A DNA stretch of 64,000 nucleotides from Sphingobacterium faecium (GTDB lineage Bacteria > Bacteroidota > Bacteroidia > Sphingobacteriales > Sphingobacteriaceae), in assembly GCF_003054045.1 (NCBI RefSeq), contig NZ_QBKH01000002.1, positions 806,001-870,000 on the forward strand. The letters run 5' to 3'. This document shows, piece by piece, positions 1-64,000 of the stretch; the stretch's first letter is position 1, and every line of letters begins with the position of its first letter. Both the position numbers and the translations under genes were made by a program. The notes under the pieces were generated by a model. It was not told the origin of the DNA, searched no databases, and saw only the letters and a list, made by a program, of their open reading frames with translations.

Positions 1-614
1 ATATGCGCAACTTTTTCAATTTTTTCCTCAAAATCCGGTAATAGGGTAACTTCCAAATTTGGTGTTCTTTTAAATTCTGCCCAAAAGGGAAGATTTCTCA
101 ATAAGATGGAAGATAAATCGCCATAGTATGAGTCCGAACTAAAGCTATTGATTTGAGAGCTGCCTCCTAATACGACCGATTTTCCGCTGAAAATTTGACT
201 TTCTGGTTTATTGTTGAAATAAATTGTCAACATATCTTTTCCACCCTGAAAGTGACATTCAGTTAAGCACTCTTCACTTACCGGAATAAATTTACTGCGA
301 TCTGATGTTGTACCTGAAGATTTAGCAAACCATTTGATGTCCGACGGCCATAATATATTTTGCTCACCTTTGATCATACGATCAATATAAGGCTTTAACG
401 AATTGTAATCTTGTATAGGAACCCTGTTTTTGAATTCTTCAGGAGTTAAAATACTATTATAATCATATTTTTTACCCCACTCCGTTGCTTCTGCTGATGA
501 TATTAAACTTTGGAACCATTCTTCTTGTACATCATGCGGATATTTCATAAATAACTCAATCTGATGAATCCGCTTTTTCATGAACCAAGTCAATAGTGAA
601 TCTAATATTGCCAT
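1..614 (-). CDS. GH3-family acyl-acid-amide synthetase-like protein (partial, N-terminal part)
   Basis: The reading frame starts at an ATG whose A is at 614 and runs off the window's left edge, so only about 204 N-terminal residues are visible. The protein begins MAILDSLLTWFMKKR and contains a WFAKSSGTTSDRSKFIPVS stretch. This Ser/Thr/Gly-rich ATP-binding loop is typical of the adenylate-forming GH3 (auxin-responsive promoter) superfamily, which is common in Bacteroidota. Family members adenylate a carboxylic acid and transfer it to an amine, but the bacterial substrates are mostly unknown. It lies just upstream of lptB on the same strand, with 614 preceding its own coding region and lptB ending at 632, so lptB is the promoter-proximal gene and the two are probably cotranscribed. 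Confidence 0.8.
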   Translation of the reverse strand, partial: MAILDSLLTWFMKKRIHQIELFMKYPHDVQEEWFQSLISSAEATEWGKKYDYNSILTPEEFKNRVPIQDYNSLKPYIDRMIKGEQNILWPSDIKWFAKSSGTTSDRSKFIPVSEECLTECHFQGGKDMLTIYFNNKPESQIFSGKSVVLGGSSQINSFSSDSYYGDLSSILLRNLPFWAEFKRTPNLEVTLLPDFEEKIEKVAH

Positions 615-631
615 ATAAAGTTGGAGTAAGT

Positions 632-1372
632 TTAAGTATTTAGCTTTTTGCGACGGAGTTCAAAATGTTGACCCAGATAAAATGTTCGAGCCATCTCATT
701 ACTGGCGATTTCCTCCGGAGTACCTGTCAACATAATTTTTCCTTCTGTGAGTAAGTATGCTCGATCAGTAATGGATAATGTTTCTTGAACATTATGGTCA
801 GTGATAAGTATTCCGATATTGCGTGTTTTAAGTTTCGCTACAATAGTTTGAATCTCTTCTACTGCAATTGGATCCACACCTGCAAATGGTTCATCTAAAA
901 GAATAAAAGAAGGATTTGCAGCTAGAGCACGAGCTATTTCTGTACGTCGTCTTTCACCTCCAGACAATAAATCACCTCTATTTTTACGTACTCGATTGAG
1001 ACTAAATTCAGCAAGGAGTTCTTCCAATTTTTCCAAGCGCTCTTTTTTATTGGGATAGTGTATTTCCAATACGGAAAGGATGTTGTGTTCTACAGACAGC
1101 TTTCTAAAGATAGAAGCTTCTTGTGCCAGATAGCCAATCCCTTTTTGAGCACGTTGATACATGGCATCCTGTGTGATTTCTTGATCATCTAAATATACAT
1201 GACCTTCATTGGGCTTTATCAATCCAACGATCATATAAAAAGAAGTGGTCTTTCCTGCTCCATTAGGTCCTAAAAGACCTACAATTTCTCCTTGCTCTAC
1301 TTGAAAAGAAACATCGTTTACAACAGTACGTTGTTTGTATTTTTTGATGAGATGTTCAGCTCTTAGTATCAT
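632..1372 (-). CDS. lptB: LPS export ABC transporter ATP-binding protein LptB
   Basis: This is the cytoplasmic ATPase of the LptB2FG complex that extracts lipopolysaccharide from the inner membrane and drives it to the outer membrane. At 246 aa it has the usual LptB length. Visible motifs are Walker [10 protein letters not shown] near residue 35, the ABC signature [16 protein letters not shown] near 135-150, Walker [14 protein letters not shown] near 155-167, and a switch histidine in ITDHNVQET near 192. The GERRR form of the signature and the FAGVDP after Walker B are characteristic of LptB. The neighbouring lptFG genes are not in the window, which is normal for this phylum. The downstream GH3-like gene follows within 18 bp. 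Confidence 0.95.
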
Positions 1373-1423
1373 TTTATGTCGTATTTTAACTCAAGATAAC
1401 AATCTGATTATTAAAAATATATT

Positions 1424-3124
1424 TTAATATCGAATTCCTTTTAAATTTAATTGCAAATTCTTTTTACCCCGCCATACATTTTCTTCTATGCTGTAACACA
1501 TATCAAATGGTTTGCCACTATTGATGGTCTCAATATGTTCAGAAAGTCCAAAACCAATACAATCAAAAGAAGGTGAATGCTCTTGTTTAACAGTCATTTT
1601 TAAATGATTAGAACCCACAAGATAGGCCGATCCAATCAGAGTGACTTTTTGACTTAAAAAAATGGGACTTTCATTTTGTGGTCCGAAAGGTTCGAATTGG
1701 CTTAATATACGGTGAAATTTGGCATCGATATCCTGAAGATGAAGTTTTGTATCTATCAAGATTTCTTGTGTTAACATTTCAGGTTTGATAAGTCGAGTCA
1801 CCACTTGCTCAAAACGATCTTGAAATAATTTAATATTTTCGATTTGCATGGTCAGTCCAGCGGCATATTTATGGCCGCCAAATTGATCCAATAAGTCACT
1901 ACATTCACTCAGGGCCTCATACAAGTCAAAGCCGATCACCGATCGACATGAACCCGCAATATGCCCATTAGTCTCTGTTAGAATAATGGTCGGTCTATAA
2001 TACTTTTCTGTAAGTCTGGATGCAACAATGCCAATTACACCTTTATGCCAATCCGATTTGTACAGGACAGTTGATTTTCGGGTCTTAAGCGAGTCATTAT
2101 CATCTATAATGGACAATGCTTCTTCAGTAATTCTAAGATCAAAATCCTTACGGACATTATTTTGATCATCAATATTGATATTAAAATCCTTTGCTTCTTG
2201 CAATGATTTTGAGATCAATAATTTCACAGCGTCTTTTGCATGATCAATTCTTCCTGAAGCATTGATTCTAGGGCCAATTTGGAAGACAATATCATTAACG
2301 GTAAATGTCTTCGTTTTATTGGTAGAAAGGTCAACAAGTGCCTGTAGTCCACAGCACGGATTCGTATTGAGTTTGATCAATCCAAAATGAGTCAGAATGC
2401 GATTTTCACCCGTGATCGGTACAATATCGGAAGCGATACTTACCGCTACTAAATCCAGATATTGATAACAGATATCCAAGGACATATCATTTTTCATAAT
2501 GAACGCTTGGATCAGTTTAAAACCGATTCCACAGCCTGATAATTCCTTGTAAGGATAGTTGCAGTCTTCTCTTTTGGGATCCAGTACCGCAAATGCAGGA
2601 GGCAATTCATCACCAGGTAGATGATGATCCCCTATAATGAAATCAATGTTTTTTGAATTAGCATATTCGACCTTATCATTTGCTTTTATACCACAATCCA
2701 ATGCAATTATCAGCGTAAAACCATTTTCGGCAGCGTAATCAATACCTTGTGTGGAGATACCATATCCTTCCGCATAACGGTCGGGAATATAGAATTCGAT
2801 ACGCGAATGAAATTCCCTGAAAAAACTGTAAACTACAGCTACAGCTGTGGTACCGTCCACATCATAATCGCCATAAATTAAAATCTTTTCATTTTGGCCA
2901 ATTGCAGTAGTAATTCGGGCAATAGCTTTTTCCATATCTTGCATTAAGAATGGGTTGTGGAGTTGGTCTAAAGAAGGTCGAAAAAATTGTTTAGAAGCAT
3001 CAAAAGTCTCAATATTTCTAGTAACTAATAATTCTGCTAATACTGGATTAATACCAAGTTCATTGCTTAATTGATTAACTTTTTTGACTTCACTTTTAGA
3101 TTTTAGTACCCACCTTTTTTGCAT
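1424..3124 (-). CDS. recJ: Single-stranded-DNA-specific exonuclease RecJ
   Basis: RecJ is a 5'-3' single-strand DNA exonuclease acting in RecF-pathway recombination and mismatch repair. The protein is 566 aa, typical for the family. It shows the DHH phosphoesterase motifs: ILIYGDYDVDGTTAV near residue 80, ALDCGIK near 142, and the name-giving GDHHLPGDELP near 166. The DHHA1 region carries GIGFKLIQA and the GSCRS and GGHKYAAGL motifs, the latter near residue 418. The C-terminal OB-like region follows. The start ATG at 3124 is followed by MQKRWVLKSKSE, the usual RecJ opening. It is separated from lptB by about 50 bp on the same strand, so cotranscription is plausible. Confidence 0.95.
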   Translation of the reverse strand: MQKRWVLKSKSEVKKVNQLSNELGINPVLAELLVTRNIETFDASKQFFRPSLDQLHNPFLMQDMEKAIARITTAIGQNEKILIYGDYDVDGTTAVAVVYSFFREFHSRIEFYIPDRYAEGYGISTQGIDYAAENGFTLIIALDCGIKANDKVEYANSKNIDFIIGDHHLPGDELPPAFAVLDPKREDCNYPYKELSGCGIGFKLIQAFIMKNDMSLDICYQYLDLVAVSIASDIVPITGENRILTHFGLIKLNTNPCCGLQALVDLSTNKTKTFTVNDIVFQIGPRINASGRIDHAKDAVKLLISKSLQEAKDFNINIDDQNNVRKDFDLRITEEALSIIDDNDSLKTRKSTVLYKSDWHKGVIGIVASRLTEKYYRPTIILTETNGHIAGSCRSVIGFDLYEALSECSDLLDQFGGHKYAAGLTMQIENIKLFQDRFEQVVTRLIKPEMLTQEILIDTKLHLQDIDAKFHRILSQFEPFGPQNESPIFLSQKVTLIGSAYLVGSNHLKMTVKQEHSPSFDCIGFGLSEHIETINSGKPFDMCYSIEENVWRGKKNLQLNLKGIRY

Positions 3125-3237
3125 ATCTTTGCATCGTAATTATGTGTAAATATACGTTTTGTCTATTGACTAACCTAATAATACAATAGGCTAATCATGG
3201 TGAGGTATATAACACGCAAGTTTCCAATAAATTAAAG

Positions 3238-4017
3238 ATGGCACTAGCACATTCCTTATTCGAAGGCTCATTTTCAGTCGATGCTTCGAAAAAATTTATT
3301 CCTTTTGATCCGACTATTCATCGTGCCATAGATCGTCCTTCCTCGATGTTTATCCATGTCCATCCTTTTCTGATTGAAACTAGTGACGGACTTGTTTTAT
3401 GTGATACCGGATTGGGACTAACAGATCTTGACGGTGAACTCTTACTTCATAAAAACATTAAAAAGCTTGGATATGAAACGAAGGATGTGAAATATGTGCT
3501 GATGTCACATTTGCATAAAGATCATGCTGGTGGAATGGTGAGTTTTGAAGAAGGAGCAGGCCGTATCGCATTTCCAGACGCAGAATATATGGTACAGCGT
3601 GGTGAATGGGAAGATGCCTATTCGGGGATAAATAAATCTTATCGGACTGAGATTTTTGATGTGGTGCAGCGAAGTGGTAATTTGCACTTGATAGAAGGTG
3701 ATGGTATCATTAATAAAGAAATACGATATAATTTGAGTGGAGGGCATACGCAGTACCATCAAACATTTCATATTGAGACCGGCGAGAAGAATTATTTTTT
3801 TGGAGGTGATGTTTTACCGAAACCGGAAGAGATTTTTCAAAATTATAGTGCAAAATATGATTTTGATGGACGTCGGTCAAGGGAGTTAAGGAAAGATTAT
3901 TGGAATGAAGGTGCTCCAAATGATTGGATCTATCTATTTTATCATTCCAAAACGATAGCCATAGGTATACCTGAATTACAAAATGATGGTCGCTATACCA
4001 TTATAAATATAAAATAA
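3238..4017 (+). CDS. Metallo-beta-lactamase-fold hydrolase
   Basis: A 259-aa protein of the metallo-beta-lactamase superfamily. The metal-binding signature HLHKDHAGG (HxHxDH) lies near residues 91-99. A preceding LVLCDTGLGL strand, a later GGHTQYHQTFH (metal-binding His) near 168 and FFGGDVLP (bridging Asp) near 192 complete the usual ligand set. No signal peptide is seen, so it is probably cytoplasmic. The exact substrate cannot be read from sequence; relatives include lactonases and thioesterases. It is transcribed divergently from recJ. A TATCTTTG element at 3124-3131 on the plus strand could serve as its promoter, with a leader of about 100 nt. Confidence 0.85.
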   Translation: MALAHSLFEGSFSVDASKKFIPFDPTIHRAIDRPSSMFIHVHPFLIETSDGLVLCDTGLGLTDLDGELLLHKNIKKLGYETKDVKYVLMSHLHKDHAGGMVSFEEGAGRIAFPDAEYMVQRGEWEDAYSGINKSYRTEIFDVVQRSGNLHLIEGDGIINKEIRYNLSGGHTQYHQTFHIETGEKNYFFGGDVLPKPEEIFQNYSAKYDFDGRRSRELRKDYWNEGAPNDWIYLFYHSKTIAIGIPELQNDGRYTIINIK

Positions 4018-4221
4018 TACAAAAACATGTATTAAAAATTCAAAACGGAATTTTTGTTTATTCAACCTTATTATCGTTTGATTTGGCCGATTATTGGTCG
4101 CAAAACACATGATAAGATGCTGATATGATTGAATTTTTAGCTAAGTTTGTATAAAGCTGTTAGATCATATCTTTTTTCTTCAGCTAATAAAAAATAAGTT
4201 TTATAATAAAGCAAAAAAAAT

Positions 4222-4701
4222 ATGTCTGTTGTAAGAGAGTCGGATCTTATTGGTATTGGGAAGAAATATCAAATTGAAACTGAAGCTGGAGACAATATGG
4301 TCGTGGTTATACATGACGATGGTCGAAGAGAATTATATCGTTATGATGAAGAAGAAAGTGAGTCTCGATGTGTGATGACCTTAAGCGACGAGGAATCTAG
4401 ACAGGTCGCAGGTATTATTGGTGGGTTGTCTTATAAACCAAAAGCTTTAGAAACCATTGAAGTCGCATTAGATGACTTGAGAATAGAATGGTATAAAGTG
4501 GAAGGTAAATTTGAGGGTGCTAATAAAACAATTGGCCAACTAGAAGTTCGTCAACGTACAGGAGCATCCATTATTGCTGGTATATTAGGTGAAAATACCG
4601 TTATTAATCCAGGTCCTGATTATGTAATTAGTCCAGGTACGACCTTGGTTATCGCAGGGAAAAAGAATAATATTAAGCTATTAAAGGAAATATTATTGTA
4701 A
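4222..4701 (+). CDS. Cation:proton antiporter regulatory subunit (KhtT/TrkA-C type)
   Basis: A 159-aa soluble protein whose C-terminal half is a TrkA_C (RCK C-terminal) domain, visible as VRQRTGASIIAGILGENTVINPGPD and the ending TLVIAGKKNNIKLLKEIL. The N-terminal half is a small beta/alpha domain like that of KhtT. In Bacillus the KhtT protein gates the KhtU K+/H+ antiporter in response to nucleotides or pH. The next gene starts 25 bp downstream and encodes exactly such an antiporter, which supports the pairing. The gene symbol is withheld because the ion specificity is not determined by sequence alone. Confidence 0.85.
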   Translation: MSVVRESDLIGIGKKYQIETEAGDNMVVVIHDDGRRELYRYDEEESESRCVMTLSDEESRQVAGIIGGLSYKPKALETIEVALDDLRIEWYKVEGKFEGANKTIGQLEVRQRTGASIIAGILGENTVINPGPDYVISPGTTLVIAGKKNNIKLLKEILL

Positions 4702-4726
4702 CATACTCAAAACAAAATTTATTTAT

Positions 4727-5968
4727 ATGCCATCACACACACTTATTTTAGAAATCGGAATTGCCGTTGGTCTTGTTGCTTCTGTAGGCTTAATAGCCAA
4801 CAAGCTAAAGTTTTCTGTTATTCCATTTTTTATTTTGATAGGTATGGTGTTGGGGCAGCATGCTCCTCAGATTGGTACTATCGATCTTACTTTTACGGAA
4901 AGCAAGCCCTTCATTGATTTTATGGGACGCTTAGGCGTTCTCTTTCTTTTATTTTATTTGGGACTTGAGTTTTCTGTCGGACGTTTAATTAAATCTGGAA
5001 AATCAATCGTCACAGGAGGTACCGTTTATGTACTGCTCAATTTTATCTCGGGTTTACTGATCGGCTGGATGATGGATCTTCCCTTCAAAGAGATGATGGT
5101 CTTGTGTGGAATTATGACAAGTTCTTCAACAGCTATTGTTGCCAAGGTATTAACCGATTTGAAGCGAACTGCTAATCCTGAAACAGAAGTAATTATGGGG
5201 ATGATTATGTTTGATGATTTGTTTATCGCCATGCATATCTCATTCCTTTCAGGATTGATTCTAACAGGGAGTAGCTCCTTTTGGACTGTCGCCGGAACAT
5301 CATTGTTGGCATTAGGATTTATCTTGACATTTCTTATATTAGGAAGGAAGCTGGTTCCTGCTATCGACAAATTATTGCAGGTTAAGTCTTCCGAACTATT
5401 TGTCCTTGTTATCTTTGCATTGCTATTTATTACAGCTGGTTTTTCCGAAACCATTCATGTTGCAGAAGCAATCGGTGCTTTGATGGCTGGATTAGTCTTA
5501 GCGGACTCTCAGTATATCAAGAAGATTGAAGCCATGGTTTTGCCTTATAAAGATTTCTTCGGGGCGATGTTTTTCTTTAGCTTTGGGTTATCAATAGATA
5601 TGCTGTCTCTTGGAGGTGCTGTTTTATGGGCTTCTATAGCAGCTGCAGTTACGATCTGCGGCAATCTTGCATCAGGTTATTTTGCGGCCAAATTTTCAGG
5701 AATGAAAAATAAAACTTCGTTTGATATTGGATTTACATTATCTGCAAGGGGAGAGTTTTCGATCATTATGGCTAATATTGGAAAGGCGGGTGGTTTATTG
5801 CCTGTTATACAGTCATTTGTTGTTGTTTACGTATTGATATTATCCATCGTATCGCCATTATTGACAAAAGAATCTCGGAATATCTGGACAAAACTATTTG
5901 GCAAAGATGAAATTAAGCCGAAGACAGTTAAAAGATTAAGTGATTTGGAATCTGGTCAAACACCATAA
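4727..5968 (+). CDS. Monovalent cation:proton antiporter (CPA2, KhtU/KefB-like membrane subunit)
   Basis: A 413-aa polytopic membrane protein with about 12 hydrophobic segments, of the Na+/H+ exchanger (CPA2) family. The core shows LGVLFLLFYLGLEFSV near residue 68-83, a long SSSTAIVAKVLTDL stretch near 130, FDDLFIAMH with the functional acidic pair near 163, and FSFGLSID near 288. There is no C-terminal RCK/TrkA-N domain as in KefB/KefC. This fits with the regulator being supplied by the upstream TrkA-C gene. Likely role: K+ or Na+ efflux in exchange for protons for pH or osmotic homeostasis. A bidirectional hairpin terminator follows immediately. Confidence 0.88.
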   Translation: MPSHTLILEIGIAVGLVASVGLIANKLKFSVIPFFILIGMVLGQHAPQIGTIDLTFTESKPFIDFMGRLGVLFLLFYLGLEFSVGRLIKSGKSIVTGGTVYVLLNFISGLLIGWMMDLPFKEMMVLCGIMTSSSTAIVAKVLTDLKRTANPETEVIMGMIMFDDLFIAMHISFLSGLILTGSSSFWTVAGTSLLALGFILTFLILGRKLVPAIDKLLQVKSSELFVLVIFALLFITAGFSETIHVAEAIGALMAGLVLADSQYIKKIEAMVLPYKDFFGAMFFFSFGLSIDMLSLGGAVLWASIAAAVTICGNLASGYFAAKFSGMKNKTSFDIGFTLSARGEFSIIMANIGKAGGLLPVIQSFVVVYVLILSIVSPLLTKESRNIWTKLFGKDEIKPKTVKRLSDLESGQTP

Positions 5969-5998
5969 AAAAAGCGAATCCATTGGATTCGCTTTTTT
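5967..5998. terminator. Bidirectional intrinsic terminator between the antiporter and the SufT-like gene
   Basis: A perfect hairpin with arms at 5969-5981 and 5985-5997 (AGCGAATCC / GGATTCGCT core), flanked by A-runs on one side and T-runs on the other. It sits between two convergent genes whose stop codons lie within about 5 bp of the stem, so it can terminate both. Confidence 0.9.
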
Positions 5999-5999
5999 C

Positions 6000-6329
6000 T
6001 TATAAGAAGCCCAGTTCTAATTTTGCTTCTTCACTCATCATATCTTTTGTCCAAGGTGGATCGAATGTCAATTCTACAAGAGCTTCAGTTACTCCTGGTA
6101 CAGCAGCAACTTTATGCTGTACTTCGTCCATTATTTGACCAGCAACTGGACAGCCAGGCGCGGTTAAAGTCATCACTATCTTTGCAATACCATTTTCTTT
6201 CGTTATGATTTCATAAACCAAACCTAGGTCAACAATATTTGCTGGCTTCAACTCGGGATCATATACTGTTTCTAACGCTTCTTGAATAGCAGGTGCAATA
6301 TTTAGCTTATCTAAAATTATAATACTCAT
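6000..6329 (-). CDS. SufT/MIP18-family iron-sulfur assembly protein (DUF59)
   Basis: A 109-aa DUF59/MIP18 (PaaD-like) domain protein. The family core is visible as AIQEALETVYDPELKPANIVDLGLVY near residues 14-39 and LTAPGCPVAG near 70, with the conserved cysteine in PGCP. Such proteins assist late Fe-S cluster assembly and transfer, and in Bacteroidota they are usually encoded with or near the suf genes. Here the gene instead follows a glycosyltransferase, overlapping its last 4 bp (6326-6329), so the two are translationally coupled. The function is inferred from the family; no suf genes are in the window. Confidence 0.85.
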   Translation of the reverse strand: MSIIILDKLNIAPAIQEALETVYDPELKPANIVDLGLVYEIITKENGIAKIVMTLTAPGCPVAGQIMDEVQHKVAAVPGVTEALVELTFDPPWTKDMMSEEAKLELGFL

Positions 6330-7501
6330 TTTGACGATCGTTTAGTGTTAGCTTGAATTGCCTCATTGTAAATATGAAGTAATTTCTTTTTATTCTCTTC
6401 TGGCGTAAAATTACTAAAATAGAATGCTTTTGTTGTTTGTCTAATGTTAAATTTTTCTTGTGGACTATAATTTTTCCATTGCTGCAAAGTTATCAACATA
6501 TTATCCACATCTTGTGGATTAAATAATAAACCCGTCTTATTGGGGATTATCAATTCACTCAATGCTCCGATATCACTACCTATAACTGGAGTTCCAACTG
6601 AGAATGCCTCGAGTATAGTCATAGGCATACCTTCAAACCACAAAGATGGAACGATTAATGCTTCCGCTTTTTCAACTAAGGGGATGATTTCATCACGTGA
6701 TTTAAAACCTAAATAATTGATATTGGAATTATTTTGAGCTGCATCTATTACTTTTTGTTTCAACGTGCCGTCTCCTATGATCAGTATTCTGATATCAGTT
6801 TTTGAAAAGACTTCCAATAAGTTTAAAATTCCCTTTTCCTCAGTCAGTCTACCCATGTATATAAAATAATCTTCTGCAGGTGATATCAAACCTTCAATAG
6901 GAAAAGTGAAATTGGGTTTAATAACAAATTTCTGTGCATCAACAGGTAATGTAGAGTGTATAAATATATTTTTTGCAAAACCTGATAAAGTAATATAGCG
7001 ATCTACCATATTCCATGTTCCGATTTTTCTATGAAACCAATAGTTTACTGCTAAAATAAATGTTTTGATGGCTGAGTTGTCCATGACTTTATTTTTGATA
7101 GCTGTCCATGGAAAATTTTCCTTTAAACTCGAAAGGAAGAGTTTGTTGTCATGATAAAGAATAGCAGAGGGGCAAAGTATTCGGAAATTGTGTAAGGTCA
7201 TCACCAGTGGGAAACCCAATTTATAAATTGTTCTTATAATAAGGGGACCACTTGCATAATGTGTGTTGTGGATATGCACTAATTCAGGATTGAATTTTTT
7301 TATCGTTCTTTTTACCTGATATGAAGCAGCAATATTCCAAAAAGAAAACAGTGTTTGTAAAGCACCTTTCCATCCCTTTTTATTTTGAAAAGTAAGTGAT
7401 AATACCTCGTTATCGACAGCGAGCAGTTCTTGCTCTTGTTGAAAAACGGTGTCTTCACCACCAGGGCCTTGATAGAAAGTATGGATGATTAAAATGCGCA
7501 T
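6326..7501 (-). CDS. Glycosyltransferase, GT4 family
   Basis: A 391-aa GT-B fold glycosyltransferase. The N-terminal half has a GPGGEDTVFQQEQELL donor/acceptor loop near residue 12 and a VHIHNTHYASGPLII segment. The C-terminal half has the nucleotide-sugar binding features YMGRLTEEKGI near residue 214, IIGDG, and the EX7E motif region IVPSLWFEGMPMTILEAFSVGTPVIGSDIG near 282-311. It probably transfers a sugar from a nucleotide donor to a surface glycan. The gene shares a nearly identical promoter with the distant DUF4254/heptosyltransferase operon (about 45.1 kb), which suggests a common role in LPS or glycan synthesis. The donor and acceptor are not known. Confidence 0.88.
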   Translation of the reverse strand: MRILIIHTFYQGPGGEDTVFQQEQELLAVDNEVLSLTFQNKKGWKGALQTLFSFWNIAASYQVKRTIKKFNPELVHIHNTHYASGPLIIRTIYKLGFPLVMTLHNFRILCPSAILYHDNKLFLSSLKENFPWTAIKNKVMDNSAIKTFILAVNYWFHRKIGTWNMVDRYITLSGFAKNIFIHSTLPVDAQKFVIKPNFTFPIEGLISPAEDYFIYMGRLTEEKGILNLLEVFSKTDIRILIIGDGTLKQKVIDAAQNNSNINYLGFKSRDEIIPLVEKAEALIVPSLWFEGMPMTILEAFSVGTPVIGSDIGALSELIIPNKTGLLFNPQDVDNMLITLQQWKNYSPQEKFNIRQTTKAFYFSNFTPEENKKKLLHIYNEAIQANTKRSSK

Positions 7502-7516
7502 GGATCCTTGCTTTTT

Positions 7517-7564
7517 TACAAACTTAGATAAATTTGTTTTATGTGCAATTTTAATTGTATCGTA
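7517..7564 (-). promoter_or_regulatory. Promoter region of the GT4 gene; copy 1 of a shared promoter sequence
   Basis: On the minus strand a TAAGTTTG element (7519-7526) matches the Bacteroidota -7 consensus TAnnTTTG, with a TTG at 7546-7548 spaced by 19 bp. The start codon at 7501 would lie about 12 nt from the inferred transcription start. The first 26 bases from 7517 are identical to 45115-45140, upstream of the DUF4254 gene, and similarity continues for about 20 more bases. Confidence 0.65.
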
Positions 7565-7771
7565 AATAGCATAAATTTATGGGATCGCACTTTATTTTTT
7601 GTTCTCCTCATTTCAATGCTTTATTGATCTCTCCTTTGTCCTCAAGGCTGCTTTCATAGTGAAATTTGTATTAATTTGCTTGAATTAAATTCTTTTCAAC
7701 CCACTGAAATCAAAACTTTGTTTTTATAATTCTTATCTTCGCTTATCATTAGGAGACGATGACCAGATAAT

Positions 7772-8740
7772 ATGCAGCATTTACAAAAATTAATCTTTGA
7801 CTCGATTGAAAACAGTCAATTTCCGAATCAGCCCGCTAATCTTTACGATCCAATTCGTTATTTTTTGAGTTTAGGTGGCAAACGTATTAGGCCTACATTA
7901 ACCTTATTGGCAGCTGATATGTTTGATATTGGAGAAATTACAGATGCTTTACCTGCGGCAAAATCGATCGAATACTTCCATAATTTTTCACTTGTACATG
8001 ATGATGTAATGGATCAAGCGCCACTACGCAGGGGAAAACAGACTGTTCATGAAAAATGGAATTTAAGTGTAGCCATACTTTCAGGTGATGGGCTATTAGT
8101 CAAAGCATATGATGAATTGGCAAATTGTAATCCTGGTTATATTGCCGATCTATTAAAAACCTTCAATCGTGTCGCTATGCAAGTGTGCGAAGGACAACAA
8201 ATGGATATGGATTATGAACATGCTGATTCCATCAGTATGGAGGATTATATTGAAATGATCCGATTAAAAACTTCCGTATTATTAGGTGGCGCATTGCAAA
8301 TGGGAGCAATTTTAGCTGATGCAAGTCTTCATGATCAAAAATTGATCTATGAATTTGGTGAATATATCGGTATTGCTTTTCAACTTCAAGATGATGTTTT
8401 AGATGCCTACGGAAATCCTGAAACATTTGGCAAACAAGTAGGTGGTGATATTTTGATCAATAAAAAAACTTATCTGTTGGTCAAGTTGATGGAAATCTTA
8501 AAAGAAGAAGATAGAAACTCCTTACAAAACTTATTAGATTCTACTTTATCAGGTAATCCCAACAAATTGAAGGATATGTTAATATTATATCAAAAATATA
8601 ACATAAAATCACTTGCAGATCAATTGAAAGAATCTTATACACAACTGGCATTTGAAAGATTATCGGCGATTGATATACCAAATGACAAGAAGAAAGCGTT
8701 AATTACATTATCAAATCAACTCCTTATTAGAGAACAATAG
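7772..8740 (+). CDS. Polyprenyl (trans-isoprenyl) diphosphate synthase
   Basis: A 322-aa isoprenyl diphosphate synthase that condenses isopentenyl diphosphate onto an allylic diphosphate. The first aspartate-rich motif DDVMD near residue 75 (preceded by SLVH) and the second DDVLD near 207 (preceded by AFQLQ) are both intact. GGKRIRP near 34-40, which binds the IPP pyrophosphate, is also present. The chain length of the product (geranylgeranyl, octaprenyl or other) cannot be assigned with certainty from these motifs. The product may serve menaquinone or carotenoid synthesis. It is monocistronic-looking, between the divergent GT4 gene and the nitrilase-family gene 90 bp downstream. Confidence 0.92.
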   Translation: MQHLQKLIFDSIENSQFPNQPANLYDPIRYFLSLGGKRIRPTLTLLAADMFDIGEITDALPAAKSIEYFHNFSLVHDDVMDQAPLRRGKQTVHEKWNLSVAILSGDGLLVKAYDELANCNPGYIADLLKTFNRVAMQVCEGQQMDMDYEHADSISMEDYIEMIRLKTSVLLGGALQMGAILADASLHDQKLIYEFGEYIGIAFQLQDDVLDAYGNPETFGKQVGGDILINKKTYLLVKLMEILKEEDRNSLQNLLDSTLSGNPNKLKDMLILYQKYNIKSLADQLKESYTQLAFERLSAIDIPNDKKKALITLSNQLLIREQ

Positions 8741-8831
8741 AAAGCGCTATTATTTGTCTATTTTATCTTTATTTGGTAAAATAATTCTTAATTTGTAGAC
8801 TTAGTTCATCATAATTTACGAAACAATTAAA

Positions 8832-9608
8832 ATGGAACCGTTAAAAGTAACAATCTTTCAAGCTTATATTTTTTGGGAAAATATAGAAAAAAACTTGAGT
8901 AATCTTGCGCTTAAACTTTCAAATTTGAGAGAAAAAACGGATCTCATTATATTACCGGAGATGTTCAACACTGGATTTACCAACAATGTAGAGAAGTGCG
9001 CTGAAACATCAGATGGTAAAACGATGCAGTGGTTATTCCATATGTCTCAAACTTTAAACTGTGTGATTGCAGGTTCTTTGATCATTGTGGAGAACGGGAA
9101 ATATTTCAATCGTTTTGTATGGATGTCTCCTGATGGCACTTATGTAAAATACGATAAACGTCATTTATTTGCAATGGCAAGAGAGGATCAATATTTTACA
9201 GCAGGCCGCGAACGTATCGTTGTTAATATCAAAGGATGGAATATTTGCCCTATGATTTGTTATGATATCCGTTTCCCAGTTTGGTCTCGAAATGTTGGAG
9301 GGGCATATGATTTATTGGTATATACTGCCAATTGGCCGGATAAACGTTCTGCTCATTGGCGTACATTGATCCCAGCACGTGCGATTGAAAATCAGGCCTT
9401 TGTTATTGGTGTGAATCGTGTAGGACATGATGGTAATGATATCTATTACTCTGGAGGCTCCATGTGTATCTCTCCATTGGGAGATGTGGTATATTATAAA
9501 CCTGAAGATGAGGATTTGTATACATTTACTATTCAACCTCGTGATCTTCAAGAAGCAAGAAAATCATTCCCATTCTTGCAAGATGCAGATAGCTTCACGA
9601 TAGATTAA
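8832..9608 (+). CDS. Carbon-nitrogen hydrolase family amidase (omega-amidase/YafV-like)
   Basis: A 258-aa nitrilase-superfamily enzyme with the complete Glu-Lys-Cys triad: Glu in LILPEMFNTGF near residue 44, Lys in YDKRHLF near 110, and Cys in ICPMICYDIRFPVW near 143. Length and the sequence around the triad resemble omega-amidase (YafV/Nit2 type). That enzyme deaminates alpha-ketoglutaramate or alpha-ketosuccinamate in methionine salvage and transamination repair. The substrate assignment is inference from family resemblance. No signal peptide is present, so it is cytoplasmic. The stop codon is followed at once by the convergent small membrane protein gene. Confidence 0.88.
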   Translation: MEPLKVTIFQAYIFWENIEKNLSNLALKLSNLREKTDLIILPEMFNTGFTNNVEKCAETSDGKTMQWLFHMSQTLNCVIAGSLIIVENGKYFNRFVWMSPDGTYVKYDKRHLFAMAREDQYFTAGRERIVVNIKGWNICPMICYDIRFPVWSRNVGGAYDLLVYTANWPDKRSAHWRTLIPARAIENQAFVIGVNRVGHDGNDIYYSGGSMCISPLGDVVYYKPEDEDLYTFTIQPRDLQEARKSFPFLQDADSFTID

Positions 9609-9614
9609 TACCTG

Positions 9615-9998
9615 TTATTTGTATGGTCTATCCAATATTACAGACATAATAACTGCTTTTCTAAGATCAAAATCTTCTCCGATTGTATGCTCTTTTTGTG
9701 GAGAGTTGGACAGTTTAACTTTCTTGCTCAACGCTGAACGATGCTCTTCTCTTTCTTTTTTAAATCGTTGAATTTCATTCGTTTCCTTTATTTTTTCGGA
9801 ATAAAATGGTGGAGGTGTAGGTACAGATGTTTTCTGTGGAGTGGATTTATAGGTAGCGGGTTGCTGCTTGACTGGCACAGGATTAGGGCTAGTTACCTTC
9901 CTTCTTTTTAGGGCAGCCTCTTGCTCTTTCATGTAGTTTTGATATGATTTAAAACCAAAGATTGCCAATGCAATTAATAAGGGGATTAACTTTTCCAT
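9615..9998 (-). CDS. Small single-pass membrane protein of unknown function
   Basis: I do not recognise this 127-aa protein. It starts MEKLIPLLIALAIFGFKSY, which is one hydrophobic segment at residues 3-18 and likely an N-terminal membrane anchor. The rest is a highly charged, Lys/Glu/Pro-rich and probably disordered cytoplasmic tail with a VPTPPPF stretch. The C-terminus (FDLRKAVIMSVILDRPYK) looks more ordered. This pattern of a short anchor, a proline-rich linker and a conserved-looking C-terminal peptide is common among uncharacterised Bacteroidota proteins. It is convergent with the nitrilase gene and divergent from the MarR gene. Confidence 0.65.
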   Translation of the reverse strand: MEKLIPLLIALAIFGFKSYQNYMKEQEAALKRRKVTSPNPVPVKQQPATYKSTPQKTSVPTPPPFYSEKIKETNEIQRFKKEREEHRSALSKKVKLSNSPQKEHTIGEDFDLRKAVIMSVILDRPYK

Positions 9999-10170
9999 AG
10001 CATGAAGATAATAAAAAAAAACAATTAAATTTTTGTTATACCGTGTAAAACTTTATATTTATAAATATAAACCTATTTGATCAACGCGTTCCAGTTCATT
10101 ATTTTTTTTGAAATAAATGACCGTTGGTTAAAAAGTACGATATAGTATAACCTAAAAGACTTTAATTATT

Positions 10171-10617
10171 ATGCATAATGAAGATTTAATTGGAAAGATA
10201 GAATTCTATGATTTTCTAACTGGAAAAGCAACTACTGCCATATCACGTAGAATGCAGCGTAATTTAAAAGATGTGGGAATCAATATTACGGCTGAGCAAT
10301 GGAGTATTCTGTACAATTTATGGCAAGAGGAAGGACTTACACAACAAGAGTTGGCCACACGAACTTTTCGAGATAAACCGAGCATCACTAGGCTCATTAA
10401 TAATTTAGAAAAATTAAATTTAGTTATTCGTGTCAATGATAAAGAAGATCGTAGATCCAATCTGATTTATTTGACAAAGTCAGCACGCAAACTAAAAGAT
10501 GTTGGCATGCAGCAAGCCAATAAGACTATTGCTGAGGCGCTTGAAGGCGTATGTGCGGAAACCATTAATATTGCACAAGTTACTTTACAGCAAGTGATCT
10601 GTAATTTGAGGAAATAA
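10171..10617 (+). CDS. MarR-family transcriptional regulator
   Basis: A 148-aa winged-helix regulator of the MarR family. The DNA-binding region shows ITAEQWSILYNLWQEEGLTQQELATRTFRDKPSITRLINNLEKLNLV at residues 35-80, followed by the wing VNDKEDRRSNLIYLT with the conserved D-R-R motif. Such proteins act as dimers that repress genes and respond to phenolic ligands or oxidation. No cysteine lies in the DNA-binding part. Its own target is not evident: the neighbours are a small membrane protein (divergent) and an FMN glutamate-synthase-like gene (convergent), so the regulated gene could be elsewhere or itself. Confidence 0.9.
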   Translation: MHNEDLIGKIEFYDFLTGKATTAISRRMQRNLKDVGINITAEQWSILYNLWQEEGLTQQELATRTFRDKPSITRLINNLEKLNLVIRVNDKEDRRSNLIYLTKSARKLKDVGMQQANKTIAEALEGVCAETINIAQVTLQQVICNLRK

Positions 10618-10620
10618 AAT

Positions 10621-10660
10621 AACAGCGGCCTTATTTATCAATAAGGCCGCTGTTTGTTAT
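10621..10660. terminator. Strong bidirectional terminator between marR and the glutamate-synthase-like gene
   Basis: A 14-bp perfect stem with arms at 10621-10634 and 10641-10654 (AACAGCGGCCTTAT and its complement), unusually GC-rich for this region. It sits between two convergent genes. Confidence 0.85.
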
Positions 10661-10665
10661 CTTGT

Positions 10666-12216
10666 TTAAAACATTTTTGCTTCAAAATCAGTATGACTTT
10701 CAATCAATCGTCCTTCTCGACCAAAATAAATATCTTGAAAACTTAAGGTATTGACTGCGTCGACTTTTCTGAAAAATTTATCAGCACTGACATCAGATAA
10801 AGTTTTGAAACCACATGCTTCCATAATTTCTACGGTCGCCCGTAATGTGTTACGATGAAACTGTGCAACACGTACATATTTATCGTTGACATCTAATCCT
10901 TTGTATAAATGCGGCTGTTGAGTTGCAACACCAACAGGGCAAGTATCTTCATTACATTTTAAAGCTTGAATACAACCTAAGGCAAACATCATACCTCTAG
11001 CACTATAACAAGCATCAGCTCCCAGTGCAATTACTTTTAATAAATCAAAACCAGTAACGATTCTACTTGATACTAAAAGTTTAATATGTCTCTTTAAACC
11101 AAATGCTATTAGGGTTTTTGTTACAAATGCTAATGCATCATATAAAGGCATACCCAGATTATCTGTAAACTCAAGTGGTGCAGCTCCAGTTCCACCTTCA
11201 GAACCATCAATAGCTATAAAGTCAGGAAATATCTGTGTGGTTTGCATGGCACGACATATTTCAATGAACTCTTGTTTATCACCGATACACATTTTGAATC
11301 CTACAGGTTTGAAATCACTTAATTCCTTCATTTTATAAATGAATTCCATCATTTCAATAGGGTTTGAAAATGCACTATGTGCTGGTGGCGACATCACATC
11401 TGTTCCAGGAATGACGTGACGAATCGCAGCAACCTCGGGAGTGTTTTTAGCTGCGGGTAGAATACCGCCATGACCAGGTTTTGCTCCTTGGGAAATTTTT
11501 AACTCGATCATTTTGATATTAGGTCGAGCTGTTTTTTCTCTAAAAAGTTCAGGATCAAATTTACCATCATGAGTTCTACAGCCAAAATAACCAGTACCCA
11601 CTTGCCAGATTAAGTCACCACCACTATTATGATATTCACTAATACCACCTTCACCAGTATTATGTGCGAAATTTTGTAACTGAGCACCTTTATTTAAAGC
11701 TGTAATGGCTGTTTTACTCAATGCACCATAACTCATTGCAGATATATTAAAGACGCTTAAGTTATAGGGGTGTTTACATGATTCATTTCCCACTACAGTG
11801 CGTAAATCATGGTTTTCAATATGACAAGGAAAGACGGAGTGTGCAGCCCATTCATTTCCTACAGTCTGTGGATCAGTTTGCATACCAAAAGCAACGGTCT
11901 CTCTTTGATTTTTTGCGCGTTGGTAGACAATAGAACGTTGACGTCTGTTAAAGGGACGACCATCGGTGTCAGATTCCCAAAAATATTGACGTAATTCTGG
12001 ACGAATAGACTCAAAGAAATATCGGAAATATCCTACTAAAGGATAATTACGTAAAATGGCATGTTTATGTTGAAAACTATGATATATAGCGACAAATAAA
12101 AGAGGCATTGGAATGACTAATAACCAAAACCATTGTGGTGTAAAAATAAGACCAAAGGAGATTATAATCAAATTGATTACAGTCATGGTGCCAAGAATTA
12201 ATTTTCTAACGGTCAT
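10666..12216 (-). CDS. FMN-binding glutamate synthase-like protein
   Basis: A 516-aa protein consisting of the FMN-binding (central/GltB-type) domain of glutamate synthase, with two N-terminal membrane segments (residues about 5-45). The core includes MSYGALSKTAITALNKGA near 160 and SQGAKPGHGGILPAAKNT near 240. DGSEGGTGAAP near 342 is part of the FMN phosphate and 2-oxoglutarate site. A three-cysteine cluster, CIQALKCNEDTC (C-x5-C-x4-C), lies near 420 and matches the 3Fe-4S ligands of GltB. The glutaminase domain is absent, as is usual for this stand-alone family, so ammonia-dependent or altogether different chemistry is possible. A TACTTTTG element at 12350-12357 could be its promoter, giving a leader of about 127 nt. 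Confidence 0.88.
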   Translation of the reverse strand: MTVRKLILGTMTVINLIIISFGLIFTPQWFWLLVIPMPLLFVAIYHSFQHKHAILRNYPLVGYFRYFFESIRPELRQYFWESDTDGRPFNRRQRSIVYQRAKNQRETVAFGMQTDPQTVGNEWAAHSVFPCHIENHDLRTVVGNESCKHPYNLSVFNISAMSYGALSKTAITALNKGAQLQNFAHNTGEGGISEYHNSGGDLIWQVGTGYFGCRTHDGKFDPELFREKTARPNIKMIELKISQGAKPGHGGILPAAKNTPEVAAIRHVIPGTDVMSPPAHSAFSNPIEMMEFIYKMKELSDFKPVGFKMCIGDKQEFIEICRAMQTTQIFPDFIAIDGSEGGTGAAPLEFTDNLGMPLYDALAFVTKTLIAFGLKRHIKLLVSSRIVTGFDLLKVIALGADACYSARGMMFALGCIQALKCNEDTCPVGVATQQPHLYKGLDVNDKYVRVAQFHRNTLRATVEIMEACGFKTLSDVSADKFFRKVDAVNTLSFQDIYFGREGRLIESHTDFEAKMF

Positions 12217-12431
12217 AATTTAAATAATATTTAGACTCTACTTGAATAAAATTTGATCATTGACCCATCAAATGCGATGGACTGACCTGATACATTTTTT
12301 TATGTTATTATACTTTCAAATATTGAACCAATGTTCGATTTTGACAAAGCAAAAGTACTAAGTTACTTGTTGTAAACGAAAATTATTGGCAGGTATGAAG
12401 AAGATTTAAAATCTTGGTAAAGAAATGATAT

Positions 12432-13196
12432 TTAGCTTTTTCTTTTCACAATCTCTTGTGATAATAGTTGATAGATTTGTTTCCAATCATCCTGTTCTCT
12501 GATAAAATTTAAATGCTTTTTTATCGTTATTTTGTCATTTCTAACAGCAGGTCCGGTTTGAACCTCTTTTGGAATCCTAGTTTGAACTTTTTTCGCTGTT
12601 TCTAGAATAATTGGTCGTACTAAATCAAAGGGCAAATCATGCTTTTGCAAAAGTTCATAGCTGATTTGAAAAAGTGCATTCGTAAAATTATTGGCAAATA
12701 CCGATGCCACATGTATGGCTAATCTTTGACTGCTACTACATGCAAAAGATAGAGGCGCTATGGTATGGATGAGTGTTAATAGAGTTGCCTGTACTTTCGG
12801 GGTATTTCCCTCGATACAGAATGGAATTTGGCTGAAGTCAGAATCTTCATTTTTAGAAATGGATTGAGGTGGATAAATAACTCCGTAATGTTTAAACTTA
12901 TTTAATACGTCCATCTCAGTTGCTCCAGAGCAGTGTACAACAATTCCGGATAGATCTGTTGGAAAATCCATGATCAAGGAACTGATCGCTTGATCTGATA
13001 CCGCTATCACATATAAATCAGCATGTCTTTGCATTTCAGAAATCTCGGTGATGCTGTCTGCATGTACAGCAAAGGCCAATGCTTGTGCATTGGCCTTTTT
13101 TTGACTGAATATTTGTTTTATTTTGTGACCTTGATGATGAAAGTTTTGTGCAAAATGAGTAGCAACATTTCCACTTCCTAAGATGACAATATCCAT
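12432..13196 (-). CDS. Rossmann-fold / DUF2520 domain protein
   Basis: A 254-aa protein with an N-terminal Rossmann fold starting MDIVILGSGNVATHFAQNF, whose GxGNxxxH dinucleotide-binding loop is similar to ProC and F420-dependent oxidoreductases. The C-terminal half is the helical DUF2520 domain (VFANNFTNALFQISYELL near residue 165). The family is predicted to be an NAD(P)-dependent reductase, but its substrate is unknown. The start codon overlaps the last base of ccmF (13196), so the gene is translationally coupled to cytochrome c maturation. Whether that link is functional is not clear. Confidence 0.85.
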   Translation of the reverse strand: MDIVILGSGNVATHFAQNFHHQGHKIKQIFSQKKANAQALAFAVHADSITEISEMQRHADLYVIAVSDQAISSLIMDFPTDLSGIVVHCSGATEMDVLNKFKHYGVIYPPQSISKNEDSDFSQIPFCIEGNTPKVQATLLTLIHTIAPLSFACSSSQRLAIHVASVFANNFTNALFQISYELLQKHDLPFDLVRPIILETAKKVQTRIPKEVQTGPAVRNDKITIKKHLNFIREQDDWKQIYQLLSQEIVKRKS

Positions 13197-15661
13197 TAGC
13201 TTTGTTTTTTTTCTAATCGTTTTGCATCACTATTTCTTCTAAATATAGACATGAAAAATCCAATTGACATCACGATTGTTCCACACCAGAAGAAATTAAT
13301 ATACGGAAATTTAATGGCTTTGAAAACGATCCATTTTTTCTCTGGTAATGGTTTTTGGTACACCATAATTTCCAGCTTATCTTTTTTAGGTAGGATATTT
13401 GAAAAACGGAAGCGTAATCCTTGTTCGTTCACATCCTTATTAAAATCGTACGAAGTACCGTCTTTAATTAAAAATATAGGTTCTACGTGATACTCTTTGT
13501 TATCAGAAGCTACCACTTTAATTTTCAGCCCGACGATCACATCTTTCTCTCCTTTCGGAATATTTTCTAAGTGTGCATTTCGATTAACGCCTTCAATGAC
13601 GAAAAATCCATTTCTATACCGGAGCGTATCGCCTACATTAGCTTCATAAGTTGCAGGTTCTTCATAATCTTCAAAACCTGTTTTTTGATCCGCAGGAATA
13701 TTTGCATTTTTTGCCTGCTGATCCGATGCTGCAGCTGTTATCAGGGTATAAATATCATGAGTAAAGTAATGTTTGGTTGCTGGAGTACCAATCAATCCAC
13801 CCATTTTTTCATTATTCTGAGCAAATGGCATCAGCACAAACGAACTTTGGACTTTTCCACTTTCTTCATCAATTTTTTCGTATTTTATTTTATAGAATAC
13901 ATTGGGTTGAGCCACACTATCACCGATATAAGTAATACGGTAATCACCCATCTGAACAGGTTCTCCCTCCGTTAAAAATAAGTTGTCTCCAGGTTTTTCC
14001 ACTTTATCAAATCCTGACACAGCAATATAACCTGTGTTATTGATGGAGATCACTTCATTTGTCGAGGCAGCTACCATAGCTCCAATTAATAGCAGTCCAA
14101 AACCAATATGCGCCACAGATGAACCGGCTAATTTCCATTTCCCTTTTACAGCGTCGGCTAATACACGGATATTAGCAAGAATACAAAATAAAGAAGAGAA
14201 AGTAATTAATATGAAAATGAGGTTTGTATACGTTTTAGTAATGTAAGAAACGATAGCAGTCAATAGAACCGCAACGATTAATGATGCAATAGTAGATGCG
14301 AAAAATTTTCTAGGATCTGTTTTTTTATACTTTAAAAACTGAGTAATTGAAGTTAAAATCATAATAACAACAGCAAAACCTGATTGCCATTTATTATAAT
14401 GTTGGATAGGATCTAAAGGAGGGGCAACTTTGGTTCCAAAAATTGCATTGAAGACTGGGATTGATGTGGAAGAAATCATTTGAACACAAGCTACAGTCAG
14501 TACCAAAGCACCGATGAATAACCAAAATTCTCTGGAATAGATATCTTCCTCCTTTTGTGTAGTTGGCATATGTTTTTTTCGCACAACAAGGGCAATGACC
14601 ATAATCGCAAAGAATGTGGCATTAAATGCGATCAATTGTCCGTTTAATCCTAAATCTGTAAAAGAGTGAACAGATGTTTCTCCCAAAATACCACTTCTCG
14701 TTAGATATGATGCATAGATAACCAATACAAAACTCACCAATGCTAAAAATGTCGCAGTGAAATAAGAATGACCTGAGTTTTTGTATGCGATCATGACATG
14801 GACAGCAGCAATTAATGTAAACCAAGGAATAATAGAAGCATTTTCTACAGGATCCCAAGCCCAAAATCCGCCAAAGTTAAGTGCTTCATAAGCCCAAAAA
14901 GAACCCATAATAATACCAACTCCCAAAATCATAACGGCAAAAAGCGCCCATGGTAAAGCCGGTGTGATCCATTCTTTATAACGTTTGGTCCAAAGTGCTC
15001 CAGCTGCGTATGCAAAAGGAACAACCATAGACGCGAATCCTAAGAATAGCGTAGGGGGGTGGATTACCATCCAATAATTCTGTAATAATGGATTTAAGCC
15101 TCTTCCATCGGGTATGAGAGAAAGGTAATCCGCTTGACTGAAAATTGGGCCTTCAATCGCCTCTCTTAATAAGATAAAGGGCGAACTACCGAAGTGAAAT
15201 CCAAAAATTTGAACACCAACTATCATCGAACCTAAGAATACTTGACACAGCATAATAAAGGTCATCACTGGACCTTCCCAATCCTTTGCTTTAAACAGCA
15301 AAACTGATCCTAATACACTTTGCCAAAACATCCAGAGTAAAAAACTACCTTCTTGACCTTCCCAGAAACTGGAAATGATATAATGCGTCGGTAGCGCTTT
15401 CGAACTATGTGCCCAAGCATAATGATATTCAAATAAATGATTGTATATGATATAAAATAGTGTCGACCCAATCGCAAGAATTGAAACGGCATTTATCCAA
15501 AAGGAAACCCGAGCGATTTTTAACCAAGATTTGTCCTCTTTATTAGTTGTAGCAAAATAATAACTGATGAAAGAAAGAAGCGCTGTTCCAAATGAGAGAA
15601 TGATAAAAAATTGACCTATTTTTCCAGGCAATAGATTCTCGCCTACGTAGTTTACGTCCAT
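13196..15661 (-). CDS. ccmF: Cytochrome c haem lyase component CcmF
   Basis: An 821-aa polytopic membrane protein of the CcmF/CcsA (haem-handling) superfamily. CcmF accepts haem from CcmE and attaches it to apocytochrome c CxxCH motifs on the outer face of the membrane. The tryptophan-rich periplasmic signature is visible as FGGFWAWDPVENASIIPW near residue 260-277. Flanking histidines lie in WMVIHPPTLFLGF near 196 and VHVMIAY near 286. A long periplasmic domain occupies roughly residues 540-770, with a final membrane segment (FFWCGTIVMSIGFFMSIF) at the C-terminus. The gene follows ccmE by 20 bp. The TsdA-like cytochrome c near 57 kb would be one of its substrates. Confidence 0.93.
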   Translation of the reverse strand: MDVNYVGENLLPGKIGQFFIILSFGTALLSFISYYFATTNKEDKSWLKIARVSFWINAVSILAIGSTLFYIIYNHLFEYHYAWAHSSKALPTHYIISSFWEGQEGSFLLWMFWQSVLGSVLLFKAKDWEGPVMTFIMLCQVFLGSMIVGVQIFGFHFGSSPFILLREAIEGPIFSQADYLSLIPDGRGLNPLLQNYWMVIHPPTLFLGFASMVVPFAYAAGALWTKRYKEWITPALPWALFAVMILGVGIIMGSFWAYEALNFGGFWAWDPVENASIIPWFTLIAAVHVMIAYKNSGHSYFTATFLALVSFVLVIYASYLTRSGILGETSVHSFTDLGLNGQLIAFNATFFAIMVIALVVRKKHMPTTQKEEDIYSREFWLFIGALVLTVACVQMISSTSIPVFNAIFGTKVAPPLDPIQHYNKWQSGFAVVIMILTSITQFLKYKKTDPRKFFASTIASLIVAVLLTAIVSYITKTYTNLIFILITFSSLFCILANIRVLADAVKGKWKLAGSSVAHIGFGLLLIGAMVAASTNEVISINNTGYIAVSGFDKVEKPGDNLFLTEGEPVQMGDYRITYIGDSVAQPNVFYKIKYEKIDEESGKVQSSFVLMPFAQNNEKMGGLIGTPATKHYFTHDIYTLITAAASDQQAKNANIPADQKTGFEDYEEPATYEANVGDTLRYRNGFFVIEGVNRNAHLENIPKGEKDVIVGLKIKVVASDNKEYHVEPIFLIKDGTSYDFNKDVNEQGLRFRFSNILPKKDKLEIMVYQKPLPEKKWIVFKAIKFPYINFFWCGTIVMSIGFFMSIFRRNSDAKRLEKKQS

Positions 15662-15681
15662 TTATGTGGTGATTATGAATA

Positions 15682-16116
15682 TTATTTATTAAAAGCTACT
15701 GCGTTCGTTTCGATAACTTCAACCTGATCTTGGTTGTATTTTGAAGGGCATTTCATTAGAATTTTTGATGCGTGAAAGACATCGCCATCCATTTTTCCTG
15801 TTAGCACAATCTGTTCAGAACGTTCGATATCTTGTGGCTTTGAACCATTGAATACCACAACACATTCGGTACTATCGTTGTCATACATGTAAAAAGAAAA
15901 GTGATTAGCATTTGTTTTTGGATCATAATGCAACGCTTTTTCTTTATTGAGTACACCTACGACGTAGAGCTCTGTCTTTTTCTCTTTCGCTTCAGTGAAA
16001 GTTGAATAAGTACTTGAATCTGTATAAATGACAAGAATCATAGCAATAGCAACAGCAATGATGGCGATTAGAACAATGGAACTTTTTTTCATTAGAGTAA
16101 TTTTTTTAAAGCTCAT
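15682..16116 (-). CDS. ccmE: Cytochrome c maturation protein CcmE, cysteine-type (CxxxY)
   Basis: A 144-aa haem chaperone with an N-terminal membrane anchor (residues about 11-31) and a periplasmic OB-fold domain. In classical CcmE a histidine in an HxxxY motif binds haem covalently. Here the corresponding place reads MKCPSKYNQD, with Cys123 and Tyr127, so this is the CxxxY form known from archaea and Desulfovibrio. The rest of the fold is typical: YVVGVLNKEK near 51, then VVVFNGSKPQDIERSEQIVLTGKM. It is directly followed by ccmF. The other ccm genes (ccmA, B, C) are not in the window. A TAATTTTG element at 16208-16215 could be the promoter, with a leader of about 90 nt. Confidence 0.88.
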   Translation of the reverse strand: MSFKKITLMKKSSIVLIAIIAVAIAMILVIYTDSSTYSTFTEAKEKKTELYVVGVLNKEKALHYDPKTNANHFSFYMYDNDSTECVVVFNGSKPQDIERSEQIVLTGKMDGDVFHASKILMKCPSKYNQDQVEVIETNAVAFNK

Positions 16117-16382
16117 GATTACTCATGAACAGTTATTCATTTTTATTCAGGAGCTGATTTAAGCTCATGAAGGTTTCATTTTAAAAAATTTAACAACTTA
16201 TCGACTACAAAATTACGAATAGATTGGCGAAGTAACTAAATTTGCAACTTGGATAGTTTATTTATAACCTTTCTAAATAATTTCGCGCTATAGAAAACAT
16301 ATCTTTAAATGATTCTGCACGAGATACCTAGAATCTTATTAAATATTTTTAATTTAGTTTACATCTTAATTTTTACAATCAG

Positions 16383-17339
16383 TTGAATAACATAAAAATA
16401 ATTATTCTGTCTTTCATGTATGTATGTTTAGCAATATGTAATGTCAAGCATTCATGGTCACAAACAAAAAATATACGGCATGAAATTGTTATTCAAAATG
16501 ACAATGATGTTTATTTGTTGACATCTCAAGATCGGTATTATACAAATGGAATTAATATCAACTATCGATTGGGGCTAAAATCTGATACTTCGCGAATTAA
16601 AAATCGTATACTGGATGTTGAATTTGGACAAAAAATGTACAATGGAATTAATTTGAGTGCGGGGAGGTCCTTACAATGGGATCGACCTTTTGCAGGATAT
16701 TTATATTTGTCTGGAGAATTGAATCAGTATTATAATGATGAACAAATATTAAGTTTAAAAGTAGAATTAGGACAAGTGGGGCCACTTGCAAAGGGGAGGG
16801 AAGTACAGAAAGTAATTCATCAAGTATTTAACATGTATGAAGTATCCGGATGGAATCAGGAAGTGTCAAATGCCTTTGGAGTTGATCTTGGAGTTAAATA
16901 TCAAAAACTAATTTACAGATCGATTAATCATAGTTTTGAAATCTCTGGTATGAGCTCTGGTACTTTAGGGATGAACCATATCAATGCGCATGTGGGGTTA
17001 CCTATCCGCTGGGGAAGGTTACGTTCATTCAGCCATTCGGTATTTACGAAGGGGCATGTGCAAAGTAGGAGTAACGATCGTGAACTATTTTTATACTATG
17101 TACCTGCTGTTCATTTTGTTGGTTACAATGCCACTATTCAAGGTGGATTGGGGCATCACGACATCAACAAAGAACAATATCAGATTGAAAAGATCATCTA
17201 TAGTCATAAAATTGGTTTTATGCTCGCAAATGGCAGATCATCTTTAGGACTATCCTATACATTCCAATCACGCGAGGCAAAAGAGATGCTCTATAAAACA
17301 CATCAATATGGTACTATATTTTATGGATTACGATTCTAA
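16383..17339 (+). CDS. Lipid A deacylase LpxR family outer-membrane protein
   Basis: A 318-aa predicted outer-membrane beta-barrel with an N-terminal signal peptide (residues 1-27, ending HSWSQ). The LpxR signature is visible as IQNDNDVYLLTSQDRYYTNGI near residues 37-57, containing the Asn/Asp residues of the Ca2+ and active site. The C-terminus ends in an aromatic residue after YGTIFYGLRF, as for barrel assembly. LpxR removes the 3'-O-linked acyl chain of lipid A in the outer membrane. The frame opens with TTG at 16383, since no ATG lies far enough upstream to supply the signal peptide; ATG codons at residue 12 would truncate it. The last 12 bp overlap the convergent transporter gene. Confidence 0.82.
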   Translation: MNNIKIIILSFMYVCLAICNVKHSWSQTKNIRHEIVIQNDNDVYLLTSQDRYYTNGININYRLGLKSDTSRIKNRILDVEFGQKMYNGINLSAGRSLQWDRPFAGYLYLSGELNQYYNDEQILSLKVELGQVGPLAKGREVQKVIHQVFNMYEVSGWNQEVSNAFGVDLGVKYQKLIYRSINHSFEISGMSSGTLGMNHINAHVGLPIRWGRLRSFSHSVFTKGHVQSRSNDRELFLYYVPAVHFVGYNATIQGGLGHHDINKEQYQIEKIIYSHKIGFMLANGRSSLGLSYTFQSREAKEMLYKTHQYGTIFYGLRF

Positions 17340-18578
17340 GGAATCTACAGCTGCCACCTGAAATTTGTTGCCCGTAAATTTCGTGACAAGCATGCTCGCT
17401 ACCGTATCTCCGGTTGCATTTAAGATGGTGGCTAATGGATCAACCAATGTTCCGATAATCATAACCGCAGGAACAGCTTCAATAGGTAGGCCAAGGACAG
17501 AAATCATGAGCATTTCCCCAATATATCCGCCATTAGGAATTCCTCCAGCCACAACGCTTACAAGTACAGTAATGCCTAGCGCTGTAATAAGGGTAGTAGG
17601 ATCAAAGAAATCTTTCCCTATTAATAGAAAAGCAACGTATATTTTAAAAATTGATGATATACTCGAACCTTGCTTATGCAGGGTTGTTCCTAATGGAATG
17701 ACAACATTGGCTATCGCGTCAGGAATTCCTATTTTTTTTGCGGCAATTAAGTTGGCAGGCATAGTGGCCAAGCTGCTGCATGAACCTAGCGCAGTCAATG
17801 TGGGTACAATATTGTTTTTCCAGAATGAGGTGAGACCGTATTTACCATTAGAGATAAAGGCAAATATGCTAAAACCCAAAATGAAATAGATCGTTCCAAA
17901 AAGGTAATAAAGACCTAAAGGTTTGGCATAAAAGCCAAATAGTTGTGGACCGAGACTACTCACTTGATAGGCAAAATAAGCACCCAAACCTAAAGGCGAA
18001 ATTTTCATGATTAAAATCAGTAGATTTTTCATTACTTCGTTTCCACCATTTAAGAAGGCGAGAAAAGGTTGTGCTGCCATACTGGATTTTCGGGTTGCAA
18101 TACCTACCAAAAAGGAAAAAATAACGAGTGCGAGCATATTTTCCCTAGACAGTAATTTTCCAAATTCTGAAACGGTAATAAAGCGAACCATTTTATCACT
18201 CCAAGTATCATCAGGATTGTTCTCAAGCAGATGAGCACCATCGGCTACATGCGGAGCTTCCAAAGGGAAAAAATAAAGTACCGCAATAGTTGCACAAGCA
18301 GAAATTAGAACCCCCATTAAAAATACCATACTCATCGTGCCGATTATCTTTCCTAACTGGTTTGTACCTTCAATATTGGCTACAGAGGAAGAAATAGCGA
18401 AAAATACCAAAGGGATAACAGCAACAAATAATAAATTAAGAAAAATATCACCTATAGGTTTGATATAAACCACCACTTGGGGTAGATATATCCCTAAAAT
18501 ACTACCAATAAGTATACCTACGATCAGTAGGATAATGTTTCCATAATTTTGGAGAAATAAATTGATTGAATATGTCAT
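17328..18578 (-). CDS. Dicarboxylate/amino acid:cation symporter (DAACS family)
   Basis: A 416-aa membrane transporter with about eight transmembrane helices and hairpin loops typical of the GltP/GltPh family. LPQVVVYIKPIGDIFLNLLFVAVIPLVFFAI near residues 28-60 is the conserved early region. The serine-rich first hairpin reads ALGSCSSLATMPANL near 258, and VDPLATILNATGDTVASMLV near 380 matches the conserved helix 8. The usual NMDGTA motif of helix 7 is replaced by TTLHKQGSS near residue 295, so cation coupling or substrate may differ from classical glutamate transporters. Its end overlaps lpxR by 12 bp in convergent orientation. Confidence 0.85.
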   Translation of the reverse strand: MTYSINLFLQNYGNIILLIVGILIGSILGIYLPQVVVYIKPIGDIFLNLLFVAVIPLVFFAISSSVANIEGTNQLGKIIGTMSMVFLMGVLISACATIAVLYFFPLEAPHVADGAHLLENNPDDTWSDKMVRFITVSEFGKLLSRENMLALVIFSFLVGIATRKSSMAAQPFLAFLNGGNEVMKNLLILIMKISPLGLGAYFAYQVSSLGPQLFGFYAKPLGLYYLFGTIYFILGFSIFAFISNGKYGLTSFWKNNIVPTLTALGSCSSLATMPANLIAAKKIGIPDAIANVVIPLGTTLHKQGSSISSIFKIYVAFLLIGKDFFDPTTLITALGITVLVSVVAGGIPNGGYIGEMLMISVLGLPIEAVPAVMIIGTLVDPLATILNATGDTVASMLVTKFTGNKFQVAAVDSLES

Positions 18579-18848
18579 TGCGAAGACTAATTTAGTTTTT
18601 TTTCTAATATGTTTTATTAAAAATGTTGTAATAGAGATTTGTAATTAATATTTTCGACCAAAGGCATAATAAATATTTAGATTTCATGATTATTTAAAGA
18701 AATTTGTATTAAAGTATAAGCATTTCTTTTTTAGATATACTAAGCAGTGTATGTTTACAGATCGTAACAGAATACAAGAAGAAATAGTAATATTGGAATG
18801 TTTCCTTTTTTCAATTATTATTCATAACAACTGATATTAACAAGCAGA

Positions 18849-20000
18849 ATGAGCTATATTAGAATTAAAAAATATCTTAAAATCAAATATGAAGGTCTTT
18901 TGAGCACCCGTATACTTTGTCCTTTAGCAGGTCTGTTTTTTTTCATTTCTACTGGGTATGCACAAGGTCAGACTGGATTAGGAAAATACGATGGTCCTTA
19001 TTTCTTTTATGAGGATGGGGATACAACGCTAGTACGTGTGGAGAATGGGGAAATCCAGATCCAAACACCATCCGAAGCCTCTTTCTCGGTAACGACTGAG
19101 GATAGTCATCATCGTTTTAATGTATCCATGCATCCGATTGAGACTCCAGATTGGCATTATTCCAGTAGCGATACCCTATTAGTACTATCTGATCCCCACG
19201 GAGACTTTGAATCTTTTTTTTCGATTTTAAAAGCTCAGAAAGTCATCGGAAATAACTATGAATGGGTTTATGGCAAAAATAATCTAGTCATTATAGGAGA
19301 CGTCTTTGATCGCGGTAAAGATGTGTTACCCATTTTTTGGTTGATCTATAAGTTAGAATATGAAGCAGACCAAGCAGGTGGTAAAGTTCACTTTTTACTG
19401 GGAAATCATGAAGAAATGATCTTGCGAGGTAATTACAAATATGCACAAGATAAATATAAAATACTGGCAGATTCACTCGGAAAAGATTATCGTGAGTTTT
19501 GGGCGATAAACACAGAGTTAGGAAGATGGTTGCAAAGTAAAAATACAATGGAAAAGATAGGCGATCATCTTTTTGTACATGCAGGACTAAGTCGTACGAT
19601 GCTTGATCCAGCATGGACTATCCCAGCAGTGAATGACTCGGTGCGCAATGTTCTGTTTAGAACTAAAGAAGAACGTCAAAAATCGGTCGCTGGAACTTTT
19701 CTTTTTGGTAGCGAGGGACCTTTGTGGTATCGTGGTATGGTGCGCCAAGAAGAAAAATATCATCCTTTGAGTGAAGAAGAATTCAGTCAGATCCTTCAAA
19801 ATTACAACGCAACAAAAATATATGTGGGCCATACGATTTTTCCTGATATCACCGCTTTTTATAAAGGAAGAGTTATCGCTGTTAATGTCAATAATGAAAG
19901 CAACAGAACAAAGGGTACGGGGCGTGGTATACTCATTAATGGAGATAAAACATTTGTGATTTATGATGATATCAAGAAAAATAAAGTATTGCAGCAATAA
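18849..20000 (+). CDS. Secreted metallophosphoesterase
   Basis: A 383-aa calcineurin-like phosphoesterase with an N-terminal signal sequence (hydrophobic stretch at residues 20-38 followed by YAQGQ). The metal-site motifs are in order: VLSDPHGDFESFF near 109, IIGDVFDRG near 146, LLGNHEEM near 181, FVHAGLSR near 241 and YVGHTIF near 324. This arrangement resembles the Shewanella-like protein phosphatases, which are predicted to act on phosphopeptides or other phosphoesters in the periplasm. The substrate cannot be stated. A hairpin terminator follows 28 bp after the stop codon. Confidence 0.88.
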   Translation: MSYIRIKKYLKIKYEGLLSTRILCPLAGLFFFISTGYAQGQTGLGKYDGPYFFYEDGDTTLVRVENGEIQIQTPSEASFSVTTEDSHHRFNVSMHPIETPDWHYSSSDTLLVLSDPHGDFESFFSILKAQKVIGNNYEWVYGKNNLVIIGDVFDRGKDVLPIFWLIYKLEYEADQAGGKVHFLLGNHEEMILRGNYKYAQDKYKILADSLGKDYREFWAINTELGRWLQSKNTMEKIGDHLFVHAGLSRTMLDPAWTIPAVNDSVRNVLFRTKEERQKSVAGTFLFGSEGPLWYRGMVRQEEKYHPLSEEEFSQILQNYNATKIYVGHTIFPDITAFYKGRVIAVNVNNESNRTKGTGRGILINGDKTFVIYDDIKKNKVLQQ

Positions 20001-20027
20001 AAATTAAATATGCTAAATTATAATTTT

Positions 20028-20056
20028 GGGCTGGGGTCATATTCCAGCCCTTTTTT
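20028..20056 (+). terminator. Intrinsic terminator of the metallophosphoesterase gene
   Basis: A GGGCTGG / CCAGCCC stem (20028-20034 and 20044-20050) followed directly by six T residues. Confidence 0.88.
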
Positions 20057-20060
20057 GATT

Positions 20061-21278
20061 TTAGTTTTGTTTTTTACCCAATAATAAGCGTACTTGAGAC
20101 CCCCAGCCACCAATCACGATATCATCGACACCGTCAGCATTCACGTCACCAACTGCAATACCCCAACTTCTCCCTCGAGTGATTTCAGGTATAACATCAT
20201 CTGTCACAAATGAAAAATGCCCAGATCCGTTATTTCGTAGTGCTTGGACTTGCATTTCCTCAAAAGGAGGTATCTTAATGGCGCTTAAGATAATGTCGAG
20301 ATGCCCATCTTGATCAAAATCGACTGTTGTAGCGGCATAGGTCGAAAATTCCTGTTCGGGCATTCTTGATTCTGTTTCATCAACGAAGAGACGATTACCT
20401 TGGTTTATAAATAATCGTGCCCGTGGATCTTTTTCTTTGGCTCCGCCATTGCTTGTCAGATTTGCGAAAAGTAAATCGGGTTTTCCATCACCATTGGCAT
20501 CAAAAACTATAACTTCTCTTGTATGCAAGGGGATATTTAAAGGAAGACCCATAGCATGTTCGATGAAATTACCTTGACCATCATTAAATAATAAACGATT
20601 TGGCGTTTCTTCATTGCCAATAATCAGGTCGACATGACCATCATCATCCAAATCTGCCAATTTTATTGACTGTGTTTGATCGGCAACCTGTGGTAGTGAG
20701 ACGGTAGAATGATCGAGGAAATAACCTGGTCTTTTAGGATCATTTAACCATAAAAAATTTTGTGGTGATTGACCAGAATTGCCAATAACAATATCCATTA
20801 ATCCATCTCCGTTGACATCTGCGACATCTAAACCATTTGCCTCACTTTTCCCCAATAAACGATCAGAAACGTCAGTAAATGTACCATCACCATTTCCTAA
20901 ATAATATTCATGATGTTGATCATCTTCAGCAACGAAAATAAGATCTAATAGACCGTCTTGATTAAAATCAGCAGCTCTTACATGTTCGGTATCATGAGAT
21001 TTAGGAACAAAAGTATCTTTTTTCCAAGAGAAAATCCCTTTTCCATCATTGAGGTATAATCGATTAGGTTGTGATTCTAATGCTAAAACGAGATCTAAAT
21101 CTCCGTCACCATCTACATCTATTAGAATCACATCTAGAGCATGTGCTTTTGCATCTTGTGGGAGATGCGTTATTGTAACGTCGTCAAAATATTTAGTTTG
21201 TGCTAAACTACAAGAAGAAGTGCCTATAATTAGACAAAGACCCATATAGCGAAGAGATCGTTTTAAAAAACCATTCAT
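20061..21278 (-). CDS. FG-GAP/VCBS repeat secreted protein
   Basis: A protein of about 405 aa built from FG-GAP (VCBS) beta-propeller repeats. The repeating pattern of DxDGDGxxDLV can be seen at least seven times, for example VDGDGDLDLVLA, FNQDGLLDLIFV, VNGDGLMDIVIG, LDDDGHVDLIIG, ANGDGKPDLLFA, FDQDGHLDIILS and VNADGVDDIVIG. These loops bind Ca2+, and the fold often mediates protein or carbohydrate contacts outside the cell. I chose the ATG at 21278 (MNGFLKRS); a more upstream TTG at 21311 would extend it by 11 residues. The N-terminus has a hydrophobic segment then TSSCSLAQ, so it is exported, possibly as a lipoprotein. Substrate unknown. Confidence 0.82.
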   Translation of the reverse strand: MNGFLKRSLRYMGLCLIIGTSSCSLAQTKYFDDVTITHLPQDAKAHALDVILIDVDGDGDLDLVLALESQPNRLYLNDGKGIFSWKKDTFVPKSHDTEHVRAADFNQDGLLDLIFVAEDDQHHEYYLGNGDGTFTDVSDRLLGKSEANGLDVADVNGDGLMDIVIGNSGQSPQNFLWLNDPKRPGYFLDHSTVSLPQVADQTQSIKLADLDDDGHVDLIIGNEETPNRLLFNDGQGNFIEHAMGLPLNIPLHTREVIVFDANGDGKPDLLFANLTSNGGAKEKDPRARLFINQGNRLFVDETESRMPEQEFSTYAATTVDFDQDGHLDIILSAIKIPPFEEMQVQALRNNGSGHFSFVTDDVIPEITRGRSWGIAVGDVNADGVDDIVIGGWGSQVRLLLGKKQN

Positions 21279-21557
21279 ACTTTTATATTTTTGTAATCTG
21301 TTAATATACAAATAATTATCGGGATGATGGGTTGTTGTATATGATTATTTAGCTATGTTAAACTTTTCTTATACTTGCTGTTTGGCTTTTTCTACTATAA
21401 TAAATTGTTACTTAATTAAGTTCCATGTGGATTGTACTGATGTTTTTTTTTCTAGCCTGTAGGGATGCTAACACTAATCATTTTTGGTCTTTTATACTTA
21501 TGATCGTTGAAGATTATAATAATGATTGCATACATACCGATTAAGATCTATTTATTT

Positions 21558-21565
21558 TACTTTTG
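21558..21565 (+). promoter_or_regulatory. Probable -7 promoter element of mnmD
   Basis: TACTTTTG matches the Bacteroidota TAnnTTTG element. The first ATG of mnmD lies only 6 nt further on (21572), so the inferred transcript has almost no leader. Confidence 0.5.
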
Positions 21566-21571
21566 TTCCAT

Positions 21572-22246
21572 ATGCAAGAAATGGAATTTGTAACAACAGG
21601 AGACGGTTCAAAGACATTGTTCAATGAACAAATAGGGGAGTGTTATCACTCCAAACATGGTGCAGTTCAGGAAAGTAAACATGTTTTTATTCATACAGGG
21701 CTTGATTATTATATACAACAGCATCAGCTACATAAAGTTGCAATTTTAGAAGTCGGGTTTGGAACAGGTTTAAATTTCACACAAACGCTAGCTTACATTG
21801 CTGATAAACAGGTTGAGATAGATTATGTTGGAATAGAGGGATTTCCATTACCCCTAGATGTGATTCAAGAAATTGGTTATGATGCTTTTGTGTCAGAGGA
21901 AGATTGGAAAAATTATATCTCGCATTACAAGGACGCATTAACTGGAACCATGCAGGTCAACAAACAAGCGCAGTTACATATCAATCATACTTTATTGATG
22001 AATTTTAACTCCAATAAGATTTTTGATATCGTATACTTTGATGCATTTGCTGCGGTTCATCAACCCGAAATGTGGACAGATGAAGCATTAGCGCATGTTG
22101 CTAAATTTATAAAACCAGGAGGTGTATTTGTTACCTATGCGATCACTGGAAATCTTAAAAGAAGTATGAAGGCTTTAGGATTTACGATTGAAAAAGCTCC
22201 AGGTGCACCTGGGAAAAGAGAAATGCTGCGGGCAACAAAAATTTAA
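21572..22246 (+). CDS. mnmD: tRNA mnm5s2U34 biosynthesis methyltransferase MnmD
   Basis: A 224-aa S-adenosylmethionine-dependent methyltransferase. MnmD converts nm5s2U34 to mnm5s2U34 in tRNA anticodons, as the methyltransferase half of bacterial MnmC does in proteobacteria. The visible motifs are an opening TGDGSKTLFNEQIGECYHSKHGA, the SAM-binding ILEVGFGTGLNF near residue 57-68, FDAFAAVHQPEMWT near 155-168 and GGVFVTYAITGNLKRSM near 185-201. No FAD domain is present, so the oxidase half must be separate or missing. A longer frame opens with TTG at 21563, but this TTG overlaps the promoter element, so the ATG at 21572 is preferred; ATG at 21581 is also possible. Confidence 0.88.
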   Translation: MQEMEFVTTGDGSKTLFNEQIGECYHSKHGAVQESKHVFIHTGLDYYIQQHQLHKVAILEVGFGTGLNFTQTLAYIADKQVEIDYVGIEGFPLPLDVIQEIGYDAFVSEEDWKNYISHYKDALTGTMQVNKQAQLHINHTLLMNFNSNKIFDIVYFDAFAAVHQPEMWTDEALAHVAKFIKPGGVFVTYAITGNLKRSMKALGFTIEKAPGAPGKREMLRATKI

Positions 22247-22328
22247 TAGAGAACTAGCGTATGTTGGTTGTTTCTGATCAAAATTAGGCTATCGTATTTT
22301 CTATCCAATACCAATAAATTATATGGAG

Positions 22329-22357
22329 GTCATCATCTTATGATGATGACGTTTTTT
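22329..22357 (+). terminator. Intrinsic terminator downstream of mnmD
   Basis: A 9-bp perfect stem GTCATCATC / GATGATGAC (22329-22337 and 22342-22350) with a 4-nt loop, followed by GTTTTTTAT. It lies about 80 bp after the mnmD stop. Confidence 0.85.
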
Positions 22358-22454
22358 ATAAGAAGAGTAGGGAATTAGAAGTGATTAAAATAGTTCGCGT
22401 GCTAATTTATGTATTCAAAATGCTGCAAGAACTTAAAAAAGTATGCAAAAGTTG

Positions 22455-22975
22455 GATCACTTCTTGGCTGGGAGCGATCCCTTCTTGAGAAGAAGGGATT
22501 ACATCTTCTTAAGAAGTAAGGCAATCTTTACAAGAAGTAACTCGTTCTTGAAAAGATTGTCCTCATTATTTGGCTTTATCGTCGATTCTTTAAAGGAAGG
22601 ACCTCTATGTTTAAAAGAACTGACCCCTTCTTTTACACATAGAGGTACTTCTTCTCTATATGCAATCCCTTCTTATTAATAAGCAGTCCCTTGTTTTTAA
22701 GTTATAATCGCTTGTTTTTAAGTTCTGATCGTTTGTTTTTGCTTATGATCGCTTTTTTTAGAATAATTGACCAAAACTTCTAAAGTTGATCCATGTTTTC
22801 TTCATAATCAGATTATCATTAAAGAAATATAGAGCGGTTTTGGTCGTATGCATGATTATTTTTAGAAAGAAGGTGTCACTTCTTTTAAAGATGTGATCCA
22901 ATCTTTAAAAGAAGGAACTACTTATTTGAAAGAAGGTGTCACAGAAAGCGAGTATTTAGAAAGGAATGTCTCGTA
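22455..22975. repeat. Array of degenerate repeats of about 21 bp, rich in inverted repeats (non-coding)
   Basis: This gene-free stretch is built from a degenerate unit of about 21 bp centred on CCCTTCTT-n-AAAGAAGG. Consecutive units such as CGCTTGTTTTTAAGTTCTGAT can be followed for most of 22455-22760, with further copies at 22866-22975. Several units form hairpins. A perfect 10-bp stem has arms at 22477-22486 and 22490-22499. A 19-bp stem with one G-U pair has arms at 22601-22619 and 22628-22646. GAAAGAAGGTGTCAC occurs exactly twice, at 22866-22880 and 22928-22942, a spacing of 62 bp or close to three units. Small reading frames across it show a 7-residue periodicity (such as SLKEGTT) but are interrupted by stops, so I do not call a protein. 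Units abut each other without unique spacers, so this is not a CRISPR array. Confidence 0.7.
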
Positions 22976-23103
22976 TTGTCGTTTAAAGGCATATTTTCTT
23001 TTAATAACCCACTTAAAAATTAAATATTCATAAATTTATAATATAATTGTTTCGCTAACTTTTTCAAATCATTACAGCTGTATTTCTAATAGTTTTCTAA
23101 TGA

Positions 23104-23131
23104 TTTGCCTCTATATTCCAACCTAAATTTG
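23104..23131 (+). promoter_or_regulatory. Probable promoter of the porin/Dabb/cupin operon
   Basis: A TTTG at 23104-23107 and a TAAATTTG at 23124-23131 are spaced by 16 bp, slightly shorter than the usual Bacteroidota spacing. The ATG of the porin lies 36 bp downstream of the second element. Confidence 0.5.
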
Positions 23132-23166
23132 TCTTAACAAACGAATCATATTAAAGACAAATTATC

Positions 23167-24492
23167 ATGAATAAAAAGCCGCTGTTTGCGTCATTATTAT
23201 TGACCATTGGTCTTACTGGAATCCATATAAGTAAGGCACAAACAAATGATTTTGGAAATCCCAAACTCACCCATTATTTAAATAAGGAGCATACTCGTTA
23301 TGTGAGCTTCAGTGGGTATGCAGAACTGTGGGCGCGTTACACTCAATTAAATCCAGGAAGCCTTGTTAATAATGAACCAGTAGGAAGTGTATCCGATTTA
23401 TCACTGCGCCGTATTCGTGCGAAGATGACGTATAAACCAACTGAAAACTTGTATTTCGTACTGCAAATGGGGCCTACAAATGTGAATGTGAACAGTAAAA
23501 ATAATACCTATATGGATCTACTTGATGCATATGCAGAGTATAGCTTTAGCCCTAAGCTTGCAGTAGGTGCTGGACGTTCTACTTGGAGAGGACTATCTCG
23601 TTTCACAACAGGACCTCAGGCAACTTTACTCTATGATCTTCCCCTATATGCGACATCAAACACAGGTATTACAGATATGACGGTGCGGGAGATGAGTGCC
23701 TATATTAAAGGTCAGCTGGGACGTCTTGATTACCGACTGGTAGTTGCTGATCCTTATACGGCAACAAATGCAGATCCGGAATTAAATGTCGCTAAATTTA
23801 GTAAAAATGAAGCCCGTAAAGATGTTTCAGGTTACTTTAGATATGCATTTTTTGACAAGGAGAATAATGAAACGCCATTTAATGCGGGTACCTATCTAGG
23901 GAAGAAAAGAGTATTAAGTGTAGGTGGGGGATTTGAATATATGCACGATGCATTATGGCATTTAGATGCTGATAAAGCAGTACAAAACGATGATATGAAA
24001 AGCGTAGCACTAGATATTTTCTATGACGCACCCCTCAATAAGGGTAAAGGAACTTCTATCAGTGCGTACGCTATGGCCATGCATAATGACTATGGACCTA
24101 ATTATGTCCGATTTTCGGGAACAAATAATCCAGCTACGGGAGTAGTGGCTGCCAGTGCAAGTTTAAATGGGGCTGGAAATGCTTTACCTACCGCAGGAAC
24201 GGGTAATACATTTTATGCTCAAATAGGAGGTACATTGCCCTATTTTAGCCGCAATAATCATAACCTGCAACTGCAGCCCGCAGTATCCATACAACTTGCC
24301 AACTACAATGCTTTAAAAGATAATAGTGCGATATACGATGCTGGAATATCGATGTTATTTCATGGAAATAGTAGCCGCTTGACCTTCGATGCTCAAAATA
24401 GACCAATTTATAGCATGAATGCAGCAAAAGAAAGTTTGGTGACAGATCATAAATGGGCCTTTATCCTTAAATATAGAATAGATTTTAATTAA
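23167..24492 (+). CDS. Porin-like outer-membrane protein
   Basis: A 441-aa predicted outer-membrane barrel with a clear signal peptide (MNKKPLFASLLLTIGLTGIH, cleaved near SKAQ at residue 25). After it, alternating hydrophobic/polar strands, SLRRIRAKMTYKPTENLYFVLQMG near 75-98 and a C-terminal WAFILKYRIDFN ending in an aromatic-containing strand are typical of the phosphate-selective porin O/P superfamily in Bacteroidota. The actual permeant is unknown. It is the first of three genes for exported proteins packed within about 2.3 kb, followed by a two-component system. No TonB plug is present. Confidence 0.78.
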   Translation: MNKKPLFASLLLTIGLTGIHISKAQTNDFGNPKLTHYLNKEHTRYVSFSGYAELWARYTQLNPGSLVNNEPVGSVSDLSLRRIRAKMTYKPTENLYFVLQMGPTNVNVNSKNNTYMDLLDAYAEYSFSPKLAVGAGRSTWRGLSRFTTGPQATLLYDLPLYATSNTGITDMTVREMSAYIKGQLGRLDYRLVVADPYTATNADPELNVAKFSKNEARKDVSGYFRYAFFDKENNETPFNAGTYLGKKRVLSVGGGFEYMHDALWHLDADKAVQNDDMKSVALDIFYDAPLNKGKGTSISAYAMAMHNDYGPNYVRFSGTNNPATGVVAASASLNGAGNALPTAGTGNTFYAQIGGTLPYFSRNNHNLQLQPAVSIQLANYNALKDNSAIYDAGISMLFHGNSSRLTFDAQNRPIYSMNAAKESLVTDHKWAFILKYRIDFN

Positions 24493-24499
24493 TAATAAC

Positions 24500-24910
24500 A
24501 TGAAAAGGAAAAATTTCATACAAACATTAGGAACTGTAGGAGTCTTGGGCGTAACAAGTTCTACCCTACTAGCAGCAAATCATAAAAAAGTAAAGCCTGT
24601 GTTTTTTCATTATCTACTTTTTTGGCTCAAACCTGAGCTTTCAGTAATGCAAGTTGAAGAATTTAAACAATTTTTTGAAGGGCTCAAAAAATTACCCTAT
24701 GTCAAAAATGTACGTTATGGTAAACCTGCCGCTTCAAGTCCACGTACTGTTTTAGATAATAGTTTTACATACAATGTCTCGATGGAATTCGATAGCCTCG
24801 AGGAGCTAGAAGCTTATGGGAAATTGCCACAACATCTTGCTTTGGTAGCGCAGTATAAACCTTACTTTGATCGTATGATGGTGCACGACAGTGTATATGA
24901 AAATTTGTAA
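24500..24910 (+). CDS. Exported Dabb (stress-response A/B barrel) domain protein
   Basis: A 136-aa protein starting MKRKNFIQTLGTVGVLGVTS, a Tat-like leader with KRKNF in place of RRxF and a hydrophobic stretch to about residue 25. The rest is one dimeric alpha/beta barrel (Dabb) domain: VFFHYLLFWLKPELSVMQVEEF near 35-56, LPYVKNVRYGKPAASSPR near 66-83, and TYNVSMEFDSLEELEAYGKLPQHLAL near 92-117. Such domains are found in plant stress proteins and in cyclases such as olivetolic acid cyclase; exported versions in Bacteroidota have no established role. It follows the porin by 8 bp and is probably cotranscribed with it. Confidence 0.82.
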   Translation: MKRKNFIQTLGTVGVLGVTSSTLLAANHKKVKPVFFHYLLFWLKPELSVMQVEEFKQFFEGLKKLPYVKNVRYGKPAASSPRTVLDNSFTYNVSMEFDSLEELEAYGKLPQHLALVAQYKPYFDRMMVHDSVYENL

Positions 24911-24941
24911 AAATAATAATAGATCTTAAAATTAATAAAAA

Positions 24942-25430
24942 ATGAAAATCATCTCAAAAGCAATCATGCTTGTCAGTTTAGCATTTATTGGTCAATCACT
25001 AAAAGCTCAAGAAAATCATGGAAACATTACATCGGTAAAAGTAGAAGAAAGTGAAGGTAAAATGCCCGCGATTCGATTGATCAATAATCCTGATGGAACT
25101 TGTTCTTTTGAAAAAGGATATATTCCAACATTGAAACATGCGAGCACAACTACTTTTTGGTCTAGCAACAAAACAGAGGATTGGGAAAAAAATGCGCATC
25201 CTGCTCCAAGACGTCAATATGTAGTGACATTAAAAGGCAAAATCCGGTTTAAGGTCAGTGATGGTTCCACATTTTTGATTAAACCGGGGGTGATCTTACT
25301 CGCTGAAGATTTGAAAGGAAAAGGCCACAGTTGGCAAATGGTTCATACGAAAAGCTGGGAACGTTTATATATACCGCTACAAGAAGGGGCCGATGATTTA
25401 TTTGTCGCCAGTTATGACTCGAAAAAATAG
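24942..25430 (+). CDS. Exported cupin-domain protein
   Basis: A 162-aa protein with a signal peptide (residues 1-22, ending SLKAQ) and a single cupin fold. The core is recognisable in RRQYVVTLKGKIRFKVSDGSTFLIKPGVILLAEDLKGKGHSWQM near residues 88-132, but the metal-binding histidines of classical cupins are only partly present (a His in GKGHSW). It could be a binding protein or a weakly catalytic cupin; the ligand is unknown. It is the last gene of the porin/Dabb/cupin operon and is followed by a long inverted repeat. Confidence 0.78.
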   Translation: MKIISKAIMLVSLAFIGQSLKAQENHGNITSVKVEESEGKMPAIRLINNPDGTCSFEKGYIPTLKHASTTTFWSSNKTEDWEKNAHPAPRRQYVVTLKGKIRFKVSDGSTFLIKPGVILLAEDLKGKGHSWQMVHTKSWERLYIPLQEGADDLFVASYDSKK

Positions 25431-25491
25431 AGATGCCAATAGGAGAAATACTATTTTTTCAATAGTATAATGATCAAAGTAAAGGTAGGTT

Positions 25492-25528
25492 TTGCTGTGC
25501 ATGCTGTATATAACAGTATGCACAGCAA
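25492..25528 (+). terminator. 16-bp hairpin between the cupin gene and the response-regulator gene
   Basis: Arms 25492-25507 (TTGCTGTGCATGCTGT) and 25513-25528 are complementary except for one G-U pair, with an ATATA loop. The sequence after it is only moderately T-rich, so it may be an intrinsic terminator for the upstream operon, or an operator upstream of the two-component genes. Confidence 0.6.
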
Positions 25529-25562
25529 TTTCTTGTTGATTTTATTTTATTTAAAAAGTATC

Positions 25563-25570
25563 TACATTTG
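25563..25570 (+). promoter_or_regulatory. Probable -7 promoter element of the response-regulator gene
   Basis: TACATTTG matches TAnnTTTG and ends only 5 nt before the ATG at 25576; a TTG lies 24 bp upstream (25536-25538). A leaderless transcript is implied. Confidence 0.5.
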
Positions 25571-25575
25571 TTTAT

Positions 25576-26262
25576 ATGAGGGTATTGGTCGTAGAAGACA
25601 ATGAACGTGTAAGTTCGGTATTACAAAAAGGATTAAAGAGCCAAGACTATCAAGTTAGTGTTGCCCCTGATGCTGAATCTGCTTTAAAGCAGGTGAAGTT
25701 ACTTGATTATGATATGCTCATTATCGATATTATGCTTCCTCGCATGAGCGGCATCGAATTGAGCAAGCGCATGAAATCGATCTATCCTAAAATACCGATT
25801 ATTATGCTCACAGCTCTTGGTCAAATCGATGAAAAGATCGCAGGTTTTGATGCCGGGGCAGACGACTATATGGTAAAACCCTTTGATCTTCGCGAATTAT
25901 ATGTCCGCATTGCAGCTGTTCTAAAAAGAAATAAAGAGTTTGGCGGTTGGGAAAATAATGAAACTTTAGATTATGATTCGCTATCGGTCAATTTGAGAAG
26001 TAAAAGTGTGACACGCAATCATATGGACATTAAATTGACCCCAAAAGAATTTGATCTACTTGTATTCTTTATGCGCCATCATGAAACGTTATTGAGCCGT
26101 GATGAGATCGCCAGAAATGTATGGGGAAAAAATTTTGATACTGGGACTAATTATATTGATGTATACATCAATTATCTTAGAAAAAAAGTAGATAAAGATT
26201 TTGAAACTAAACTCATCCACACCAAATCAGGACATGGTTTTATCTTATCAAGTAAAGAATGA
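25576..26262 (+). CDS. Two-component response regulator, OmpR/PhoB family
   Basis: A 228-aa protein. The N-terminal receiver domain has the acidic pair in VVEDNERV near residue 5-8, the phosphoacceptor Asp in LIIDIMLPRMSG near 51, TA in MLTALGQ near 80 and Lys in YMVKPFDLREL near 102. The C-terminal winged-helix DNA-binding domain spans residues 130-228 (LTPKEFDLLVFFMRHHETLLSRDEIARNVWG, then NYIDVYINYLRKKVD). The stop overlaps the histidine-kinase start by 4 bp. It most likely controls the adjacent porin/Dabb/cupin genes, or an efflux or metal response as in related CusR-like systems; neither is shown by the sequence. Confidence 0.92.
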   Translation: MRVLVVEDNERVSSVLQKGLKSQDYQVSVAPDAESALKQVKLLDYDMLIIDIMLPRMSGIELSKRMKSIYPKIPIIMLTALGQIDEKIAGFDAGADDYMVKPFDLRELYVRIAAVLKRNKEFGGWENNETLDYDSLSVNLRSKSVTRNHMDIKLTPKEFDLLVFFMRHHETLLSRDEIARNVWGKNFDTGTNYIDVYINYLRKKVDKDFETKLIHTKSGHGFILSSKE

Positions 26263-27632
26263 AAATAGCTTCTCGAACCTCGTTGGTATTTACGTTATTT
26301 TCTGCGGCAATACTATTTCTTTTTGCCTATAGTATCTATTTCTTTTCCGAGAAAAATAGGGAGGAAGAATTTATAGACCGGTTGAGGTATAAAATTACTT
26401 GGCGTGCAGAATTTATTTTTGATGCCAAAGTGAGTGAAGCGCAATTGCGTCAGATTCATGAACAAAATAAAAAAATGATCAATGAGGCTCAGATAACAGT
26501 TTTTGACAATCAATTTCAAAAGCTCTTTGTAGATTTTGGCGAACAAAATTATGATCGAGCTCTTTTAGAGAAGATTCGAAATAAAAATTTTATGACTTGG
26601 AATCAGGGTGATGAGCTGTTTATGGGGATGCATTATCCTTTTCAAGGCAAACAATACTATCTCATTGGACATGCGTATGACCAGACCGGTTATGCCCATA
26701 TGCATCGTTTACAGCAGCTTCTGATCAGTATTTATGTTGTTGCCATTATTTTTATATTTATAGCTTCTTTTTTCTTTGCTCAATATATTCTAAAACCAAT
26801 TAAACATATTATTAATGAAATTAGGGATGTCTCTGAACATAATCTAAGTAAAAGGGTATATTATCGAGAAGCAAAGGATGAACTCTCTGAATTGATCGAT
26901 ACATTTAATGGGACTTTCAATCGATTGGAAAAATCGTTTAACAACCAAAGACATTTTGTTTCTATTATATCCCACGAATTTCGTACTCCTTTGTCTGCTA
27001 TGATCGCTGAACTCGAACTTGCCAAAGAGTTGAATACCACCTTAGAAGATTATAAACATTCGATCGATACCGCTTTACTAGATGCTAAAGAAGCAACTGT
27101 TTTGTCTAATTCCTTATTGGATTTTGCCCGTGCGAACTACGATAGTTCACAAGTTAGTTTTAGTTCCCTTAGACTCGACGAAATTCTTGTTGAATCAAAA
27201 TTTATGGTGCAGGATAAAGATAAGGATTACCGTGTCAGCATATCTTTTGATTATGAATTGCTCCATGCTGGTGAAGATCAAGAAGAAATTCTGGTGATGG
27301 GAAATGCTTATTTACTTAAGGTGGCTTTCGCTAATTTGATCGAGAATGCGTGCAAATATAGTGCTGATAAGCATTGCTTAGTAGAGATCATGTACAATAA
27401 GGGGATCGCAACAATACATATTTCTGACAAGGGGAGAGGAATTTCATCTGAGGATTTACCGCATATATTTGAACTTTTTTACCGATCAGCATCTTCTCCA
27501 GACCAAAATGGACATGGTATCGGACTTTCTATAGTGCAGCGGATCATTGATATGCACGATGGTCAATTATTTGTTCAATCTGCAATTGGTGAAGGTTCAA
27601 CCTTTACAGTGCAATTTAATCGAATTGTTTAA
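26259..27632 (+). CDS. Two-component sensor histidine kinase
   Basis: A 457-aa membrane kinase. Two transmembrane segments (residues about 8-30 and 148-172) bracket a periplasmic sensor of about 115 residues. A HAMP domain follows near residues 175-225. The dimerisation box has the phosphoacceptor His in IISHEFRTPLSAMIAELE near 243. The ATPase lobe shows the N box NLIENACKYS near 360, G1 DKGRGISSEDL near 394, the F box region IFELFYRS and G2 GHGIGLSIV near 420. The gene overlaps the response regulator by ATGA, so the two are translationally coupled. The signal is unknown. Confidence 0.92.
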   Translation: MKIASRTSLVFTLFSAAILFLFAYSIYFFSEKNREEEFIDRLRYKITWRAEFIFDAKVSEAQLRQIHEQNKKMINEAQITVFDNQFQKLFVDFGEQNYDRALLEKIRNKNFMTWNQGDELFMGMHYPFQGKQYYLIGHAYDQTGYAHMHRLQQLLISIYVVAIIFIFIASFFFAQYILKPIKHIINEIRDVSEHNLSKRVYYREAKDELSELIDTFNGTFNRLEKSFNNQRHFVSIISHEFRTPLSAMIAELELAKELNTTLEDYKHSIDTALLDAKEATVLSNSLLDFARANYDSSQVSFSSLRLDEILVESKFMVQDKDKDYRVSISFDYELLHAGEDQEEILVMGNAYLLKVAFANLIENACKYSADKHCLVEIMYNKGIATIHISDKGRGISSEDLPHIFELFYRSASSPDQNGHGIGLSIVQRIIDMHDGQLFVQSAIGEGSTFTVQFNRIV

Positions 27633-27881
27633 TAGATCTGATTATTTGAATGAAGATGGAGATCACTGATTGATAATGATCCTTAAGAAGTAAAACGGAA
27701 ACGATTCCATCGTTATTTATGAGCTAGAATACATAACATATAATAAATGAAGTCAGATTATACCACAACATGGGATCTTTACAATACTATTACGCTAGAT
27801 TATAAACAGTATAATGGTTTTTAAAGCAATTTATGTTCATTTACTTTTTTAATTTTATTATATTTAGCAAACGATTTATTT

Positions 27882-28937
27882 ATGAAGACACTAAAAGGAC
27901 CAGGAATTTTCTTAGCCCAATTTGTTGCTAACGAGGAACCTTATAATACACTTGAAAATATTGGTAAATGGGTTAAATCTCTCGGATTTAAAGGCGTACA
28001 GCTACCGACCAATGATCCGCAATACTTTGATTTACAAAAAGCTGCTGAAAGTAAAACTTATGCGGATGAAATAAAAGGAAAATTAGGAGAGATTGGTTTA
28101 GAAATTACGGAACTTTCTACACATTTGCAGGGCCAGTTAATTGCAGTTCATCCAGCATATGATCAGCTATTTGACGGATTTGCTCCGGCAGAAGTTCGTA
28201 ATAATCCAAAAGCTAGAACTGAATGGGCTACACAGCAATTAATATACGCCGCACAGGCATCTGCAAATCTAGGATTAAATGCGCATGCGACTTTCAGCGG
28301 TGCTTTGTTATGGCACATGGTTTATCCTTGGCCACAACGCCCTTCAGGTGTTGTTGAACTTGGTTTTAAAGAGTTGGCAAATCGTTGGGTTCCCATATTA
28401 AATGAATTTGACAAGCATGGAGTAGATCTTTGTTATGAGATTCATCCAGGTGAGGATCTGCACGATGGCGTGAGTTATGAGCGCTTCTTGGAAGCAGCAG
28501 ATAACCATCCACGAGCTTGTTTACTTTATGATCCATCACACTTATTATTACAAGGTATGGATTACTTAAGTTACATTGATCATTACCATGAACGCATTAA
28601 AATGTTCCATGTGAAAGATGCAGAATTTAATCCAACTGGTAAGCAGGGGATGTATGGAGGCTACAGTAGCTGGTTGGATCGTGCAGGACGGTTCCGTTCG
28701 TTAGGAGATGGACAAGTAGACTTCAAAGGGATATTTAGTAAACTTGCCGCTTATGATTTTGATGGCTGGGCAGTGATGGAATGGGAGTGTGCATTAAAGA
28801 ATAGCGTAGATGGCGCAACTGAAGGGGCAGAATTTATAAAGAAACACATTATTAAAGTAACTGACCGTGCGTTCGATGATTTTGCAGCATCAGGAGCAGA
28901 TGATAATTTTAATAAAGAAATCTTAGGTATCAAGTAG
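27882..28937 (+). CDS. Sugar phosphate isomerase/epimerase-like TIM-barrel protein
   Basis: A 351-aa cytoplasmic protein of the xylose-isomerase-like (AP endonuclease 2) TIM-barrel superfamily. Likely metal ligands lie in CYEIHPGED near residue 187-195, LLYDPSHLLLQG near 214-225, MFHVKDAEF near 243-251 and WAVMEWECA near 297. Members include keto-sugar epimerases and inosose isomerases; the substrate cannot be assigned. It is transcribed alone, ending in a strong terminator, with about 250 bp of AT-rich sequence upstream in which no gene is seen. Confidence 0.88.
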   Translation: MKTLKGPGIFLAQFVANEEPYNTLENIGKWVKSLGFKGVQLPTNDPQYFDLQKAAESKTYADEIKGKLGEIGLEITELSTHLQGQLIAVHPAYDQLFDGFAPAEVRNNPKARTEWATQQLIYAAQASANLGLNAHATFSGALLWHMVYPWPQRPSGVVELGFKELANRWVPILNEFDKHGVDLCYEIHPGEDLHDGVSYERFLEAADNHPRACLLYDPSHLLLQGMDYLSYIDHYHERIKMFHVKDAEFNPTGKQGMYGGYSSWLDRAGRFRSLGDGQVDFKGIFSKLAAYDFDGWAVMEWECALKNSVDGATEGAEFIKKHIIKVTDRAFDDFAASGADDNFNKEILGIK

Positions 28938-28992
28938 GAATGAAAATGTAAACTGGAAAAAAGAGTCTTCCAGTTTGTATTGTTATTTTAAT

Positions 28993-29034
28993 AAAAAAGC
29001 GGATGCTAGTTTAAAACCAGCATCCGCTTTTTTT
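28993..29034. terminator. Bidirectional terminator between the isomerase and FKBP genes
   Basis: A stem pairing the A-run plus GCGGATGCT (28993-29007) with AGCATCCGC plus a T-run (29019-29034). The flanking A- and T-runs allow termination in both directions for the convergent genes. Confidence 0.9.
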
Positions 29035-29051
29035 ATTTATCTCGATCAGAA

Positions 29052-29549
29052 TTAGTGACCTTGAGTACCATCTACACCATGAGAGTGACCATGAGATAAC
29101 TCTTCTTCAGTTGCAGGACGTACATTTAAAATTTCAATTTCGAAATGTAATGATTTACCAGCCATTGGGTGATTTAAGTCAGCAACAACAACTTCTGGAG
29201 TTACTTCTACAACTACAGCACGGAATTGGTTACCTTGGTTATCTTGTAATGGGATAACTTCTCCAACTGGAGGTAAACCAGTTTCTTTAAACATATCTGC
29301 TGGTAATTGGGCAACAGCACGTTCGTCTTTTTCACCATATGCATCTTCTGCAGATAATTCAAATGCAGTAGTGTCACCAACATTTAAGCCAGCGATGTTT
29401 TCTTCAAATTTAGGAAGCATCATGCCAACACCGTATAAGAAGTCTAAAGGATTTTCTGTTGTTGTTTCTTCTACGAAAACTTTTTCGCCGTTTTCGATTG
29501 TGTGAAGTTTGTAAGTTAACGCTACTACGTCATTAGTTACTATTGCCAT
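29052..29549 (-). CDS. FKBP-type peptidyl-prolyl cis-trans isomerase, SlyD-like
   Basis: A 165-aa protein with the SlyD arrangement: an FKBP half around residues 1-70 (VALTYKLHTIENGEKVFVEETTTENPLDFLYGVGMMLPKFEENIAGL) and an inserted chaperone flap domain around 70-125 (AYGEKDERAVAQLPADMF). The C-terminus HGHSHGVDGTQGH is short and His-rich, which in SlyD binds nickel, although it is much shorter than in E. coli. It is expected to accelerate proline isomerisation and aid folding in the cytoplasm. Its coding region follows the YyaL-like gene by 30 bp and is likely cotranscribed. Confidence 0.9.
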   Translation of the reverse strand: MAIVTNDVVALTYKLHTIENGEKVFVEETTTENPLDFLYGVGMMLPKFEENIAGLNVGDTTAFELSAEDAYGEKDERAVAQLPADMFKETGLPPVGEVIPLQDNQGNQFRAVVVEVTPEVVVADLNHPMAGKSLHFEIEILNVRPATEEELSHGHSHGVDGTQGH

Positions 29550-29579
29550 TTGTTTTGATTTTTGGGATTTTCCCCGTTA

Positions 29580-31583
29580 TTATTCTATTATTTTTATAAG
29601 TTCTGCAATCGTATTCTGTGGCAGACTGCATGTTTTATTTCTACAAAGGTAGGCTTTTGATTTTAAACCCGCTCTATTTAATAACAATGGTAGACTGCCT
29701 TTTGTTCCACCTAATACGATTTTATTCGGAATGTAATAATGATCTAGCTCTTTACGAAATGCCTGTGCATCCTCTCCAGTCAGCGCAATCTCATTGCAAC
29801 CATACAATTCTTCTAACAATAATATTGCCCAATTTGAATAAGCAGAGCCGTATGTCTTGATTTGTGGAAATACATTCGCAAATAATTGATCTGATATCGC
29901 TATATATCCCTCATTATCAAATAGTAGTCCTATTTTTTTTAATTGATGACAGATTGTAGATGTAGATGACGGAATGACATTATCCATGACTTCACTTTTT
30001 CGAGCAATTAATTTTTCTGCATTAGAAGCGCTATAATAGAAGGTTTTTTCATGACTGTCGTAAAATAGTTCAATCGTTTTATCTAATAATCCTTTCGCTG
30101 TATAAAGCCATTTTTCTTCGAATGTAGCTTCATACAATGCTGTAAATGCAGCAATAGTGAAAGCATAATCATCTAAAAATCCGGAAATACTCCGATTAGA
30201 ATCTTTCGGTTGATGGAGCATTGTAAAATCTTCTGCTATCAATTCATGCATCAAGAATTCCGCATTTTCCAAAGCCAGTTCTAAATAGTCTTGCTTGTCA
30301 AATACACGATACGCATCGATTAGACCTTTTAGAAGAAGTGCATTCCAAGTGGCCAACTGTTTATGGTCAAGTCCAGGATGAATACGTTTTTTACGATAAT
30401 CAAATAATTTCTTCTTAATTGAACGCAGATAAGCTTCCCATTCTTCGGAGGTATATCCTGCCTCTTGAGCCATTAGATCTGCATCAATATCACAATTCAG
30501 GATATTGATTTTTTCTTCTTCCCAATTTCCCTCATCTGTAATATTAAAGTAAGCGATAAATAAATCAGCATCATCGCCCAAGATGGTTTTAATTTCCGAT
30601 AAATCAAAAGTATAAAACTTTCCTTCTACTCCTTCACTATCTGCATCCAAGGCTGAGTAAAAACCCTTATTTGGGTCTAACATCTCTCGCTTGGCCCATA
30701 TAATTGTTTCTTCAACAATACGTTTGTACAAAGGTAAAGGTTGTTGTTGATATGCTTCTGCATATAAGGAAATCAGTTGACCATTATCATAAAGCATTTT
30801 TTCAAAATGAGGGACATGCCATTCACTATCAACCGAGTAGCGAGCAAACCCACCACCAATATGGTCATAAATACCTCCTGAGGCTATTTTTTGAAGGGTA
30901 AAATGCACATGATTTAATGTTTCATGATCATGTGCTAAGACGGAATAGCGTAATAAGAATAACCAGTTGTTTGGAAGAGGAAACTTAGGACTACGGTGAT
31001 AGCCGCCATCTTTTGGATCGAATAGTTCTTTCCAGGGCTTGATGATATCTTGCAAATCATCAAATTTATATTGTTCAGGAATTGGATTTATGGGAAAACG
31101 TTCACTTTGTTGAATGCCTCTTGTCAATTTGTCAGCATATTCCAGTGTCACCTCAGGTTGTTCTTCCCACATTCGGGCAATTTGAATTAATATATTTTGC
31201 CAATCATGTGCTTTGAAGTACGTGCCACCATAAATCGGTCTACCATCAGGTAAACAAATACAGTTTAATGGCCATCCGCCAGCATTAGTCATGAGTTGGA
31301 CCGCAGTCATGTATATTTGATCAATATCCGGACGTTCTTCCCGATCAATTTTGATCGGTACATAGAACTTGTTCATGGTTTGCGCAATGACATCATTCTC
31401 AAAGCTTTCCCTTTCCATGACATGACACCAGTGACAAGCAGAATAGCCAATACTGATGATGATCAATTTATTTTCTTCTTGAGCTTTTTTTAAAGCTTCC
31501 TCTCCCCAAGGCATCCAGTGAACTGGATTGTGAGCATGTTGCTTCAGGTAGGGAGAATTTTCAAATTGCAATTGATTTGCCAT
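29580..31583 (-). CDS. Thioredoxin-domain protein of the YyaL/DUF255 family
   Basis: A protein of about 667 aa. The N-terminal 170 residues form a thioredoxin-like DUF255 domain with [11 protein letters not shown] near residue 48-58 (CxxC) and [25 protein letters not shown] near 100-124. The remainder is an alpha/alpha-toroid (GH76/N-acylglucosamine 2-epimerase-like) region, including [12 protein letters not shown] near 253 and LGALLL-like repeats. Homologues occur from bacteria to human SPATA20, and the function is unknown. I take the ATG at 31583 ([23 protein letters not shown]), which matches the family N-terminus; a TTG at 31598 would add five residues. Confidence 0.9.
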
Positions 31584-31605
31584 AACCCGAAGGTACAAAA
31601 AGGAA

Positions 31606-32091
31606 TTATACTATGGTATTTAAAAGCGTTGCACAGCTGGAAGTCAAAGTATTAAAATCAAATCCATCATCAATTACTAGGTGTACAACCTGTGAAGTTG
31701 ACAACGGAACCGATTCATTGCTGACGTATTCAATAAAGTCCGATAAGCCAGGGTTGTGACCAAAGATAAAAAGTGTGTTGATATGTGCAGGTACTTGATT
31801 GATTAATTTTAATATATCCAAGTACGTTGCTTCATAAAGTTGATCTTCTTTAATCAAAGCAATTTGTGGATATTTAATCGCTTTAATAAATATTTCTGCT
31901 GTTTGATATGCCCTATCTGCAGAAGAAGAAATACAAAGCGTAGTTGCATCAGCTTGCATGTGTAAGGACAATTGATAGGAAATGCGTTGTGCTCTTTCAA
32001 TGCCTTTGTCTATTAATATACGGTCGAAATCCCTTTTGGAAAATGACTGTTCAGCCTTTGCATGACGGACGATATAAAGATTTTTAGACAT
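31606..32091 (-). CDS. Phosphohistidine phosphatase SixA-like
   Basis: A 161-aa histidine-phosphatase-superfamily protein with the catalytic RHAKAE motif near residue 9-14 ([15 protein letters not shown]) and the second histidine in [10 protein letters not shown] near 111. At this length, with no C-terminal extension, it matches SixA, which dephosphorylates phosphohistidine in Hpt or PTS proteins. The partner in this organism is not identifiable. Its stop codon lies about 20 bp before the YyaL-like start, so the two genes are probably in one transcript. Confidence 0.88.
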
Positions 32092-32564
32092 AATATGATG
32101 TTATCTATATAAATATAGCTAAAATCGATTTATTTATTCAAAGAGATCGAAAAGTTTAACATTAAATTAATGGTGATTCTATATATAATCTTTGACATTA
32201 ATTGTAGTTAAGGATGAAATATTAGTAAATTATTCTTTGGCAAATCATTAATACGTTCCGTGCAAATCATTACTAAAACATGAAAAACAGTAGAAAAATA
32301 AGTTTATTTCACCACTAATATATTGCCATAATGAATGATAGCATATTTACTTGAAAATACGAAGGTTTAGTGCTTTACTGGAAAGGTACTATATTTTCCT
32401 TAAACTTTTTATATACTAAACCTCGCTTTTTGACAACTTAAGACAGCATAAATGAGACTTTATAAAAATATTTAACGACAGTTATTCTTGCGGTTGCTAT
32501 CTCTTAGGTAATTCTAATTAAAAACTCATTACAAGCTTTCTAAAATAATATTTTGTGAAGTCAC
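32092..32564. other. Gene-free AT-rich interval
   Basis: About 470 bp of AT-rich sequence with no convincing gene. It contains a short direct repeat of CAAATCATTA (near 32240 and 32262). I see nothing else in it. Confidence 0.5.
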
Positions 32565-33396
32565 TTACTTAATTTGTTCCCAATGAGTAGATTTCCTTCC
32601 ATTCCATGTTCGTGTCTCTGCAATTGGTTGGATCCTGACAATGGTGTCTATGTTTGCATTTCCTCCATCAAGATTAAAATATAAAACTAAATTCCCGTCA
32701 TCCTGTAAAATGTACATCGAAGAATTGACGCTGGATAAGAAAAAATCACCGTTTGGTACAAAAAGATTACCGGTTGCCCATACTGAATCATCATAAAGCC
32801 CATTTCTATTTGCGTATATTACTAAATTTCCATCCTTTTGGAAAGTCATTCTATAGAGATATCTAGAACCATATTTCTTATATGAGCCAGCATCCCATAG
32901 CACTTTATCATTGCTATGATCGACAAGATAAAGATTTCCGTCCGATTGACCAACTAAAGAAAATCGCCCATTTGGGCTTTTAAGATCGAAAGGAAAAGAT
33001 TTTATAGAATTAACTCGTATAATGGATTCCTTATAATATTCGAGATCAATCATAACCGCAGATCGACTCTGTTTATTACAAAATCGTTATACCATTTTAT
33101 CGGATAACCACAATATCCAGGCGTAAATGGAGAATTGAGAGCACTACAGCCATTATTTGAAACTATAGATTTCCTATAAGCAAAAGCCAATTGATCTTTA
33201 CTCTCTACTATATTTTGTCCCTTAATCTGAAAGACATCCTCTCTTAACGTATAAAGCACATTTTCGGCTCCTACATTAGACAATTTTCCATAAAATTTCT
33301 TTAGTGCTCGGAAGATTCTTGTAATTTTTCATTTTCTTTTTTACAAGAAATTAAGACAAGGGAATAAAATAATAATATTCCTATTTTTTTTTGCAA
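32565..33396 (-). pseudogene. Decayed lipoprotein with B-lectin-like repeats
   Basis: Three open stretches in different frames read as one broken gene. First, a TTG start at 33396 gives a 31-residue leader with a lipoprotein signal (IGILLFYSLVLISCKK), stopping at 33301. Then a second frame, to 33050, runs ALKKFYGKLSNVGAENVL and onward. Finally 33053-32565 carries the last 162 aa, whose start overlaps the previous stop by ATGA. The last part has three repeats of the mannose-binding GNA-type pattern QxDGNLxxY: GQSDGNLYLV, FQKDGNLVIY and LQDDGNLVLY. A frameshift near the homopolymers around 33300 and another at 33050 would rejoin them. The alternative, three small coupled genes, is less likely. 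It sits 110 bp from an IS element. Confidence 0.55.
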
Positions 33397-33499
33397 AATG
33401 TATTCATAATTACATATATAAATTATCAAGAATGTAACTTAAATAAAAAATCAAAAACATACAATTAAATTATTTAAAAAAATAAAATAATTTAATACA

Positions 33500-33508
33500 A
33501 TTTAAACA
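33500..33508. repeat. Target-site duplication, left copy
   Basis: ATTTAAACA, repeated exactly at 34867-34875, abuts the left end of the insertion element. Confidence 0.85.
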
Positions 33509-33528
33509 CAGTAGTGTCCTAAACAAAT
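33509..33528. repeat. Left terminal inverted repeat of the IS4-family element
   Basis: Reads CAGTAGTGTCCTAAACAAAT; pairs with 15 of 20 positions of the right end. Confidence 0.8.
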
Positions 33529-33610
33529 TTTAGTCTGTACAAAACTTCCCTTTATCTTCATTTTGACAAGGTTTTATCTTATTTATCAGAATAGATCCTT
33601 CCAATTTAGT

Positions 33611-34779
33611 TTAGAAGAGTTTAAATTGAGCAATTTTGTTTGGCGGTTTTCCTGAAATAAATGTATCATCGGCCCATTTCCATAGGTCTATTTTTACAAA
33701 AATATTTAATCGTATAAAGTTGACCAGATTCGATAGATTCCAATCGTATTTAGCTTTCTTTTGGATATACTTGAACAGTAATATTCCGATCAATGCGGTC
33801 CATATTTGTATATACACCGCATTTTGGGATGTGCCTACAAAACTGGTGACCTTTAGTCTTTATTTTAGATGTTTGAAGAATGTTTCAATCTCCCACCGTT
33901 CTTTGTAAAGAGATGCTACTGTCTTGGGTTTCCAACTAAAATTGTTTGTTAAGAACTCATACACTACGTTTTTAGTGCTGTCCAAAACACGAACTTGGCG
34001 TATCTTCTTTCCTGCATTCCCTATATTTGGTGATCCAATAAGCTCAATGGTCTGATCTTCAATTATTCCACCTTCCATTAGTGCCTCACTCTTAGTTGTT
34101 TTGATCACAGTGTACTTCATGTTGGATTTGCTTCTGGTAACAAAGAAACAGCCGGTGCTGTCCAAAATGTTCATCCAGGCATAATCTACATAGCCCCGAT
34201 CTACCACAAGAACACACCCTGGAGGAAAAGAGATGGTTTTGGCTACTTTGGATTCATGTTGTTTACCATCTGTAATATGCACAAAACTCGGCATACAGCC
34301 ATCATAATCCAATACCGTATGAAGTTTAACCGCTCCTTTTGTACTTCGGAACTTCGCCCAATCAAATACACTCAGACATAAAGGGATGATTGTGGCATCC
34401 ATCAGCAGAATCTTACTCTTTAATCTTCGCAGCTCAGTTCGTTTGTGAGGATGTTTGCTCCATAGCAGATCCAACAACCATAATAAAGATCCCTGAAAAG
34501 AGCATGGTCGCGATGGGAATTCATATAGGAAAGATTGGACTTACTCGGTGTTCTGGAAATACCCATATGATTCATATTGCCCGTAGTACTGCGAAGCCCA
34601 TTGGAAATATCCAGAACACAATCGGCTGAGGATAAATGGCAAAATAGCATGCTAACAAAGTGGGGCCAGCTGTTTATACCCTTGTGATGTTTGTCGGACT
34701 GGTATTTCTGAACCAATCTATTGAAAATGTCACGTTCAACTAGACCTAGAATCTGAGAAAATACGTTTATATTTACCAT
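33611..34779 (-). pseudogene. IS4-family transposase, broken by one frameshift and one nonsense codon
   Basis: The start MVNINVFSQILGLVERD at 34779 begins the DUF4372 N-terminal domain. The frame is lost near 34478-34490, where the protein should run from ALFRDLYYG into LLDLLWSKHPHKR. The DDE catalytic part then continues on another frame: LLMDATIIPLCLSVFDWAKF (first Asp), VLVVDRGYVDYAW (second Asp) and YKERWEIETFFKHLK (YREK-like motif with the Glu). Directly after FFKHLK a TAA at about 33860 interrupts; the same frame continues as RLKVTSFVGTSQNAVYIQIW to 33611. The family usually has Gln there, so CAA to TAA is likely. The three catalytic residues are all still present, but the protein cannot be made whole. 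Confidence 0.85.
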
Positions 34780-34846
34780 GGCGGTGGATGATTTTTAGCG
34801 AAATAAATATAGCAATCTCTGCTATACAAATTCACCGCCTTTTTTT

Positions 34847-34866
34847 ACTTATTTGGGACGCAACTG
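34847..34866. repeat. Right terminal inverted repeat of the IS4-family element
   Basis: Its reverse complement begins CAGTTGCGTCCCAAATAAGT, matching the left end in 15 of 20 positions. Confidence 0.8.
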
Positions 34867-34875
34867 ATTTAAACA
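34867..34875. repeat. Target-site duplication, right copy
   Basis: ATTTAAACA, an exact copy of 33500-33508. Confidence 0.85.
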
Positions 34876-34909
34876 TAGTATAACAGAAAAAGTAAATCAA
34901 GTTGCTAAG

Positions 34910-35689
34910 TTATTGAAACTTTTTTACACCAAGAGCTTTAAGAATTTTATAACCCTTCGAAGATTGGATTCGTTGCAAGGTTTTTTCTGTTTCAATTAAT
35001 TTTAAATGGTCATAATAGAAAAAAGAAAAATTCTCTCTAAGAAATTCTGCTTTTTCCTCAAAGATTTGAGATAGATTTTCGGCTTTTGAACTCATACCTT
35101 CTGTATCGAAATTACTTATGACTTGATCAATGTGCCTATAGGATACATTTTCTTTAATAATAACCGTTATAAAAAATACCCAATCAGCTATGATCTTGTA
35201 TTGTTGATCATACATGCCATATCTTGAAAATAAATCTTTTTTTATAAAACTGGCTGGATGGGGTAGGGAAGCTTTAAATAAGAAATTTCCTGTGAGTTTA
35301 CTTGGGTAGTTAAAAGTGTAGGGATTTTTCCTGCTATTAAATAAAAGATCACCATAAATAATATCTTCATTATCTAAATTTAAGATAACTTTTTCTAAAG
35401 TATTGTTGTCAAACAGAGTATCACCACTGTTTAGAAATAAGATATATTCTCCTGTTGCAGCTTTTATACCCTTATTCATAGCATCATATACACCATTGTC
35501 TTTTTCAGATTTACAATAATTGACTCGATTATTATTAGTTATCAATTCTTCACTTCCGTCATTTGATAAACCATCAATAACTATGTGTTCAAATTTTTGA
35601 AAAGTTTGATTATTGATAGATTCAAAAGTCTTTTCTAATCCGGTTTTGTTGTTAAGATTAACAGTAATTATTGATAGTTTCATAGACAT
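34910..35689 (-). CDS. Glycosyltransferase, GT2 family
   Basis: A GT-A fold glycosyltransferase of about 259 aa. It opens with MSMKLSIITVNLNNKTGLEKTFESI. The nucleotide-sugar binding acidic motif lies in HIVIDGLSNDGSEE and YILFLNSGDTLFDN (a DxD-like NSGD near residue 90). A catalytic-region W in KIIADWVFFITVII lies near 170. The N-terminus was taken at the ATG at 35689 rather than the upstream TTG, because the domain starts immediately after it. It is divergent from the next GT2 gene (35792), with about 100 bp between. Likely part of the surface-glycan cluster; donor unknown. Confidence 0.82.
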   Translation of the reverse strand: MSMKLSIITVNLNNKTGLEKTFESINNQTFQKFEHIVIDGLSNDGSEELITNNNRVNYCKSEKDNGVYDAMNKGIKAATGEYILFLNSGDTLFDNNTLEKVILNLDNEDIIYGDLLFNSRKNPYTFNYPSKLTGNFLFKASLPHPASFIKKDLFSRYGMYDQQYKIIADWVFFITVIIKENVSYRHIDQVISNFDTEGMSSKAENLSQIFEEKAEFLRENFSFFYYDHLKLIETEKTLQRIQSSKGYKILKALGVKKFQ

Positions 35690-35791
35690 ATTGTGTTTTA
35701 ACAAAAGTAAATCTATATATTTTAACAAGCAATAATAAACTTAGTATTTATAATAAGAGTTAGTTTTAAAATTATTTTATCATTTTTGTGG

Positions 35792-36646
35792 ATGATAAAT
35801 CTTAATCCCTTAGTAACTATTGTTATTCCTTGTTATAATTGTGAGTCAACAGTTTTAGAAGCGATTCAATCTGCTTTGAATCAAATATATAAAAATATTG
35901 AAGTTATTGTAATAAATGATGGTTCAATTGATAATTCGAAAGATATTATAATTAAAGAGTTAAGTAAAGATGCAAGACTGACTTATAAAGAACAAGAGAA
36001 TAAAGGACTTTCTGCTGCTCGAAACCTAGGTCTGCACTTTGCTCAAGGAGAATATATAGTTTTTTTAGATGCAGATGATATGTTGAAAGATAGTTATGTA
36101 CAAATCTCTCTTGGTCACTACGATGATAACCCCAACTTGATTATTGTCTATAGCAACATGGAACTATTCGAAAGAGAAACAGGTGTTCTATATTTACCTA
36201 AATTTGAAATTAATTTGTTTTTAAAAAGTAACTGTATTCCAGCTTTTGCAATGGTTAGAACCTCTCAAATCAAAGAAATAGGAGGTTTTGATGAAGATGT
36301 AAAATTATGTGAGGATTGGGAATGTTGGATGCACTTATTAAAATGTTTTAGTGGAGATGTTTTAAGAATTGAAGAGCCTCTATATAATTATAGAAAAAGG
36401 TTTAGCGCCGATTCTATTATGGATCAAAATGTAGATAATTCTATTGATGAAGTTTTATTGTATATCTACAAAAAGCATTATGAACTTTATAGGAAGCATG
36501 GATTTATTATTTCTAATTTATTAAGAGACAGACATCAATTAAAGCAAATAAGATTAAAGTATTATAATGTTTGGTATAGAAAACTTATTTATAAAGTGTT
36601 TAAAGCGAATAAATTTCGTCAAATTATGAATGAATTACGATCCTAG
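35792..36646 (+). CDS. Glycosyltransferase, GT2 family
   Basis: A GT-A glycosyltransferase of about 284 aa and the only plus-strand gene in the glycan cluster. It starts at the ATG at 35792 (MINLNPLVTIVIPCYNCESTV); a TTG at 35786 is less likely. The sequence shows VIVINDGSIDNSKDI near 36, a GLSAARNLGLHFAQGEYIVFLDADDML stretch with the DxD (DADD) near 90, and the acceptor-side ED in KLCEDWECWMHLLK near 165. The opposite orientation and strong AT bias fit an acquired gene. Confidence 0.85.
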   Translation: MINLNPLVTIVIPCYNCESTVLEAIQSALNQIYKNIEVIVINDGSIDNSKDIIIKELSKDARLTYKEQENKGLSAARNLGLHFAQGEYIVFLDADDMLKDSYVQISLGHYDDNPNLIIVYSNMELFERETGVLYLPKFEINLFLKSNCIPAFAMVRTSQIKEIGGFDEDVKLCEDWECWMHLLKCFSGDVLRIEEPLYNYRKRFSADSIMDQNVDNSIDEVLLYIYKKHYELYRKHGFIISNLLRDRHQLKQIRLKYYNVWYRKLIYKVFKANKFRQIMNELRS

Positions 36647-36699
36647 AACTCACCTTTAAGAACTATAAACACTGAACTGCATAATGGTTTAATAAATCT

Positions 36700-37821
36700 T
36701 TATTTATTATTAAGCTTATGATAATCGAAATTTTTTTTGAATGCTTCTAGATAAGCAGTTCCAAATTTCAAGTCTGGTTCCATATGATTACCTTCAGCCC
36801 ATTCATTCCAAGCATTTATAAAAAAAATACGTTCATCTCCGTCAAAATTCTCATCCGTAAAATTAGTAATGTATTTTACCCATTCTCCAAATTTTTCAGG
36901 AGTTGATTCATGGAAAATAGTTGCATTTTTTTGACGTCTAGCGGAATTATCCCATGCAGGGGTTACACATCGAAATTGTTTATAATGCATGGGTGGTTTT
37001 GCTAAAGTATCATCTACTAATTGAGAATAACTAAAGACCTTATTTAAAAAATATCCGCTTTTTTTAATACCAGTTTTATGTAAGGTTTTTTTTAAAATAT
37101 ATTTAAATGGAGTATTCTTTTTCAGTATTTTATCCTTAGCTAAGGAAAAATCAGGTGAGAACTCCATACCTGCATCGAAACCATGATCTTTTGGATTTAG
37201 GTTTTTGATGAAATTTTCCATTCTAATTAGATATAAGCCGTTAAATCCTTGATTTATAGCTTCTTTTTGCCAAAGTGATATAGCATTTTTAATTTGAGGA
37301 TGTAGTTCGCTTCTATATATAATCAATATAGGCTTATTATCGATTTTAATATATCGTTCATCCCTAAAGAATTTCATTAAATAATGTATATGCTCTAGAT
37401 CGTCCTTATGGTTATAATGTTGTTCCATTAAAACTAAGTGCTCAGAACCGTCCCATCTTCTACTCCAATTTTCATTTGCCCAACATAAACAAAATGGCAT
37501 GTCAATTTTTTTAGAAGCTAACATCATTTCTAAAGGCTGTTCCATCAATAGTTTCCCATTAAACCAATAATGATAGTAACAAAATCCATGAATGCTATAT
37601 TCTTTTGCTAGCTCAGTTTGAGCAATCATGGTCTCCTCTAAGCGAAGATCGTAAAACCCAAGATCACTTGGTAGCTGCGGCTGATAATGGCCTTTGAACT
37701 TAGGTTGAGATTTTGTTACGTTGGTCCATTCAGTAAACCCCTTGCCCCACCATTTATCATTTTCAGTAAATGGATGAAATTGAGGTAAATAGATAGCAAT
37801 TGGTTTAATATCTTTTTTCAT
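36700..37821 (-). CDS. WbsX-like glycosyltransferase/hydrolase (GH99-like)
   Basis: A 373-aa protein of the WbsX family (glycoside hydrolase 99-like). Its opening, PIAIYLPQFHPFTENDKWWGKGFTEWTNV, is diagnostic. FCYYHYWFNGKLLMEQPLE near 95, PFCLCWANENWSRRWDG near 122-138 and FFINAWNEWAEGNHMEPD near 335-352 follow, with the conserved acidic pair in the last motif. Such proteins occur in O-antigen and capsule loci and are annotated either as rhamnosyl/polysaccharide transferases or as endo-acting mannosidase-like enzymes. The exact reaction is unresolved. The gene lies between a GT2-GT4 fusion and a GT2 gene. Confidence 0.85.
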   Translation of the reverse strand: MKKDIKPIAIYLPQFHPFTENDKWWGKGFTEWTNVTKSQPKFKGHYQPQLPSDLGFYDLRLEETMIAQTELAKEYSIHGFCYYHYWFNGKLLMEQPLEMMLASKKIDMPFCLCWANENWSRRWDGSEHLVLMEQHYNHKDDLEHIHYLMKFFRDERYIKIDNKPILIIYRSELHPQIKNAISLWQKEAINQGFNGLYLIRMENFIKNLNPKDHGFDAGMEFSPDFSLAKDKILKKNTPFKYILKKTLHKTGIKKSGYFLNKVFSYSQLVDDTLAKPPMHYKQFRCVTPAWDNSARRQKNATIFHESTPEKFGEWVKYITNFTDENFDGDERIFFINAWNEWAEGNHMEPDLKFGTAYLEAFKKNFDYHKLNNK

Positions 37822-37853
37822 TAGATTCTATGTAATTAATACTCTTTTTTAAC

Positions 37854-39908
37854 TTATATAATTGTTGAAGAAAATTTTTCTTTAGCTCTTATCTCAATTT
37901 CCTTTATTTTTATACTAAGAGCATCTGTGGAAAAAGGTATTAAGCTATTTTCAGAATTATTTTGTAATTTTTGCCATAACATTTTGTTTGTATAAAGTTG
38001 AAGAATCTTCTCTGCAAAATCTATTTCAGATTCTGCTAATAAAACATTCTCATTGTCAATAAGATTCATTCCTTCTGCGCCTATTTTACTTGTTACTACA
38101 GGCAGATGATATTCAAAGGCTTGTCCAATTTTTCCTTTAACGCCGGCACCATATCTAAGTGGAGCAATCATCAGTTTGTTAGTTAAGAAGAAAGAGGTTA
38201 TATCCTTTACATGGCCGTGGAAGATTATTTTAGGATGTGATCTATTTATTTTAAGATTAACATCCCCAATAATATTAAGTTCAATTTCAGGATGCGACTC
38301 CCAAATAATGGGCATAATATCGTCTGCCATAAACTGTACTGCATCAACGTTTGGTTGATGCATAGATCCAATGAATAATATATTTAGCCTTTGTTCGAAG
38401 CTAGTTGTGTTTTCTAATTTGATTTTAGAATAATGAACATTAGAAATAACAATTATTTTTTCTTTTTCACAAAAATTTTCCATGTATGTAGCCTCATCTT
38501 GAGAAATAGCTATAACAATATCAGCTTTTATGGATGCCGTTGTCTCGTATTTTAGATCTTTGAAGTAATTCTTTTTTAGTTTTCGATTTGTTGGATCACT
38601 TTCAAGTGCACGTTTTATTCTAAGATGATGTATATCTACCATATCATATACTAGTAATGTATTCTTAAAGTATCTATTAGCATATTTGTGGTGTTTTATA
38701 AAAACTTTTGCTGTATAAAACCAACAAATAGATTTATCGTTTTTGATTTTTTTATAAAACGAACTTAAATCATCTGCATGTAAATACCTATAAAAGGTAT
38801 TTACACCCAATCTTTGAAAATAATATAAATAATTATTGTCTATTTTATTTTTTTTGGCGATTAAGGTTATATGGTAACCTAAATTTTTAAATGTTGTGAT
38901 AATTTCGGTTAATCTTAAATCACCTGAGTTATTATCATATTCTGGTATTCGATGGTAGAAAAAAACAATGCTTTTATCATCGTAAATTTCAATTTTTCTA
39001 TTGTTAATATTTGTGGCCTTAATATTAATAATCTCTTTAGCCCATTTCTTTTTAAAAAGATCTAAGTTTTTTTTGAAAATTATTTTTTTATTTATTTTTT
39101 CATTTTTCTTTTTAGAATTGTATGAAATTCCATTGAAATGAATAATTTGAGAAAAGGGTGTATAATAGATGTTCTTTTTTTGTATATATTTAAGTGTGAA
39201 ACATAGATCTGTTTCCTCAAAGTAAGCCGGTGAAAACTGCTCATCAAATAAATTTAATTGATTATCATCTGTATATTTTCTAAATAATAAGCTGCATCCT
39301 GAACAATAATCCACTTTGTATATATAATTGACTTCAGGATAATAATGTTCATCTGACCTTATAGGACTTATGTTGCAATCTTTCATCAACATACAGCCTG
39401 CTTCTTGAAGACTTCCATCAGCATTTAGTAATTTAGAACCTACAGCACCCACATTGGCAAATGTTTTAAAGACTTTATATAATTCATCCAAAAATCCTTT
39501 TTTAACAACTGTATCGTTGTTAAGAAGATATATGAAGCTTCCTTTTGCGAAATTTATTGCTTTATTAACACTTTTTAAAAAACCTAAGTTTTCTTCATTA
39601 TTTATTATTTGAATATTTTCAATTAATTCAAAATCGAAATCTTCTTTACTGTTATCATTAACTAAAATAATCTCAAAACTAATTTCTGGGATATGTTCAG
39701 CAATTGATTTTAGACATGCCCAAGTATATGATTCCTGATTATAGAAAGGGATTATTATTGAAACTACCGGTTTTTCTACATTTGGAAAATGTAATTTATT
39801 ACGATTTATTTTTAATGGTAAGTCGGTTTTAATCCTTAATTTCCGGTGTAATTTTTTGATTAAGAGTATGTTTTTAAATAAATGTTTAAAGGTTCTTCGT
39901 ATTCCCAT
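37854..39908 (-). CDS. Two-domain glycosyltransferase (GT2-GT4 fusion)
   Basis: A 684-aa protein with two glycosyltransferase units. The N-terminal GT2 (residues about 45-290) shows SIIIPFYNQESYTWACLKSI and FIYLLNNDTVVKKGFL near 120, with NND in the DxD position. The C-terminal GT4 (about 320-670) shows NILFIGSMHQPNVDAV near 515 and LMIAPLRYGAGVKGKIGQAFEYHLPVVTSKIGAEGM near 593-628. Together they could add two consecutive sugars to one acceptor. The coding region is very rich in A/T homopolymers. Neighbours in the same direction are a GT (40045-41037) and the WbsX-like gene. No membrane segments are visible. Confidence 0.85.
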   Translation of the reverse strand: MGIRRTFKHLFKNILLIKKLHRKLRIKTDLPLKINRNKLHFPNVEKPVVSIIIPFYNQESYTWACLKSIAEHIPEISFEIILVNDNSKEDFDFELIENIQIINNEENLGFLKSVNKAINFAKGSFIYLLNNDTVVKKGFLDELYKVFKTFANVGAVGSKLLNADGSLQEAGCMLMKDCNISPIRSDEHYYPEVNYIYKVDYCSGCSLLFRKYTDDNQLNLFDEQFSPAYFEETDLCFTLKYIQKKNIYYTPFSQIIHFNGISYNSKKKNEKINKKIIFKKNLDLFKKKWAKEIINIKATNINNRKIEIYDDKSIVFFYHRIPEYDNNSGDLRLTEIITTFKNLGYHITLIAKKNKIDNNYLYYFQRLGVNTFYRYLHADDLSSFYKKIKNDKSICWFYTAKVFIKHHKYANRYFKNTLLVYDMVDIHHLRIKRALESDPTNRKLKKNYFKDLKYETTASIKADIVIAISQDEATYMENFCEKEKIIVISNVHYSKIKLENTTSFEQRLNILFIGSMHQPNVDAVQFMADDIMPIIWESHPEIELNIIGDVNLKINRSHPKIIFHGHVKDITSFFLTNKLMIAPLRYGAGVKGKIGQAFEYHLPVVTSKIGAEGMNLIDNENVLLAESEIDFAEKILQLYTNKMLWQKLQNNSENSLIPFSTDALSIKIKEIEIRAKEKFSSTII

Positions 39909-40044
39909 TTATAATATTATTTATTTTTTAAAAACGATTAGTGAGTTTGCATTTATACCTTATTTAAAGTACTTAATTTGCAGGTTGATATATTCATAGA
40001 AAAATTACTCCGCTAAATTAACATATTGTTTCAATGTAAATTCT

Positions 40045-41037
40045 TTACTTTCCTTTATAAGATTTTAAATTAAAAACAGTTTCCACCCACCTATCCAACG
40101 TATATTTTTCAAATATATCAGTGGGAAGTCTTTTATAAGGGCTTTCAAAAAATGAAGCAGTTAGATTACTTAGATTTTTATCAAGATATAAAATATTCTG
40201 TGGATCATAAAAATCATACTCTATGATACTTGGATTATCTGTAATAATCTTTTTTTCCAGTGCTATAGCCTCAAATACTCTAAAGCTTAATCCTTCTTGA
40301 CCCTCTCGAATCAGGTCTAAGGTGACGTTACTTTTTTCATATTCCTTCAAAACTTCGTCAATGCCAATGGGTTTTTTGAGTAAATGAACATATTTAAAGT
40401 TTAGATTGCGTGTTATGAAGCGATTTAATTTCTCTTTCCACACTTGTTTACCAACGATAACAATCTTATACTTGATATGTAGTTGAGCTAGTTTTGACAC
40501 AATTTTTCGAAGTGTCTTGATTCTTTTTTTATCAAAAGAAGTGATATAAAAAAGATCTTGCTGATTTTTCTGAGATGATTTAGGCTTATCGGAAAGATAA
40601 TTATAATTTGTTATTTTTTCAAAACCGTGTTCCAAAACGTCTTTATCCTCAAAAGAATAAACCTGATCAAATAAGTCTAATTTATTTTCTACTGGATAAC
40701 GACCAAGATTATCATATAAATAGGTGATAAGATGCTTGGTATAAGACTTTATTTTTGATATAGTCTTGTAATCTAAAGTATGAGGATTTAAAACAAGTAT
40801 TTGATCTTGGAGTCCAATTTTACTCAAGTATTCAAGTACATATTGTTGGCGCTTAACATGTTTAATATTTCTATTCAAAAAAATCTTACTTGCCGCGTTG
40901 TATATTTTTTCTCCAAAATTTTTGTAACGATAAGTACCCATATTGATATGAGTGGCTTCAACACCTTTTTCTTGCAAATTTTTTGCAATATGACAATCGT
41001 AATTCCAATAGTCAAAGCTTATAATGGAGATTTTCAT
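40045..41037 (-). CDS. Glycosyltransferase, probable GT-B fold (GT1/CgeB-like)
   Basis: A 330-aa protein starting at ATG 41037, which overlaps the upstream gene's stop by ATGA (41034-41037). The longer open frame into that gene is therefore rejected. It opens MKISIISFDYWNYDCHIAKN. A GT-B-like C-terminal region shows YKIVIVGKQVWKEKL near 190 and LIREGQEGLSFRVFEAIALEKKIITDNP near 245-272, with the glutamate of the donor site in FEAIAL. The family assignment (GT1 or CgeB-type, DUF3880-like) is tentative. Translational coupling to the GT2 gene implies they work on the same glycan. Confidence 0.72.
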   Translation of the reverse strand: MKISIISFDYWNYDCHIAKNLQEKGVEATHINMGTYRYKNFGEKIYNAASKIFLNRNIKHVKRQQYVLEYLSKIGLQDQILVLNPHTLDYKTISKIKSYTKHLITYLYDNLGRYPVENKLDLFDQVYSFEDKDVLEHGFEKITNYNYLSDKPKSSQKNQQDLFYITSFDKKRIKTLRKIVSKLAQLHIKYKIVIVGKQVWKEKLNRFITRNLNFKYVHLLKKPIGIDEVLKEYEKSNVTLDLIREGQEGLSFRVFEAIALEKKIITDNPSIIEYDFYDPQNILYLDKNLSNLTASFFESPYKRLPTDIFEKYTLDRWVETVFNLKSYKGK

Positions 41038-41804
41038 ATTTGTTTTTTTCGCTTCAAAGATAGGTAAGTATGGTGCACACTTAAACTTTGCAAGTATGAA
41101 ATTTCCCATCCTTCTTTCCCGTCTAATATACCCAATTTAATAATGTATGCTTTGAAAAATTTAAAGCTTGTTTTAGCGATATGAGTCACTAAATTATACT
41201 TCTTGTGAGATAACTGTAATTCTTGTCCTTTGAGTATGCCATAATGAATCATTTTATTTTTGTATGACTGATAATCAGAAAAAGAATAATGTAAAATCTT
41301 ATGTTTTAAAATTCCAATAGTACCATTCACATCTAAAGTTTCATGTACTTTTTTTAATTCACGATATTTTGCTTTAGATTTTCTAAATAGCCTAAAGTTT
41401 TTGTCATTCTGTGTACCAGAAAATCTTATTTTTTTGTTGCAAAAGAAAAAGGTTCTATAAACATAATATGCATCATGGGCGGTAGAATCATTGATGATAT
41501 TTTGAATTTCCTTTTGAAGTGGTACGGTTAATCTTTCATCAGCATCTAAAAAGAGTATCCAATCATTAGTGGCATAAGAAATAGCTAAATTCCTTTGCTT
41601 TGTAAAATCTTCAAACTTGTGTTGGTAAACACGAACTTTTGGATTTTTCTTGGCAAGAGTAACCGTTTGATCATCACTGAATGAATCTACTATAATGATT
41701 TCATTCGCAAAGTCAAGGCATTTTATGACATCTAAGATGTTTTTCTCCTCATTATATGTAATCACTAATGCACTTAATTTCTGATTCACTTTAACTGATT
41801 TCAA
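41034..41804 (-). CDS. Glycosyltransferase, GT2 (WaaE/KdtX-like)
   Basis: A 256-aa GT2 enzyme. The N-terminus shows SALVITYNEEKNILDVIKCLDFANEIIIVDSFSDDQTV, and the DxD lies in WILFLDADERLTVPLQKEI near residue 85-103. The R-x-F-R segment KNFRLFRKSKAKYRELKKVHE near 130-150 is typical of the LPS core beta-1,4-glucosyltransferase group (WaaE/LgtF/KdtX). That supports a role in LPS outer-core or O-glycan assembly, but the sugar is not certain. A 500-bp gene-free interval lies upstream. Confidence 0.85.
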   Translation of the reverse strand: MKSVKVNQKLSALVITYNEEKNILDVIKCLDFANEIIIVDSFSDDQTVTLAKKNPKVRVYQHKFEDFTKQRNLAISYATNDWILFLDADERLTVPLQKEIQNIINDSTAHDAYYVYRTFFFCNKKIRFSGTQNDKNFRLFRKSKAKYRELKKVHETLDVNGTIGILKHKILHYSFSDYQSYKNKMIHYGILKGQELQLSHKKYNLVTHIAKTSFKFFKAYIIKLGILDGKEGWEISYLQSLSVHHTYLSLKRKKQI

Positions 41805-42306
41805 ATTATAAAATATGATAAATTTACTTTCAAACCCTTAGTATAAATATTAATTAACTTATGAATATCAAAAGTATTGCCACAATATGTTGGAGATGCA
41901 CCGATTTTAAAAATAGGGTAATCATTTTATTCATAGATTATTAACTCATATTTATCTTGAGTCTGTTGTACAACCTCTTTTATATAACGAGAATTGTCTT
42001 GTTTATGTTACAATAATAATGTTAATTAATGTAAATATTACTCTTGACTGGATGTTTTTATTCTGTCATCTACATTATATATTCATATAAAATCATTAAA
42101 AAATGAGATACTTAGGTTTTTAGGCAAGGAAAAATATTAATAACCAAAATTTTAAAATGAATAATAACCGAACTAAACAAAATTGTAGGACAGCGCTCTA
42201 ATAAGAACTTTAGAAATATACAAGAATATCTATGAGAGATTACTGGAAGAGGAGATTTATTTATCGCCTCTAAACAAAAGTTTGTTTGTCAGAAAAGTTA
42301 ATGTGA
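41805..42306. other. Gene-free AT-rich interval in the glycan cluster
   Basis: About 500 bp. No reading frame, terminator or repeat that I can support, on either strand. It probably contains the promoter of the GT2 gene at 41804, but I could not place it. Confidence 0.5.
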
Positions 42307-43437
42307 TCAATTCGATGACTCACCATGCATTTCAAGATAAAGATTCATCCATTGATTTGCTAAGGTATCATCATTGAATTGTTGAGCATATTCCAATCCT
42401 TTTTTACTCATTTCTTTTTGTAGAACAGACGAATTTAAGATCGTATCAATAGCATCACTCAGTTGATCAATATCCTGAGGGTTGACATAATAAGAGGATG
42501 GGCCTCCAGCTTCTGGGAATACACCTGAATCTGTTGTAATCACGGGAGTTCCACTATACAATGCTTCGATAATTGGAATCCCAAAACCTTCAAATATGGA
42601 AGGGTAAACAAATATTTTTGCAATACTATAGAGTACTGATAATTCCTGCATAGATAAACCATGTAAAAAGATGACACGATTTTGCATGCCGTTGAGGGCT
42701 ACAAATTCATGTATTTCTTTTGTATATGCCGTAGGTTTACCGACAATTACTAAAGGTATATCTTTATCTACAATTGCTTTAACAATGGATAGTGCATTTT
42801 TTCGAGATTCAATCGTTCCCACATTCAAGATAAAATCTCTTGGCAGGCCAAGCTTACTTATTAAGTTATTTTTTTCTTCGTCTGTTTTAATGGACTTAAA
42901 TGATTCATGACAACCTTGATAGATGACCTTAACCTTGTTTTCAGAAATGTGAAAAAATTCACAGATATCTCGCTTGGTCTGTTCGCTGATTGCAACGATT
43001 TGATCTGCATGGTCACATGCATATTTGAACTTTTTGTAATAAACCGTACGGTCTATCTTTTTATACAACTCGGGATAACGGATGAAAATTAAGTCATGTA
43101 TGGTCACCACGGATTTAATTGAAGTTTCTTGTAATCCAACAGGAATTTCTCCAGATAAACCATGAAATATATCAATCTTGTCCCTTTTAAGATCTTCAAC
43201 AATACGATTCCCTCGCCAATAACTTTTGAAAGTTCTGTTAAGAAAACCAGAAGCTTGTCTTACCATCTGATTTGGAACAAGTTTATCATATTCTTGTTTT
43301 CCAAGCTGTGGGGTATATAATAAATAGGTCTCTTGAGGAAAATATGTACGTAAAATGCGAATCAAATCACGACTATAGTTTCCTAAGCCCGTTTGATTAT
43401 TAAAAAAACGTTTTGCATCAAATCCTACTTTAAACAT
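42307..43437 (-). CDS. Glycosyltransferase, GT4 family
   Basis: A 376-aa GT-B enzyme. The N-terminal half opens MFKVGFDAKRFFNNQTGLGNYSRDLI with the glycine-rich GLGNYS loop. The C-terminal half shows FILNVGTIESRKNALSIV near 198 and the EX7E-type donor motif YPSIFEGFGIPIIEALYSGTPVITTDSGVFPEAGG near 277-311. It resembles mannosyltransferases of O-antigen loci; donor and acceptor are inferred only at this level. It follows the heptosyltransferase by 44 bp and is likely cotranscribed with it and the DUF4254 gene. Confidence 0.87.
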   Translation of the reverse strand: MFKVGFDAKRFFNNQTGLGNYSRDLIRILRTYFPQETYLLYTPQLGKQEYDKLVPNQMVRQASGFLNRTFKSYWRGNRIVEDLKRDKIDIFHGLSGEIPVGLQETSIKSVVTIHDLIFIRYPELYKKIDRTVYYKKFKYACDHADQIVAISEQTKRDICEFFHISENKVKVIYQGCHESFKSIKTDEEKNNLISKLGLPRDFILNVGTIESRKNALSIVKAIVDKDIPLVIVGKPTAYTKEIHEFVALNGMQNRVIFLHGLSMQELSVLYSIAKIFVYPSIFEGFGIPIIEALYSGTPVITTDSGVFPEAGGPSSYYVNPQDIDQLSDAIDTILNSSVLQKEMSKKGLEYAQQFNDDTLANQWMNLYLEMHGESSN

Positions 43438-43481
43438 TTCACTAAATTGTTTATTATGATATAACCTTTGACTCCCTTTAT

Positions 43482-44507
43482 CTAGATAATTTGATTGATA
43501 CTAGTAATAACCATTTCGGATGAGACCAAGTCGATCGCTTCAGTTCCATCACATGAGCAGGATTTATTTCCATAAACAGAATTGGGCCTATTTGGATGTT
43601 CAACTTGTATGCAATCTGATAGCGTTTGCCCATATCCTAGAAATCCAGCAAAAGGATGAGTTGCCCCCCATATTGATAAGCAACGTACGCCCATTAAAGA
43701 GGCCATATGCATTCCGGACGAATCCATGCTGATCATTAAATCTAAATTAGAGATAATGGATAATTCTTCCTTGAGTTTGAAGCGACCGATCGTACTATGC
43801 ACATTGGGATATAATACCTGCCATTTTTCTGCTTGTGTCTGCTCAGTTTTACCTCCTCCAAATACATACACATCCACATTATTGTGCGATAAGTAACGAA
43901 TTACCTCTTGCATTTTTGCTAAAGGGAAAACTTTATAGGGGTGTTGTGCAAATGGAGCGATCCCAATTTTTTTACTCTGATCGTTAGCAAACAGAGCATG
44001 TGCTAGATTGGGTAATGGCAATTGATTTGGTATTAATTTATTTTGAAGTACAAATTGAAAACCCAATTGCCGAAATACATCCGCATAGCGTTCAACAGTG
44101 GGCTTCAAAGGTTTCAGAATCTTGTTCGGAAAGCGAGTCAATTCCTTTTTCTCTTTACGCCCTTTATCCAATTGCTTTACCTGTAAGCCAGAGAACTTTA
44201 AAAGCGTGGACAAAATTCTGGACCTTAAATTAAAATGTAGATCTGCAACAGCATCAGCATCTTCCAATGCTAATTCTTTCTTCAGGGCTATAATCCCTTT
44301 TAATCCCTTATGTTTTTCCTTGGGATAAAAACTATGAAATTTGATATTGGGTATTCCTTCAAAAAAGGCTTGAAAAAGCGGACGACTGACCATAATGATG
44401 GAGACTGTTGGATATTGCTTTGCAAATTCTTTCAACACAGAAGCAACCATGGCAACATCTCCCATGGCAGAAAAGCGTGTAACAATTATTTTTGAAGGTA
44501 AAGCCAT
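43482..44507 (-). CDS. Glycosyltransferase family 9 (heptosyltransferase-like)
   Basis: A 341-aa GT9 protein of the ADP-heptose:LPS heptosyltransferase type. It opens with the family motif KIIVTRFSAMGDVAMVASVLKEF and includes KIGIAPFAQHPYKVFPLAKMQEVIRYL near 194 and ISMDSSGMHMASLMGVRCLSIWGATHPFAGF near 255-287, with the D-S-G-x-x-H donor site. A cysteine pair near the C-terminus (KSCSCDG) is unusual. The family transfers heptose onto LPS inner core. Its start codon shares one base with the stop of the DUF4254 gene (44507). Confidence 0.88.
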   Translation of the reverse strand: MALPSKIIVTRFSAMGDVAMVASVLKEFAKQYPTVSIIMVSRPLFQAFFEGIPNIKFHSFYPKEKHKGLKGIIALKKELALEDADAVADLHFNLRSRILSTLLKFSGLQVKQLDKGRKEKKELTRFPNKILKPLKPTVERYADVFRQLGFQFVLQNKLIPNQLPLPNLAHALFANDQSKKIGIAPFAQHPYKVFPLAKMQEVIRYLSHNNVDVYVFGGGKTEQTQAEKWQVLYPNVHSTIGRFKLKEELSIISNLDLMISMDSSGMHMASLMGVRCLSIWGATHPFAGFLGYGQTLSDCIQVEHPNRPNSVYGNKSCSCDGTEAIDLVSSEMVITSINQII

Positions 44508-45112
44508 TATTTAGCTGCCTGATATAATATCGGATTTAAACTCGGGTCATTATACATTTTCATCTGTTTGTAGACCTTCATATATTTTTTTCCTGCTTGA
44601 ATATCCGAAAGCAATTCATCAATACTTTGTGACAAATCAATGCGTTGTTCCAATAATACATTCAGTTTAATTTGACATGCATCGATATGACTTTGTTCAA
44701 CATCTTGACGTAATGTTTCTTGCTCCATATGGTAGATTTTCAATGCAAGTATCGACAAGCGGTCTATGGCCCAAGCTGGACTTTCCGTGTTGATTTTAGC
44801 ATCTTCGTTTGGAGTAATATGTTGAAACTTTAAGAGATAATAACTATCTATATATTCTACTGTATCTGTGCGGTGTTGATTCGACTCATCAATTCTTCTT
44901 TTCCAGTATAAACCCTCTTTAGGATCTATTTCTGGATTTCTGACTACATCTTCCATATGCCATTGCACCGTATCAATCCAACATTTCATGAAGAGTAAAT
45001 GTTCTAATGACGACGATTCAAACGGATTCTGAATGATTTGATCAATTTCGTTTTCAACGTGATAATCTGCGATTGCACGTTGAAAAATAGTGTTAGCTAA
45101 TGCACTTATCAT
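44507..45112 (-). CDS. DUF4254 domain protein
   Basis: A 201-aa protein belonging to the DUF4254 family, usually found next to LPS glycosyltransferases in Bacteroidota. The pattern FMKCWIDTVQWHMEDVVRNPEIDPKEGLYWKRRIDESNQHRTDTVEYID, near residues 42-90, is conserved in the family. No catalytic motif is recognised and the function is unknown. It has no signal peptide, so it is cytoplasmic. It is the first gene of the operon with the heptosyltransferase and GT4, and a TAAGTTTG element ends only 4 nt before its ATG. Confidence 0.83.
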   Translation of the reverse strand: MISALANTIFQRAIADYHVENEIDQIIQNPFESSSLEHLLFMKCWIDTVQWHMEDVVRNPEIDPKEGLYWKRRIDESNQHRTDTVEYIDSYYLLKFQHITPNEDAKINTESPAWAIDRLSILALKIYHMEQETLRQDVEQSHIDACQIKLNVLLEQRIDLSQSIDELLSDIQAGKKYMKVYKQMKMYNDPSLNPILYQAAK

Positions 45113-45114
45113 AC

Positions 45115-45162
45115 TACAAACTTAGATAAATTTGTTTTATTTACAATCTTAATTGCGTCATA
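45115..45162 (-). promoter_or_regulatory. Promoter region of the DUF4254 operon; copy 2 of a shared promoter
   Basis: A TAAGTTTG element (45117-45124) on the minus strand lies 4 nt upstream of the ATG, implying a leaderless transcript. The first 26 bases from 45115 are identical to 7517-7542 upstream of the GT4 gene at 7501, and similarity goes on for about 20 more. Confidence 0.65.
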
Positions 45163-45279
45163 TATAAAAACAAATTTATTCATTAGAATCTCTGTTCATA
45201 ACTACTGATGATTGTTTTGCTCTCCCCTGTCATCTAGAATTATAGTGTCAAGGATATCATGATAAATGAAAGAGCGAAC

Positions 45280-46770
45280 TTATTTTAAGAAATTCAGTAG
45301 TAAACTTGGATAAATACCGAGTATCACAACTATAATACTAATGGAAACAGCTATAGAGATTAGAAATATATTGAATTTTGGTAAGTCTACAACTGTTTGA
45401 TTTTCTCTTAAAAATGCTTGTAATGGAATTTTAAAATAATAGAATAATGATATCACCGATGTTAGTGCACCTACTATAAGTAAGACGAGTAAGGACACTT
45501 CATTTACAACTTGGTATTGTTCGAAAACCTTGGAGAATACCAGAAGTTTTCCGATAAAACCAGCAGTTGGAGGTAATCCGATCAAAGAAATCAAGAGTAT
45601 TGAAAAACATACAAATAGGAGCGGGTGTTTTTTACCCAAACCGGCATAGGATTCAATTTTGGTGCTGCCAATGCCCTGTTCCAATTGATCAATGAATAAG
45701 AAAACGGCGATATTCATCAAAGCATAAATCGTTAAATAGAATAATAGGACATCGATATCATGCTGGACATAGACGAGGGCTACCATTAACAATATACCGG
45801 TATGACCAATAGAAGAATAGGCCATCATTCTTTTCATATCTTTTTGTTTTAAGGCGGCTAAATTTCCGATCAGCATCGTGGCAATAGCAATGATGATGGT
45901 GATCGTGGTTAGAAACTCAGAATAATAGAATGGACTATCTGTCCAGCTTGCCAATAAACGTGATAAAAGAACTAGGGCGCCGATTTTAGGAACAGTTGAT
46001 AAATAAGCAGTGATCGGAGTCGGAGCGCCTTGATATACATCGGGGCTCCATACATGAAAAGGAGCAAAACTCAACTTAAAGCCAATGCCAGTAAGCAAAA
46101 ATAGAAATGCCATGCTGCACATGATTTTAGGAGCTTCAATAAGTCCTTGTATATGTTGCGAAGAGTCGAAATTTAAGTTTCCCGTGAAACCGTATATCAG
46201 GGATAATCCATATAACATCACTGCAGCACAGATGGAACCGAAAAGGACATATTTCATTGCTGCTTCAGCCTCAAACTTCGTTTTGGAAAAGTATCCTACC
46301 ATGACGTAAGAACTAATTGATACGGTTTCTATAGCGATAAAGATCAACAACCAATTGCTGCTTAGAGTCAATAGATGCAATCCTAAGGTCGCTGTGATCA
46401 AGACTGCATATAGATCTCCAATTGGACGAATTTGGTTTGAAAAACGCTGTTGTATGAAAAACGTTATGCATAATGTTGATATCGATATGATGATTCGAGA
46501 TAGAATCGATAATTGATCAATTTTGATCATTTCAAAAAATCCAGATTGACCAATGAATAACTGATGCTGACCCAAGAGGAAATATAGACTAATGAGTAAG
46601 CCGGTTATCGTAATGATAAAGGAACTGAATTTCCATATTTTGTCTACAAACAAACTGCAAATGATACTGCATACAAAAGCAATCATTAAAGTAAGCTCCG
46701 GCTTGAAAAGGGGAATACTTGAAATGATATGATCTAAGATTGACGAAATGGATGAAGCAAATGCTGACAT
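45280..46770 (-). CDS. nuoN: NADH-quinone oxidoreductase subunit N
   Basis: A membrane protein of about 496 aa, an antiporter-like subunit at the base of the complex I membrane arm. Conserved features include AIETVSISSYVMVGYFSKTKFEAEAAMKYVLFGS near residues 135-168 (with the Glu/Lys proton-pathway residues), FKLSFAPFHVWSPDVYQGAPTPITAYLSTVPKIGAL near 225-260 and LAALKQKDMKRMMAYSSIGHTG near 300-321. I prefer the ATG at 46770 (MSAFASSISS), which leaves a 4-bp gap to nuoM; the longer TTG start at 46800 would overlap nuoM. Last gene of the operon. Confidence 0.93.
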   Translation of the reverse strand: MSAFASSISSILDHIISSIPLFKPELTLMIAFVCSIICSLFVDKIWKFSSFIITITGLLISLYFLLGQHQLFIGQSGFFEMIKIDQLSILSRIIISISTLCITFFIQQRFSNQIRPIGDLYAVLITATLGLHLLTLSSNWLLIFIAIETVSISSYVMVGYFSKTKFEAEAAMKYVLFGSICAAVMLYGLSLIYGFTGNLNFDSSQHIQGLIEAPKIMCSMAFLFLLTGIGFKLSFAPFHVWSPDVYQGAPTPITAYLSTVPKIGALVLLSRLLASWTDSPFYYSEFLTTITIIIAIATMLIGNLAALKQKDMKRMMAYSSIGHTGILLMVALVYVQHDIDVLLFYLTIYALMNIAVFLFIDQLEQGIGSTKIESYAGLGKKHPLLFVCFSILLISLIGLPPTAGFIGKLLVFSKVFEQYQVVNEVSLLVLLIVGALTSVISLFYYFKIPLQAFLRENQTVVDLPKFNIFLISIAVSISIIVVILGIYPSLLLNFLK

Positions 46771-46774
46771 GTTC

Positions 46775-48376
46775 TTAGTTATACTGTTGAATAAATGCAA
46801 CCAAATTGATAACCGAGGCGTTCATTTGATCAAATACAATAAATGGGCATATCCCCAAAATCAATGCGAGTGCTAATGTGGGAAATAGGATGAGTTGCTC
46901 TCGTCCTGTTAAGTCTACCAGAGCCGTATTCCAAGAGTCACCACCTTTCAGCCTTGTTTGTCCAAAAAACATACGTTGCAGGGTCCATAATAGATAAGCA
47001 GCACTCATCAGTATACCAACAGAACCCGCTATAGCCATCCATCTTGGAAGACCAGTACCTAGACTAGCAGAATTAAATGTACCAATAATAACAAATGCTT
47101 CTGCTATAAATGCCGAAAATCCAGGTAGACCTAATGAAGCAAAAAATGCGATCGCAACATAAGCGGTATACTTAGGCATAATAGTAGCCAATCCTCTAAA
47201 ATGTGGAATGTATCGATCATGCACACGGTCATAAATCACACCGACTAAAAAGAATAAAGCAGCAGATAGAAAACCATGGCTGATCATTTGGAACATCGCT
47301 CCAGAAATACCCTCTGCAGTAAAAGATGCCAAGCCCAGTAATACAAAACCCATATGCGACACGGAAGAATAAGCGATCAATCGCTTTAAATCTTTTTGCG
47401 CTAAAGCATTAAAAGCTCCATATAAAATAGAAATGACACCGATGAGACCAAGCCACCAGTTACTTTGAGCAGCAGCATCAGGGAAAATGCTGAAGCAAAC
47501 GCGTATGATACCGTATCCACCAATTTTTAATAAAATACCTGCTAATATGATCGATACCGGTGTTGGAGCTTCCACATGGGCATCAGGCAACCAAGTATGT
47601 AGCGGGACAATGGGGACTTTGATGGCAAAAGCAAAGAAAAGTACGATAAAACCAATTAAGCGGGCAGATATACCAAATATTTCTTGATAACCGTCAAGTG
47701 CGAATATAGAACCAGCGACGTAGTTATCTGGATTCATCATATGAATCATACTAAATGTATGAGCACCTGTTAGTGGATTAATGACAGAAAAATAAAGACC
47801 AACAATAACCAAAAGCATAAATACAGAACCAAATAAGGTATAGATGAAGAATTTCATCGCAGCATATTCTCGTCGTTCTCCACCCCATATACCAATTAAG
47901 AAATACAGAGGCAGTAGCATCACTTCATAGAAGAGGTAAAATAAGAAGAAATCCAAAGCACAAAAGATCCCGATCACCGCCATATTCAATAACATCAATA
48001 AGGCAAAGTACCCCTTCAGGCTTTTCTTCATATTCCAAGAGGCACCAATAGCCATTAACATGACAAATGTACTTAATACCAATAAGGGCATTGATATACC
48101 ATCGACACCCAATAAGTAATCAATTTCTAATTTTCCAATAGTGCCCAAATCCAATCGGATCCAGGGTAGCTGTTCGACCAATTGATACCCTGCTAATGTA
48201 TTGATACCAGTGGAAGTAGGGTTAAAGGAGAAATAAGCCATTCCTGCCAGAACAAGCTGTACAGCAGTTATAGCAAGGGCAATGTATTTATAAACATCTT
48301 TGAATCGACTAGGAAGCGCCAATATGATCGCTGTGGCTAGAAGAGGTAAAAAGATTAATAAGGATAGTGTAGGCAT
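46775..48376 (-). CDS. nuoM: NADH-quinone oxidoreductase subunit M
   Basis: A 533-aa polytopic membrane subunit (about 14 helices) of complex I, homologous to Mrp antiporters. It has LFYLFYEVMLLPLYFLIGIWGGERREYAAMKFFIYTLFGSVFMLL near residues 138-180, with the conserved Glu in YEVML. It also has FAFAIKVPIVPLHTWLPDAHVEAPTPVSIILAGILLKIGGYGIIR near 250-292 and NALAQKDLKRLIAYSSVSHMGFV near 320-342. It translocates protons as part of the membrane arm. It follows nuoL by 4 bp. Confidence 0.95.
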   Translation of the reverse strand: MPTLSLLIFLPLLATAIILALPSRFKDVYKYIALAITAVQLVLAGMAYFSFNPTSTGINTLAGYQLVEQLPWIRLDLGTIGKLEIDYLLGVDGISMPLLVLSTFVMLMAIGASWNMKKSLKGYFALLMLLNMAVIGIFCALDFFLFYLFYEVMLLPLYFLIGIWGGERREYAAMKFFIYTLFGSVFMLLVIVGLYFSVINPLTGAHTFSMIHMMNPDNYVAGSIFALDGYQEIFGISARLIGFIVLFFAFAIKVPIVPLHTWLPDAHVEAPTPVSIILAGILLKIGGYGIIRVCFSIFPDAAAQSNWWLGLIGVISILYGAFNALAQKDLKRLIAYSSVSHMGFVLLGLASFTAEGISGAMFQMISHGFLSAALFFLVGVIYDRVHDRYIPHFRGLATIMPKYTAYVAIAFFASLGLPGFSAFIAEAFVIIGTFNSASLGTGLPRWMAIAGSVGILMSAAYLLWTLQRMFFGQTRLKGGDSWNTALVDLTGREQLILFPTLALALILGICPFIVFDQMNASVINLVAFIQQYN

Positions 48377-48379
48377 TTT

Positions 48380-50422
48380 CTAACGTAATAAAAGATAAAC
48401 TAAACCAACTATAACAAGTAAAAACACAGAATATAAATAGGTCTGTAGTTTTCCATTCTGCGTTGACCGTGCAAAATTTCCTAAGAGAAGTGCGATTTTC
48501 CCAAAAGTATTAACAAGGCCATCAACGATATTTTTATCCAACCAATGACTCAAAAGAGCTATTTGCTGAATAAAATTTATAAATATATGGATGAAACCAT
48601 CAACAATATGGCGATCTATCCAATAAGATAACTTACTTAAATTCAATACACTGTTGACAATAATTTTCTCATTAAAAATATTGAGATATCCCTGATTTAA
48701 AGATATTCGATTAGCAAGACTGTTTGCATGCAATGGATATTGTCCTTGAGCATACCATCTCCAAGCCAATACCCATACCGATAATGCACCAACAGTCAAT
48801 ATCATTGGGATAACGAGATGTGCTGTATGATTGGTTTCATAGGGATACTGTACAAGTAATCCATCCATAACCCATGCATCGTGGTAGGAAATAGGGTTGA
48901 ATGAAAAGAGTGGGAACACACAGCAAATTCCTAAGAAATACATGGGCCAAAGCATCAATTTTGGAGATTCGTTCAAATCAACAGATGAGCCCAATAAACT
49001 TTTAATACGTAACTCCGAAAAGAAGGCTTTAAAGAGGAGACGTCCAATATAAAATGCTGTCATGATACTGACGATAATCAAAGTGATCGGTACGATCTGA
49101 AACATGGGACCTTTTGCTGATGCCCATTCGAAAGCAGAAATAATAATACTGTCTTTGGATAAATAACCTGAAGTAAGTGGGAATCCTGCGAGTGCTAATG
49201 AAGCAATGGTCATTAAAATAAATGTTTGAGGCATATAATGACGTAGTCCTCCCATATTACGTAGATCTTGCGGATCAAAATCTTGTTTACTATGTGCTTT
49301 TAGATGTGCCATCTCATGGATGACAGCTCCTGCACATAAAAACAATAAACACTTGAAGAAAGCATGAGTCAATAAGTGAAACATGGCCGCATCCCAAGTG
49401 CCGATACCAATACCCACCATCATATAGCCCAATTGTGAAATTGTAGAAAAGGCTAATATTTTTTTGATGTCATATTGTGCCAAAGCAAAGTATGCTGCAA
49501 TAGTAGCGGTTGTCGTACCAATGATAGCTATGATCAAAAGTACAGTATCATTAAACAAAGGAAATAAGGTACTCATTAAAAATACTCCAGCAGCAACCAT
49601 AGTAGCTGCGTGTATTAATGAAGAAACAGAGGTGGGGCCCTCCATGGCATCGGGCAACCAAACATGAAGAGGGAACTGCGCTGATTTTGCCATAGCCCCT
49701 AAGAAAAATGAAATTCCAGTTACCGTTAACCAGATCGCATCCATACTATTGTGTGGTGATATCCATAACCCATTTTCTACACTTGTGTTCGCAATCAAAC
49801 CATCATTTCCAAATAATGTGACGAGATTTAAAGTGCCAAATTGTGAGTAGACAATGGCTATACCAATTAAGAATCCCAAATCCCCGATTCTGTTGACTAA
49901 AAAAGCTTTTTTATTGGCTTGTACGGCGGCATCTTTCGTATACCAGAATCCAATCAATAAATAGGATGCAAAGCCAACAAGTTCCCAAAATACGTACATG
50001 AGCAGTAAGTTGTTCATGATGACAAGTCCAAGCATTGCGAAACAGAATAAACTGAGATACATCCAATAACGGTGTATACCTGCATCGCCGTGCATGTAGG
50101 ATTTCGAATAAATATGAACAGGAACTGCTATGGTGGAAACCAGAAGCAGCATCAGCGAACTGAGGTTATTCAGCAATATACCAACCGTAAATGTCGTGTT
50201 GCCTATTTTAAACCAGGTGATTTCAGAGGATAAGGGCATGGCATTCCATACATCAAGAAATGTCAGTAAGCTCAAGACAAAACTGAATATAATCGCTAAC
50301 GTCCCAACGAGACCTGATTGGTCTTTTTTACCAACAATAGCTTGATATAAAAAAGCCAATAAAGGGATGACCACAGTTAAAAATGCAGTACAAATAGGCG
50401 ATATGTTTAATAAAAAGTCCAA
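48380..50422 (-). CDS. nuoL: NADH-quinone oxidoreductase subunit L
   Basis: A 680-aa membrane subunit, the most distal antiporter-like subunit of complex I. Expected motifs are present: YVFWELVGFASYLLIGFWYTKDAAVQANKKAFLVNRIGDLGFLIG near residues 143-188, MAKSAQFPLHVWLPDAMEGPTSVSSLIHAATMVAAGVFL near 246-284 and FALAQYDIKKILAFSTISQLGYMMVG near 315-340. The C-terminal extension past residue 540 should carry the long amphipathic helix running along the membrane arm. It starts 2 bp after the stop of nuoK. Confidence 0.95.
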   Translation of the reverse strand: MDFLLNISPICTAFLTVVIPLLAFLYQAIVGKKDQSGLVGTLAIIFSFVLSLLTFLDVWNAMPLSSEITWFKIGNTTFTVGILLNNLSSLMLLLVSTIAVPVHIYSKSYMHGDAGIHRYWMYLSLFCFAMLGLVIMNNLLLMYVFWELVGFASYLLIGFWYTKDAAVQANKKAFLVNRIGDLGFLIGIAIVYSQFGTLNLVTLFGNDGLIANTSVENGLWISPHNSMDAIWLTVTGISFFLGAMAKSAQFPLHVWLPDAMEGPTSVSSLIHAATMVAAGVFLMSTLFPLFNDTVLLIIAIIGTTTATIAAYFALAQYDIKKILAFSTISQLGYMMVGIGIGTWDAAMFHLLTHAFFKCLLFLCAGAVIHEMAHLKAHSKQDFDPQDLRNMGGLRHYMPQTFILMTIASLALAGFPLTSGYLSKDSIIISAFEWASAKGPMFQIVPITLIIVSIMTAFYIGRLLFKAFFSELRIKSLLGSSVDLNESPKLMLWPMYFLGICCVFPLFSFNPISYHDAWVMDGLLVQYPYETNHTAHLVIPMILTVGALSVWVLAWRWYAQGQYPLHANSLANRISLNQGYLNIFNEKIIVNSVLNLSKLSYWIDRHIVDGFIHIFINFIQQIALLSHWLDKNIVDGLVNTFGKIALLLGNFARSTQNGKLQTYLYSVFLLVIVGLVYLLLR

Positions 50423-50424
50423 TG

Positions 50425-50730
50425 CTAATCTTTTAATTCCCGAATTTGATCCGGATTAACGGTTTTGTAATAGCGGTATACGTTGAGAATAATAGCTAAC
50501 CCAACCGCAACCGCAGCTGCAGCCAATACAATTGCAAATAAGGCAAAGATCTGCCCACCATAATTGATTTTATCATACTTACCAAAAGCAACAAAATTGA
50601 GAATGGCAGCATTGATCATCAACTCAATGCCCACTAAAATCATAATAGCATTCTTTTTTGCTAATACAGCATACAGGCCGATACAAAAGATAAAAGCTGA
50701 AACAACTAAAAAGTGTGTTAAGGTGATCAT
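50425..50730 (-). CDS. nuoK: NADH-quinone oxidoreductase subunit K
   Basis: A 101-aa protein with three transmembrane segments. It contains the conserved membrane glutamates in VGIELMINAAILNFVAF near residues 33-49 and in the VLAAAAVAVGLAI region near 70. Its length is exactly that of NuoK. The start overlaps nuoJ by 4 bp (50727-50730), so translation is coupled. Confidence 0.95.
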   Translation of the reverse strand: MITLTHFLVVSAFIFCIGLYAVLAKKNAIMILVGIELMINAAILNFVAFGKYDKINYGGQIFALFAIVLAAAAVAVGLAIILNVYRYYKTVNPDQIRELKD

Positions 50731-51275
50731 TTTTGTAAATCCTTTCGTGATAAATGTGATGCACCTATTAAAGCCATCATCAAAAAGATGGATATCACTT
50801 CAAAAGGCAGTACATATTGAGTCATAAATTTAATACCCAATTGATGGATATTATTATCTGTGCTTTTGATAACGGTATTATTTTGGATAGCTGTCGTCAT
50901 CCATGCCGGAGTGGACTGTTGCCATTCTATGATGCCGTAAATCATAATTCCTAAAAAAAACAAGATCAAAGGAAGTACTTTCCAGGTAGGCAGGGAAAAC
51001 AAAGATCCGGTAGTCTGTTGTAAATCGTTGAGCAATTCTTTATTAGAAAGCATAAAGGCGAATAGCAATAAGATGAGTACGCCTCCAACATATACCATGA
51101 TTTGTGTAATAGCGACAAAATCGGCTAAGGCAAATAAGTAAAGACCTGCCATAGCGAATAATACTACAAAAAATAAAAATAGGGCTCTTGCTATATTTTT
51201 TAAACTCACCACCAATAAAGCTGAACCGATAGCTAGAGTTGCAAAAGCATAAAATAAAAAAAGGTCTACATTCAT
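50727..51275 (-). CDS. nuoJ: NADH-quinone oxidoreductase subunit J
   Basis: A 182-aa protein with five predicted transmembrane segments. The conserved part is LFAMAGLYLFALADFVAITQIMVYVGGVLILLLFAFML near residues 39-76, typical of NuoJ, with the pi-bulge helix around YVGGVLILLLF. It starts at the base where nuoI ends and overlaps nuoK. Confidence 0.93.
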   Translation of the reverse strand: MNVDLFLFYAFATLAIGSALLVVSLKNIARALFLFFVVLFAMAGLYLFALADFVAITQIMVYVGGVLILLLFAFMLSNKELLNDLQQTTGSLFSLPTWKVLPLILFFLGIMIYGIIEWQQSTPAWMTTAIQNNTVIKSTDNNIHQLGIKFMTQYVLPFEVISIFLMMALIGASHLSRKDLQK

Positions 51276-51838
51276 TATTTTGATTTTGCCGCCTCCTTTT
51301 CAGCTTGAAATTTAGTCCATTCCGATTTTCTTTGTGCTACCTGATCATCTGTCATATCCGAAAATCCATAAATTAAATCCGTCAGCTTTGTCGAACTGCG
51401 ATCATATTGATTGGTCATAACAATACATTCTGTTGGACATACCACGGTACACAATCCACAGTACATGCATTTAGCCATGTCAATATCAAACTTAGCCGGA
51501 TATAATCGTTTGATACTACCATCAGAAGTTTTCCCTATCGCTTCCGGCGATTTGATTGCTTCAATTGCAATACAGTCGACCGGACATGCTTTAGCACATA
51601 AATCACAGACGATACAATCGTCAATTTCAACTTCAAGTTGATAGCGAGCAACTTCAGGAATCGGCATTTTGACTTTGGGATATTGAACTGTCGCAATACC
51701 ATCCTGCTTGTCAAAATAATTATCTTTTGTAATATCCAGTTCTTGACGCGCCTTACGAGCACCAAATAGATGCTTTACTGTCAGAGATAATCCTTTGAAA
51801 GCAGTCGTTAATGCATGAAAAGCCGTTTTGAATATCAT
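51275..51838 (-). CDS. nuoI: NADH-quinone oxidoreductase subunit I (two 4Fe-4S clusters)
   Basis: A 187-aa ferredoxin-like peripheral-arm subunit that passes electrons towards the quinone. Both cluster motifs are complete: CIVCDLCAKACPVDC near residue 75-89 and CMYCGLCTVVCPTEC near 122-136. The N-terminal amphipathic helix contacts the membrane arm. Its presence shows that this operon feeds a respiratory complex I and not a simple Mrp-like antiporter, although its redox partners NuoB/C/D are not in the window. Confidence 0.95.
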   Translation of the reverse strand: MIFKTAFHALTTAFKGLSLTVKHLFGARKARQELDITKDNYFDKQDGIATVQYPKVKMPIPEVARYQLEVEIDDCIVCDLCAKACPVDCIAIEAIKSPEAIGKTSDGSIKRLYPAKFDIDMAKCMYCGLCTVVCPTECIVMTNQYDRSSTKLTDLIYGFSDMTDDQVAQRKSEWTKFQAEKEAAKSK

Positions 51839-51853
51839 ATCAATTTAACCAAA

Positions 51854-52927
51854 TTAAACAATTACTAAAATTCTCCAGATTGCAGAGATTGCCATACATA
51901 GAAATGCTAGTGGTGTTAATACTTTCCAGCATAAATTCATCAATTGGTCCGCACGTAAACGCGGTAATGTCCAGCGGATCCACATCTGCACACCAACTAA
52001 AAAAAGCGATTTTGAAAATGTCCAAAATATTCCCCAAGCAAAGCCTGTTGTCCAATTGGCAAGCTTCAATGCGCCCATATTAGGTAAAGGAGTGTTCCAA
52101 GCCCCTAAGAAGATGACCACCCCTAACATAGATACCAAAAACATCATCGCATATTCAGCTAAGAATAAGAATGCAAATTGTATCCCTCCATATTCGGTGT
52201 GAAAACCACCTACTAATTCTGATTCTGCTTCGGGTATATCAAATGGAGCACGATTACATTCTGCCAATGTAGCGATAAAAAAGATGATGTATGTGACGAT
52301 CATATGTGGAGCCTGAAAGATATTCCAAGCGAATATTCCACCAACGTTTTTAATTGACCAGACACCTAAAAATTTGATTTCTTCTGTTGCCAATACTCCT
52401 TGATTGGTTGCGATATCATTTAAGTTTAACGTTTGTGTCAGCATGACCGCAGCGATCAATGATAAGCCAACAGGGATTTCATAGGAGACCATTTGTGCAA
52501 TGGCACGCATCGAACCCAGTAATGAGAATTTATTATTGGAACCCCAACCTGCCATTAAAATCCCGATAGCATCAATGGATACAATGGCCATAATAAGGAA
52601 TAAACCCGTATGTGTATTGACGGGAATAAAATCTTGTGACCAAGGCATAACAGAAAACCCCGTGAAAACGGCCACGAAAATAATGATCGGGGCCAGACGG
52701 AATAAAATTTTATCGGCTAAGAGTGGAGTGATTAATTCCTTTTGTAGCAGTTTTAAGATATCAGCAATGGTTTGGAGAGAACCATATTTTCCAGTTTCCA
52801 TAGGACCAAGTCTGTCTTGAACAAACCCAGCTATTTTACGTTCAGCATATACTGCAAACAACGTGAAGATCGCTATAAACGTGAATATAGCGACAGGAAC
52901 AAGGATATGGATAAATAAATCTAACAA
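51854..52927 (-). CDS. nuoH: NADH-quinone oxidoreductase subunit H
   Basis: A 357-aa polytopic subunit that forms the quinone-binding channel at the junction of the arms. Family motifs are AERKIAGFVQDRLGPMETGKYGSLQTIADILKLLQKE near residues 28-64, FIATLAECNRAPFDIPEAESELVGGFHTEYGGIQFAFLFLAEY near 215-260 and WIRWTLPRLRADQLMNLCWKVLTPLAF near 315-341. It is the first gene of this truncated nuo operon: upstream lie only a promoter-like element and the terminator of gltA, not nuoG. Confidence 0.95.
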   Translation of the reverse strand: MLDLFIHILVPVAIFTFIAIFTLFAVYAERKIAGFVQDRLGPMETGKYGSLQTIADILKLLQKELITPLLADKILFRLAPIIIFVAVFTGFSVMPWSQDFIPVNTHTGLFLIMAIVSIDAIGILMAGWGSNNKFSLLGSMRAIAQMVSYEIPVGLSLIAAVMLTQTLNLNDIATNQGVLATEEIKFLGVWSIKNVGGIFAWNIFQAPHMIVTYIIFFIATLAECNRAPFDIPEAESELVGGFHTEYGGIQFAFLFLAEYAMMFLVSMLGVVIFLGAWNTPLPNMGALKLANWTTGFAWGIFWTFSKSLFLVGVQMWIRWTLPRLRADQLMNLCWKVLTPLAFLCMAISAIWRILVIV

Positions 52928-52969
52928 GTCTTATTTGTAATGATTATGAATAAGTGAAATTCTAGTAGG

Positions 52970-52977
52970 CAAATTTA
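52970..52977 (-). promoter_or_regulatory. Probable -7 promoter element of the nuoHIJKLMN operon
   Basis: TAAATTTG on the minus strand, about 43 bp upstream of the nuoH start, matches TAnnTTTG. No clear -33 TTTG is at the usual distance. Confidence 0.5.
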
Positions 52978-53050
52978 AGTAAAAGGTATGAATTAAGAGC
53001 AGGAAAAACAAATTATATACTGGTTTAATAGACATTTGTTTTTAGAAACA

Positions 53051-53078
53051 AAAAAAGCATCTTAAAAGATGCTTTTTT
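53051..53078. terminator. Intrinsic terminator downstream of citrate synthase
   Basis: A 13-bp perfect stem, A-run plus GCATCTT (53051-53063) with AAGATGC plus a T-run (53066-53078), 2-bp loop. It separates gltA from the nuo operon, so nuoH is not transcribed from the gltA promoter by simple readthrough. Confidence 0.88.
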
Positions 53079-53096
53079 ATAGAAATATTTTAATGA

Positions 53097-54383
53097 TTAA
53101 CGTTGTGTAATTTCAACATAATTACGTTCTGTTTGTCCTGTGTAAACTTGTCTTGGACGACCGATCGGCTCTTTGTTTTCACGCATTTCTTTCCATTGTG
53201 CGATCCATCCTGGGAGACGACCTAATGCAAATAATACGGTAAACATTTCCGAATTAAATCCTAATGCGCGATAAATAATTCCTGAATAGAAATCGACGTT
53301 TGGATATAATTTTCTGTCAATAAAGTATTGATCGTTTAATGCAGCTTCTTCCAATTTTTTCGCGATATCTAAAACAGGATCATTCACACCTAATTTTTCT
53401 AGAATATCATCACATGCTTTTTTAATAATTTTAGCACGAGGATCGAAATTTTTGTAAACGCGGTGACCAAATCCCATTAAACGGAAAGGATCATTTTTAT
53501 CTTTTGCTTTTGCTAAATATTTTTCTGCATCGCCACCATCATTTTTGATTGCTTCCAGCATTTCGATGACCGCTTGATTAGCACCACCGTGTAATGGGCC
53601 CCAAAGCGCATTGATACCAGCAGAAACCGAAGCGTATAAATTTGCATTTGAAGAACCTACGATACGTACCGTAGAAGTCGAACAGTTTTGTTCGTGGTCA
53701 GCATGTAAAATCAACAATTTATGCATTGCATCAATGACAACAGGATCAAAAGTCTTATCTTGATTGACTTCTCCAAAGATCATATTTAAGAAATTGTCGA
53801 TATAGCCTAAATTAGTTTTAGGATAGACAACGGGATGACCTAAAGATTTCTTCTGAATCCAAGAAACAATAGTCGGCATTTTTGCCAATAAATTGATGAT
53901 TGTTTTATCTTCTTCTTCTGGTGTAGGGTTAGGATCTAAAGATTCTGGATAGAATGCCGATAAAGCACCAACAAGACATGATAATTGTCCCATTGGATGA
54001 GATTTTGATGGAAAACCTGCAAAGAAGTTTTTCATGTCTTCATGGATCATCATTTGTGATTTGATATCCGTGCGGAATTGTTCTAAAACTGCTTTTGTTG
54101 GAAGATCTCCATATATCAATAGATAAGCAACTTCTAAGAAAGTTGATTTTTCAGCTAATTGTTCGATAGGATATCCGCGGTATCTCAAAATACCGGTTTC
54201 ACCGTCTAGGAAAGTAATTGCACTTTTCGCTGCTCCTGTGTTTTTAAAACCTGGATCTAAAGTAATATATCCAGATTGATCTCTCAATTTCGAGATGTCA
54301 ACTGCTTTTTCGTTTTCTGTACCAGTAACAACTGGAAATTCGTATGACGAACCATTTAAAATAATAGATGCTGTTTCAGACAT
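53097..54383 (-). CDS. gltA: Citrate synthase
   Basis: A 428-aa type II (hexameric, Gram-negative type) citrate synthase condensing acetyl-CoA and oxaloacetate at the entry of the TCA cycle. Catalytic residues are visible in ILHADHEQNCSTSTVRIVGSS near residues 224-244, GPLHGGANQAVIEML near 260-274 (His) and MGFGHRVYKNFDPRAKIIKK near 300-319 (His and Asp region). IDRKLYPNVDFYSGIIYRALGF near 352-373 is also conserved. The length and the N-terminal region before the fold (residues 1-45) fit the type II class, which is often NADH-regulated. Confidence 0.95.
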   Translation of the reverse strand: MSETASIILNGSSYEFPVVTGTENEKAVDISKLRDQSGYITLDPGFKNTGAAKSAITFLDGETGILRYRGYPIEQLAEKSTFLEVAYLLIYGDLPTKAVLEQFRTDIKSQMMIHEDMKNFFAGFPSKSHPMGQLSCLVGALSAFYPESLDPNPTPEEEDKTIINLLAKMPTIVSWIQKKSLGHPVVYPKTNLGYIDNFLNMIFGEVNQDKTFDPVVIDAMHKLLILHADHEQNCSTSTVRIVGSSNANLYASVSAGINALWGPLHGGANQAVIEMLEAIKNDGGDAEKYLAKAKDKNDPFRLMGFGHRVYKNFDPRAKIIKKACDDILEKLGVNDPVLDIAKKLEEAALNDQYFIDRKLYPNVDFYSGIIYRALGFNSEMFTVLFALGRLPGWIAQWKEMRENKEPIGRPRQVYTGQTERNYVEITQR

Positions 54384-54411
54384 AAGCTTCTTATGTTATC
54401 ATGTGTTTATG

Positions 54412-54419
54412 CAAATGTA
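54412..54419 (-). promoter_or_regulatory. Probable -7 promoter element of gltA
   Basis: TACATTTG on the minus strand, about 29 bp upstream of the gltA ATG. Confidence 0.55.
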
Positions 54420-54499
54420 ATAAAATTGATAGCTAATATACTAGATTTTCGTAATAATAATGCCATAATCTGTACGTTTTTGACTTTAATTTTAATTAA

Positions 54500-54530
54500 A
54501 AATGGCAGTTATTACTCATAACTGCCATTT
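54500..54530 (-). terminator. Terminator of the cytochrome/DsrE/binding-protein operon
   Basis: A 12-bp perfect stem AAATGGCAGTTA (54500-54511) and TAACTGCCATTT (54519-54530). On the minus strand it is followed by a T-rich run. It lies about 170 bp after the stop of the binding-protein gene. Confidence 0.8.
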
Positions 54531-54701
54531 GTTTATCCAAAAGTTTTTGATTGATAAAGAGGTTAAAAATCTAATTTTTCAAGCATAATATATGCTAACC
54601 ATAAGGCCTTAAAATAACGCATTTAAAAATTATTTTTAAACGCTGTAGAGAATATTTATTATTCCTTTACAATAAAATTTGAGTTCAAAAATCTTGAAAC
54701 T

Positions 54702-55613
54702 TTAATCCACTTGAAAACCATATTTTTTATAGATATTTTTAGCCGATGATGACTGTAGATAAGTCATAAAATCAGTTGCGGCCTGCTTATTTTTTGATTT
54801 TTTTAATTTACCAGCCATGTATTTTGCTGTTATATTTTCATGATCTGGAATAGCAATACTTTCTACTGGATGATTTTTTATCTTTTGAAAGTAGGCTTCA
54901 GAGTACCATACTGGAGCCACGTCAGCTTGTCCCTCTAGTATTCTCAAAGGACTTTCCCGATGATGTATTTTAGTGAGGTAAGTTGATTTATCGGCTACTT
55001 TTTCTTCCATGACAGCATGAATGAGTTCTTCTCCGCCTGCTTTCCGATAAGCCGTTTTGATTTGTTCTCCAACCCCTTCCCATGCTGGATTTGGCATACT
55101 GATGCGAACATCTTTGCGTTTCAGATCTGTTAAAGACTTGATGTTTTTTGGATTTCCTTTAGGAACCATAAGGGTCAGTTTATTTGTCGCATATGTAATG
55201 GTGTGATCGAAGTAGTTTGGCATTTCTGTGATCCGTCTTTGACCAGCCGTATAGATATCAGCAGTGTGTGTGATCTTCAAATTACCAATTGTTAAGGATC
55301 CACCCTGTATTTGTTTAGCTAAAATTCCAGGAGGAAGTGTTTCTACAAAAATCCGTTCATACTGTGGGTATTCCTTTTTAAACGTTTTGATGAGATCGTC
55401 AATAACCATAAACTGATTTCCTGCAAAGAAAATAACCAATTGTGGATTTTCGATTTCACCGTATAGATCAGGAATATTATCAACTCCTGGAATCGTAAAA
55501 TTTACTGCAGATTCAGGAGGTGTATTCCATGGTGGATGAAATGGATGATCTTGGGCATACGTAAATGCTATTCCTAGCAGAAAAGCAAGAAGTGTTTCAA
55601 TGCATATTTTCAT
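54702..55613 (-). CDS. Secreted solute-binding protein, ModA-like, without permease
   Basis: A 303-aa protein with a signal peptide (residues 1-20, ending FTYAQ) and a two-lobe type II periplasmic binding fold. Characteristic segments include QLVIFFAGNQFMVIDDLIKTFKKEYPQYERIFVETLPPG near residues 58-97, LTLMVPKGNPKNIKSLTDL near 151-169 and RISMPNPAWEGVGEQIKTAY near 175-194. EGQADVAPVWYSEAY is near 228-242. It is similar to molybdate- and sulfate-type binding proteins but has no ABC permease or ATPase gene next to it. It may hand a substrate to the cytochrome or act as a sensor. It ends the operon with the DsrE and cytochrome genes (13 bp after DsrE). Confidence 0.82.
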   Translation of the reverse strand: MKICIETLLAFLLGIAFTYAQDHPFHPPWNTPPESAVNFTIPGVDNIPDLYGEIENPQLVIFFAGNQFMVIDDLIKTFKKEYPQYERIFVETLPPGILAKQIQGGSLTIGNLKITHTADIYTAGQRRITEMPNYFDHTITYATNKLTLMVPKGNPKNIKSLTDLKRKDVRISMPNPAWEGVGEQIKTAYRKAGGEELIHAVMEEKVADKSTYLTKIHHRESPLRILEGQADVAPVWYSEAYFQKIKNHPVESIAIPDHENITAKYMAGKLKKSKNKQAATDFMTYLQSSSAKNIYKKYGFQVD

Positions 55614-55626
55614 GTGTTGTCCTTAA

Positions 55627-56094
55627 TTATGGTTTAACAATATTCCATCCTTGATGAGCTCTGATGATCAATTCACCGTTGCCACTCGGGACATAACCGA
55701 TAAAGTCAAAAAGCTGTTCTTTCGTCAGGTTTCTTTCCTTTAGCGAATTGGTACATTGTGCTACAATAACGCCTCGGGCAATTAGTTTTTTGAATTGCTC
55801 CTCATATTTAGACGCGCTTTTTAGAAAAGCCTCAGTTCCTCCTGAGAAAGTAATGAGTTCTACGGTTAATTTACCTTTTAATCTCGGGTCATCTAAGGCA
55901 TTATTGATATTTCGGATCGCTTTTTCGATCGTTTTAGGATCGTTACTATCCAATTGATAGATCGTATGATAAGCTTTCTTTTCGGCAATAGCTCCCTGAA
56001 ATGAAGCATTTTTAGTCAATTCCTCTGGGGTCTGAGCGGATAATTTCCCTACACTTAGTAGCGAAATGATCATGATCATCATCGTTTTATTCAT
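55627..56094 (-). CDS. Secreted DsrE-family protein
   Basis: A 155-aa DsrE/DsrF-like protein with a signal peptide (MNKTMMIMIISLLSVGKLSAQ). The fold is recognisable by KAYHTIYQLDSNDPKTIEKAIRNINNAL near 40-67 and RGVIVAQCTNSLKERNLTKEQLFDFIGYVPSGNGELI near 107-143. The single cysteine, in VAQCTNSLK near residue 114, sits where sulfur-binding DsrE-like proteins carry their reactive cysteine. DsrE proteins relay persulfide sulfur in the cytoplasm; this one is exported, so it would act in the periplasm. It starts 3 bp after the cytochrome stop codon, hence cotranscribed. Confidence 0.85.
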   Translation of the reverse strand: MNKTMMIMIISLLSVGKLSAQTPEELTKNASFQGAIAEKKAYHTIYQLDSNDPKTIEKAIRNINNALDDPRLKGKLTVELITFSGGTEAFLKSASKYEEQFKKLIARGVIVAQCTNSLKERNLTKEQLFDFIGYVPSGNGELIIRAHQGWNIVKP

Positions 56095-56097
56095 TCT

Positions 56098-57078
56098 TTA
56101 AAAATTAAAAGGTCCAAATTTATGTTGTATTGCACTAATTTTGTCGTTGTAGGGTGGGTAAGGAGAGTCCTTTGGTTTCTTAGCTAAATTGGGATAGTCT
56201 TTTTCTTTATTTGCTTTGATAGGTCTCGAAAAAGAATTGATATATGCTGCTACATCATATGCCTCCTCATCTGTTAAGATGGGATTGTCATGTGTAGTAC
56301 CTAAAGGCATATTCCCCTTTATAAATTTCATTGCCGTCAACACACGTGCCATTCCCGCACCATCGTTATAGGAATCATCACCCCATAAGGGTGGATATTG
56401 ATAACCCTTACTATCTGTATGTTTTTGACCTTCTCCATTTGCGCCATGACAACTCTGACATTGTTGTTGAAAGACGGCTGCACCAATTTTTTGATTGGCG
56501 GCCCGTTCTGGAATGATGACTTTCACAAATCCCTGACCAGCAATTCTTTTTCCAATAGGTGTGTTTTTACTGATATGTTTGATATAGGTAATGATGGATC
56601 TCATTTCAGTACTGTTGACATCAATAGCATGGCCATTCATACTGCGTTCAAAACAACCATTGATACGTTCTTCTAACGATTCTATTTTATCTTCTCTTCC
56701 GATGTAAATAGGGAAAACACCCGTTAGACCAACGTAAGGTGCAGCAAATGATTTTGTGCCACCATTAAGATGACAATTGGTACAAGCTAAATGATTACCG
56801 ATTTTTGTTCCATTTTTCTCATAAAAATAATTGTAAGTCTCCCGAATCAACTTTTCCCCATAACTTGCCATCTTATCTTCGTTAGTTTGCTCATAGGGAC
56901 TTCGTTTTAATTGATCCACATGTGTGATCATTTCTTCACTTTTATGCTCTTTGGGAGAAGACTTATCAGGCAGAGCATTTGTCATGTAAGCAAATAAAAT
57001 GATAAAGCATACTAATATACTCGTGATCACCATAATGGTACTACTACTTCTCCTAATTTTTTTTATTTCCTCTTCCAT
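56098..57078 (-). CDS. Membrane-anchored dihaem cytochrome c, TsdA-like thiosulfate dehydrogenase
   Basis: A 326-aa protein with an N-terminal membrane anchor (residues 14-31) and two cytochrome c domains. Haem motifs are C99-x-x-C102-H103 (ACTNCH) and C207-x-x-C210-H211 (CQSCH). A third conserved cysteine, Cys142, is in EERINGCFERSMNGHAI, 39 residues after the first haem-binding histidine. In TsdA (thiosulfate dehydrogenase/tetrathionate reductase) the matching cysteine is an axial ligand of haem 1 needed for catalysis. FVKVIIPERAANQKIGAAVF precedes the second haem, and MKFIKGNMPLGT offers a Met or Lys ligand. This assignment follows TsdA motifs; direction of the reaction is not determined. 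Confidence 0.83.
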   Translation of the reverse strand: MEEEIKKIRRSSSTIMVITSILVCFIILFAYMTNALPDKSSPKEHKSEEMITHVDQLKRSPYEQTNEDKMASYGEKLIRETYNYFYEKNGTKIGNHLACTNCHLNGGTKSFAAPYVGLTGVFPIYIGREDKIESLEERINGCFERSMNGHAIDVNSTEMRSIITYIKHISKNTPIGKRIAGQGFVKVIIPERAANQKIGAAVFQQQCQSCHGANGEGQKHTDSKGYQYPPLWGDDSYNDGAGMARVLTAMKFIKGNMPLGTTHDNPILTDEEAYDVAAYINSFSRPIKANKEKDYPNLAKKPKDSPYPPYNDKISAIQHKFGPFNF

Positions 57079-57096
57079 TCATACTTGGGTTTAAAA

Positions 57097-57104
57097 CAAA
57101 AGTA
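57097..57104 (-). promoter_or_regulatory. Probable -7 promoter element of the cytochrome operon
   Basis: TACTTTTG on the minus strand, about 19 bp upstream of the cytochrome ATG. No good -33 element is at the normal distance, as expected for an activator-dependent promoter. Confidence 0.6.
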
Positions 57105-57142
57105 GCTGAATCGAAAGCAACACTATAATTCAAAATTATTAT

Positions 57143-57167
57143 TACTCATAACATATGGTTATGAGTA
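57143..57167 (-). promoter_or_regulatory. LysR-type regulator binding site (T-N11-A dyad)
   Basis: A perfect 10-bp inverted repeat, TACTCATAAC (57143-57152) and GTTATGAGTA (57158-57167), spaced by 5 bp. Its inner part, ATAAC-N5-GTTAT, is a textbook LysR-type T-N11-A box. Its centre is about 63 bp upstream of the transcription start inferred from the -7 element at 57097-57104. The LysR-family gene is the immediate upstream neighbour, and the dyad overlaps its stop codon. Confidence 0.72.
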
Positions 57168-58064
57168 GATTTTACCTTTATGCTGCTGTATAAAGTTCAT
57201 AAATTTAATAGGTAGACCGGTTAAGCCGCCGACAAGATGTGTGATATAGAAATAGCGTTCTATACAAAAATTATCAAATTCTATAATTTTGAGTTCACCA
57301 TTTTTAAGTTCTTCCTGAATCGCATGAATGGATAAAAATGCTGCAGCATGGCTATATTTGAGATAACGCTTTATACTTTCAGAAGAAGATAACGTAATTT
57401 CTGTATGAAGGTGTTGTATAGAAACTCCTGCTTCTTTCAATTTCCGATCAATAATATCGCGCGTACCAGAACCAGCCTCTCTAAAGACGAGAGCTAGTTT
57501 GTAGATATCGTTAAGCACATATTTATCGTCATTGCATATCATATTATTGCATCTGGTGACCAAAACAATTTCATCTTTGATATAAGGAATAAATTTTAAC
57601 GATCTATTATCGGGCAATCCTTCTGTAATACCTAGATGAATCTCATTTTTTATAAGCAACTGTTCAACACGTTTTGAATTTGCCTGGATCACCTTAATTT
57701 CATTTTGTGGAAAATGCTGATTAAATGCTACTAGCATTTTAGGTATGACATACTGGGATATAGTCGTACTTATGCCGAGTAAAAGATTTCCATTTTCCTT
57801 TCCAATGATTTCGTTGATTTGATATGTCGCCAGATTATATTGTTCCAAAATAATTTGTGCATGATGATAGAGGATTTTTCCAGCAGGAGTAAGTGCTAGT
57901 CGATTTCCTAACCTTTCAAATAGGGCAGTACCTATTGAATTTTCAATTTCTTGAATATTTTTACTCACTGCAGGCTGAGAAATGAACAGTTCCGATGCCG
58001 CTTTGGTGAAGTTGAGTGTATGAGCTGCAACATAAAATACTTTTAGTCTAAAATCGAAATCCAT
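57159..58064 (-). CDS. LysR-family transcriptional regulator
   Basis: A 301-aa regulator. The N-terminal helix-turn-helix reads FYVAAHTLNFTKAASELFISQPAVSKNIQEIENSIGTALFERLGNRLALTPAGK at residues 10-63. The C-terminal ligand-binding domain is a two-lobe fold with FREAGSGTRDIIDRKLKEAG near residue 193-212 and LVGGLTGLPIKFMNFIQ near the C-terminus. The GSGTRD stretch is common in LysR proteins of sulfur and CysB-like regulation, but the effector is unknown. It lies 80 bp upstream of the cytochrome gene in the same direction, and a matching binding box is in the interval. Confidence 0.9.
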   Translation of the reverse strand: MDFDFRLKVFYVAAHTLNFTKAASELFISQPAVSKNIQEIENSIGTALFERLGNRLALTPAGKILYHHAQIILEQYNLATYQINEIIGKENGNLLLGISTTISQYVIPKMLVAFNQHFPQNEIKVIQANSKRVEQLLIKNEIHLGITEGLPDNRSLKFIPYIKDEIVLVTRCNNMICNDDKYVLNDIYKLALVFREAGSGTRDIIDRKLKEAGVSIQHLHTEITLSSSESIKRYLKYSHAAAFLSIHAIQEELKNGELKIIEFDNFCIERYFYITHLVGGLTGLPIKFMNFIQQHKGKIYS

Positions 58065-58455
58065 ATAGCCTTATTGTGATGTCATGTATTGCTCCAAATC
58101 TATAAAAAAATAGATGCGAATTCATGGATTAACAATATTGTCACAATAGCGAAGAGCTTTATAAGAGGTTTATTACTAACAAATGTATCTTTTATGCACA
58201 TTAAATCTGGCAAAAGTTTATGTCACATCCTTCTTTTGTTGTCGGATGATTACGCTGGAGTACGCCTAAATCTTGCTTGCACAAATAGGGTATATGACAG
58301 CCCTGTAAGCTGAAAGCCTGCAAGTATTTTTTGTTTTACTTTTATAGGGGACAAGTGGCTGAATGTGACTATCGAAAGAAAAAAATAAAATATTTCTTTT
58401 GTTTGTTACGATTTATTCGTAGACTTGTGTATAATTAGTAGTTTAATAATCAGAT
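58065..58455. other. Divergent intergenic region between lysR and blaI, with a structured element
   Basis: About 390 bp, no convincing gene. An inverted pair TATTGTGA (58072-58079) and TCACAATA (58141-58148), 61 bp apart, may be a regulatory site of the LysR promoter. On the plus strand, CTTGCA (58276-58281) pairs with TGCAAG (58319-58324), with AGGG/CCCT (58287-58290 and 58301-58304) inside, followed by a T-rich run. This resembles a terminator or a leader RNA 130 bp upstream of blaI. Confidence 0.5.
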
Positions 58456-58821
58456 ATGGAAAAGTTAACAGCACAAGAAGAACAAGCGATGCAAGCAATT
58501 TGGAATCTTAAGGCATGTTTCGTGAAGGAGATTTTAGATAATATCAAAGGAGAGAAAATGCCTTACACCACATTGGCTTCTACAGTTAAAAATTTAGAAA
58601 AAAAGGGATTCGTCAAATCTGTTAAATATGCAAATGCCAATCGATATGAGCCCATTATTTCTGAAGAAGATTACAAGGAAAAATTTATGCACTCCTTTGT
58701 TGGAGATTATTTCAAGAATTCATACAAAGAGATGGTGTCATTCTTTGTAAAAGAAGAAAAACTTTCTGCATCTGAATTGGAAGAAATCATGCAGATGATT
58801 AAAGATAACAAAAGCGAATAA
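58456..58821 (+). CDS. BlaI/MecI/CopY-family transcriptional repressor
   Basis: A 121-aa winged-helix repressor. The family core is MEKLTAQEEQAMQAIWNLKACFVKEILDNIKGEKMPYTTLASTVKNLEKKGFVKSV at residues 1-56, followed by the wing YANANRYEPIISEEDYKEKF. In the beta-lactamase system BlaI is cleaved when the BlaR1 sensor fires; here it is followed by a BlaR1-like M56 protein 2 bp downstream. The target genes are likely its own operon. The classical cleavage site is not obvious from the sequence. Confidence 0.9.
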   Translation: MEKLTAQEEQAMQAIWNLKACFVKEILDNIKGEKMPYTTLASTVKNLEKKGFVKSVKYANANRYEPIISEEDYKEKFMHSFVGDYFKNSYKEMVSFFVKEEKLSASELEEIMQMIKDNKSE

Positions 58822-58823
58822 GT

Positions 58824-60569
58824 ATGGAAAATATCCTAAATTATGCTATTCAAATTAATGTATTACTTACTGTTGTCTACTTAGGTTATGCATTTTTATT
58901 AAAAAACCTAACATTTTACATGCTCAATCGGGTTTACTTGTTGACAGGTATTGTCTTTTCATTTGTATATCCGTTTCTTGACATACAATCTTGGTTTAGT
59001 AAACCCATTCCATCCGTTGGGGAGATCGCGATGGATTGGTCCATGTTTTTGGATCAAGATGTTGAGCAATCATTTTTCACTTTAAATAACATATTGATTA
59101 TCATATTGGGTATAGGTCTTGCTGTTTTATTCATACGGTTTTTGATCCAGATGATCAGTTTGTTGCGCATTCATATCTATTCGGAACCTGCACAATGGCA
59201 ATCTTATCTTTTTAGAAATGTTTTTATACCTATTGTTCCTTTTTCATTTCTGAATAAAATCTATGTCAATCGAGACCATCATGACGAACCTGAATTATTG
59301 GATATTTTTAAACACGAAGATATCCATGTTAAAGGTCTGCACTCTATTGATATTTTGATCAGCGAATTTACTTTAATCAGTAGCTGGTTCAATCCTTTAG
59401 TCTGGTTGATGCGGAAAGGGATACGTGAAAATTTAGAATTTTTGACAGACCAACAAGTACTTAACCATGGAGTCGATAAACAAGCATATCAATATAGCCT
59501 GTTGCGTGTCAACAGTAGTGGGGGTGCTGCTACATTAGGGAATCAATTTAGTTTTAAAGCCTTAAAAAGAAGGATTATGATGATGAATAAAAAACGATCA
59601 GCAAAAATACAAATGAGCAAATATGCTTTTATGCTTCCTGTATTTGTATTAACTGCCGCAGCATTTACTTTAAATAAAGCTGAAGCGAAGATTACAGAAG
59701 CGGTAGATGCGGCTAAGGAAATGACTTTGGCACCTGTCGTATCAGAGGTTCAAAAACCTGTTGAAACGATAGAGAAAGAAATCGATACCAAGCCAGATAC
59801 ATTAAAAGGAAAAGTAATCGGTTTTAAGGTAAACACCGATACTGTTACCAGAGGAAGTGAAATAGTAGATGCTTCTTTTAAAATAACTGAAGGAACGGGT
59901 GCCAAAACCATACGGCTATTCGGTAATAAAACCTTACCGAAGGGAATGTTATTTTTTGTAGATGGAAAAGAAACTCAGCTTGATGATCTTAATGGTTTAG
60001 ATCCATATGAGATTAAGCAAATGACTGTACTCCAAGGGAGTGGTGCGACATCTAAATATGGGGAAAGAGGAAAGGATGGTGTGATTGAATTGGAGACCCA
60101 CTCTTCTGCGGATAAATCTTTAGCACCAACAGCCTCAGAATCTACTAGTAGCTTGAAGAATAAAAATGACGGAATTGAAATTAAGGAAAGAGCTTCTGCA
60201 ACTGTCGTAAGCACCACCTCACCAAGGATTACTATTCATAAAAGAGATAGATTGGCTAATGACCCCTTATATCTAGTTGATGGAAAAATCTATGAGGGTG
60301 AAATAAGTTCAATTCAACCTGATCATATCGAAAGTATAGAAGTTTTAAAAGATGCTTCTGCAACTGCGCTTTATGGAGCCAAAGCAGAAAATGGCGTCAT
60401 TATCGTAACAACAAAAAAGGAAACCTCCGGAAATTCGACTACATTAAAAAGTGATAACGGAAAAACAATTAAGGGAGTCAGCATTAAAGTGAAAAATAAC
60501 CACGATTCGGTAAAAACTATACCTGAATCTCAAATGGATGAGATCACTATTATTGGTATTAAAAAATAG
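58824..60569 (+). CDS. M56 (BlaR1-like) membrane metallopeptidase with SusC-type plug motifs
   Basis: A 581-aa protein. The first 290 residues are a BlaR1-like M56 peptidase: four membrane helices and a cytosolic zinc site HEDIH at residues 164-168, with WFNPLVWLMRKGIRENLEFLTDQ near 188-210 (third ligand region). After the last helix (about 268-285) the C-terminal part has no penicillin-binding domain. It carries instead two plug-like segments, GSGATSKYGERGKDGVIELE near 400-418 and IEVLKDASATALYGAKAENGVIIVTTK near 510-536. The second matches the signature at the end of the SusC/RagA plug. The protein may sense a TonB-linked or outer-membrane event and signal by proteolysis of the BlaI-like repressor. 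Confidence 0.85.
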   Translation: MENILNYAIQINVLLTVVYLGYAFLLKNLTFYMLNRVYLLTGIVFSFVYPFLDIQSWFSKPIPSVGEIAMDWSMFLDQDVEQSFFTLNNILIIILGIGLAVLFIRFLIQMISLLRIHIYSEPAQWQSYLFRNVFIPIVPFSFLNKIYVNRDHHDEPELLDIFKHEDIHVKGLHSIDILISEFTLISSWFNPLVWLMRKGIRENLEFLTDQQVLNHGVDKQAYQYSLLRVNSSGGAATLGNQFSFKALKRRIMMMNKKRSAKIQMSKYAFMLPVFVLTAAAFTLNKAEAKITEAVDAAKEMTLAPVVSEVQKPVETIEKEIDTKPDTLKGKVIGFKVNTDTVTRGSEIVDASFKITEGTGAKTIRLFGNKTLPKGMLFFVDGKETQLDDLNGLDPYEIKQMTVLQGSGATSKYGERGKDGVIELETHSSADKSLAPTASESTSSLKNKNDGIEIKERASATVVSTTSPRITIHKRDRLANDPLYLVDGKIYEGEISSIQPDHIESIEVLKDASATALYGAKAENGVIIVTTKKETSGNSTTLKSDNGKTIKGVSIKVKNNHDSVKTIPESQMDEITIIGIKK

Positions 60570-60592
60570 AATGGCCTTCATCATAAGATTAA

Positions 60593-60646
60593 AAAAACTA
60601 AAAAAGCTCTAAAATTTTTAATTTTAGAGCTTTTTTAGTTTTTTTC
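60593..60646. terminator. Bidirectional terminator between blaR-like and GH20 genes
   Basis: A 25-bp inverted repeat with arms at 60593-60617 and about 60621-60646 containing GCTCTAAAA / TTTTAGAGC, flanked by A- and T-runs. It lies between two convergent genes. Confidence 0.88.
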
Positions 60647-60652
60647 AGACTT

Positions 60653-62689
60653 TTATCTTGGTTCAGATACGGTAAAAGGTTGATAGGGACTCAGATTGAA
60701 TGTAAAATTTCCATTTGAATCCGTACCGCCAACACTTCTGACTAGAGCCCTAATTATATATGTTGCATTTGGATGGTATTGTTTAACTTCAAAATTGTAG
60801 AAAAAAGGCTTGATTTTATTGGTACCTCTAAATTTATCAGCTAATGCATGGTGATCATCTACGGCGATGACTTTTCCATTCTCCAATAGTTCGACACCAT
60901 CGATCTCTAAAAAGTTTTTTCCACCTGTAAAAAAGAAACCAGCTTGCACGCGGCCTGTAGTATACACCTTTTTAGTAACATCAATTGTCATTTCTTTAAA
61001 CTGCTCAGTAACTGTAGCGGGACTCCATTTTGCTACAGTATATCCCCCGCTTTTATAATAATCAACTTTCAGTTCATCCAATCGATCATAATGTTGATCC
61101 AAACGAAGAGAAAAATCACTAAAGTCTTTTTTACTTTGAGCTGTCCATCCTGTTTCAGCAACAGCAAGTAACCGAGGGAAATTTTGTACATTCATATCCT
61201 TCACCTCTTGTGGAAGAGCTGTCCATTGATTTGCTTGCACACCTAAAACCAGCTTTTCCTCTTCTGGACTGAGACCCTGACTGGGGTCATATTGATAAAC
61301 ACGTGCTATGGTATTGATATTGCCATAAGCTAGATCGCTCATTGTCCCATCATCCCGGTCAGCTTGTGTGATATCAAAATACATAGGCGCCGTAGGAGTT
61401 GCCACGCTTTCAAATCCATTTTTCACAGCTTGCTTAATAGCATCTGCACCTAACCAACTCATGATAGCAGTTTCTTTCGGTAGATTTTTAGCATCCACCA
61501 GAATATCATTCCATCCCATTGGTTTTCGGCCTTTGCTGCTGATGATATGAGATACACGCTTGACAAAATAACTCTGTAATTCGGTAACTGTTTTAAGATT
61601 ATTTTTTTTCATGAAATCCGTGACATGAGGTTCCTTTTCCCACAGATCGTGGCGAACTTCATCACCACCAAAGTGAATGTATTGTCCAGGAAATAGTCCT
61701 ACAACCTCAGTAAACACATCGTCAAGAAATTGGTAAACAATTTCTTTAGTGGGATCTAATGTGTTGGGAGTAAATTGATTGCCCCAATATCCCCATGAAG
61801 AAACAAATGGAAACACATGATTAGGGTAACTGTTCTGATTAACTCCCAATTCCGGATATACCAAAATAGTAGGCCAAGAGTGTCCGGGTACATCAATTTC
61901 AGGGACAATCGTGATGTGGCGTGCTTTGGCATAAGCAACTACCTCTTTAATTTGTTCCTGCGTGTAGAATCCGCTGCGTTCGGCAGGTTGATGGGTGGTG
62001 TGGTGGAAAACAGTCGCTTTCTCGGATGTTAATTTGGGATACTTTTTGATTTCAATGCGCCAGCCTTGATCATCAGTCAAGTGCCAGTGGAAAGTATTCA
62101 TCTTGTAGAGCGCCATGACATCCAAGTATTTTTTGATCACATCTACACTATAAAATGTACGGCTTGCATCCTGCATATATCCGCGCCAATGGTATCTCGG
62201 AGCGTCTGTTATCGATGCATTTGGAACAGTCCATCTGCTATTTTGAACGATAGTTTGCTTTTCAATTGTACTAGGTAACAGTTGCCTCAACGTTTGTGTC
62301 GCATAGTACAGACCAGTCGCAGAGCTAGCTTTAACAATGATGTTATCCGATTTAATATCCAATGTGTACCCTTCTTGCGGTACGTTTTTTAATTGCTGAT
62401 CAAGAACAAAGTGAATTCCTTTTTTACGGGCATTTTCCTGTTCGATTTTAAGATCAAATCCTGTTGCGGTTTTAATCAATTTTACAAATTCCTGTATTTC
62501 AGAACGATTTTCCTTATTTATGTAGATCAGCGTCTGGGGATTTAAAGAAAACTCGCCATTTTGTGCAATCATCTCGCTAGGTTTGGGTATGATCGCAAAG
62601 CGTGATTCCTGTGCTTCTAGTTGATACGAAAGCAATAAAATGGCTATAATGGAAAGACATTTTTGCTTTGTTTTTTTGATATAAAACAT
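60653..62689 (-). CDS. Beta-N-acetylhexosaminidase, GH20
   Basis: A 678-aa secreted enzyme that removes terminal N-acetylglucosamine or -galactosamine by substrate-assisted catalysis. It has a signal peptide (residues 1-26, ending LEAQE). The GH20b domain spans about 30-150 and the catalytic barrel about 150-500. Catalytic-site motifs are NTFHWHLTDDQGWRIEIKKYP near 196-216, ITIVPEIDVPGHSW near 255-269 and QYIHFGGDEVRHDLWEKEPHV near 342-362, with the catalytic D-E pair in GGDEV. A C-terminal beta domain of about 120 residues includes TDSNGNFTFNLSPYQPF. It fits degradation of host or chitin-type glycans; no PUL genes are nearby. Confidence 0.92.
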   Translation of the reverse strand: MFYIKKTKQKCLSIIAILLLSYQLEAQESRFAIIPKPSEMIAQNGEFSLNPQTLIYINKENRSEIQEFVKLIKTATGFDLKIEQENARKKGIHFVLDQQLKNVPQEGYTLDIKSDNIIVKASSATGLYYATQTLRQLLPSTIEKQTIVQNSRWTVPNASITDAPRYHWRGYMQDASRTFYSVDVIKKYLDVMALYKMNTFHWHLTDDQGWRIEIKKYPKLTSEKATVFHHTTHQPAERSGFYTQEQIKEVVAYAKARHITIVPEIDVPGHSWPTILVYPELGVNQNSYPNHVFPFVSSWGYWGNQFTPNTLDPTKEIVYQFLDDVFTEVVGLFPGQYIHFGGDEVRHDLWEKEPHVTDFMKKNNLKTVTELQSYFVKRVSHIISSKGRKPMGWNDILVDAKNLPKETAIMSWLGADAIKQAVKNGFESVATPTAPMYFDITQADRDDGTMSDLAYGNINTIARVYQYDPSQGLSPEEEKLVLGVQANQWTALPQEVKDMNVQNFPRLLAVAETGWTAQSKKDFSDFSLRLDQHYDRLDELKVDYYKSGGYTVAKWSPATVTEQFKEMTIDVTKKVYTTGRVQAGFFFTGGKNFLEIDGVELLENGKVIAVDDHHALADKFRGTNKIKPFFYNFEVKQYHPNATYIIRALVRSVGGTDSNGNFTFNLSPYQPFTVSEPR

Positions 62690-62803
62690 GCTTTATTCGG
62701 TTTTTGATTGATATTAGTTCCTTTAAAGGTAGAAAATCATTTTAACTTAAAATGACGCTTTTCGATATCAAACGTTTGCGCTTTTTTGGGATGGCGGCCT
62801 CAT

Positions 62804-62850
62804 AAAGAAGGAAGCCGTTAATCTGTTTAACGGCTTCCTTCTTTATTTTG
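62804..62850 (-). terminator. Intrinsic terminator of the pth gene
   Basis: An 18-bp perfect stem (62804-62821 and 62827-62844, core GAAGGAAGCCGTTAA). The right arm overlaps the pth stop codon. Confidence 0.8.
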
Positions 62851-63406
62851 TATTTAAATTTGTCATCGTCAGCTCAATCCCGATATGGACAAAACTATGG
62901 ATCATTTTTACTGCGTGGTCGATCAGGCGTGGAAGTTCTTTTTGTTCCTCAGGATCAAATGGACCTAAGACATAATCAATTTGCCTGCCTTTTGGATAAT
63001 TATCACCAATTCCAAAACGGAGACGAGGATAAGCTTGTCCGCCGCATAAAGCTTCAATTGATTTTAATCCATTATGCCCCGCAGCCGAACCTTTAGGTTT
63101 AATTCGTAATGAACCAAATGGAATAGCCAGATCGTCGACAATCACTAATGTATTTTCGATAGGTACCTTCAGCAATTGCATGTAATAATTCATGGCCTTA
63201 CCACTTAAATTCATATAAGTCGTGGGTTTGATCACATACACGTTATGTCCACGCTGCTTGAACTCGGAGTAGGCAGCCAGTTTTAACGTTGAAAAAGAAG
63301 CATTGGCCTCTTTCACCAGTTGATCAGCAACCATGAAACCAATATTATGACGCGTGTCGGCATATTCTCTTCCGATATTGCCTAATCCTACGATAAGATA
63401 ATTCAT
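62843..63406 (-). CDS. pth: Peptidyl-tRNA hydrolase
   Basis: A 187-aa enzyme that cleaves the ester bond of peptidyl-tRNA released from stalled ribosomes. Catalytic residues are in place: Asn in GLGNIGREYADTRHNIGFMV (residues 7-26, with the essential His in TRHNIG), Asn in TTYMNLSGKAM near 62-72, Asp in VIVDDLAIPFGSLRIKPKGSAAGHNGLKS near 88-116 (with the last Asn). Length is the family standard. A TACTTTTG promoter element lies 19 bp upstream. Confidence 0.95.
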   Translation of the reverse strand: MNYLIVGLGNIGREYADTRHNIGFMVADQLVKEANASFSTLKLAAYSEFKQRGHNVYVIKPTTYMNLSGKAMNYYMQLLKVPIENTLVIVDDLAIPFGSLRIKPKGSAAGHNGLKSIEALCGGQAYPRLRFGIGDNYPKGRQIDYVLGPFDPEEQKELPRLIDHAVKMIHSFVHIGIELTMTNLNTK

Positions 63407-63424
63407 TGTTTAATACTTAGCCTG

Positions 63425-63453
63425 CAAAAGTAAGGAAACCTTTTCAAATACAA
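63425..63453 (-). promoter_or_regulatory. Promoter of pth
   Basis: On the minus strand a TTG (63451-63453), 18-bp spacer and TACTTTTG (63425-63432) match the Bacteroidota pattern. The inferred transcription start is about 13 nt before the ATG at 63406. Confidence 0.6.
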
Positions 63454-63502
63454 TAGACATGCTATGCTTTAACTGGTAAAATAACAACGATTACCTGACT
63501 CC

Positions 63503-64000
63503 TTATCCAAAGTGACCGTTAATGTAGTTTTTCGTGATCTCGTGCTGCGGATTGTTAAAGATATCGATCGTAGCACCCTCTTCTTTGACTTCACCCAGGT
63601 ACATAAAGATCGTTTTATCAGCGACACGCTGTGCCTGTTGCATATTATGAGTAACGATGACAATGGTATATTGATCCTTTAACTGATGGATCAGTTCTTC
63701 AATTTTCAACGTACTAATCGGATCTAAAGCCGAGCAGGGTTCATCCATTAAAATAACATCAGGTCGAAGTGCAACTGCACGGGCGATACATAAACGTTGT
63801 TGTTGTCCGCCGGATAATCGGGTTGCTGGTTTCTTAAGATCATCTTTCACTTCATCCCAAAGATATACCTCCTCCAAAGCCTTTTGAATCACAGCAGGGC
63901 TTGCATCTAAATTATTCAACTTTAATCCGTAGGCGATATTTTCCTGTATACTTTTTGGGAATGGATTTGCCTTTTGGAAAACCATACCGATTCTTTTGCG
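63503..64000 (-). CDS. pstB: Phosphate ABC transporter ATP-binding protein PstB (partial, C-terminal part)
   Basis: The last 165 residues of PstB, the ATPase of the PstSCAB high-affinity phosphate importer; the N-terminus with Walker A lies beyond the window's right edge. The frame is open to base 64000, so the true start is outside. Visible are the Q-loop [23 protein letters not shown], the signature [18 protein letters not shown], Walker [24 protein letters not shown] and the switch histidine [25 protein letters not shown]. These PstB-type loops ([15 protein letters not shown]) are diagnostic. The end of the gene is 97 bp from the pth start. Confidence 0.92.

Follow-up and report, generated by a model that had tools for sequence, protein, structure and literature searches.

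Tandem 21-bp dyad repeats with shared ends form a dispersed family of non-coding elements in Sphingobacterium

The intergenic region between mnmD and a porin-like gene of Sphingobacterium faecium contains an array of 21-bp units that belongs to a genus-wide family of short non-coding elements. The family has seemingly gone undescribed so far, and a literature search on intergenic 21-bp arrays in Sphingobacterium or Bacteroidetes returned nothing relevant. Its members consist of a leader of fixed length and a tandem run of 20-30 dyad-symmetric 21-bp units, with inverted ends or caps; units come and go in blocks of 21 bp and are homogenised within species. We see an even chance that the array forms the body of an old, fixed, non-autonomous, non-coding, MITE-like dispersed element, and that this body is a minisatellite shaped by slippage in 21-bp steps and by template switching at hairpins. 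The history of the element would include a link to IS256 ends in some parts of the genus. Coordinates refer to the window, the whole 64,000-nucleotide stretch of DNA that was analysed.

The periodic array, designated A, covers 22444-22942 and sits in the non-coding gap between the end of mnmD (Methyltransf_30) at 22246 and the start of the porin-like gene at 23167 (Table 1). Its self-identity at lags of 21, 42 and 63 bp is 0.474, 0.438 and 0.408, with z scores of 9.8, 8.0 and 6.1 against dinucleotide shuffles. The maximum among 500 shuffles over lags 8-70 is 0.362, and the best lag-21 identity in the remaining window is 0.384. A sequence-only reading of the window had proposed a degenerate repeat of about 21 bp, and the array is real: it outlasts the comparison with shuffles, and copies are present in the same genome and in related species. 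Viterbi segmentation with an iterated profile places the units in two blocks, and the approximately 70 bp between them, near 22788-22859, depart from the unit pattern. The unit consensus, drawn from about 20 arrays, is GnnATnnC-TTnTT-nnn-AAnAA, a dyad with two symmetry centres (GnnATnnC-TTnTTnnnAAnAA). The core given in the sequence-only reading, CCCTTCTT-n-AAAGAAGG, is one local version of it but not the general form. The perfect 10-bp stem reported there is exact. The longer stem is present as well, though with 10 + 8 Watson-Crick pairs plus a T-C mismatch where 19 pairs, one of them G-U, had been reported. The 15-bp direct repeat does lie three units apart, at a spacing of 63 bp instead of 62.

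Table 1. Features of the element around array A, in window coordinates
Feature	Position	Strand	Remarks
Whole element, left palindrome to right end	22391-23064		Gap between mnmD and porin-like gene
Left boundary palindrome TAGTTcGCGTGCTAATT	22391-22407	+	Family consensus TAGTTAGCRTGCTAATT
Leader, palindrome to array	22408-22443	+	Length conserved, sequence poorly so
First cap unit TGGATCACTTCTTGGCTGGGAGCGAT	22453-22478	+	Faces inward
Main block of dyad-symmetric 21-bp units	22444-22788		Viterbi segmentation
Perfect 10-bp hairpin, loop GAG	22477-22499		Loop CTC (inverted) in sister genome G059
Two-unit hairpin, 18 Watson-Crick pairs and one mismatch	22601-22646		In G059 one arm lost as a 21-bp block
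Second unit block	22859-22942		15-bp direct repeat at 22865 and 22928, 63 bp (three units) apart
Last cap unit	22928-22948	-	Reverse complement GTGACACCTTCTTT resembles an inverted cap
Right end AATTGTTTCGCTAACTTTTT	23045-23064	-	Inverted partner (AGTTAGCG) of the left boundary

The host genome (G000), which its named mnmD relatives assign to Sphingobacterium, and related genomes contain further arrays. Those of G000 include A, B (before rlmH, downstream of rny), C and D. The palindrome TAGTTAGCRTGCTAATT, which flanks A, B and D at a distance of about 60 bp, has two more good matches in G000. Each of these two loci adjoins an array of 21/42-bp period with a different unit; two arrays were thus predicted by the boundary motif alone and then found, and G000 therefore has at least six. 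About ten congeners have arrays of about 20-30 units (G059, G074, G058, G010, G014, G068, G046, G047 and G044), and many Sphingobacterium species have none. The genes flanking the arrays vary, as does their orientation, and several copies have the same location in sister species. None of about 230 sampled genomes from 24 other genera in the family contains the unit pattern, and elsewhere in the phylum there is one match, which is chance-like. An exact scan of genome contigs for the unit pattern gave 0 matches, either because the pattern was too strict or because the genomes' own records were left out. Searches of viruses and of plasmids and phages for the array found none. The genus was sampled with one genome per species, and several loci were found through the type-1 unit pattern, which biases the catalogue; the arrays of Sphingobacterium sp. 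B16(2022), those of G079/G080 and those predicted by the boundary motif are free of this bias. The earlier suggestion of a repeat family is borne out and exceeded, as the family is dispersed, genus-wide and has defined ends.

Some loci have further peculiarities. The 3' end of array C occurs twice in G059 (L158 1087-1185 and 17975-18073; counterpart in G000, L010 2653-2751). A 16.8-kb block with ABC-transporter-like and large outer-membrane-like genes separates the two ends, and the G000 array is continuous, suggesting an insertion or an array-mediated deletion. A gene for a weakly FN3-like protein (KVILDYS...DDEFNTLVGKV) adjoins arrays in G000, G058, G074 and G059 (L010 2930-3565, L087 2999-3631, L101 2288-2920). 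The array loci L089 and L090 of G010, on contigs C7 and C20, are apparently identical together with their neighbours, which reflects either a large duplication or an assembly artefact.

Copies at unlinked loci have their terminal inverted repeats in common, AGTTAGCG ends in the G000 clade and inverted caps in G068 and others. Thirteen copies in the clade of G000, G059 and G074 share the left palindrome, which is degraded in G059_B, a leader of 62-63 bp and a first unit AGTnGGATyACTTnTT. The palindrome lies 62-63 bp, or three unit lengths, ahead of the first unit in nearly all aligned copies. A stretch of 127 bp that includes the leader region of A aligns to array D at 72%. The inverted right end AATTGTTkCGCTAAC, or a close form, is found in seven copies of the same clade, and the right end of array A is the same in arrays B and F and in the G059 and G074 copies. 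Across the genus the outermost units at both array ends resemble GTGACTACTTTTTGGCTTTCGCTAG and point inward; caps inverted in this way occur in G068, G046 and G074 copies and in the G000 copies E and F. The left palindrome of array A, TTAGCRTGCTAA, also resembles the SlyA/MarR operator TTAGCAAGCTAA (PMC5797941), a likeness that is one of sequence alone.

In several species an IS256-type end motif, TTACACACTTCGTGGGATACTGC, stands at one array edge and always faces the array (G044, three in G058, G010, two in G068 and, weakly, G074). In Persicobacter an annotated IS256 copy has this motif as its right end. In G044 (L160 3132-3755) a truncated IS256-family transposase (Transposase_mut, E 1e-40) lies beside the array and is followed by the motif. 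No IS256 end was found in the G000/G059 clade at any array, that of the window included. By-eye comparison of arrays A, B and F shows no obvious target-site duplication, and no complete mobile copy was found. At the rny locus the array is full in G058, there are only about 50 bp in G010, and G107 has no array, a difference between species.

The architecture of the arrays outlasts their sequence. At the mnmD locus of Sphingobacterium sp. B16(2022) and G080 there is an array with the same period and an unrelated unit, and at the rny locus of G079 and G080 an array whose unit is also unrelated and whose periodicity and dyad signal are weaker. Column permutation shows significant dyad symmetry of the consensus unit in 24 of 25 arrays. 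The remaining one, in G044, has about 26 nearly homogeneous units, which leave the test little power. Between G000 and G059, array divergence is about that of the flanking intergenic DNA (0.191 vs 0.187 for A). Loops evolve more quickly than flanks (0.258 vs 0.139), and changes in the core are less frequent than those in loops (P 2e-10). The core TT/AA positions are slow (0.086), and the A/T runs of the flanks nearly as slow (0.114; P 0.12, or 0.055 when restricted to three arrays). Indels between sister species are blocks of 20 and 21 bp, and array D has homogenised, species-specific units. Neighbouring units are more complementary to each other than permuted ones are (Stouffer 4.2; scores pooled over arrays count orthologous copies as independent). 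One array-C hairpin, with a 19-bp stem, differs between sister species by three fully compensated pairs. Template switching creates such patterns of compensated changes and inversions (PMC8794818, PMC8604942). An excess of loop inversions, considered as proof of template switching, was not seen (1/49).

Two suggestions of the sequence-only reading concerned the product of the array. A multi-hairpin transcript, that is, a structured non-coding RNA, is consistent with folding of both strands, which is far better than that of shuffles (z -5.7 and -6.6), with the better folding of native than of permuted unit order (Stouffer -6.0, a figure that orthologous arrays make somewhat generous) and with the compensated array-C stem. 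It is nevertheless unlikely. No covariation is seen for the variable positions 11/19, 2/7 and 4/5 of the unit, and of 512 single changes that separate sister species in predicted stems, 348 break the pair. The array-C hairpin is the one exception to a general lack of the covarying conserved stems of a structured RNA family. The strong scores on both strands arise largely from the dyad consensus, and the strands are similar in stability, as a dyad predicts. No Rfam family matches the window, and the adjoining genes lie in all orientations. Sigma-70-like promoters are not in excess over shuffles in the arrays, although promoters of Bacteroidetes differ. The other suggestion, a decayed repetitive protein gene, appeals to the equality of 21 bp and seven codons, which would correspond to a heptad-repeat protein, and an array of another type in G058 is open for 99 codons (L088 3146-3445). 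Such an origin is scarcely credible for array A: across 20 arrays, none of the frames is clearly poorer in stops than column-shuffled units, and coding by the main unit type was rejected on these grounds. The G058 array (L088 3020-3390, core GATTAATC) is the second 21-bp array at its locus. It lies next to the first, is missing at the orthologous position of G010 and, in contrast to arrays of the main type, might be translated (MINQVSQTIDQ...). CRISPR was also rejected, as the units are contiguous, degenerate and dyad-symmetric and are not near-identical repeats with unique spacers.

The main rival is an array of functional DNA sites, since the sequence turns over but register, leader length, array size and core recur. 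Spaced exactly two helical turns (21 bp) apart, about 25 operator-like dyads would present a single face to a dimeric DNA-binding or nucleoid protein that binds them, for example in chromosome organisation, titration or local regulation. We regard this as possible, if improbable. A dyad in the consensus, with variable positions that do not covary, is as expected for symmetric protein sites, and the strict register, the leader of three unit lengths, the narrow range of 20-30 units and the scarcity of core changes relative to loop changes all agree with it. So do the recurrence of the core in distant congeners and the persistence of period and dyad at the same loci despite sequence change. Against it, the unit sequence of near relatives is wholly different at the same locus, many congeners have no array, flanking genes and orientation vary, and no candidate binding protein was identified. 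Intrinsic curvature would not be the reason for the arrangement, since the AA/TT clusters, judged from the consensus, are out of helical phase. It is rather unlikely that function maintains the architecture (about 25 dyads of 21 bp in helical register, with a fixed leader and inverted caps) and leaves the unit sequence free to turn over. Such arrays might, for example, serve as a scaffold of the chromosome or in its segregation, be read by a protein that co-evolves with them, and represent a bacterial counterpart of satellite DNA. A neutral minisatellite of purely local origin, which was never mobile and whose look-alikes arose independently, would account for unrelated units at the same locus and for young, highly homogeneous arrays such as that of G044. 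It is already weakened, and very unlikely, given that boundary palindrome, leader length, caps and IS256 ends are common to different loci.

The MITE-like element with a minisatellite body remains the reading that we favour. The element would once have been mobilised, perhaps by an IS256-type transposase, and its copies would since have been inherited mostly in place. The body would evolve in steps of 21 bp, through slippage or unequal exchange, and template switching at hairpins would turn neighbouring units into each other's reverse complements. Many hairpins, broken periodic peptides and rapid change of units under a lasting period and dyad would then result from turnover, and not from a protein or a conserved RNA. 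Several observations sit poorly with this reading. Neither a target-site duplication nor a complete mobile copy was seen, loop inversions are not in excess, and no IS256 end was found at the G000/G059-clade arrays. Plain drift does not explain the slow TT/AA core and its recurrence in distant congeners, although the A/T runs of the flanks are nearly as slow. If the reading is true, a whole genus has an unannotated family of repeat elements whose period and symmetry outlive their sequence, and the arrays offer a natural test bed for mutational maintenance by slippage and template switching against selection on DNA architecture. It would likewise follow that an array of this kind can have high RNA-folding scores and compensatory pairs and yet not give rise to a functional RNA.

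The arrays share features with several known systems. As in REP, BIME and REPIN elements, which are mobilised by RAYT transposases, intergenic short palindromic units are arranged with inverted partners; the units here are not single but confined to a few arrays of 20-30 in a fixed 21-bp register, with an IS256 end at one edge in several species. Scattered REP/BIME elements were rejected, as the best matches to the unit (those with 1 mismatch, and the majority of those with 2) cluster at the arrays and there are only 55 genome-wide at 3 mismatches. Iteron and centromere arrays, such as sopC of the F plasmid, are similar in that tandem repeats with dyads, close to multiples of the helical repeat, extend over about 500 bp, but the Sphingobacterium arrays are chromosomal, number several per genome, are not conserved in sequence and have no partner gene in view. 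MITEs and other non-autonomous IS derivatives are likewise short, non-coding and dispersed, with inverted ends and adjacent IS ends; the present element differs in its tandem-array body and in having only one IS end per locus, and no target-site duplication was seen in it by eye. With bacterial minisatellites (VNTR) the arrays have in common tandem units, block-wise gain and loss and homogenisation, and they differ from them in a dyad unit, common ends at unlinked loci and a period that stays constant while the sequence changes.
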